Of a DNA stretch of 29,770 nucleotides, positions 1 through 29,770 are shown one piece after another; positions within the stretch are counted from its first letter, which is position 1; each line of letters begins with the position of its first letter. The notes under the pieces were generated by a model that saw nothing but the letters and a program-made list of their open reading frames with translations, did not search any database and was not told the origin of the DNA. This DNA is from a virus, in the IMG/VR virus record IMGVR_UViG_3300023179_000373, positions 1 to 29,770 of that record. The stretch is one strand, 5' to 3'. The position numbers were made by a program, and so were the translations under genes.

Positions 1-77
1 CAAACACCGGGGGCCGATGAGGTACTAACCGTTGGCGGCGTGGCGGAAATAATCCCGCCCAAGAAGCGTGTAGACAT
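1..77 (-). CDS. Tail-fibre / virion protein, N-terminal fragment (partial)
   Basis: Only the first 25 codons lie in the window; the gene continues past the left edge. It starts with ATG at 77, preceded by GGGAG six bases upstream. The visible N-terminus contains GGIISATPPTVSTSS followed by APGV. This resembles a short conserved segment (GGVISATxPTVSxSSASGxW) that I know from the start of many phage virion proteins, often ahead of a jelly-roll or concanavalin-like domain. It is the last gene in the window of the minus-strand fibre cluster and follows the 130-aa gene by 20 bases. The product beyond the edge is unknown, so the name rests on this short match and on position. Confidence 0.6.
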   Translation of the reverse strand, partial: MSTRFLGGIISATPPTVSTSSAPGV

Positions 78-97
78 GTGCTACTCCCAATTATTTA

Positions 98-490
98 TTA
101 GCTGATGTCTTCGTACGAAATGCTGAAGGTCAGCGCGCTGCCGGTGCCAGATGTGACCGAAATCGAAGTGCCTTCTTGCAGATAAATAGCGGTGGTCTTG
201 TCAACGCAAATCAGCGAGGCGTTAGCCGGAACCGAGATGGCCGAAACAACCGGGTAAGCAGTACCGCCGGCAGGAGCCGAACCTTGAGCAACAGCACCGT
301 TGGTATAAATGCTTACCGTGGCGTTGGCTGCGCTACCAGTCGTGTTGGCTGCGACGATTTGGTTAATCTTGAAAACTTTACCCGACGAGGCAGCATTCGG
401 CAGCAGAACAACAGCGGTCGTGCCAGACGGGGTGAAATAAGTCGTGTTACCGGTGATGGTGGTAACGTTAACGATATTGGGGTTTGCCAT
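98..490 (-). CDS. Small tail-fibre-associated protein (130 aa)
   Basis: The gene starts at an ATG preceded by AAGGAG with a short spacer (AAGGAGCTGTC), and ends in TAA. The protein is rich in Thr, Ser, Ala, Asn and Val, has no Cys pair, signal peptide or membrane span, and reads as beta-strand-rich (for example VVLLPNAASSGKVFKINQIV and TSISVTSGTGSALTFSISY). This pattern is typical of small virion decoration or fibre-tip proteins. It sits between the 135-aa fibre-like gene and the truncated fibre gene on the same strand. I do not recognise a specific family, and the structural role is inferred from composition and position. Confidence 0.6.
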   Translation of the reverse strand: MANPNIVNVTTITGNTTYFTPSGTTAVVLLPNAASSGKVFKINQIVAANTTGSAANATVSIYTNGAVAQGSAPAGGTAYPVVSAISVPANASLICVDKTTAIYLQEGTSISVTSGTGSALTFSISYEDIS

Positions 491-499
491 GACAGCTCC

Positions 500-907
500 T
501 TAGAATCCGAAAATCATTGAGAAAGCGATGCTCTTACCCGCAGAAATGCCGCCCGAAGGAGTAGCCCAAGTCGGAGCGCCAGAACCGTTAGAAGTCAAAA
601 CTTGACCGGAAGTACCGGCCGAGGTGTAAGCGTGCGCAGTGCCCGTACCGTAGCCAACACCACCAGCAGTAGCAGTTGCAGTGCTATTAGTACCACCGTT
701 AGCAATCGCCAATGTGCCAGTAACAGTACTCAGAGGGGTGTTCTTATAGGCGATCGTCTGAACCGTACCGCCGTTGTCCTTATAGAACAACTTGCCGTCA
801 GTGATATTTAATCCCAATTCACCGTTGAGCAGATTGCTGGAACTTGGCACAGCAGATGCCGTCGTGGAGTAATAAAGCTGGATTGGCGTGAAATTTGTGG
901 CTGCCAT
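500..907 (-). CDS. Short tail-fibre-like protein (135 aa)
   Basis: The ATG at 907 follows AAGGAATAATC. The N-terminus (TNFTPIQLYYSTTASAVPSS, then NLLNGELGLNITDGKLFYKD) matches a motif common at the start of phage tail fibres, where a short peptide introduces a GELxLNxxDGKLFYKD segment. The middle (LAIANGGTNSTATATAGGVG) and the later LTSNGSGAPTWATP segment are the same kind of glycine-rich module found many times in the 1009-aa fibre encoded at 5468-8497. At 135 residues it is far shorter than a full fibre, so it may be a fibre tip or an adaptor that joins other fibres. The end (SIAFSMIFGF) is hydrophobic and aromatic. Confidence 0.65.
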   Translation of the reverse strand: MAATNFTPIQLYYSTTASAVPSSSNLLNGELGLNITDGKLFYKDNGGTVQTIAYKNTPLSTVTGTLAIANGGTNSTATATAGGVGYGTGTAHAYTSAGTSGQVLTSNGSGAPTWATPSGGISAGKSIAFSMIFGF

Positions 908-916
908 GATTATTCC

Positions 917-2629
917 TTAGAAGGTTCCACCCGAAACGGATGTTACACCGTAGCCGGCCAGAGTTGTAGGCTTGTTAGTGATGTTGGAGAAATCAGGAGT
1001 GATTGTCGTTGCCGCTCCAACAGAAGTCACACGACCCTTTGCATCAACGGTGAAGCTGTTGTGTTGTGTAGCGCCCGAGTTATAGGTGCCTGCAGTCACG
1101 CCGGAATTGGCAAGAGTCGTGGAGATGGACCAGTTTGCAGAACCATCAACCGATGCCGAACCACTAACATCGCCACTCAGAGTCTGGGTACGGGCAGTCG
1201 TCCACTTTGCGGCAGAAGCTACAACCTTGGCGGAATCAGCCGTGTTGTCCACGCTGCCAAGACCCACATCAGCCTTAACCAGAGTGACCACACCAGTCTT
1301 ACCAGCAACCGAATCCACGGCACCCGAGGTGATGTAGATGTAGGCGCTGCCCGACCAGCGGTAGACCTTGTTGGTATCCAGAGCGACATAAATCTTGCCG
1401 GTCTCACCAGACGCCGGGAACGCAGCCAAGTTGGCGTATTCCAGCACATCGTCAACATACGACGGCAGTTGGGCCGAAGGAACCAAACCCGACGAATCCA
1501 GCGAGGCCACGCCGTTAGCGACACCGCGCTGCGACGTGTTCAGAGCATCAGTGATGCCATAGCCCAACAGGGTGGTCGGCTTGCCGGTTAGCGAAGCGTA
1601 GGTACCAGCAGTTGCTACAGCAGCAAGGCTGGACGGGTTGACCGGGGTGTATCCCAGAGCCGTAGCGATCGAGCTAGAAGTGACAGAAGCATCAGTACCA
1701 GCCGGGCCTTGCGGACCAGTTGCGCCAGTAGCTCCGGTGTCGCCCTTCAAGCCTTGAATACCTTGCGGACCTTGAGCACCAGTAGCGCCAGTATCACCCT
1801 TAAGACCTTGCGGGCCTTGGGCGCCAGTATCGCCCTTCAGACCTTGAGTTCCCTGCGGGCCTTGAGTTCCCTGCGGGCCTTGAGCACCAGTTGCACCGGT
1901 GTCGCCCTTATCGCCCTTCAAACCTTGGATGCCTTGGTCGCCCTTCAACTGAGCAACAACACCAGCCGGCAGGGTCGTGACGTTCGACAGGTCGGCGTTA
2001 GCCTTGTTAGCAACAGTAGCCGTCAGGGCGGTAACCGCATCTTCATCGCTAGCCAGTTGGTCGGCGATTTCTTTCAGGGTGTTCAGTGCATCAGGAGCGG
2101 CGCCAACTACAGCAGCAACCGCGTCATTAATCTGGGCAGTGATACTGACGCTCGTCAGCACACTGTTACCCGCAATAGTGATGTCATTGTTGCCGATGTG
2201 AACGTCGCCCACATCAATCATCGTCGCACGCACTGCGGGCACATCAATCGTGTCCGGGGCAACAACCATCACCGTGCCGGTGATAGGCGTCGTGAAGCGC
2301 AGACGGAAAGAATTGTTATCAATGTCTTCCTTGCCGGCGATAACAACATTGCCATCACCATCCTTGACTTGGAAGAACAGATTCGTCGTACCAAGTTTGT
2401 GAGCCACAACCCACACAGTCGCAGCAAGACCCTGACTATGAATGTAAGAGTTCGTCGGAGTAGAGAACGGATACCACGTCTCTAGGTTGCCCACAGTGAT
2501 GTAGGCATACAAAACTTGGTTCTTCAGAACCATAGTGCCAATCGCGGGATTGGCGGGGAATTCAGCGTTGTTGGTATCAAAAACCAATGCACCAACAAGG
2601 GACAAGTCATTTAGAACGCGAGTTTCCAT
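917..2629 (-). CDS. Tail fibre protein with collagen-like stalk (570 aa)
   Basis: This is a long virion fibre. The N-terminal segment (about 1-60) ends in ETWYPF, typical of phage fibre attachment regions. Residues 62-125 form a beta domain ([13 protein letters not shown] ... [12 protein letters not shown]) that recurs in the proteins at 3060-4610 and 4870-5148. Residues 180-200 ([19 protein letters not shown]) match a helical module common in fibres. Residues 230-313 are 28 Gly-X-Y triplets, a collagen-like trimeric stalk. The rest is repeat-rich ([47 protein letters not shown]), as in many tail fibres. The ATG follows AAAAGGAATGTAA, and the upstream gene's TAA directly abuts it. It probably forms a homotrimeric fibre, but the receptor is unknown. 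Confidence 0.85.
1691..1942 (-). repeat. Collagen-like Gly-X-Y repeat region
   Basis: Residues 230-313 of the 570-aa fibre read as 28 uninterrupted Gly-X-Y triplets. Frequent units are [12 protein letters not shown] and GLK, in longer blocks of the type [18 protein letters not shown]. The DNA is correspondingly repetitive. Phage collagen-like stretches are known to form trimeric stalks; here the stalk would connect the N-terminal beta/helical part to the C-terminal repeat part. Such repeats can change length by recombination or slippage. Confidence 0.9.
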
Positions 2630-2827
2630 TTACATTCCTTTTGGCGGTGATATACCACGCATGTAAGCCGTGCCCGAGGCAACCTTTCTCATCACGTTCA
2701 ATACGTCATAGTTCTGCCTGATCAACTCGAGCAGTTCAGCGGAATCACCCTTCTTGCAGCGCATGGCATTCACCTCATCCGCCACTCGCAACAACCACTC
2801 CCGCATCTGCACAGGACTATTCACCAT
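2630..2827 (-). CDS. Small hypothetical protein (65 aa)
   Basis: The ATG overlaps the end of the preceding gene by 11 bases (the upstream stop TAG lies inside its first codons), which suggests translational coupling; the SD-like GCGAGAG just before it is weak. The stop TAA is immediately followed by the ATG of the 570-aa fibre. The protein is mostly alpha-helical (VQMREWLLRVADEVNAMRC, then DSAELLELIRQNYDVLNVMR) and has no recognised motif. Its place between two fibre genes suggests a fibre chaperone or assembly factor, but that is only position-based. Confidence 0.6.
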   Translation of the reverse strand: MVNSPVQMREWLLRVADEVNAMRCKKGDSAELLELIRQNYDVLNVMRKVASGTAYMRGISPPKGM

Positions 2828-3020
2828 CTCTCGCCAGAACCTCAGCGCGTTCGTAAAACCGCTTCAGCCAGTCCAGATTATCCATAAACTGCTGCGCGTC
2901 TTGCTCACTCATCGCACCATCCAGAAACCCGGCTAAACGACGAATATTATCCTCAAGCTGACTGAACACCTCATCCAATGTACTCAAAGACGCAATGTCA
3001 AAATTGGGTAGAGGCTTCAT
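2817..3020 (-). CDS. Small acidic helical hypothetical protein (67 aa from ATG)
   Basis: The predicted protein (MKPLPNFDIASLSTLDEVFS onward) is helical and acidic, with a FMDNLDWLKRFYERAEVL segment, and has no family I recognise. The start is uncertain. The ATG at 3020 has no good SD close by. A TTG at 3029 in the same frame has AGGAGGGGG ten bases upstream and would add three residues. That SD is one arm of a hairpin (3029-3048), so expression may depend on local structure. The gene lies between the coiled-coil fibre and the 65-aa gene and overlaps the latter by 11 bases. Confidence 0.55.
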   Translation of the reverse strand: MKPLPNFDIASLSTLDEVFSQLEDNIRRLAGFLDGAMSEQDAQQFMDNLDWLKRFYERAEVLARDGE

Positions 3021-3028
3021 AGCAGTCA

Positions 3029-3048
3029 AGGAGGGGTCGCCCCCTCCT
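3029..3048 (-). terminator. Strong hairpin with GCGA tetraloop after the coiled-coil fibre gene
   Basis: On the minus strand the sequence reads AGGAGGGG, GCGA, CCCCTCCT: an 8-bp perfect stem closed by a GNRA-type loop, starting 11 bases past the stop of the gene at 3060-4610. There is no U-tract, so it is not a textbook intrinsic terminator. It could protect the 3' end of the upstream message, cause pausing, or mask the only SD of the next gene. A competing stem (GGGGTCG with CGACCCC) is also possible. Confidence 0.5.
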
Positions 3049-3059
3049 CGACCCCTACA

Positions 3060-4610
3060 TTACAGAGCAGCGGCGCTACGGCAGATGACCTTAACCTTCA
3101 GCGCAGTGCTGAGGTAGACCTTCACCGTGTTGCTGTCCACTTCTTCAACCGACACGATGTCGTTGTAGTACTTGCCGTTAGCACGCTCAACTTGCACACC
3201 AACATCAACGAACGCATTGTTCAGGTTGTGAGCGATGGTGTGAACGGTAGCGGCAGCGCTAGCTTGGAACGTGAAGATGGTTGCGTTGTAATCACCACGA
3301 ACGCCAGCACCCGACGAGTTGATACGGCTCGACAGGTCAGCTTCAGCAGCAAGAGCGCGGGTAACTTCAGCCGACAGGTCAGCAGCAATTGCATTTTCAG
3401 CGGCGGTAGCACGCGAAATTTCGCTCGACAGGCTCGACGAAATCGAGTTTTCAGCAGCAGTTGCACGCGACACTTCGCTGTCAATACGACCGCTCAGGGC
3501 AGTATCAGCAGCAGCACGGGTCGAGGCTTCAGCCGAGACAGCAGCCTGACGGTCCGAGATTTCCGAATCAATGCGAACGCCCAGAGCGGTGTCAGCAGCT
3601 GCGCGAGCAGTAGCTTCGGCCGAGACAGCGGCTTGGCGGTCCGAGATTTCGGTGTCAACACGACCATTAACAGCCGAGACAGCGGCTTGACGGTCGCTGA
3701 TTTCGGTGTCAATACGGCCACCCAGAGCAACGTCAGCAGCAGCGCGAGCAGTGGCTTCCGAAGTAATATCGCTCGACAGACCAGCTTCAGCAGCTTGAGC
3801 GCGGCTGGCTTCAGCGGAGATGTCCGACGACAGACCGGTTTCAGCAGCAACAGCACGGGCAACTTCATTGCTTAGGCCGGTGTTAACTTCGTTGATTGCA
3901 GCAACAAGGGTGGACTTGTCCGAGGTGTTCAGGCCGCTCAGAGTGCCAATCTTGCCGTTGACTTGACCTTCAACGGTGGTAACACGGCTGTCCATTGCGG
4001 TATCAGCAGCTTGACGGGCAGCAGCTTCAGCAGCAATCGCAGCAGCACGGGCAGTGGCTTCAGCAGCAATGTCCGAAGCCAGACCAGCTTCAGCAACGGT
4101 AGCACGGGTGACTTCAGCGTCCAAATTGGTCTGGACATTGGAAATCAAGCCTTCCAGAACATTGACGATGTCCGGATTGTTCTCTAGTGCTTCAGCAAGT
4201 TCCTTGATGGTGTCAAGGACAGCAGGCGGCATACCACCGAGAATCTCTTCCTTGACCGAATCAATCTTGGCATCCAGACCAGCTTCGGCGGCCAGCGCAC
4301 GAGTAGTCTCAGCAGCGATGTCACTGCCCAGTTGAGTTTCAGCAGCAGTGGCACGCGCCACTTCAGCAGCAATCGAAGCTTGAACAGCAGCAAGTTCGGT
4401 AGCGGCCGACTCAGCGTCCTTGATGGTGCGAACAATGACCGCACCAGTCGAATTTAGAGCCGAATAACGAACGACCTTGTCAGTCGAGTTGAACCACAGA
4501 CGACCCGCAGCAACCGGCATCGGGTCCGACGAAAGAATCTCAAGGTTGAGGTTCTCAATGTAAGCATTAGCTGCAAGAGTAATGCCGTGAAAAACAGGAA
4601 AATCAGCCAT
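3060..4610 (-). CDS. Coiled-coil tail fibre protein (516 aa)
   Basis: The N-terminus (about 1-60, with AAGRLWFNSTDKVVRYSAL) is a typical phage fibre attachment segment. Residues 120-155 (MPPAVLDTIKELAEALENNP) are the same helical module as in the 570-aa fibre. Most of the rest is a long array of about 14-15-residue Ala-rich units (AAETGLSSDISAEASRA, RAAADTALGVRIDSEISDRQ), a predicted trimeric coiled-coil rod. The last 70 residues (VHTIAHNLNNAF ... VKVYLSTALKVKVICRS) are a beta domain shared with two other proteins in this cluster. The ATG at 4610 follows CGGAGACACAA. The many open frames overlapping this gene on both strands are by-products of its Ala-rich repeats. It is likely an extended side fibre or a fibre-length determinant. 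Confidence 0.85.
   Translation of the reverse strand: MADFPVFHGITLAANAYIENLNLEILSSDPMPVAAGRLWFNSTDKVVRYSALNSTGAVIVRTIKDAESAATELAAVQASIAAEVARATAAETQLGSDIAAETTRALAAEAGLDAKIDSVKEEILGGMPPAVLDTIKELAEALENNPDIVNVLEGLISNVQTNLDAEVTRATVAEAGLASDIAAEATARAAAIAAEAAARQAADTAMDSRVTTVEGQVNGKIGTLSGLNTSDKSTLVAAINEVNTGLSNEVARAVAAETGLSSDISAEASRAQAAEAGLSSDITSEATARAAADVALGGRIDTEISDRQAAVSAVNGRVDTEISDRQAAVSAEATARAAADTALGVRIDSEISDRQAAVSAEASTRAAADTALSGRIDSEVSRATAAENSISSSLSSEISRATAAENAIAADLSAEVTRALAAEADLSSRINSSGAGVRGDYNATIFTFQASAAATVHTIAHNLNNAFVDVGVQVERANGKYYNDIVSVEEVDSNTVKVYLSTALKVKVICRSAAAL
3479..3880 (-). repeat. Degenerate tandem repeats encoding the coiled-coil rod
   Basis: Within the 516-aa fibre the units ending in RIDxEISDRQAAVSAEA, followed by (S)TARAAADTAL, recur several times with small changes, and similar shorter AAExxL units flank them. 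On the plus strand this appears as recurring gcagcagcacgg and gacagcggcttgacggtccgagat-type words. The repeats are protein-coding, and unequal recombination between them could change rod length. Confidence 0.75.
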
Positions 4611-4666
4611 TTGTGTCTCCGAGGATGACTATAGGAAAGGTTTTCTCGACACGGCTCAGTTGCAGC

Positions 4667-4873
4667 TCAAACAATAAATCGCCTTAAAACCAACAACTCT
4701 TGGTCTACCCGAAGAGCATCACTACCGGCGTGCTTCACACGCCAATCAGATTCTGCAATCTCACTCATGAAGTAAAACTTGCCATCCCGATACTCAATAA
4801 GTTTCGCCCCATGAGCTTTCATGTACGCAGCCAAATGAATATCTCTCTTGGCTACAACAATACTGAAAATCAT
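4667..4873 (-). CDS. Small hypothetical protein, DUF5659-like (68 aa)
   Basis: The ATG overlaps the stop of the 92-aa gene (ATGA), which implies coupling; there is no independent SD. The sequence (KRDIHLAAYMKAHGAKLIEY, then RDGKFYFMSEIAESDWRV and ALRVDQELLVLRRFIV) resembles the short DUF5659-type pattern in which a helix LAAYLxAxGHxL is followed by a strand with FxF and a C-terminal helix. That match is from memory and tentative. The role is unknown; it sits within the fibre cluster. Confidence 0.6.
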   Translation of the reverse strand: MIFSIVVAKRDIHLAAYMKAHGAKLIEYRDGKFYFMSEIAESDWRVKHAGSDALRVDQELLVLRRFIV

Positions 4874-5148
4874 AAACTGAACATCACATTTGCACTCCCA
4901 CTGATCGGCTCAGTGAAAAAAACTATGATCTGGTTTTCACTGACAGCCTTCACCCCTGCAAACACCTGACGGTTGCTGGAGTCCATAAGCGATACAGAGA
5001 AGTTATACGTCCCAAGATTGTGGGTGATGACCCAAGTTGAAGACGGCGTTACAAAACGGTAAACCCTTGCCGCTGAACTTGGTCCTGCTCCACTCGCTCC
5101 CGTCCCGTATACTCTGCCATAAGACCTAGCAAAGTATTGAGTAGCCAT
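4870..5148 (-). CDS. Small fibre-domain protein (92 aa)
   Basis: After a Gly/Ser-rich N-terminus (about 1-28), residues 30-92 form a beta domain with STWVITHNLGTYNFSVSLMD, then SENQIIVFFTEPISGSANV. The same domain occurs inside the 570-aa fibre and at the end of the 516-aa fibre. As a free-standing copy it could be a fibre tip, cap or assembly partner. The ATG shares one base with the TAA of the upstream gene (TAATG) and overlaps the next start (ATGA), so the three genes are probably translated together. Confidence 0.7.
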   Translation of the reverse strand: MATQYFARSYGRVYGTGASGAGPSSAARVYRFVTPSSTWVITHNLGTYNFSVSLMDSSNRQVFAGVKAVSENQIIVFFTEPISGSANVMFSL

Positions 5149-5468
5149 TAAATCCCCGCTTGTAACACTCGCAGCGTAGCAGTGCCTGATGTATATTGTG
5201 TGACACGAACGCGGATCCCGGCAATCGGGAATGCGTAGTAACCATCAGAGTTGCCGGTCTGGTTTTCAATAAACGGAAACCACACGACGTCTTGTGCATC
5301 ATGCGCCGACCAGATGTCGTTGTAGGTGTGCTCAACCGTATAGGTCATGGTTGCACCATCACTCAAAATCACCGCAACCCCTACATTCACCGGGGTCAGG
5401 TTGATATTAACACCAATCGTGCTCGATGCCCCTACCTCACTGATTTTTGTGTCAACCTGCCGCGCCAT
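5148..5468 (-). CDS. Hypothetical virion protein (106 aa)
   Basis: The ATG at 5468 shares a base with the stop TGA of the giant fibre gene (TGATG). A TTG one codon upstream is a less likely start. The protein begins MARQVDTKISEVGASSTIGV and is beta-rich, with HTYNDIWSAHDAQDVVWFPF and AFPIAGIRVRVTQYTSGTATL. It looks like a single compact beta-sandwich, with no signal peptide or membrane segment. I do not know the family. Coupling to the 1009-aa fibre suggests a partner or tip protein of that fibre. Confidence 0.6.
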   Translation of the reverse strand: MARQVDTKISEVGASSTIGVNINLTPVNVGVAVILSDGATMTYTVEHTYNDIWSAHDAQDVVWFPFIENQTGNSDGYYAFPIAGIRVRVTQYTSGTATLRVLQAGI

Positions 5469-8400
5469 CAAAAAGTCCCTCCTGAAATGCCGCCAGTCGC
5501 AGTCAAAAGTCCGGTGGACGGATTAAACGTAAGTTTGTCTGATGTTACCTTTTGTGGAAAGTTCCCTGTGTTTGCGGTAACCCAAGTCGGGTATACAGTC
5601 GCATTGGTGCTGGTATCGTCTGTGATTGCGGTGTTGGTGGCATTGGTCGCCGTGGTCGCCGTGGTTGCACTGCCGACGGAAAGAGAAGATTGAGCTGTGT
5701 ATTGCGGAGCAAAAGCGCCAGCCGTCAATACATAAGTGCTCGTCCCCAATGCCAAAGTGGATGTCGCACCAGCACCAGTCTGATAAACCAAAGAACCCGC
5801 AGCGCCGCCGGCAACATTTGTGGCGGTCGTTGCGCTGCCAACAGACAGCGTAGATTGAGCCACATACTGCGGCGCGGACGCACCAGCAGTTAGCACATAA
5901 TCAGCAACGCCCAACGCAAGACTTGTGGTTGTGCTGGTTGCGCTCTGATAGATGATTGAGCCTGCAGAACCACCAGCCACATTAGTAACCGTTGTGGCGC
6001 TCCCTACAGATAGTGACGATTGATTCGTCCAAGTCGGAGATCCTGTTCCACCGGACAAAAGAACTTGATTCGTAGTACCTGCCAGAGAGAACGCATACGC
6101 CGTTCCAGTACCGTAAGCGACTGCACCGTTGGTTGGTGTGGCAGACCCGTTCGTGCCGCCCTGCGCAATCGCTAGTTGGCCAGAAGTTACCTGTGACGCA
6201 GCAATCGCAATTGACGTATTGGTTGCAGAAGTAATCTGTCCCTGCGCATTGATAGAGAGAGCAGGAACAGTTGCCGCACCGCCGTAGTTCTCCGAGGACA
6301 CTCCAGTGTCGGCGATTCTGAACTGAGTTCCTGTCAGAGCAAGACCGGTACCCGCCGTATAAACTTGAGAGGTGCTGAACTCGGCAAACACAATGGCTGT
6401 GGTGCCGAACGTGATGGTGCCGGGGGTGGTCATGACAAATGCCACACCCCTGTTCACTGTTCCGTTCTGAGTGAAGAAGTAGTCGTTGAGGCTCAGTTGC
6501 CCAGTGCCTGGACCATACGTGTTTGCATCAGTCGAGCGGGTCAGAATCGTCTTTGCCGCATTGATGGTGTACACACCATTGTTGGCTTGCGTTGCCTCAT
6601 CTTTAACAAGGATGCGATCGCCCGTAACCAAGGTGTATCCGTCCAACACCGTCAGCGCTACGCTCAAAGTCAGCGTGGCCCCGACACCCGCCGCTCCATT
6701 GTTGTACGTGACCGTGCCGCCAGTCTGCGCAGCAAGAGTCTGCGTCGTGGCTGCTTGAACGGGTTGGTGATACGTCAATCCTGCCGCGGCAAGGTTGTCT
6801 ACATACGCCTTGTTGGCGATGTCGTTGTTTGAAGACGGGGTGGTGGAGACCGTCCCCGTGGTCATCGCAACAGAAGTAAACGTACCAGCCGCGGGAGTTG
6901 TTCCGCCGATTGTGGTGCCATCAATCGCGCCGCCGGTAATAGCTACACCGCTGGCGTTCTGGGTAGACATCGTGCCCAGACCGGTGATGTCAGTATTCGG
7001 GATGGTTGCCGAGGCCGTCATGGCGCTCGTCCCGCTGCCCTTGACGTAACCTGTGAGTGTTGTTGCGCCGGTTCCGCCATTGGCGACGGCGACGGTTCCA
7101 GTTACATTGGCGGCGTTTCCACTAATATCGCCGCTGATGTCTGATCCTGGAATCGTTGCGGAGGCGGTGAATGCGCTTGTGCCAGAGCCTTTGACGTAGC
7201 CGGTGAGCGAATTAGCACCTGTACCACCATTCGCCACATTGAGCGTGCCGGCGAGCGTTACAGCGCCTCCTGTAGCTACACTAGGCGTGAATCCTGTGGT
7301 GCCGCCGGAGAATGAGGTGACGGCAACACCGGACAGTGTTGTCCATTGCGGCGCAGAGCCTGTGGACGTCAAGACCTGACCGGCGCTACCAATCGCTAGT
7401 TTGGAGAGCGCGTCACCCGCGGCGTAATATGTAATATCACCAGCCGTGTAAGAAGACAGTCCGGTGCCGCCATTAGCGGTGATCAAGGTGCCTGCGAACG
7501 TTATGGTCCCCGTTACTGTGATTGGACCACCAGAAGTCGTCAGGCCTGTTGTCCCGCCAGAAACATTCACACTTGTGACTGTTCCAGTTCCGGGCAACCC
7601 ACCCCAAACCAGCTGAGAACCATTCCACTTCAAGAATGTGTCAGTGACGGTCGGCGCAACCAAGAAGTTGGTGGTGTCTGGCGCAGTTTGATATGCGATT
7701 CGGTTTGCTGCGCCGCCATTGAGGGTGTTTGCGCGACCAACATTGAGCGTCGACTGATCAACCCAAACATATTGGCCCGTTGCATTAGATTGCAACATTT
7801 GACCAGCAACTCCGACAGGCCCGACGTAAAGACCATCAGCGCCGCACCAAATAATTGCGCCAGCGTTTGGTACAATGCTCTTTGCTGTGCCGCCGTTGTT
7901 CAACGGTAGAACGCCGTCTACCTCAGACGAATTCTGCAAGTTCACAGACGGGTGTTGGTGGTCTGTACGAGCTATTGCGGTAGACGCGCCTGGAGTGCCA
8001 AGTCCGCTAGTCGGCAGCGGCGTTGAGTCGGATAAGTTCGCGTCGAGCGTGACGTTGGCGTTCAAAGGACCGCCGCCCGTCAAACCTGTTCCGGCGATCA
8101 CTTGCGTGCTGGTCGGCACGTAACCAGACACCGTGACAGCAACAGATGTCGCAGATGTTATGCGACCGTTTGCGTCGACTGTGAATACAGGAATCTGAGT
8201 CGAAGTGCCGTAAGAACCAGCGGTCACGCCGGTTGAATTTAACTGTGTAGATCCGACGCCGCCGTTGGCAATGCTCAATGTCACGTTGCTAGACAACTGA
8301 CCGCCGCCGGTCAATCCAGTTCCAGCGATCACTTGTCTGGTGGTCGGAACTCCAGCAACTTGCAACAAATCACCAGCTCTGATCTGGTAGTTGTTGCCGT

Positions 8401-8497
8401 TATAAACGATCAGGAGCAGGCTGTCTTCAGAGGCTACAGGCGCAACGGGGAGCTGCGTGATTGTTGTCGGTATGAGATTGCTTGGAACGTCAGCCAT
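5468..8497 (-). CDS. Very large repeat-rich tail fibre protein (1009 aa)
   Basis: The ATG at 8497 follows GGAGATTTGAGG; a TTG two codons upstream is less likely. Residues 1-60 (TTITQLPVAPVASEDSLLLI ... YQIRAGDLL) are a known style of virion-attachment N-terminus. They are followed by glycine-rich modules (TRQVIAGTGLTGGGQLSSNV, IANGGTGxxS, YVKGSGTSAxTASATIP). About residues 562-708 form a domain common in phage fibres, with AATTQTLAAQTGG, LVTGDRILVKDEATQANNGV and a TRSTDANTYGPG segment. Near the C-terminus are two 55-residue tandem repeats. The end is TSDKLTFNPSTGLLTATGGI followed by SGGTF. The role is probably host recognition. No Cys pairs or enzymatic motif were seen. Confidence 0.85.
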   Translation of the reverse strand: MADVPSNLIPTTITQLPVAPVASEDSLLLIVYNGNNYQIRAGDLLQVAGVPTTRQVIAGTGLTGGGQLSSNVTLSIANGGVGSTQLNSTGVTAGSYGTSTQIPVFTVDANGRITSATSVAVTVSGYVPTSTQVIAGTGLTGGGPLNANVTLDANLSDSTPLPTSGLGTPGASTAIARTDHQHPSVNLQNSSEVDGVLPLNNGGTAKSIVPNAGAIIWCGADGLYVGPVGVAGQMLQSNATGQYVWVDQSTLNVGRANTLNGGAANRIAYQTAPDTTNFLVAPTVTDTFLKWNGSQLVWGGLPGTGTVTSVNVSGGTTGLTTSGGPITVTGTITFAGTLITANGGTGLSSYTAGDITYYAAGDALSKLAIGSAGQVLTSTGSAPQWTTLSGVAVTSFSGGTTGFTPSVATGGAVTLAGTLNVANGGTGANSLTGYVKGSGTSAFTASATIPGSDISGDISGNAANVTGTVAVANGGTGATTLTGYVKGSGTSAMTASATIPNTDITGLGTMSTQNASGVAITGGAIDGTTIGGTTPAAGTFTSVAMTTGTVSTTPSSNNDIANKAYVDNLAAAGLTYHQPVQAATTQTLAAQTGGTVTYNNGAAGVGATLTLSVALTVLDGYTLVTGDRILVKDEATQANNGVYTINAAKTILTRSTDANTYGPGTGQLSLNDYFFTQNGTVNRGVAFVMTTPGTITFGTTAIVFAEFSTSQVYTAGTGLALTGTQFRIADTGVSSENYGGAATVPALSINAQGQITSATNTSIAIAASQVTSGQLAIAQGGTNGSATPTNGAVAYGTGTAYAFSLAGTTNQVLLSGGTGSPTWTNQSSLSVGSATTVTNVAGGSAGSIIYQSATSTTTSLALGVADYVLTAGASAPQYVAQSTLSVGSATTATNVAGGAAGSLVYQTGAGATSTLALGTSTYVLTAGAFAPQYTAQSSLSVGSATTATTATNATNTAITDDTSTNATVYPTWVTANTGNFPQKVTSDKLTFNPSTGLLTATGGISGGTF
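5681..6010 (-). repeat. Two 55-residue (165-bp) tandem repeats in the large fibre
   Basis: Two successive units of exactly 55 residues start with SVGSATTxTNVAGGxAGS and end with APQYxAQSxL; a third unit begins (SVGSATTATTATNAT) and then diverges. A more distant relative (VGRANTLNGGAANRIAYQ) occurs earlier in the same protein, near 7590-7750. The units differ at scattered residues, so the duplication is not brand new. Confidence 0.8.
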
Positions 8498-8499
8498 CC

Positions 8500-8805
8500 T
8501 CAAATCTCCAAGTACTTCTCACCGTCTTCGGTGATTATGAATTCGTTGCCCTGCTCTTGAATCAAACCGGCAGGGTGCGTATTGATCGGCGTGTCTGGAC
8601 GGTTGAAAGGGAGGATGATCTTGTCTTCGCCGCGTGGTGCGAGGCGATAAGGGTCATAGTCGTCCCTGTCGGCTTCACACACCATCAGGTTGGGATAATT
8701 AGGATCAGGCTGAAGTTCAGACAACAACATCTTGCGCGAGCACCTGGCGCAAATGCCGATGCCGAATGTTGGCTGGCCGTTGACGTCTAAGTAGAGGCCA
8801 CTCAT
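8500..8805 (-). CDS. Small Cys-motif (zinc-ribbon-like) phage protein (101 aa)
   Basis: The start chosen is the ATG at 8805, which overlaps the gp4-like stop (ATGA); an upstream in-frame ATG lies inside that gene. The protein has C19-x2-C22 (GICARCSRKM) and C43 (LMVCEADRDDYDPYR), giving three Cys plus acidic residues where a fourth ligand might be expected. Similar small proteins with this CxxC-20-C-x2-D layout are common near short-tail adaptor genes in phages. The exact role is unknown; it may bind a metal. It is followed directly by the large fibre gene. Confidence 0.7.
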   Translation of the reverse strand: MSGLYLDVNGQPTFGIGICARCSRKMLLSELQPDPNYPNLMVCEADRDDYDPYRLAPRGEDKIILPFNRPDTPINTHPAGLIQEQGNEFIITEDGEKYLEI

Positions 8806-9782
8806 TTGGTGTACATCCCAATCGAGGGCTGGATGTAAGTGGGCGAACCATCGTTGTCGCCGTCCCAAGCACGCTGCATCGAAATGGCTGCCTTTTGCTC
8901 AAGCATCGGGATCAGGTTCATATCAACAGAAGGCGTTTCACCGGCAACACGAGCCGCAAGCCCATTGATGATCGCTTCCAACCAACGATTGGGCACTTCC
9001 ACCTGTTGCTGCAGGTTCTCTGTGTCCATGATGGCGCGATGACGCCAAAGGATCAGTTGTGCGCCTTCAGCTTGCAGGAACGGCGCTGGCCAAAGGTTGA
9101 TCACGGGGTCAGGCAGGTTGCGCTGGAACCAGAAATTGGTTGGTCTGCCTGGAAAGTATTTGTTGCTCTGATTCACGTAGTTGTCACGATTCAGAGCACC
9201 GAGCGGTATTTCTTGAGGCAGGTTACCGAGCAGAATCTCGCTGTAGTTGATGGTGCTGGCTGACGTGACCCGGAAATATTGATAGGGGAGCGGATCAGAG
9301 ATGTCTTCCCACACAATATCACCAGACACAGCGGTCTCGTTGCCGGTACCGACAGCAATCCAAACTGTGCCATTTGTACTCACCTGGAAGGTGAGAGGCA
9401 CAGAAGCGCCGCTCCACCTGACCCCAACTGTGGTCACGGTAGTTTGCGTTGTGAAGTTGACCGTATAACTGGTCGAAGTCGTAGTTGTAGCGCCGGTGAG
9501 CGGCTGAATGGTTCGGTAGTTGAGATTCAGCACCTCAACTGTGCCGACTGGCAGCGGAATGATCGGTTGGTTCTGGTACATCGGAAGGATCACCTTCTCG
9601 ATGCACCAGCTTGGCGGTTTGATGTTCGCCATCTCATCCAGCATGAACGCCAGAGAGTCTAAGGCGTAGTTTTGCATCTCAGGCGTGATCGCCTGAGCCG
9701 GCAAACGACAACGCCTGAACGCGTGATCAACTACGCTCAGGGCATTGAATGTCGCAGTGCCGACGCTGCCTGAATATGCCAT
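8802..9782 (-). CDS. P22 gp4-like head-to-tail adaptor / head-completion protein (326 aa)
   Basis: The N-terminus (ATFNALSVVDHAFRRCRLPA, ITPEMQNYALDSLAFMLDEM) and the C-terminus (VPNRWLEAIINGLAARVAGE, then helices with QKAAISMQRAWDGDND) match the helical core of P22 gp4-type tail accessory factors, which bind under the portal and close the packaged head. Between them, about residues 100-175, is a beta insert with VRWSGASVPLTFQVSTNGTV and YQYFRVTSAS that looks like a discoidin (F5/8-type) fold. P22 gp4 itself is about 166 aa, so this version is about twice as long. The ATG follows TGGAGTTGGC. The 88 bases upstream (9783-9870) hold no gene I can support. Confidence 0.75.
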   Translation of the reverse strand: MAYSGSVGTATFNALSVVDHAFRRCRLPAQAITPEMQNYALDSLAFMLDEMANIKPPSWCIEKVILPMYQNQPIIPLPVGTVEVLNLNYRTIQPLTGATTTTSTSYTVNFTTQTTVTTVGVRWSGASVPLTFQVSTNGTVWIAVGTGNETAVSGDIVWEDISDPLPYQYFRVTSASTINYSEILLGNLPQEIPLGALNRDNYVNQSNKYFPGRPTNFWFQRNLPDPVINLWPAPFLQAEGAQLILWRHRAIMDTENLQQQVEVPNRWLEAIINGLAARVAGETPSVDMNLIPMLEQKAAISMQRAWDGDNDGSPTYIQPSIGMYTK

Positions 9783-9870
9783 GCCAACTCCATTTCATGG
9801 TTAGATGGCCGCTGGTGCAGCATGCCCAGATGTTGAAGATTATCTTTGTTAACAGGCAAAATCACAAGCC

Positions 9871-10380
9871 TTACTTGCGCTTCTTGCCTGCATTACGAGC
9901 TTCAGACAGGGCGATTGCAATGGCTTGTTTGGGGTTGGTAACTTCCGGCCCCTTCTTGCTGCCCGAATGCAACTCGCCCTTCTTGAACTCGCCCATCACC
10001 TTGCCGACCTTGTACTGGCCACCTTTCTTCATCGGCGTGATCATCGGGGTGTTGGGTGCGACCGGAACGCCGCGGCGCTCGCCAGGATTCTTGTTGGCAA
10101 TCATGCCGAGAGCGCCCATGGTCGGTGTTTCTTCGCGCTTGTGCTTCATCATCGCTTTGCCGCCCTTCTTCAACTTCAACGTGGTGCCTTTGCCGCCCTT
10201 GTGCTCTTGCATATCGTGTTGCTTGAACGCCTTTTTGATCATGGCTTTGTCTTGCGCCAGATCAGTTTTGCCGCCCTCAGCGTAATCGGTCTTGCACTTG
10301 CCGCCGCGAGCATAACCCTTAACGTAGGTCAGTTGCGGACCAAAATCAAATTCCTTGACGTACTTCAGAGTCTTGCTCAT
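9871..10380 (-). CDS. Basic Gly/Lys-rich protein with DUF6496-like C-terminus (169 aa)
   Basis: The open frame extends to 10515, but the start chosen is the ATG at 10380 because it has AAGGAG seven bases upstream and the extension overlaps another gene. The middle is rich in KGGK, EGGK and RGGK turns, giving a very basic protein. The last 50 residues (KVMGEFKKGELHSGSKKGPE, then TNPKQAIAIALSEARNAGKK) match the DUF6496 pattern found in many bacteria and phages, whose function is not known to me. A strongly basic protein in the virion module could contact packaged DNA, but this is inference. Confidence 0.75.
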   Translation of the reverse strand: MSKTLKYVKEFDFGPQLTYVKGYARGGKCKTDYAEGGKTDLAQDKAMIKKAFKQHDMQEHKGGKGTTLKLKKGGKAMMKHKREETPTMGALGMIANKNPGERRGVPVAPNTPMITPMKKGGQYKVGKVMGEFKKGELHSGSKKGPEVTNPKQAIAIALSEARNAGKKRK

Positions 10381-10390
10381 TTCATTCTCC

Positions 10391-10801
10391 TTAAGCCGAA
10401 GCGTAAGTTTTGATTGCCTCGATGATGATGGTATACATATCACCAGCAGTAGCATCAGCAGTGGTAAAAAGAACGTTTCCATTCGCACCACCACCGGCGT
10501 TACTTGGGATGCCACTAAATGACGAGAAATCCATAAAATAATTCGTGTTTTGCGGAATCATCCAAGCAAACGTGTCAATGGTAGCGTCGAATAAAATGCG
10601 AACTTCCATACCATGTGTGGTGGCCCAAATCTTGTTGATTTTGACGCCATTGCAAGCAAAACCAAACACGTTCGGGGAAAGCGATGAAGCATTGATTTTC
10701 ACAACGGCAGTTTCACCCGAGCCGTCTGAAATGTTCGTGAACTTGCCGATGAACAAGCGTTCACCGTCAAGGATGGTTTGCGAAGTTACGGCGTCTGCCA
10801 T
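10391..10801 (-). CDS. Putative structural protein (136 aa)
   Basis: The ATG at 10801 follows TTAGGAGGCCATC, a near-perfect SD. The protein begins with ADAVTSQTILDGERLFIGKF and is beta-rich, with KINKIWATTHGMEVRILFDA and MYTIIIEAIKTYAS. It has no Cys motif or membrane span. I recognise this layout from conserved hypothetical proteins downstream of capsid genes in short-tailed phages, but not a named family. The strong SD and position suggest an abundant virion component. Confidence 0.65.
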   Translation of the reverse strand: MADAVTSQTILDGERLFIGKFTNISDGSGETAVVKINASSLSPNVFGFACNGVKINKIWATTHGMEVRILFDATIDTFAWMIPQNTNYFMDFSSFSGIPSNAGGGANGNVLFTTADATAGDMYTIIIEAIKTYASA

Positions 10802-10825
10802 GATGGCCTCCTAAGCGGATTGCAA

Positions 10826-11197
10826 TTAAGCAATGGTGACGCCGCGGGAACCAATGATCGCCCAACCAGCAGCGGTGTAAATCATCATTACGGTGTCGCC
10901 AACAGCGGTGAAAGTTACAGTGCTGAAGCCGATCTTGGTGGTGGGGGTCAGGACAGCCGAGCCGCCATCAACGGTGTGGGTGATGATCTTGATCTGACCA
11001 GCGGTACCATTAGCAAGCGTCAGGGCTTGCGAAGCGCCGGTGGTGGTCAGCGAGGTCATCATGTTGGTCAAGTTGACCGCGCCAGCGCCGCTCAGGGATT
11101 GAACAGAGGCGAAAACTTCGCCGGTGATGTTGCCGGTGATAGCACCGATGAAACCGTTCAGCGAAGTGACCGGTCCAGTAAAAGTCGTAGAAGCCAT
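10826..11197 (-). CDS. Putative structural protein, beta-rich (123 aa)
   Basis: The ATG follows GAGAGGAAGATAAA. The sequence has repeated Thr/Gly beta segments: FTGPVTSLNGFIGAITGNIT, then a central SLTTTGASQALTLANGTAGQ, and a C-terminal VTFTAVGDTVMMIYTAAGWA. The last resembles the end of many phage beta-barrel surface proteins (GDxVxLIYxxxGW). It probably decorates the particle. It lies 124 bases downstream of the capsid gene, beyond two hairpins that may set its expression relative to capsid. Confidence 0.65.
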   Translation of the reverse strand: MASTTFTGPVTSLNGFIGAITGNITGEVFASVQSLSGAGAVNLTNMMTSLTTTGASQALTLANGTAGQIKIITHTVDGGSAVLTPTTKIGFSTVTFTAVGDTVMMIYTAAGWAIIGSRGVTIA

Positions 11198-11221
11198 TTT
11201 ATCTTCCTCTCATGCGAGTTC

Positions 11222-11266
11222 GATATTACAGTCTGCATGACGTCAGCTGGGACTGTCTGTAATATC
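11222..11266. repeat. 10-bp inverted repeat with 25-base loop after the capsid gene
   Basis: GATATTACAG at 11222-11231 is exactly complementary to CTGTAATATC at 11257-11266. The loop holds a TGACGTCA palindrome, and a nested GACTGT/ACAGTC pairing can replace part of the stem. It lies between the GNRA hairpin that follows the capsid gene and the next gene's SD. It may be an RNA structure, a processing site or an operator. Confidence 0.5.
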
Positions 11267-11283
11267 TGGTGACCCCAGAATTG

Positions 11284-11309
11284 CCCCGCCCGACTTGCGC
11301 CGAGCGGGG
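11284..11309 (-). terminator. Stable GC-rich hairpin (GCAA tetraloop) after the capsid gene
   Basis: On the minus strand, CCCCGCTCGGC, loop GCAA, then GTCGGGCGGGG form an 11-bp stem with two G-U pairs, starting about 12 bases beyond the capsid stop codon. The U-tract after it is poor (CAATTCTGG), so partial termination or 3'-end stabilisation of the capsid message is more likely than full termination. Confidence 0.6.
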
Positions 11310-11321
11310 ATACATCTTACA

Positions 11322-12236
11322 TCAAACGCCAGCGGTGCCGTAGACGCCGCGCGGATCGGTCCAACCAAACACATAACGCTCGGTGGCCTTGTAACGCATC
11401 GAGTCGGTCTCGAAATCACCTTCCATCGACTTCTCGAGGGCGCGACGCATCAGGAGCTTGAGGCCTTCCGGAGCGTCAGTTTGCACCCACCAAGCGGTGG
11501 TCGAGGTGATACGCGACAGGTTGGCTTGGCCTTCCGACAACAGACCCATCGACTTCACAGGGTTGATGTCGTTGTCAGCGGTACCAGTGCGGAGAACCGA
11601 CTTGAGCAGCACTTCAGCTTGGAAGACGTTGCTGGGACCAGCAACAATCTTCTTAGGCGTCAGACGGATACGCTTGCCGTTGTTGTCAACAGCGTTGCGG
11701 ATCTGGATCAGCAGCTGTTCCAGCGACGTTTGCGACAGAGCCGCAGCGGTCGTCAGTTGGTTGCTGAACGTGCCGTTCACGATCGGGTGGCTGGTCGAAA
11801 CCAGCGACACGCCGTCACCACCGGTGTATGCGCCGTTGAAAGCGCGGTTCAGGATGTTGGCGCCAAGGGTTTCCTTGGTTTCGATCAGCGACTGCGCCAG
11901 ATGCTGGGCGTAGGTTTGGCCGATACGAATGTGGTCGCCGTCTTCTACCAGAACCTTGGTCAGCGCGAACGCCAGACCATAAACGCGGTAGAGGTAGCGT
12001 TGCAGGAACAGCACACCACCAGATTGATAGGTGACTGCCATGCCGTCCGGGAGTTCCGGCGCAGCACCGAAGCCGTACAGAACCGGCTCTTCGTGGTAGT
12101 TGCGCGGGATACCCTTCTGCTCGCGGAAGACCATCTTCCACTCGTCAGCACGCTGCTCGTAAACGCCGTCGAACACTTCATTAAGGATAGGCTCGACTAC
12201 TGACCGAAAGTCAGTACTGCGCATCGGAGTTGCCAT
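11322..12236 (-). CDS. Major capsid protein (304 aa)
   Basis: The length and sequence fit a HK97-fold major head protein. Typical features are an N-terminal helix region (DFRSVVEPILNEVFDGVYEQ), the E-loop/P-domain segment (LTKVLVEDGDHIRIGQTYAQ ... LAQSLIETKETLGANILNRA), a peptide with LVSTSHPIVNGTFSNQLT, and the C-terminal RYVFGWTDPRGVYGT motif seen in Mu gpT-like and related capsids. The ATG follows AGGAGGG. An out-of-frame ATG just before it is ignored because the coding frame is clear. It lies between a decoration-like gene and two hairpins. No N-terminal delta domain is obvious, which fits a separate scaffold gene (13473-14432). Confidence 0.9.
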   Translation of the reverse strand: MATPMRSTDFRSVVEPILNEVFDGVYEQRADEWKMVFREQKGIPRNYHEEPVLYGFGAAPELPDGMAVTYQSGGVLFLQRYLYRVYGLAFALTKVLVEDGDHIRIGQTYAQHLAQSLIETKETLGANILNRAFNGAYTGGDGVSLVSTSHPIVNGTFSNQLTTAAALSQTSLEQLLIQIRNAVDNNGKRIRLTPKKIVAGPSNVFQAEVLLKSVLRTGTADNDINPVKSMGLLSEGQANLSRITSTTAWWVQTDAPEGLKLLMRRALEKSMEGDFETDSMRYKATERYVFGWTDPRGVYGTAGV

Positions 12237-12254
12237 GATTCATGCCCTCCTTAA

Positions 12255-12854
12255 TTAGATAGCATTGACCGGTGCCTTGTACGCAGCTTCGTTCAGGCGA
12301 ACCGTCACGACAACGTAAGCATCAGTCAAAGAATCGTTAATGTTACCTTCGAAACCGGTGATCTGGAATTGACCAGAAGTCGATTGAAGGACGGTCAGCC
12401 AAGTGTTGCTCAGGCCGGTCTGGGTCGAGCCGCCAGGAGAGGCGACGCGCCAGTCAGATTGAGCGCCAACAGCGGTTTGCACGCTGTCAGTTCCAGGGGT
12501 GCCCGGATTGGCGTATTGAACGGCGTACAGCGTTTCCGGATCATCATACACCCAAGCGGTGATGTTGGTGCCGGTGGTGCTTGCAGGCCAGAACGGCGAG
12601 ATGGTCGGCTTACCGGTCGCGTCGTTGTACTGGCAGCCAGCGAAGACGCCCAACAGGGTGATGCCATCGGTAGTACCGCTACGGGTACCGTCCGAGGTGC
12701 CCAGCTGAACAACGCCGTCACTGGTGAGCTTCACGGGATCGCCCGAGAAAACATTTTGAGCGTAACCGCTGGCGATTACGTAGGCTTTCGGTCGCATTTG
12801 ACCACTGTTGTGATACGACGGACGAAAGCCAAAAGGTGCGCTAGTCGAAGACAT
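12255..12854 (-). CDS. Head decoration-like protein (199 aa)
   Basis: The ATG at 12854 follows AATAAGGAGCACGCA. The protein starts SSTSAPFGFRPSYHNSGQMR, a pattern I know from conserved phage proteins encoded directly upstream of the major capsid gene. The body is beta-rich: NVFSGDPVKLTSDGVVQLGT, LLGVFAGCQYNDATGKPTIS, AWVYDDPETLYAVQY. It probably binds the outer capsid surface. The family name is not certain, so the decoration role is inferred from sequence type and neighbourhood. Confidence 0.75.
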   Translation of the reverse strand: MSSTSAPFGFRPSYHNSGQMRPKAYVIASGYAQNVFSGDPVKLTSDGVVQLGTSDGTRSGTTDGITLLGVFAGCQYNDATGKPTISPFWPASTTGTNITAWVYDDPETLYAVQYANPGTPGTDSVQTAVGAQSDWRVASPGGSTQTGLSNTWLTVLQSTSGQFQITGFEGNINDSLTDAYVVVTVRLNEAAYKAPVNAI

Positions 12855-12883
12855 TGCGTGCTCCTTATTGGTGGATGGTTGCG

Positions 12884-13414
12884 TCAGGAGAGGTCAAACA
12901 TGGCCTCTCTGTATTCCCCCATCTCCATATTGCCTTCACCGATCATCAATCGCGAGTTGCTGGCTTTGGCCTGTTGCTCCATGAATTCTGCGGTGTCGGT
13001 GAGTTTTTCTTCCTCACGCAGCGGTGCATCATGGTGGGCTTCACGCATGTACTTCTCATACAGCGAGATAGGCAGCTTGAAAGCGAGCATTTCGTTAACA
13101 CCGATGAACCCTTGCCAGTCGCCTGTCTTGAGCGTGGCATACTCCCAGCCGGGAACATCTTCCGGCTTCACGGGTTCATATCCAAGACGAATACGCGTCT
13201 GGATGGAGTCACGGGGATTGGTGGTTGTAAGCCAGCACGTGTGCCAGCCTGGAATCTTAGGCAAGTCCGGAAGTGAGGACTGGAAAAACTGTTGACGGAA
13301 CATCTCAACCCGCTCATCGTCGGAGATCTCACGATTCTGTGTCACAGCGCGATCTTCCATCGCGCGGCTGACGCGAGCCTCACCAGCAGGTTTCTTCATT
13401 CGTTCGTCATTCAT
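12884..13414 (-). CDS. Conserved capsid-region phage protein (176 aa)
   Basis: The start chosen is the ATG at 13414, which has GGAGCGAGAT before it; a TTG ten codons upstream is less likely. The central part (PKIPGWHTCWLTTTNPRDSI, RIRLGYEPVKPEDVPGWE, GFIGVNEMLAFKLPISLYEK) resembles a conserved uncharacterised protein next to capsid and scaffold genes in short-tailed phages. It has long charged helices at both ends and no catalytic motif. It may be a minor head or assembly protein, but the function is unproven. Confidence 0.7.
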   Translation of the reverse strand: MNDERMKKPAGEARVSRAMEDRAVTQNREISDDERVEMFRQQFFQSSLPDLPKIPGWHTCWLTTTNPRDSIQTRIRLGYEPVKPEDVPGWEYATLKTGDWQGFIGVNEMLAFKLPISLYEKYMREAHHDAPLREEEKLTDTAEFMEQQAKASNSRLMIGEGNMEMGEYREAMFDLS

Positions 13415-13472
13415 ATCTCGCTCCTTATCAGCGATTAGCAACAATTATGTAGGCAAAATTAGAAGAAAGCAA

Positions 13473-14432
13473 TCACGCTCTGTTCTGTTTATCGTATTCG
13501 GCGTAACGCTTAACGTAACGCTGACGCAAAACAGGATCATCCCACACACCGGCGTCGATCAGAGCCTGTTTGCGTTCAGGGCTGATGTAAATCTCCCTGC
13601 GCGTAGATGTGGGAGCATGTTCCTTCCCAGAACCAACAGCTGGACCGCCGCGCGGCGTACGTTCTTGCCGCTTGGGTGCTTCGAACTTCTCAGGAAGGCG
13701 GCGAGCCGCGCGCTTGCGCAGCTCATCCCAATATTCTTCAGTTTGCGGGTTGTAGCCGTCTTTGGCGAGCGCTTGGTCGATCGCGATGACAACGGCAGAC
13801 TCTTCGTTGCGACCTTGCGGGTCGTACCAAGGATGCTCATCAATGAACTCCCTGGCATAAGACATCGTCAAGTCGTCCAGCTGGTTCGGGTCGCGTTTCG
13901 GTTGTTGTTGAGCAGCTTGTTGCTTGGCGTAATTGAGTTGTTGCAACTTCGCCATAGCTTGGTCGCGGAAACGCAACGCTTGCGCCACGTCCTCGCCGTT
14001 GCCGGCCTCGATGGCCTTTGCGATGACGCGCTCAGCCATCTGAATTTCATTAGACGCCTGACCGATGTGGGCGTCATAACTATTCAGGTCGCTGACATGC
14101 GAACGCTGCTCTTGCGCGGTGAGCCGCCGCTCAAGATCATCGTTGCGTTGGCGCAAAAAGTCTAGTTCGACCTTGTCTCGGGTGATAGCCTTTTCACGAC
14201 GCTCACGACGCTCGTGTTTTTCCTTGCGACGACGCTCACGTATTTCTGCGCGTTCGTCGTCTACCTCGTCATCATCATCGTCGGCTTCTCGCGCAATACG
14301 TTCATCATCACCATCGTCGTCTTCCGCAGCCTCTTGCTCTTGCGGTTCGTCTTCAACGACAACCAGCTCTTCTTGCTGCTGATCTTCTTGGATTTCATCG
14401 TCCTCAGCGAGGACATCACCTTTACGTGCCAT
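13473..14432 (-). CDS. Scaffolding-like protein (319 aa)
   Basis: The first 70 residues are extremely acidic (EDDEIQEDQQQEELVVVEDE, then long Asp/Glu runs), followed by an Arg/Lys/Glu-rich coiled coil (about 65-125) and Gln/Ala-rich helices (about 140-180, LQQLNYAKQQAAQQQPKRD). The C-terminal third (REIYISPERKQALIDAGVWD, DDPVLRQRYVKRYAEYDKQN) is basic. This mix of charged, helical and disordered segments one gene away from the decoration/capsid pair is typical of phage scaffolding proteins. The ATG follows GAAGGAGATGATTC. No protease domain is seen. The antisense Ser-rich open frame here is a by-product of the Asp/Glu runs. Confidence 0.75.
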   Translation of the reverse strand: MARKGDVLAEDDEIQEDQQQEELVVVEDEPQEQEAAEDDDGDDERIAREADDDDDEVDDERAEIRERRRKEKHERRERREKAITRDKVELDFLRQRNDDLERRLTAQEQRSHVSDLNSYDAHIGQASNEIQMAERVIAKAIEAGNGEDVAQALRFRDQAMAKLQQLNYAKQQAAQQQPKRDPNQLDDLTMSYAREFIDEHPWYDPQGRNEESAVVIAIDQALAKDGYNPQTEEYWDELRKRAARRLPEKFEAPKRQERTPRGGPAVGSGKEHAPTSTRREIYISPERKQALIDAGVWDDPVLRQRYVKRYAEYDKQNRA

Positions 14433-14444
14433 GAATCATCTCCT

Positions 14445-14846
14445 TCAGATGAATGCGCGGATGGCCAGAGGGTCACCCGTAACTCGACCAATGATGTCGA
14501 GGTCGTTGAAAATCACGTACATCGCGGTTTCACCGTTCTCCAGAGGAACTTCCCAACGGTCGCCGCCATATTTGGCAACCCGAACATAGTCGTCTGGGAC
14601 GCACCAAGAGCCTTCTGGCCAGGACTCCATCGTACTGCGGTTCTTGAAAGCCAGAGGGCCGATGCTGATGACTTTGGCTACTTGAGTGTTCCACTTTTCA
14701 GTGTCACGCGAGCCTGTGTCAATAATGATGCCGCCTGCAGACTTCTTTTTGGGTGTGCGGATTTGCACCAGAACGCGGCTACCAAAGGGCTGGATTCCAG
14801 GATCTGCATCCGGAAAAGCCTCTTTCAATGCGTCCTCAGAGGTCAT
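14445..14846 (-). CDS. GroES-like (Cpn10) co-chaperonin (133 aa)
   Basis: The chosen ATG at 14846 has AGGAG seven bases upstream; a TTG six codons further up is in frame but weaker. Residues 18-43 (IQPFGSRVLVQIRTPKKKSA, then GGIIID) line up with the start of GroES, where IRPLxDRVxV is followed by the mobile loop KSAGGIVL. Then come TQVAKVISIGPLAF, a GSWCVPDDYVRV strand in place of VKVGDxVIF, and a C-terminal DLDIIGRV, like DILAIV. At 133 residues it is longer than bacterial GroES (about 97), with an insert near 66-82. It presumably caps host GroEL to fold the capsid protein, as T4 gp31 does. It overlaps the 63-aa gene by 11 bases. Confidence 0.8.
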   Translation of the reverse strand: MTSEDALKEAFPDADPGIQPFGSRVLVQIRTPKKKSAGGIIIDTGSRDTEKWNTQVAKVISIGPLAFKNRSTMESWPEGSWCVPDDYVRVAKYGGDRWEVPLENGETAMYVIFNDLDIIGRVTGDPLAIRAFI

Positions 14847-15027
14847 TGTGTTTCTCCTCGTCAAGGATGTTTAAAAGTACATTGATAGCGGCGTCGTAAC
14901 CTGCCACGACGCCTACCCGATACCCGTACTCAAAGGTATCACGGTCTTGTGGCCGTCTCAAGGCATCCAGCGCGAAGGTCTGCTGGCTGGCCTTGAGACG
15001 GTTGAGCAACTCTTGCGGGACGTTCAC
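14836..15027 (-). CDS. Small hypothetical protein (63 aa)
   Basis: Translation begins at GTG (15027), overlapping the preceding stop in GTGA, and ends inside the start of the GroES-like gene, so all three are probably coupled. The protein (PQELLNRLKASQQTFALDAL, then DTFEYGYRVGVVAGYDAAIN) is helical with a small Gly/Ala-rich turn. I recognise this shape from short proteins upstream of phage scaffold genes but not a function. Confidence 0.65.
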   Translation of the reverse strand: MNVPQELLNRLKASQQTFALDALRRPQDRDTFEYGYRVGVVAGYDAAINVLLNILDEEKHNDL

Positions 15028-15158
15028 GCAGGAGTCTTGGGCATCTTGGGTGCGGGCGGCAAAGTTTGACCGTTGAGTTTTTCACCGGCGGCTAGACGGT
15101 GTTTTTGTTTGACCAGCGCACCGGTCATGGGTACGGTGCCAGTTCCAGGCTTGTCCAT
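15024..15158 (-). CDS. Very small basic hypothetical protein (44 aa)
   Basis: This short gene has a strong SD (TAAGGAGCAACC) before its ATG at 15158 and sits tightly between the portal (9 bases upstream) and the 63-aa gene (GTGA overlap). It begins MDKPGTGTVPMTGALVKQKH and ends with a Pro/Lys-rich tail (LPPAPKMPKTPA). The good start signal and lack of any spare space argue that it is translated. No homology is recognised. Confidence 0.6.
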   Translation of the reverse strand: MDKPGTGTVPMTGALVKQKHRLAAGEKLNGQTLPPAPKMPKTPA

Positions 15159-15167
15159 GGTTGCTCC

Positions 15168-17639
15168 TTATTGGTTGGGGTTGGGGTTGATGCCTGTGCC
15201 TGTCGACACAGCAACTTTGTCTCCGCTGGCAATTTCTGCCGCCGCCAAATGCATAGCGGTTTGGTTGTCTGCGGTGTTCATGCGCTCGCGAACTTGCAAA
15301 TCTGCCGCTGTGCGCTGATCTTCTGCCATCTGACGCAGCTGCTCTTGCTGCAACTTCTCTTGGCGATCCTGCTGGCGGTCTGCCAGCTTCTGCTGTTCGA
15401 TCTGCGCTTGCTGCGCCAGCCGCGCCTGATCGCTTTGCGCGCGCTGTTGCAGCGCTTGACCTTGAACTTGTGCATTGATCTGCGCAATTTGCATCGAGTT
15501 GTCCGGCGGCATTGGCGGCTGCGGCTTGAACTGCTCTGCAGCCTGAGTCAATTGAGCCAACTCCTGAGCGAATTGAGGGCCGAGTTGTTGTTCGATTATC
15601 TGCTGAACCCGCATGATGATTTGTGCTTGTTGCTCTGCGTCGTCTTGAATGACATTTTGTTTTTGCGCTTGATCAACCGCTTCATGCGATTCGGTCAGGT
15701 AATAATTCAACAGATGGTCTCTGATGTGAGAAGCAATCGGCCACATGTAAGTTTTCTGAATCGCAGGATTCATGCCGAACATTGGCGACTTGAGGAATGC
15801 CATATGCACTTTCATGTGTGCGATGTGGTCTTGCTGCGGCAGCACATAAACAGGACGAGCCATGGAAGCCGCCACATTTTCGCTGACGGGATCCATGTTT
15901 TCTGATCCGGGAACCGGCTGCAGCAAATCTTTTTCTTCGATCTTCATCGTGCGCAAGAACATTTCCTCGACCTTGCGCTGGTCGTACATTCCTGGCAGCA
16001 ATGCGGCGCGTTGCATGATCGCTTGGATCTGCACGAAGCGTTGCGTCTCGCTGAAGATGTTCGGGTCGCTGACAGGGACAATGTCCATCGGGCCGTCGAA
16101 GTCAGACGGGTCGATTTCAATCCCGCCCTCTTGCGCTTCGATGTCTTCTGTGGTCAGATAAGCGCTATTGATCCGGTGCAGGATTTTGAACGTGCGCGCC
16201 ATCGAGTTGTGCAGCCGCCCGTGAATCGAGCTGAACACAACCATGCCCTGTTCAATGAGCGCCATCGTGGTGCCGACCGGCTGATTAGGATTCTGGTCGG
16301 ACAACTTCTCGAATGACGTTTGCACAACACCCTTGCCAGCATCAACAAGGAAACCAAGCAAAGAGAACAGAGTGGGCGAAGGGCCACCGAACGGCAGCGG
16401 CATCGCCAACTTGCGCACATCGTCCACCAATGCGCCACCTTCGAGTTCAACCACTTCGGTCGGCTGCACGTTGATGGTCTGACCGCCAGGACCACCCTTC
16501 AGCTTGAGCAGCGTGGGGATGTTCTGGATGTGAGCGCTATCCATCAGAGCACGTAGCGCTCCAGTTGCCGCACCACTCAGACCGCCGATGAGGTGAGTCA
16601 GGCCGATCGGATACGCGCCGCGCCAAGGGATGAATGGGAACTCAACGATCCAATCCAATTCCCTGCGCATGTCGTCTTCTGGTTCCCAGTTGCGATAAAG
16701 CGCAACAGCATTGCTGGTGGTCTTGTCGATGCTGATGATGTAAGGCTCGACGCCGTCGCCGAAGTCCAGATTGGTGTAAATCTCGAAGATGGTGCGCAGA
16801 CCGTCTTCATTGTATGTTGTTTCCTTGCGCCCTTCGATCTTGTCGTTGGCCTTGGACGCCTTGCTGAACTCGGGGTCCATCGGCGAGCTGAGGTCAACAT
16901 CGATATACATACCAGCCTTGACGCGACGCTGGTATTCCATCTTGGTGATGTATTGGACGTGCGTCTTGCGTTCAGCGGTGTAGAAGTTGGTTGCTGCGAA
17001 TGGCAAGTAAACATCGTCGATCGGCACAAATTCAGCGGTCGGGCGGTGGTATTGCGAATTCCACATTAACTTCAAATATTGACCGCCGCCCAACGGCAGC
17101 TGTGTGCTCAGCTGTTCGAGTTCAGCGCGGAACTCTGGCATCTGCTCTGTGAGCTGCCAGTTCATGAATTCCGTCTTGCGTTGTGCTTTTTCTTGCTTTT
17201 CTTTGTCAGTTTCGCCGTGAATCTTGGCTTTTACGGGGCCACCAGGAGGGAACACCTCCTTCATGAAGCGAGCGCTGAAGTCTACGCAAGCCTCGACCAG
17301 CATCGGATGCACGACCTTGTTCGCGCCAGAGAATTGCGCGCCGCCAGGAGCGTCATCACCCAGACCGGTGCGGCGCAGACCTTCTTCGTATTGCTTGTCG
17401 CGTTTCTCGCGTGCGTCTTTGTCCTTGCTGACTTTGTCCAGCAGGTCGGTGACGGCCTCTTCAAGCAGTTCTTGGTCTACATCGTCAACGATGTTGGCGA
17501 AATGCTCTTTGTTGATCTTTTCGTCGGCTTCGTTCTCGAAGCGAATGACCGCGCCGCCGTCTTCGGTGTCTTCTACCTCTGGCTGTTGATCTTCGAACTC
17601 GACGACTTCGCCTTCTTGGTCTTCATCCATTTCAGCCAT
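15168..17639 (-). CDS. Portal protein (823 aa)
   Basis: The protein forms the ring through which DNA enters and leaves the head. After an acidic N-terminus (1-75) comes a region typical of large short-tail portals: FSGANKVVHPMLVEACVDFS, ARFMKEVFPPGGPVKAKI, ELEQLSTQLPLGGGQYLKLM, PIDDVYLPFAATNFYTAERK. The central part holds LDWIVEFPFIPWRGAYPIGL and LIGGLSGAATGALRALMDSA. The last 150 residues (about 665-810) are a Gln/Ala-rich coiled coil (QQRAQSDQARLAQQAQIEQQ) like the C-terminal barrel helix of P22-type portals. Length (823) is above the P22 portal (725). The ATG follows GAGGAATACC and overlaps the upstream gene by 8 bases. Confidence 0.88.
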   Translation of the reverse strand: MAEMDEDQEGEVVEFEDQQPEVEDTEDGGAVIRFENEADEKINKEHFANIVDDVDQELLEEAVTDLLDKVSKDKDAREKRDKQYEEGLRRTGLGDDAPGGAQFSGANKVVHPMLVEACVDFSARFMKEVFPPGGPVKAKIHGETDKEKQEKAQRKTEFMNWQLTEQMPEFRAELEQLSTQLPLGGGQYLKLMWNSQYHRPTAEFVPIDDVYLPFAATNFYTAERKTHVQYITKMEYQRRVKAGMYIDVDLSSPMDPEFSKASKANDKIEGRKETTYNEDGLRTIFEIYTNLDFGDGVEPYIISIDKTTSNAVALYRNWEPEDDMRRELDWIVEFPFIPWRGAYPIGLTHLIGGLSGAATGALRALMDSAHIQNIPTLLKLKGGPGGQTINVQPTEVVELEGGALVDDVRKLAMPLPFGGPSPTLFSLLGFLVDAGKGVVQTSFEKLSDQNPNQPVGTTMALIEQGMVVFSSIHGRLHNSMARTFKILHRINSAYLTTEDIEAQEGGIEIDPSDFDGPMDIVPVSDPNIFSETQRFVQIQAIMQRAALLPGMYDQRKVEEMFLRTMKIEEKDLLQPVPGSENMDPVSENVAASMARPVYVLPQQDHIAHMKVHMAFLKSPMFGMNPAIQKTYMWPIASHIRDHLLNYYLTESHEAVDQAQKQNVIQDDAEQQAQIIMRVQQIIEQQLGPQFAQELAQLTQAAEQFKPQPPMPPDNSMQIAQINAQVQGQALQQRAQSDQARLAQQAQIEQQKLADRQQDRQEKLQQEQLRQMAEDQRTAADLQVRERMNTADNQTAMHLAAAEIASGDKVAVSTGTGINPNPNQ

Positions 17640-19266
17640 GGTATTCCTCGTAGAACTTGTTTACGACAGCATCAATTGCTGAAGGGTCGAATTCTGCCTG
17701 CACCGCGCCGCCTTCGGCCATCTTCACGGCTCCTCCAATATTGTATCCAGGAAGTCTCTGTCCTGGACCGCTGAGCAAATATTCACGAGCCTCGGGCGAG
17801 AAGTTCAGTTCGTAATATGCTGGGCCTAGCTGCGGGTCTACTTCCAGCGGCGTGACGGTCACACCTGGAACATTGCGCAGCTCGTCTAGGCCGTACTTCA
17901 TCACCTCTTTGTCGTATATGGGAGCAAAGTTCTCCGGCTTGCCCATACGGATGGCAGAGATGGTTCTAGCGGTAGGGTAGTAGACGTTCTCTGCCCCGCC
18001 GCGCAGCGCATTGTCGACGGCCGACTTGAACAATACGCCGTGAGCCTGCAGCATCGGCCCAGACTGTTTCACGCCCTTTTGGGCGTCGGACTGAAGCTCT
18101 TCGATCAGGAAGCTGTTGGGCTTCGACATCAAAATTCTGTCTTTGGAGATGCGGAAGCCGTCCGGCACAACGAACTCTCCTGGCTCCGCGAATTTTGTGC
18201 CGCGGATGTGACCTAGCAACCCGCCTTTGGTGTCTGAGAAGTTGGGGTAGTGCCTGTATGTAGTTCCAGCCAGCTCTGGATGGGTCACGCCAAGCTCTAC
18301 ATAGCCTGCTTCGTTGTCTGCGATGCTCTTGACCAAGCGCTGAACATCTGACCACCGGTAAGGGCTTACTTCTTCGCCCCAGTGATCTCCATACTCAACC
18401 AGCTGCTCTGCGGTGCGGTCGATCGCGGTGACGAACTCGTCCTGAACCAGACCCATGAATGAATCTTGATTCTCAAGCATGCCATTGCGATCGAGCGCTT
18501 CACGCAACTGCGGCGGCAGCTCTTCAGGCCCAATGTTGCCTGCGTGGAAGTTTTCCAGATCACGCACGAAGTTCTGGTATTCACCTTCCGGCGGGTTTCG
18601 AACGCCTAGCCGATCCATGACACTCTCGAACACCATGAATGGATCTTGGTAAACCAAATCTTCGGCTTCGTCCCAGAACGCCTCTCTTGAAATGCCGCCT
18701 GCGCCCTTCAAGTCTACAACATTCAACGCAGAGGCAGGAACACGACCTTCGAAATCGGTCTTGCTCATCTTTGTGCCGGTGGGCACATCCGAATAGCGTT
18801 CGACAAGACGCTCGAAACCTTCAGAGGTCATTCCGGGATTTTTGCGCACCTGCGCCAGCAAATTTTGAACTGGCTGGACATCTGGTCCGCGCAACTTTTC
18901 AGCGCTGGTCGAAGGTCTGAGATTCACGTTGCCGCGCGGTTTCACGACATTCATCGGCGCGGCTGGAGCCAGCAAATTAGATAGCGGCCCTGCGCCCTCC
19001 ATCATGGCGCGATCAATCTCTTTGGCAACAGCCTTTACCCCGCGACCCGCTAGTCTCGCCAAAGGACCAGCAGCCGGAAGACCAAGTAGCGCCGCCTCGA
19101 TAGCGGCTTGCGTTTTCGCCTCTTCGGTCTTACCGCGAAGTGCCATCCCTGTGGGGTACCCGAACGGAATACCGGCTGACCCGGCAACGTCCGCGAACAT
19201 CGCCTGTACTTCTTGCGGGTCTACGTATTTATCCTTGGCTCTAGCTAGCTGTGCAAGTGTCGGCAT
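17632..19266 (-). CDS. Polyvalent-protein-like virion-module protein (544 aa)
   Basis: I cannot assign a firm function. The C-terminal half has YRHYPNFSDTKGGLLGHIRG, then FLIEELQSDAQKGVK, and then FKSAVDNALRGGAENVYYPT followed by AIRMGKPENFAPIYDKEVMK. The order IEExQSD, a KR-helix with GGxxxVxxPTxxT, and xIYDKxxxK matches a domain I know from large polyvalent phage and plasmid proteins, in which FIEEIQSDxHQ precedes a YDKxxPKxL segment. The N-terminal half includes ALLGLPAAGPLARLAGRG (a possible amphipathic helix) and Pro-rich linkers. The tail has GGAVKMAEGGAVQ. The position between terminase and portal suggests a virion or injected protein. The ATG follows GGTAAGGAT. Confidence 0.6.
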   Translation of the reverse strand: MPTLAQLARAKDKYVDPQEVQAMFADVAGSAGIPFGYPTGMALRGKTEEAKTQAAIEAALLGLPAAGPLARLAGRGVKAVAKEIDRAMMEGAGPLSNLLAPAAPMNVVKPRGNVNLRPSTSAEKLRGPDVQPVQNLLAQVRKNPGMTSEGFERLVERYSDVPTGTKMSKTDFEGRVPASALNVVDLKGAGGISREAFWDEAEDLVYQDPFMVFESVMDRLGVRNPPEGEYQNFVRDLENFHAGNIGPEELPPQLREALDRNGMLENQDSFMGLVQDEFVTAIDRTAEQLVEYGDHWGEEVSPYRWSDVQRLVKSIADNEAGYVELGVTHPELAGTTYRHYPNFSDTKGGLLGHIRGTKFAEPGEFVVPDGFRISKDRILMSKPNSFLIEELQSDAQKGVKQSGPMLQAHGVLFKSAVDNALRGGAENVYYPTARTISAIRMGKPENFAPIYDKEVMKYGLDELRNVPGVTVTPLEVDPQLGPAYYELNFSPEAREYLLSGPGQRLPGYNIGGAVKMAEGGAVQAEFDPSAIDAVVNKFYEEYHG

Positions 19267-19270
19267 ATCC

Positions 19271-19522
19271 TTACCACTTTACCTTGTTGGCCCAATAGGC
19301 CGCGCTGGACGGCCCCTTGGCGATGTTCTTGGCGTGACGCGCCTTGAACGACTTGTTGCGGGCGCTGACCTCGGGTGAACCCTTCACGCCTTGCTGGCCG
19401 AAGTGAATCACCTTCTCTTTGCCGTCGAAACACGCCTTCACCACGTGGGAGTGTTTCGGGTCGCTGGGCGTGCTGCGCGGCTTGTTGCACGCCATCTTGC
19501 TCTTGTCAACGGTCTTCGCCAT
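19271..19522 (-). CDS. Small conserved basic phage protein (83 aa)
   Basis: The ATG at 19522 follows GGGAGATGAATT. The protein has a conserved-looking start (MACNKPRSTPSDPKHSHVVK at residues 10-29) and end (SFKARHAKNIAKGPSSAAYW, then ANKVKW), a pattern seen in small proteins next to portal and terminase genes in many phages. It is strongly basic and contains two Cys (C12, C31) and several His but no clear zinc motif. It may bind DNA or help packaging; the role is unknown. Confidence 0.7.
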   Translation of the reverse strand: MAKTVDKSKMACNKPRSTPSDPKHSHVVKACFDGKEKVIHFGQQGVKGSPEVSARNKSFKARHAKNIAKGPSSAAYWANKVKW

Positions 19523-19525
19523 AAT

Positions 19526-19705
19526 TCATCTCCCGCGGCCCGAGGCTTTGCGAGCCGCGCGCATGTTGTCGACTAGGTTGGGGTAGGGTCGGCCAGCGGA
19601 CTTCGCCATGGCCTTGGCGCTGGACTTCTGCTTGGTGCTCAGCGGCTTCGGCTCGCCGAGTGACTTGGGCCGCGCCTTGTCCCAGATTGGCTTGTTAGAC
19701 GGCAT
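19526..19705 (-). CDS. Very small basic protein after large terminase (59 aa)
   Basis: The ATG at 19705 lies 11 bases inside the 3' end of the terminase gene, and the TGA at 19526 is followed by the next start after only three bases. The product (MPSNKPIWDKARPKSLGEPK, then a Lys/Ser/Ala-rich middle and YPNLVDNMRAARKASG) is very basic. Spacing and coupling support translation. It has no recognised family and could be a DNA-binding packaging accessory. Confidence 0.6.
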   Translation of the reverse strand: MPSNKPIWDKARPKSLGEPKPLSTKQKSSAKAMAKSAGRPYPNLVDNMRAARKASGRGR

Positions 19706-21266
19706 ATGGGTTCACTCTTTCCCGCTTCTGCGGCTTCGGTTCGTCTGGGTCCTTTGCGCGGGGCAACTCGAACCAGCCGTCGTTCTTCAAGTAGATGATT
19801 GCTTGCGTGAAAGTGTCCACGTAATCGTCATGTTCGGCAACAGGAAACTTGGTCAATTGCTTCATGAATGCGCTGGCCCACGACACTGGGTGGCCGTGAT
19901 TTTTGCCGCTCTCGGGTACCCAAACCACCTCTAGCTCCAGCGTGGGCGCGGCCTGGTGTGCTCGGCTCACCTTGTCGGCGTTCCCTGGATTGTACCCGAT
20001 GGCGGGGACACGCGCCAGCCGCAGGTCTTGCAGCAGGGACTGACCGCTGGCCTTGGCCTCCACCAGCACACGGTCGGGTCGGCGCGCGCGGACGAACGGC
20101 ATGTGCTTGGTCGGGCCGCCGTACTCGGTCTGCCAACCCTTGATCGCCTTTTCGCGCAGCTCGGGGTAGCTGAGGTGATCGTCCCACGCGTCGATGAGCA
20201 TCACCTGCCGCTGGCCCTCGTGCGTGAACACAGCCCAGACGGTGCAGGCGGTCGGGTCGCCACTCGACTTCTCAGTGAACGCGCAGTCGTAGCTCTGCAG
20301 AACATACTCGAACTGCGGCAGCCCTTTGTCGTGCGGCCAGAGCTGAATGTGCTTGGTCTTCAGGATGCCGCCCTGTGCGGGTTGCGGGTCTTGCTGCAGC
20401 TGGCCCGCGGTGCCGTACACGCCCAGCAGCTGTTTCAGCTCGGTGATTTCGCGCGGCCCGAAGCGTTCGGGGCAGATGAGCTCGCCGACCTTGGTGCGCG
20501 GGTCGTACGTCCCCAGTGTCGTCTTGCGCCGCTTGCCATCCCACTCAGCGGGGATCATCAGGTGTTCCCAGCCGCCGATGTCGTCGATGATGTGTCCGCT
20601 GATGTCGCGCTCGTGAAGCCGCTGCATGATGGTGATCATGGCGTCACGCTTGGGATCATTGAGTCGGGTCGACCAGACGACATCGAACCACTCCAACGCG
20701 GTCTCGCGCATTGTGTCAGATTGCGCCTCTTGGGCGCTATGTGGGTCGTCTAGGATAAGCCTTGAGCCGCCCTCACCGGTGGCCGTACCGCCAACGCTAG
20801 TGGCCAGCCGGTACCCTGTCTTGTCGTTCTCGAATCGTTGCTTGGCGTTCTGGTCACCGGCGAGCGTGAACATGTGTCCCCAGCGCTCTTGGTACCATGG
20901 CGACTGCACGAGCCGCCGAGCCTTCAGGTTGTCGCGGATGCTGAGGTTGCCGCTGTATGATGCGCACAGGTACTTCTGCTCAGGCTGGGCCAGCCACTCC
21001 CACATTGGGAACATCACCGAGACGATGGTCGATTTCGAGTGTCGTGGCGGGATGTTGATGAGCAGCTTGCGCAGTTCACCGGCGCTGATGGCCTCCAAGT
21101 GTTCGCAGATCGCCTCGATGTGCCAGCTGGCAATGAACTGTATTCCTGGCTCGACGATCGGCCATGCTTGGCGAACGAATTCATACAGTGATCCGCTTGC
21201 CGCTCGCCTGTCTTGTTCACGCTTGATCGCCGCGCGCAGAACGTCCGGCGACACCGGCGCATTCAT
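19695..21266 (-). CDS. terL: Terminase large subunit (523 aa)
   Basis: This is the DNA-packaging motor and headful/cos nuclease. The ATPase half has a Walker-A-like PPRHSKST at residues 73-80 and a Walker-B-like RLILDDPH at 169-176, followed by the coupling segment DAMITIMQRLHERDISGHII. The nuclease half has an RNase-H-like core with acidic residues in YVLQSYDCAFTEKSSGDP (D327), RVLVEAKASGQSLLQDL (E403) and EHDDYVDTFTQAI (D481/D484). Length is normal for the family. The ATG shares a base with the small-terminase stop (TGATG). It is the second gene of the late operon. Confidence 0.93.
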   Translation of the reverse strand: MNAPVSPDVLRAAIKREQDRRAASGSLYEFVRQAWPIVEPGIQFIASWHIEAICEHLEAISAGELRKLLINIPPRHSKSTIVSVMFPMWEWLAQPEQKYLCASYSGNLSIRDNLKARRLVQSPWYQERWGHMFTLAGDQNAKQRFENDKTGYRLATSVGGTATGEGGSRLILDDPHSAQEAQSDTMRETALEWFDVVWSTRLNDPKRDAMITIMQRLHERDISGHIIDDIGGWEHLMIPAEWDGKRRKTTLGTYDPRTKVGELICPERFGPREITELKQLLGVYGTAGQLQQDPQPAQGGILKTKHIQLWPHDKGLPQFEYVLQSYDCAFTEKSSGDPTACTVWAVFTHEGQRQVMLIDAWDDHLSYPELREKAIKGWQTEYGGPTKHMPFVRARRPDRVLVEAKASGQSLLQDLRLARVPAIGYNPGNADKVSRAHQAAPTLELEVVWVPESGKNHGHPVSWASAFMKQLTKFPVAEHDDYVDTFTQAIIYLKNDGWFELPRAKDPDEPKPQKRERVNPYAV

Positions 21267-21682
21267 CAGCCGCTGGCCTTGCCTAGCAGGTTCGCGACCT
21301 GAGCCAGCTCAATGTCGCTCAACCCCTTCAGGTCGAGCGCCGCAACACTGATGGGGCCGCCGCCAGCGCCGGTCATCTCGGTGCGCGCCAGCTTCGGCAC
21401 GTGGTATTCGACGACACCCTGAAACAAGTTGAATGCCTTTTCCGGATTCGGCGGAACAACCCACAGCGGGTTGCCATCGCCGTCGCGCATTTGGTTCCCC
21501 TGAATGTCGTTGCGTGGGACGCCAGCCGCGACCGCATCAAGCCATTCCTGAAGCCGCTCTGCGTTGTTGTCGACGAACGACGCAATCGCTTGTCGCGCCT
21601 CGCGTGTCGCTTTGTTCGGCACTCCAGGTGGCCGACCGCCGTCCCCAGGCTTGCGTCCAGGCCGCGCTCGGTTTTGCTCCAT
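21266..21682 (-). CDS. terS: Probable terminase small subunit (138 aa)
   Basis: The gene lies directly upstream of and overlaps terL. The basic, Gly/Pro-rich N-terminus (ARPGRKPGDGGRPPGVPNKA, then TREARQAIASFVDNNAERLQ) resembles DUF5681-type and small-terminase N-termini (GRPxGxxNKxTxEAR), a putative DNA-recognition segment, and is followed by helical regions. ATG at 21682 is chosen with GGAGAG seven bases upstream; a TTG two codons earlier is less likely. It is the first gene of the leftward arm, so its promoter should lie in 21683-22117. The assignment rests on position plus this N-terminus. Confidence 0.7.
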   Translation of the reverse strand: MEQNRARPGRKPGDGGRPPGVPNKATREARQAIASFVDNNAERLQEWLDAVAAGVPRNDIQGNQMRDGDGNPLWVVPPNPEKAFNLFQGVVEYHVPKLARTEMTGAGGGPISVAALDLKGLSDIELAQVANLLGKASG

Positions 21683-21758
21683 TTTCAAGCTCTCCGGTTT
21701 TGTTGAATTGCCGCGCTCTGATTATCGCCGCAGTCTCTGCTCAAAGGCAATCGCTGAT

Positions 21759-21936
21759 CCCGAGATCCGAGATGCCCAAGATTTCCTATTGTTTTATTAT
21801 TTTAAATGTTTATTAATTTAATTATGTAATTTTCCAACAATTACTATCTTGGGTTTCTTGGGACTATGCTTCAATCTCGGGATCGGAATCCCAAGATGCC
21901 CGAGACGACCCCAAACCGTAATTCCGTGCCCGAGAT
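21759..21936. repeat. Array of CCC(G/A)AGAT octamers, direct and inverted
   Basis: On the plus strand: CCCGAGAT 21759-21766, CCGAGAT 21767-21773 (one base short), CCCAAGAT 21775-21782, CCCAAGAT 21890-21897, CCCGAGAC 21899-21906, CCCGAGAT 21929-21936. On the minus strand, seen as ATCTTGGG 21846-21853, TTCTTGGG 21855-21862 and ATCTCGGG 21874-21881. Neighbouring units are often 8-9 bases apart (full unit CCCRAGATG). The clustering and orientation suggest operators for a phage regulator, or replication-initiator sites. Confidence 0.75.
21781..21847. other. AT-rich island
   Basis: About 67 bases, almost all A and T (roughly nine G or C), in an otherwise GC-rich window. The octamer CCCAAGAT at 21775-21782 overlaps its left edge and the inverse ATCTTGGG at 21846-21853 its right edge. 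Such a block could be a DNA-unwinding element, a promoter core, or both. Confidence 0.6.
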
Positions 21937-22063
21937 AATCCCGCGGCGATCATCCATCGCCCCTAACTACTAAGCAGCCAACCCTAGTTGAGAGTCATAC
22001 CACGTCATCCCGTTGAAGAAAGTTGTTGCCTTATGCTTCAAGGTCAGGCAGAGTTCGTCTGCA

Positions 22064-22080
22064 GGTCGACCACGCGTGGT
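22064..22080. promoter_or_regulatory. Overlapping palindromes before the first early gene
   Basis: GGTCGACC (22064-22071) overlaps the 12-base perfect palindrome ACCACGCGTGGT (22069-22080), 38 bases upstream of the first rightward start codon. Perfect palindromes here are candidate sites for a dimeric regulator. No function is shown. Confidence 0.4.
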
Positions 22081-22097
22081 TGCCCAGCCCAACTCAG

Positions 22098-22111
22098 AAC
22101 TTAGACAGGAG
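22098..22111 (+). promoter_or_regulatory. Leader/SD element, degenerate copy 1
   Basis: AACTTAGACAGGAG, 20 bases before the ATG at 22118, is a degenerate copy of the AAYTYAGAAAGGAA leader found before five other right-arm genes. It is preceded by a second half-copy, AACTCAGA (22091-22098). It includes the SD for the gene at 22118. Confidence 0.6.
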
Positions 22112-22117
22112 AACGAA

Positions 22118-22579
22118 ATGCCCCGTGCAGCCCGCCAACCCAGAACCGCCGCCTTCACCGAACTGCAAGCTGCGGCCAACTCAGTGAACGAGAACAAAGA
22201 TTGCGCAGTGAAGGCAGTCGCCATCGCCTGCAACGCCGACTACCACACCGTGCGCGACATGATGAACCAGATGGGTCGCAAGACTGGCAAAGGCACCGAA
22301 TGGTCAATCATCAACGACACCATCGACCGTCTGGGCTACGACAAGGTGAAGGTCGACCCAGCGACCATCATCGCCAAGTACCCCAAGGGCCACCGCGACG
22401 TGCTGAAGAGCGTGACCACCCATCACCCCGACCGCTTCCGCGATGTGTGGGCCGATGGCAAGACCTACCTCATGTACACCCGCGGCCACGTGCTCACCAT
22501 CGTCAACGGTGTCAACCACGACTGGACGCGCGGCACCGCCCACCGCTGCTACTGGCTGTGGGAGATCGTGCAACGCTAA
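22118..22579 (+). CDS. Papain-like cysteine-protease-fold protein (153 aa)
   Basis: ATG at 22118 has AGGAG upstream and is preferred to the in-frame ATG at 22013, which lies in the control region. The sequence has a likely catalytic Cys in ENKDCAVKAVAIA (C29), a later GHVLTIVNGVNHDWT with His124, and an HD pair at 134-135. This is the order Cys...His...Asp/Asn of small papain-like or C39/NlpC-type proteins, in which DCAVRA is followed by RGHAxAxxDGxxHDW. Such proteins occur widely in phages and their targets are mostly unknown. As the first early gene it may act on a host protein, but this is inference. The C-terminal HRCYWLWEI is also typical. Confidence 0.7.
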   Translation: MPRAARQPRTAAFTELQAAANSVNENKDCAVKAVAIACNADYHTVRDMMNQMGRKTGKGTEWSIINDTIDRLGYDKVKVDPATIIAKYPKGHRDVLKSVTTHHPDRFRDVWADGKTYLMYTRGHVLTIVNGVNHDWTRGTAHRCYWLWEIVQR

Positions 22580-22700
22580 GCCTAACAGCAGCCGCCGGTG
22601 GTTGCCGGTAAGCCGTTGTACCGTAACAGAAATCTCAATAAGTCCAAAAATAATTGCGAAACTTGTTGCCGTCACCGCAGTTTCAGGCATACTTCGTATC

Positions 22701-22721
22701 ACGGTGATCAAACGACACCGT
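22701..22721 (+). promoter_or_regulatory. Inverted repeat upstream of the leader of the gene at 22745
   Basis: ACGGTG (22701-22706) and CACCGT (22716-22721) are exactly complementary with a 9-base loop. The repeat abuts the leader AACTCAGAAAGGAA (22724-22737). It could be an operator or an RNA hairpin that controls the start. A similar arrangement occurs at 26303-26319. Confidence 0.45.
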
Positions 22722-22723
22722 CT

Positions 22724-22737
22724 AACTCAGAAAGGAA
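22724..22737 (+). promoter_or_regulatory. Leader/SD element, copy 2
   Basis: AACTCAGAAAGGAA, 21 bases before the ATG at 22745; it contains the SD (AAAGGA). It is one of five close copies of AAYTYAGAAAGGAA in the rightward arm. Confidence 0.75.
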
Positions 22738-22744
22738 CCTAGCC

Positions 22745-23203
22745 ATGCTGAACATCACCACCGCCACCACCGCCGAACTCGTCGCCTTCTACAACGCCAA
22801 CGCTGCCACCGCAGTGAAGAAGTTCGCCGACCGCAAGACTGCCGAACGTCGTGTCAGCACCTTGATTGAGTCGCTGCAAGTTGCCGCCAAGAAGGTCAGC
22901 AAGCCCAAGGCACCGAAGGTCTACAAGACCCACGAAGAGCGTAGCGAAGCCATCGCCAAGTCGTGGCTCGTTCCGGCCACCAAGGCCAAGCGTGTCACCC
23001 GCCACAGCGTCGACGTCGTCACGCCCGAGGGTCTGCGCATGGGCTTCCGCAGCACCAAGGAAGCGTTCGAGGTTCTGGAGCTGCCGCTCGGCCAGCACAT
23101 CCGCTTCCGCGGCCAGCTGAAGCAAGCCGGAACCAAAGAGTTCGCAGCCAACGACGGCGCTTACAAGTTCATCCTGACCGCCGGCTTTTTAGCCGCAGCC
23201 TGA
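22745..23203 (+). CDS. Conserved small phage protein (152 aa)
   Basis: The start is the ATG at 22745, set by the leader and SD; the open frame extends back to 22598 through untranslated-looking sequence. Residues 1-40 (TTAELVAFYNANAATAVKKF, then ADRKTAERRVSTLI) match a segment found at the N-terminus of many small phage and bacterial proteins (xxTDRxTAERRV). The C-terminal part (EGLRMGFRSTKEAFEVLELP, then GQHIRFRGQLKQAGTKEF) resembles a small DNA-binding-type module. The protein is basic. Its role may be regulatory or DNA-binding, but this is not established. Confidence 0.7.
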   Translation: MLNITTATTAELVAFYNANAATAVKKFADRKTAERRVSTLIESLQVAAKKVSKPKAPKVYKTHEERSEAIAKSWLVPATKAKRVTRHSVDVVTPEGLRMGFRSTKEAFEVLELPLGQHIRFRGQLKQAGTKEFAANDGAYKFILTAGFLAAA

Positions 23204-23262
23204 CAATCGCGGGGCGGCGCAAGCCGCCCTGTGAATGGCAAGCACAACCAAGGAACCAAGCC

Positions 23263-23565
23263 ATGTGGTACTATGAACTCACCCTGCAGCCCAGCGGCAC
23301 CGTCATCGGCCCTGTGGACCGCAACCAGATGTTACAGCTGATCCGCAGCGGCACCAACCCGCGCATCTCGCCGGACGCCCCAGCCAGCTTAACCTTGCGA
23401 CCTGTCAAGGTCGCCGTCAGCATCGAGCCGGTGCTCACCGAGGTTCACGCCGGATTCTTCGTGACCCTGCGGCACGCCGACGGCACGTTCATCCGCAACT
23501 CACAACTGTTCAGCGACCGCTGGACCGCCGAAGCCCACGCAGCAGATCTGGAGAAGAAGTCATGA
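23263..23565 (+). CDS. Small protein with GYF-like N-terminus (100 aa)
   Basis: The ATG at 23263 has AAGGAACCAAGCC before it, almost the same as the SD context of the gene at 22745. The first 45 residues (MWYYELTLQPSGTVIGPVDR, then NQMLQLIRSG) follow the GYF_2-type pattern WYY...GP...L..L...G, a peptide-binding fold; this is a tentative match. The second half (AGFFVTLRHADGTFIRNSQL, then WTAEAHAADLEKK) looks like a small beta-alpha unit. It is coupled to the next gene by an ATGA overlap. Confidence 0.6.
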   Translation: MWYYELTLQPSGTVIGPVDRNQMLQLIRSGTNPRISPDAPASLTLRPVKVAVSIEPVLTEVHAGFFVTLRHADGTFIRNSQLFSDRWTAEAHAADLEKKS

Positions 23566-23744
23566 GCAGCGTCACTAAGGAAGAGGTGTTCGAGTTTCTG
23601 GACGACATGCGGGATTGGGGCGGCATCAACATGTACGGCGCTGGCCCCCACATTCAGGAGATGTTCGACGTCAGCCGCCGCGAGGCACGCAACTTGCTCT
23701 CGGAATGGATGAAGACGTTCTCCGAGCGCCATTCCACGCCATAA
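23562..23744 (+). CDS. Small conserved phage protein (60 aa)
   Basis: The start overlaps the previous stop in ATGA. The sequence (VFEFLDDMRDWGGINMYGAG, then PHIQEMFDVSRREARNLLSE and WMKTF) matches a short family seen in many phage genomes (LxxLRExGxxNMFGAxPxLxxxFxLxRxEAxxLxxxWM). It is helical and helix-turn-helix-like. Its function is not known to me. The gap to the primase (23745-23825) holds two octamers and a leader element. Confidence 0.7.
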   Translation: MSSVTKEEVFEFLDDMRDWGGINMYGAGPHIQEMFDVSRREARNLLSEWMKTFSERHSTP

Positions 23745-23775
23745 TCAACTGCCCAACTGCGGCTTACCTTTCTAG

Positions 23776-23792
23776 CCCGAGATGCCCGAGAA
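23776..23792 (+). repeat. Two CCCGAGA(T/A) octamers before the primase gene
   Basis: CCCGAGAT at 23776-23783 and CCCGAGAA at 23785-23792 form the same 9-base spaced pair as in the divergent control region. They lie 34-50 bases before the primase start, flanked by TTTCTA and TAGAAA. A regulator of the main region could also act here. Confidence 0.65.
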
Positions 23793-23806
23793 TAGAAACT
23801 TCCCCG

Positions 23807-23820
23807 AACGTAGAAAGGAA
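23807..23820 (+). promoter_or_regulatory. Leader/SD element, copy 3
   Basis: AACGTAGAAAGGAA, 19 bases before the ATG at 23826, includes the SD of the primase gene. It differs from the consensus AAYTYAGAAAGGAA at positions 4-5 at most. Confidence 0.7.
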
Positions 23821-23825
23821 AACAT

Positions 23826-24755
23826 ATGTCGGAAGCAGAGGCGTTCCTCACCGAGCTGAGCGAAGGTCTGGACCGAGAAGAGCGGTTGATCCTCTGCGGC
23901 TTCCCTGGAGACCCTTATGAGGCTGGCCCTGTAGCTTGGAAGCCTAAGCCTTGGCGCTCTGGATCTGAGTTCCCATTCCGCGGCGAGCTGGACAACGCCT
24001 ACGTGACCGTCGCTGGATTCAAGCGTGCCGCCGACAACACCTACCGCCGCCGCACCGAGACGTTCGGTTGTGGGCTGGCCTTGATGGTGGACGACGTTGG
24101 CACCAAGGTCGACCGCGCGTTCGTGGAGGAGATGCAGCCCACGTGGAAGATTGAGACCTCACCTGGGAACGAGCAGTGGTGGTACTTTCTGGACCAGCCC
24201 GAGCGCGACATGGTGCGCTTCGACGGTCTGATCCGCGCATTCATCAGCGGCAAGTTGCTGGGCGCAGATCCTGGGATGTCGGGCGTGACCCGCGTTGGAC
24301 GTTTGCCTGGACACCTGAACGGCAAGAAGGCCTACGAGGGTTGGATCACCCGCACCGCGGAGCGCAACGGCACCCGCTGGTCGCCGCAAGACCTTCTGGA
24401 CGGGTTCAACTTGCAGATCGTTGGCCGTCGCGTTTCACGCACCAAGTTGCCGACCGAAGAGGCCATCGAACGCAACCGCATGTTCGGCAACACCTACAAA
24501 TGGCTGGACCAACGCAACATGCTCAAGAAGCACGAGCCGGATCCGTCTGGATGGACAGAGATGACCTGTCCGTGGTACGAGAGCCACACCAACAGCGTGG
24601 ACAACGGCGCAGCCATCCGCGAACCTGCGGCTGAGAACGATTACTATGGTGCGTTCCGTTGCCACCATGGCCATTGTGTCTCCAAGGGGTGGTCCGACCT
24701 GACCGAGTGGGTCAATGAGCAGTCGATAGAAGAACTGGAACGAGCCGCAGGATGA
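23826..24755 (+). CDS. AEP-type (RepB-like) primase with zinc-binding tail (309 aa)
   Basis: This is the likely primer-making enzyme for phage DNA replication. The metal-binding motif is ALMVDDVGTK (D89, D90), followed by WKIETSPGNEQWWYFLDQ (about 107-124) and GVTRVGRLPGHLNGKK (153-168), the last matching the RxPGxxNxK motif of RepB/PrimPol-like archaeo-eukaryotic primases. The C-terminal part has CPWYESHTNS (C248) and FRCHHGHCVSKGW (C279, C284), a zinc-knuckle pattern familiar from phage primases. The downstream SF3 helicase starts inside its stop (ATGA), so the two are co-translated. Start and SD are clear. No polymerase domain is fused. Confidence 0.8.
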   Translation: MSEAEAFLTELSEGLDREERLILCGFPGDPYEAGPVAWKPKPWRSGSEFPFRGELDNAYVTVAGFKRAADNTYRRRTETFGCGLALMVDDVGTKVDRAFVEEMQPTWKIETSPGNEQWWYFLDQPERDMVRFDGLIRAFISGKLLGADPGMSGVTRVGRLPGHLNGKKAYEGWITRTAERNGTRWSPQDLLDGFNLQIVGRRVSRTKLPTEEAIERNRMFGNTYKWLDQRNMLKKHEPDPSGWTEMTCPWYESHTNSVDNGAAIREPAAENDYYGAFRCHHGHCVSKGWSDLTEWVNEQSIEELERAAG

Positions 24756-26254
24756 CCACCATTGATGAACGCACGGCGGCGCGTGAAGCCGCCCTCCAAG
24801 ATATTGTCGCCAATAGCCGTCGCCTTGCCAGACCAGAAGACTATGTTTTCGACAAGGCTCAGGAAGCGTTCTGGGATCTGCGCGACGGCACACAACATTC
24901 TGAAAAGGCTGTGGACGCCTCCATCCCTCTGGAGCTGTGGCGAGTTGAGGTTGAAGAAGGTGACGACGAAGCGCCAGCCGAAGGGCGACGGGGTCGTGGT
25001 CGTCCGCGCCGCCGCCGCGAGCGGTTGATCCCACCGAGCCGTGACATCATGCGGGTTGAGAACGATCAGTTCGTGGAAGGCTCCACGTGGTGGCCTGGAG
25101 AGACGCAAATCATCCGCGACATCTTCATCGACTCCAACGGTTGGCGTGCAGCATCTGGACGACGGATCTACAACAAGTACCTGCCGCCGCCCGAGGTGAA
25201 GCCTGGAGACTACAACGCCACGCCGTGGATTGACCACGTGGTGAAGTTGTGGCCTGAGCCGGTTGAGCACAATTTCTTCTTCGACTTCTGCGCGCACATG
25301 CTGCAGCACCCAGAAGAGAAATGCAATGCCGCCATCGTCCTGAGTGGCACACAAGGCATCGGTAAAGATGCAGCGCTCATGCCGGTGAAGTCAGCTATCG
25401 GCAACTGGAATACCAAGAACATCGACCCAGACGAGTTGTTCAGCCCGTACAAGCCATGGCTGGAAACTCTTATGCTGGTCGTCGACGAAGTGCGACCCAC
25501 CAAGGACGAGTTCCACGCCAGCTCTGCGTACAACATCCTGAAGCCGATGATTGTGGCGCCGCCCGACACGCTGCCGCTCAATGACAAATATGCCAAGTTG
25601 CGTCACATCATCAACCGGCTGCGCGTGTTCATCACGACCAACGATTGGATGTCCATGTACATCCCTCCAGAAGACCGCCGCATGTTCATCATGCATTCCC
25701 ACCTGCCGCAAAGGTGGCATGAGCAGGAAAATGAACCTGAGTACTTCACGCGCCTGTTCGACTGGTTCTATTCCGGCGGCTGCGAAGCCGTTGCTGCGTG
25801 GCTGTCTACTCGCGACCTGAGCCAGTTCAACCCCAAGGCGCAAGTGACGCGCACGTCTGGATGGGGAGCGGTCGCTGCCAGCTGGGGCGAGCCGGAAGAC
25901 GCCGTCTGTTGGGTGCTGGACTATCTGGGCAATCCTGACGTGTTGCTCGGGCAAGAACTGGCACTGCCGCAGTTCGACCACCGCGAGGAAGTCTCCAACA
26001 TGCTGAAGTCGCCGCGCAAGATTGCGCACCGCATGAACCGCGCTGGTTATGTCAATGTTCCTGCACCCAATGGAGACCGCTGGGTGTTCCGTCACGAGGG
26101 CAAGGTCTCTCGTGCACGTTACGCGTTCGTCAAGGCAACCCTAACCCGCGACATCAACGCCGCGGCGGCGATGGTCAAGGCCCACGGTGAGAAGTTGCTG
26201 GCCAACACGCAGGATGGTCAGGTGATCCCCCTGCAGCAGAAAAAGTTTAAATAA
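24752..26254 (+). CDS. SF3 / DUF5906-type replicative helicase (500 aa)
   Basis: This is an ATPase that probably unwinds DNA for replication together with the primase. Walker A is GTQGIGKD (199-206), Walker B is MLVVDEV (241-247), the motif-C-like segment RVFITTND (291-298) ends in Asn, and a downstream EDRRMF (R309/R310) could supply the arginine finger. The N-terminus (1-110) has a very basic linker (RRGRGRPRRRRER, 79-91), possibly for DNA binding. The C-terminal half has conserved-looking LFDWFYSGGCEAVAAWLSTR. The start overlaps the primase stop by four bases. Length is normal for such phage helicases. Confidence 0.82.
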   Translation: MTTIDERTAAREAALQDIVANSRRLARPEDYVFDKAQEAFWDLRDGTQHSEKAVDASIPLELWRVEVEEGDDEAPAEGRRGRGRPRRRRERLIPPSRDIMRVENDQFVEGSTWWPGETQIIRDIFIDSNGWRAASGRRIYNKYLPPPEVKPGDYNATPWIDHVVKLWPEPVEHNFFFDFCAHMLQHPEEKCNAAIVLSGTQGIGKDAALMPVKSAIGNWNTKNIDPDELFSPYKPWLETLMLVVDEVRPTKDEFHASSAYNILKPMIVAPPDTLPLNDKYAKLRHIINRLRVFITTNDWMSMYIPPEDRRMFIMHSHLPQRWHEQENEPEYFTRLFDWFYSGGCEAVAAWLSTRDLSQFNPKAQVTRTSGWGAVAASWGEPEDAVCWVLDYLGNPDVLLGQELALPQFDHREEVSNMLKSPRKIAHRMNRAGYVNVPAPNGDRWVFRHEGKVSRARYAFVKATLTRDINAAAAMVKAHGEKLLANTQDGQVIPLQQKKFK

Positions 26255-26302
26255 ATGCAAAAATCGCTTGCCGGCATATGCGGATTGGAGGAGAATAGCA
26301 CT

Positions 26303-26319
26303 CAGGTCGAGTTGACCTG
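26303..26319 (+). promoter_or_regulatory. Inverted repeat upstream of the leader of the gene at 26340
   Basis: CAGGTC (26303-26308) and GACCTG (26314-26319) pair exactly around GAGTT and end two bases before the leader AACTTAGAAAGGAA. This repeats the arrangement seen at 22701-22721: inverted repeat, then leader. Confidence 0.45.
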
Positions 26320-26320
26320 T

Positions 26321-26334
26321 AACTTAGAAAGGAA
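26321..26334 (+). promoter_or_regulatory. Leader/SD element, copy 4
   Basis: AACTTAGAAAGGAA, 19 bases before the ATG at 26340; it matches the consensus exactly and contains the SD. Confidence 0.75.
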
Positions 26335-26339
26335 CCGAG

Positions 26340-26585
26340 ATGAAAGTGATGCAAGACAGCAGCCGCCGCACGCTGATCATCGTGCGCCAAGGCACGAAGT
26401 TTATATCCGGCGTGGAACTCAGCGACGGCGAATTGACCGTCAGCAAGTTCACCGACGAAGATTTGCAACAGCGCGGCTTCAAGGATATCGATTACCCGCT
26501 GGACCGCGCCGTTGACCATTTCCTGCGCCACAATGGCGGCTTGTCTGACGCCGCACGCCGCGCATTGCTCGAACTCCGCAACTGA
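26340..26585 (+). CDS. Small hypothetical early protein (81 aa)
   Basis: The start is defined by leader copy 4. The N-terminal part is beta-rich (SRRTLIIVRQGTKFISGVEL, then TVSKFTDEDLQQRGF) and the C-terminal part helical (AVDHFLRHNGGLSDAARRAL). I recognise no family. The 85 bases upstream carry an inverted repeat and leader rather than a gene. It lies 10 bases before the DUF932-like gene. Confidence 0.65.
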   Translation: MKVMQDSSRRTLIIVRQGTKFISGVELSDGELTVSKFTDEDLQQRGFKDIDYPLDRAVDHFLRHNGGLSDAARRALLELRN

Positions 26586-26595
26586 GGATAAAACC

Positions 26596-27339
26596 ATGCA
26601 CAGCATTCCCGTCGCCGCTCTGGCAACCGCATCCGCTCCGACTGTCTCTGACCGTTATCAATTCATCAGCTCGCAGGATATCATCAACAAGTTCTCCGAG
26701 CATGGCTGGCAGCTCAACTCTGCAAGCGTTGCCGCACCGCGCAAGCGCGATCCGCTCTACGCCAAGCACATGTTGGACTTCCGTCACCCTGACCACGAAG
26801 AGATCAACGGTGCAGTCCCACGCATCATCGTCGTCAACAGCCACGACGGCACCTGCAGCGCTCGCGTTATGGCCGGCGTGTTCCGCTTCGTCTGCAGCAA
26901 CGGTCTGATCATCGGCGACGTGACCGCCAAGGAGACCGTTCGTCACTCCGGCGACGCCGCAGCCGACCTGATCCACCGCATGCAAACTATCGCACGCAAC
27001 ACCGAGCGTATCTACGACGCCATCTCGTCGTGGTCCAAGATTCAGCTCACCGTGCAACAGCGCAACCAGTTCGCACGGTTCGCCGCGCAGCTGCGCTGGG
27101 GCGACGCCAACCGTTTCCAGCCGGAAGATCTGCTCATGGTTCGCCGCGACGCAGACGACAAGGGCGATCTCTGGACCACCTTCAATCGCCTGCAGGAAAA
27201 TACCGTGCGCGGCGGCATCGAAGGTCTCTCGCGCTCTGGACGCACCGCCACCAGCCGCCCGCTCTCTGACATCAGCCGCTCGGTGGAATACAATGCGCAG
27301 CTGTGGCAGCTGGCAGAAGAAGTTGCCGAAACGTGGTAA
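26596..27339 (+). CDS. DUF932-like phage/plasmid protein (247 aa)
   Basis: ATG at 26596 follows GAGGATAAAACC; the open frame extends upstream in phase but through another gene. The central stretch (PRIIVVNSHDGTCSARVMAG, then VFRFVCSNGLIIGD) matches the DUF932 family, in which a short beta segment precedes GxFRxVCxNGL. The second half is helical (RIYDAISSWSKIQLTVQQRN and DLWTTFNRLQENTVRGGI), also typical. Such proteins occur in many phages and mobile elements, and their function is not known to me. Confidence 0.78.
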   Translation: MHSIPVAALATASAPTVSDRYQFISSQDIINKFSEHGWQLNSASVAAPRKRDPLYAKHMLDFRHPDHEEINGAVPRIIVVNSHDGTCSARVMAGVFRFVCSNGLIIGDVTAKETVRHSGDAAADLIHRMQTIARNTERIYDAISSWSKIQLTVQQRNQFARFAAQLRWGDANRFQPEDLLMVRRDADDKGDLWTTFNRLQENTVRGGIEGLSRSGRTATSRPLSDISRSVEYNAQLWQLAEEVAETW

Positions 27340-27359
27340 TTTGACGATAATTGCTTCTC

Positions 27360-27373
27360 AATTTAGAAAGGAA
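27360..27373 (+). promoter_or_regulatory. Leader/SD element, copy 5
   Basis: AATTTAGAAAGGAA, 20 bases before the GTG at 27380. A TTGACG at 27350-27355 could be a -35 box, but no good -10 follows it. Confidence 0.7.
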
Positions 27374-27379
27374 ACTGAC

Positions 27380-27697
27380 GTGTCTACCGTTAACCCGTAT
27401 AAGGAAGGAACAATGAGCCACGCTCTCCAAGAGGCCATCAGCAAGCAGACTCCGATCGCACCGCGCGAGAAGGGCGTCGAAAAGCGCGTCATTATCAGGA
27501 AGGTGCGCGCCACGTTCGAAGGTACTTCCAAGCCGCAAAGCGCATCGATCCGTGCCGCCGTGCTCAAGTTCATCCAGGACGCGCCCGAGCATACGACCAC
27601 GGTCGAGGCTCTGGAAGAGCACTTCAAGCAGCCGGTTCGCGGCTTCCTCCAGAAGTTGCTGGAGAAGAACCACATCGCCGTGGTAGCTGACGAATGA
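27380..27697 (+). CDS. Small hypothetical early protein (105 aa)
   Basis: Two starts are plausible: GTG at 27380, placed by leader copy 5, and ATG at 27413, which has its own AAGGAAGGAACA. I chose GTG because the leader-to-start distance matches the other copies. The protein is basic in the middle (KGVEKRVIIRKVRATFEG) and ends with an alpha-helical, winged-helix-like region (SIRAAVLKFIQDAPEHTTTV, then EALEEHFKQPVRGFLQKLLE). A DNA-binding role is possible. The stop overlaps the next start (ATGA). Confidence 0.6.
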   Translation: MSTVNPYKEGTMSHALQEAISKQTPIAPREKGVEKRVIIRKVRATFEGTSKPQSASIRAAVLKFIQDAPEHTTTVEALEEHFKQPVRGFLQKLLEKNHIAVVADE

Positions 27698-28614
27698 GCA
27701 GCGTTCCGACCATCATCGGGGCTGGCCTAGCTGGGCTTATAGCAGCCCACGCTTGGCCGCAAGCGCCGCTAGTTGAGGCTAGCCCTCAGCCACGCGCCGC
27801 CCATCGCGCGTTACTGCGCTTCCGCAGCGACGCTGTCAGCCGGTTAACCGGCATCGAGTTCCGCAAGGTGATGGTCAGGAAAGGCATCTGGGCCGAAGGT
27901 CGGTTCCAAGAGCCGAACATTCGCTGGGCAAATCTCTACGCTCAGAAAGTGCTGGGCCACGGCCAGCTCAATGGCGAACGCTCCATCTGGAAGACAGAGC
28001 CGGTCGAACGGTTTGTGGCACCAGACACATTGTACGAGCAGCTGCTGGAGTCGGTGAACGACAGGGTCACATGGAACCAAGGTGCTGATTTTTGCCGCCA
28101 CGACTTGTTGGTCAGCACCGCGCCTATGCCGGTGGTGTTGAAGACCTTGAAGGTGGTTAAGGATGACACGCCGCTTTTCAGTCGCTCAGGCATTAAGGTC
28201 TACCGTTTCCGCATCCCTGGAGCGGACGTATTCCAGACCGTTTATTTCCCTGAGCGCCACTTGCAGGTCTACCGCGCCAGCATCACAGGCGACACGCTCA
28301 TCGTCGAAGCGACAGCCAACGCTGACTACGACGTTGCCTCTGAGGGAGCCGTTAATAATGCATTCGGCCTGCATTGGGAGCAAGCCGAGATGATTGAGCA
28401 GGTTGACCAAAAGTATGGCAAGATCGCGCCGATCGACGAAGCCCTGCGCAAGCAGCTGCTGTTCAAACTAACGCACGACCACAACATCTACTCTCTCGGA
28501 CGGTTCGCCACATGGCGCAATATTCTTCTGGACGACGTTGTTGATGACATCGCAGCGATCAAGCGCATGCTCAAGGCCAACAGCGCTTACGACATCAGGA
28601 AGGCCGCATCATGA
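27694..28614 (+). CDS. FAD/NAD(P)-binding oxidoreductase-like protein (306 aa)
   Basis: The N-terminus has a Rossmann-type dinucleotide-binding motif, TIIGAGLAGLIAAHAW (GxGxxG at 9-14), with an acidic residue E28 at the end of the second strand (APLVEAS), as expected for FAD or NAD binding. Later segments, DLLVSTAPMPVVLKTL (second half of the nucleotide-binding domain) and SLGRFATWRNILLDDVVDDI (like the final FAD-contacting GRxxxW motif), fit amine-oxidoreductase/protoporphyrinogen-oxidase-like flavoproteins. At 306 residues it is shorter than most. The substrate is unknown. It sits two genes upstream of a flavin-dependent thymidylate synthase. It overlaps both neighbours by four bases. Confidence 0.7.
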   Translation: MSSVPTIIGAGLAGLIAAHAWPQAPLVEASPQPRAAHRALLRFRSDAVSRLTGIEFRKVMVRKGIWAEGRFQEPNIRWANLYAQKVLGHGQLNGERSIWKTEPVERFVAPDTLYEQLLESVNDRVTWNQGADFCRHDLLVSTAPMPVVLKTLKVVKDDTPLFSRSGIKVYRFRIPGADVFQTVYFPERHLQVYRASITGDTLIVEATANADYDVASEGAVNNAFGLHWEQAEMIEQVDQKYGKIAPIDEALRKQLLFKLTHDHNIYSLGRFATWRNILLDDVVDDIAAIKRMLKANSAYDIRKAAS

Positions 28615-28928
28615 AATGCAACATCTGCGGCGCACCCAGCGTTGAGTTGCACCGGACTTATAGCTCCAACATCCATCAGATGCGCATCGCACGCGAGTGC
28701 GATAATGGGCATTCATTTTTTACGGTTGAGGTTTACCCGAGCCAGTTGGCAGACGTTAGAGAGATGGCATGCGCCATCCGCAGGATAAATCGCCGCATGA
28801 GTTTGTATGAACGAGACTTGAACATCGCCAAAGACGAACGGCACAACAAGCTCGTGGCGCAGGAATACGAAATCACCGAAGCAAGGGTGCGGCAGATCCG
28901 CGCCGAAGTCAACTCAGAAAGGAAATGA
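28611..28928 (+). CDS. Zinc-ribbon plus helix-turn-helix protein (105 aa)
   Basis: The start overlaps the previous stop (ATGA). The N-terminus has C3-x2-C6 (MKCNICGAP) and C30-x3-H34 (ARECDNGHSF), an NrdR-like zinc ribbon in layout, followed by FTVEVYP. Residues about 77-99 (RHNKLVAQEYEITEARVRQI) strongly resemble the sigma-factor-type helix-turn-helix in which IGxxFGVTRERVRQI contacts DNA. It may be a small transcription regulator, acting on the phage or the host. It is not full-length NrdR: the ATP-cone is absent. Confidence 0.7.
   Translation: MKCNICGAPSVELHRTYSSNIHQMRIARECDNGHSFFTVEVYPSQLADVREMACAIRRINRRMSLYERDLNIAKDERHNKLVAQEYEITEARVRQIRAEVNSERK
28911..28924 (+). promoter_or_regulatory. 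Leader/SD element, copy 6
   Basis: AACTCAGAAAGGAA, 19 bases before the ATG at 28930. It overlaps the last codons of the preceding gene and still matches the consensus exactly. Confidence 0.7.
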
Positions 28929-28929
28929 C

Positions 28930-29655
28930 ATGAAAGTCACCCTCATCAGCTGCACCCACGACGCAGCTACGTTGTTGTTGTTCACCAAGAACACCCGCCT
29001 CACGATGTCTCCAGGCCTCATGGACGAGATCCGTGCATGGCCCACCGAGAAGAAACTGGAAGAGCTGGAATACATGGCCAACACCATTCCCAGCAGCTGG
29101 GAGTTTGTGGACTACGTGTTCATGATCGAAGGTGTCAGTCGCGCCTTCACGCACCAGTTCGTGCGTAGTCGCAACGCCAGTTACGCCCAACAGACCATGC
29201 GCGTCTTGCACATGGGTGAGTACGACTACGTCAAGACAGACCGCCTCGCGGCTGACGAGACCGCTTCTCAGATCGTCGACACGGTGAACGAAACCATCCG
29301 CAACGCCTACAACGAGCTGACCAACGAGCTTGGACTGCCAGCAGAAGACGCACGCGGCATCCTGCCAACGAACATCGCCACCAACATCGTAGCCAAGTTC
29401 AACTTGCGCTCGTTCGTCGACCTAGCCAAGAGCCGCACCGGCGGTCGCACCCAGAGCGAATATCAGAAGGTCGTCAACGCCATGGTCGACGAGGTGCTCA
29501 AGGTGCATCCGTGGGCAGAAAAGTTCTTTTTCCAACAAGGGCGTGACTACTTCAAAGAGATCGAAGAGTTCGCCGAGCGCGAATATGGCGGCGACTTGCT
29601 CAAGAAAGGTCAGCTGCTCAAGATCGTAGACAAGATGCGGAAGGAAGCGCAATGA
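28930..29655 (+). CDS. thyX: Flavin-dependent thymidylate synthase-like protein with altered signature (241 aa)
   Basis: ThyX makes dTMP from dUMP using folate, FAD and NADPH. The family signature RHRxxSxNxxSxR appears here as R79-S-R-N-A-S-Y-A-Q-Q-T-M-R91: His becomes Ser, Asn becomes Ala and the second Ser becomes Thr, while the three Arg are kept. The second conserved block, ARGILPTNIATNIVAKFNLR then SFVDLAKSRTGGRTQSEY, keeps the Arg, Asn-x-Arg and Arg-x-Gln-type residues of the dUMP site. Length fits ThyX. It may be a true ThyX with relaxed FAD contacts, or a ThyX-like enzyme making a modified pyrimidine. The SD is leader copy 6. Confidence 0.82.
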   Translation: MKVTLISCTHDAATLLLFTKNTRLTMSPGLMDEIRAWPTEKKLEELEYMANTIPSSWEFVDYVFMIEGVSRAFTHQFVRSRNASYAQQTMRVLHMGEYDYVKTDRLAADETASQIVDTVNETIRNAYNELTNELGLPAEDARGILPTNIATNIVAKFNLRSFVDLAKSRTGGRTQSEYQKVVNAMVDEVLKVHPWAEKFFFQQGRDYFKEIEEFAEREYGGDLLKKGQLLKIVDKMRKEAQ

Positions 29656-29770
29656 ATCATGACACTTTGAAAATTGTAGCGCAGGAAATGTTGGTATGTT
29701 TGGATGAAGGTGATTCTATCGAGCCAAACGATTTGTTTCACTTTGCTTTGCGAGCAGCATTGAGGGATGA
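29652..29770 (+). CDS. Hypothetical protein, truncated at window end (39 codons seen)
   Basis: The ATG at 29652 overlaps the thyX stop (ATGA) and has AAGGAAGCGCA upstream. The visible part (MNHDTLKIVAQEMLVCLDEG, then DSIEPNDLFHFALRAALRD) is helical and acidic. It continues beyond the right edge, and no family can be assigned. Confidence 0.55.
   Translation, partial: MNHDTLKIVAQEMLVCLDEGDSIEPNDLFHFALRAALRD

Follow-up and report, generated by a model that had tools for sequence, protein, structure and literature searches.

A conserved octamer array beside the terminase genes is a probable iteron-type replication origin of uncultivated tailed phages

In iteron plasmids of the RK2 and P1 type, an AT-rich element adjoins the iterons and further copies of the site serve as operators at the initiator promoter, an arrangement resembling that proposed for the locus described here; the replication initiators of such plasmids often hold down their own operon. 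What sets these plasmids apart is that Rep is not itself a helicase but loads the host DnaB. The alpha protein of phage P4 is a primase-helicase with an origin-binding C-terminal domain and repeats at two sites (ori and crr), but it is a fused protein of a satellite phage. In the case of SaPI Rep and Cch2, the C-terminal domain binds repeats located directly downstream of its own gene (PMC7581432). Our locus shares with these SaPI and SCCmec systems a helicase with short repeats downstream of its gene, in most relatives, and a primase gene alongside (PMC7581432), and the predicted C-terminal winged helix of its helicase would be the counterpart of their repeat-binding domain, whereas its array is found in tailed-phage genomes, its RepB-type AEP primase is a separate protein and iterons are also present before the primase. 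The primase-polymerase of phage NrS-1 similarly combines an AEP primase with a D5-type helicase and an 8-nt recognition sequence (PMC7102993); however, it is one fused protein, and its two genomic 8-nt copies are read on a single-stranded template and form no inward-facing array. Plasmid pRN1 likewise has an AEP, an SF3 helicase and a winged helix, and the sequence essential to its origin follows directly after the gene (PMC4234260), but its origin is described as a stem-loop without iterons, its protein is fused and it has a separate repressor, ORF56.

The DNA analysed here, hereafter the window, is the whole 29,770-nucleotide stretch of IMG/VR virus record IMGVR_UViG_3300023179_000373. Its initial annotation had pointed out nine CCC(G/A)AGAT-type octamers in both orientations at 21759-21936 and two further copies before the primase gene, and all eleven were located (Table 1). 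The 180 bp of the array hold six exact copies of CCCRAGAT and three with one mismatch, while the whole window has nine exact copies against 1.5 expected; none of 2000 dinucleotide shuffles of the window produced a 180-bp stretch with more than three exact copies, or with more than five when one mismatch was allowed (six and nine in the array). Since CCCRAGAT was chosen after looking at the data, conservation in relatives is the independent evidence and outweighs the count. Both lines of evidence agree, the motif being neither as frequent elsewhere nor unconserved, and the octamer observation is thus confirmed. Small corrections concern further copies: CCCAAGAT and CCCAAGTT additionally occur at 5011 and 5031, over a minus-strand ORF (4870-5148), and a tandem pair, CCCAAGATGCCCAAGAC, lies on the minus strand at 15034-15050. 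The latter was dropped as a further site because it sits inside a short reading frame (...PPAPKMPKTPA), and it is probably a coding coincidence.

Table 1. Coordinates of the array, the primase pair and neighbouring features in the window
Feature	Position	Strand	Remarks
Terminase small subunit gene (terS), neighbour of the array, not the proposed binder	21266..21688	-	Position and conservation with terL; no family match
Sigma70-like promoter TTGCCT-18-GATAAT toward terS	21721..21750	-	Just outside array; no more than a consensus match (0.8 chance matches expected)
Left iteron set: CCCGAGAT (21759), TCCGAGAT (21766), CCCAAGAT (21775)	21759..21782	+	Points at AT-rich core; conserved in relatives
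Inner box TTTCCTATTGTT	21782-21793		Recurs in relatives
AT-rich core, candidate DNA-unwinding element	21783..21845		86% AT
Inner box CCAACAATTACT	21834-21845		Recurs in relatives
Right iteron set	21846-21853, 21855-21862 (CCCAAGAA), 21874-21881	-	Core-facing; first two 9 bp apart
Outer iterons: CCCAAGAT (21890), CCCGAGAC (21899), CCCGAGAT (21929)	21890..21936	+	
153-aa protein	22118-22579		phrog_3754 match, unknown function
Iteron pair CCCGAGATGCCCGAGAA, candidate operator	23776..23792 (23776-23783, 23785-23792)	+	About 34 bp before primase start; overlaps possible -10 (GAGAAT)
AEP primase, RepB_primase	23826..24755	+	PF16793 / phrog_4861
SF3/D5-type helicase (DUF5906), proposed initiator	24752..26254	+	PF19263 above cut-off

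Relatives were drawn from viral contigs via the terminase, the neighbouring gene, the primase and the helicase, and the array is conserved across dozens of them, recurring upstream of terS. Repeated sites beside an AT-rich candidate unwinding element, as expected of an iteron-type origin, are present: the core of the window falls in its AT-richest 63-bp stretch (86% AT, against 44% for the window overall), and in 20 of 21 loci that have the common helicase type the octamers nearest to the AT-rich core face it from both sides, the sole exception (L112) being cut by the contig end. In most loci the gap between the innermost octamers is 64-83 bp, and the spacing within pairs is mostly 9 bp. Recurring boxes mark the two edges of the core, TAATTGTT at one and ACAATAGG at the opposite one. 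GC skew around the array and the primase pair gave no origin signal. In L196 and L197, distant relatives whose putative recognition helix differs (NAKNFHFKM), dense TCCGCGCGGA repeats surround an AT core downstream of the helicase.

In most relatives the genes from thyX to that of the 152-aa protein run leftward and are followed by the octamer pair; next come primase, helicase, array, terS and terL, which share the rightward direction. In the window and its closest relatives, primase and helicase have moved and taken the other orientation, the array having stayed with terS and the pair with the primase. Because of this relocation, the divergent setting of the array is a feature of the window clade only, so that the description of the site as a divergent control region is true of that clade, but most relatives have the array between a co-directional helicase and terminase. 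As regards the window itself, similar stretches at 22640-22720 and 22020-22060, recognized by eye, have TTGTTGCC followed about 17 bases on by CAGGCAnAnTTCGT; they precede the genes for the 153-aa and 152-aa proteins and may represent shared early promoters.

As judged from sequence comparison, the array follows the module of RepB-type primase and DUF5906 helicase and not the terminase. A cluster of CCRAGA sites was found in all 11 terL relatives with a window-type helicase and in 3 of 18 without it, these three all at the bare threshold of three sites (loci with at least 4 kb visible upstream; Fisher p=1e-5, an indicative figure only, as relatedness is ignored). Moreover, in L117, L127 and L128 the same iteron core adjoins terminases of other families (phrog_9/83, 1482 and 5601). 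Conversely, L025 has a terL 82% identical but encodes a 711-aa primase/polymerase, and at the same place carries nine-fold CGAACGAT-type repeats (CCGAACGATTAC); in L060, TCGACGA repeats occupy this place beside a distant helicase (28% identical).

The pair before the primase is found in many relatives in the form CCCGAGAtgCCCGAGAAT, about 35 bp ahead of the start codon, while L099, L101, L102 and L128 have no clear pair at this position. Where the array differs, the pair tends to differ with it: L117 and L119 have an ACCRAGAT array and their own primase pair follows suit, wholly or partly, and in L112, of the CCTRAGA type, the array reads CCTGAGAT and the site ahead of the primase CCTAAGAA. 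Overall, pairs fit their own array better than shuffled partners (permutation p=0.001, relatedness ignored). Because array and pair diverge jointly, the simplest account, supported by these comparisons, would be that a single phage-encoded factor reads both. The earlier suggestion of a single phage regulator thus survives as a shared factor with possible autoregulation at the primase pair, but not as an early/late switch in its basic role. The 105-aa zinc-ribbon/HTH protein that had been suggested as the binder was rejected, as it was not found in many relatives that bear the array, L109, L115, L117, L119, L127 and L128 among them.

Taken together, these data make it probable that the phage replicates from the array as an iteron-type origin, that the initiator binding there is its own helicase and that the pair at the primase promoter acts as an operator; between the regulator sites and the initiator sites offered by the initial annotation, the evidence favours the latter. 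The octamers would be double-stranded sites for the C-terminal winged helix of the SF3/DUF5906 helicase, and helicase rings would be loaded on both flanks of the AT-rich core, one at each of the two iteron sets that face it. The rings would then melt the core, starting replication at the array, and the RepB-type primase encoded beside the helicase would prime the exposed single strands. We infer helicase loading, core melting and AEP priming because the layout of array and operon matches the one reported for SaPI and SCCmec. At the pair upstream of the primase the same helicase may repress its own operon, and the overlap of the pair with a possible -10 fits such autorepression. The iterons lie directly downstream of the helicase gene in most relatives; it must be taken into account that in the window clade the rearrangement has separated the helicase from the array, which remains with terS.

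The helicase is the proposed initiator. The SF3/D5-type AAA+ helicase of a SaPI/SCCmec-type replicon is recognizable in the PF19263 match and in the closest solved structure by sequence and fold, the helicase region of NrS-1 polymerase (6k9c), with weaker fold matches to the SaPI5 primase-helicase (7ola) and ASFV PrimPol. AlphaFold predicts a winged helix at the C terminus (residues about 384-485, pLDDT mostly 83-90), with a putative recognition helix, RKIAHRMNRA, at residues 421-430, in a model that is only fair overall (mean pLDDT 69.5). At this helix, each of the 21 loci whose iterons are of the CYRAG type has the motif KSPRK/R, which is altered in eight others, mostly with other repeats and for the most part distant relatives. 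The match between helix and iterons comes from few independent changes, in L114, L121 and the distant L132, L134, L192, L195 and L197, and the iterons of several distant relatives were called by eye. L114 and L121 fall within or beside the common group in the tree, with weak support, and L121 is a mixed case, with an altered helix motif and yet a CCCGAGTT pair kept beside the core.

With a sigma70-like terS promoter immediately flanking the array, late transcription may be affected as well. More speculatively, the helicase could have three roles through the same octamers, firing the origin, repressing the primase-helicase operon and, by its occupancy of the array, gating the terS promoter, with recognition helix and octamers as a co-evolving specificity pair. 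If this tentative extension were true, the late packaging genes would open only as replication proceeds, and the co-evolution would keep the origins of related phages apart.

A different explanation is that the array is an operator for a phage transcription regulator, repressor or activator, through which both the late terS promoter and the primase operon would be switched, with no role in replication; the binder could be a small winged-helix-like protein such as that encoded at 27380-27697. The position of the terS-ward promoter, with similar elements read by eye in relatives, and the overlap of the pair with the possible primase -10 agree with this, and any shared trans factor would explain the joint divergence of pair and array. 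We nevertheless consider it unlikely. The distance between promoter and array varies (10 bp in the window against about 50 bp in L009), inward-facing sites that enclose an AT-rich core and conserved inner boxes go beyond what an operator requires, the repeats change upon exchange of the replication module and the candidate protein has no family match. Divergent promoters throughout the lineage, as expected for an early/late operator, were not observed either, helicase, array and terminase being co-directional in most relatives, which argues against the divergent early/late switch formerly put forward as the basic role.

It is even less likely that the array is a pRN1-type stem-loop origin, in which the inverted iterons would extrude a hairpin with an AT-rich loop where the primase-helicase assembles, the stem mattering and not the octamers. 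The array does fold as single-stranded DNA (z=-6.4 in the window and z=-9.9 in L128; the stretch folded for L009 spans just part of that array and is uninformative), and pRN1 depends on a stem-loop of 100 bp that lies downstream of its AEP-SF3-winged-helix gene, with something similar having been proposed for phages (PMC4234260). However, any iteron present in inverted copies would fold likewise, so that the folding adds no evidence of its own, and the same octamers stand before the primase as direct pairs with no inverted partner. A packaging site (cos/pac) whose repeats would bind TerS, comparable to the R sites of lambda cosB, is highly improbable, for although terS directly follows the array in the window and terminase genes are close to it in the relatives examined, the repeats do not accompany the terminase genes that would read them: they track the replication module, the same core adjoins unrelated TerS/TerL families, phages whose terL is about 80% identical but whose replication module differs lack the array, and a pair before the primase would not be expected.

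The reading of the array as an origin bound by the helicase would give a widespread group of uncultivated tailed phages a mapped origin together with its initiator and recognition word, and would assign origin binding to a member of the DUF5906 family. No description of this origin was found in the open-access literature, most subscription journals lying outside the scope of the search. The relatives offer octamers and recognition helices that are naturally matched, so that the rule by which these helicases recognise DNA is open to direct testing.

A related primase, about 30% identical, is present in many cultured Pbunaviruses of Pseudomonas aeruginosa. In Pseudomonas phage PaGU11 (L144, 10135-11120), the noncoding region after the second primase/helicase gene has AGTAATTTGG/TAATTTGGT repeats next to a segment rich in AT, and this region may be the counterpart of the proposed origin in cultured Pbunaviruses. 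In Xanthomonas phage XcP1 (L145, 9780-10740), four tandem copies of a unit with ACCCCAGAACA sit in a long noncoding region after a helicase-type primase gene.
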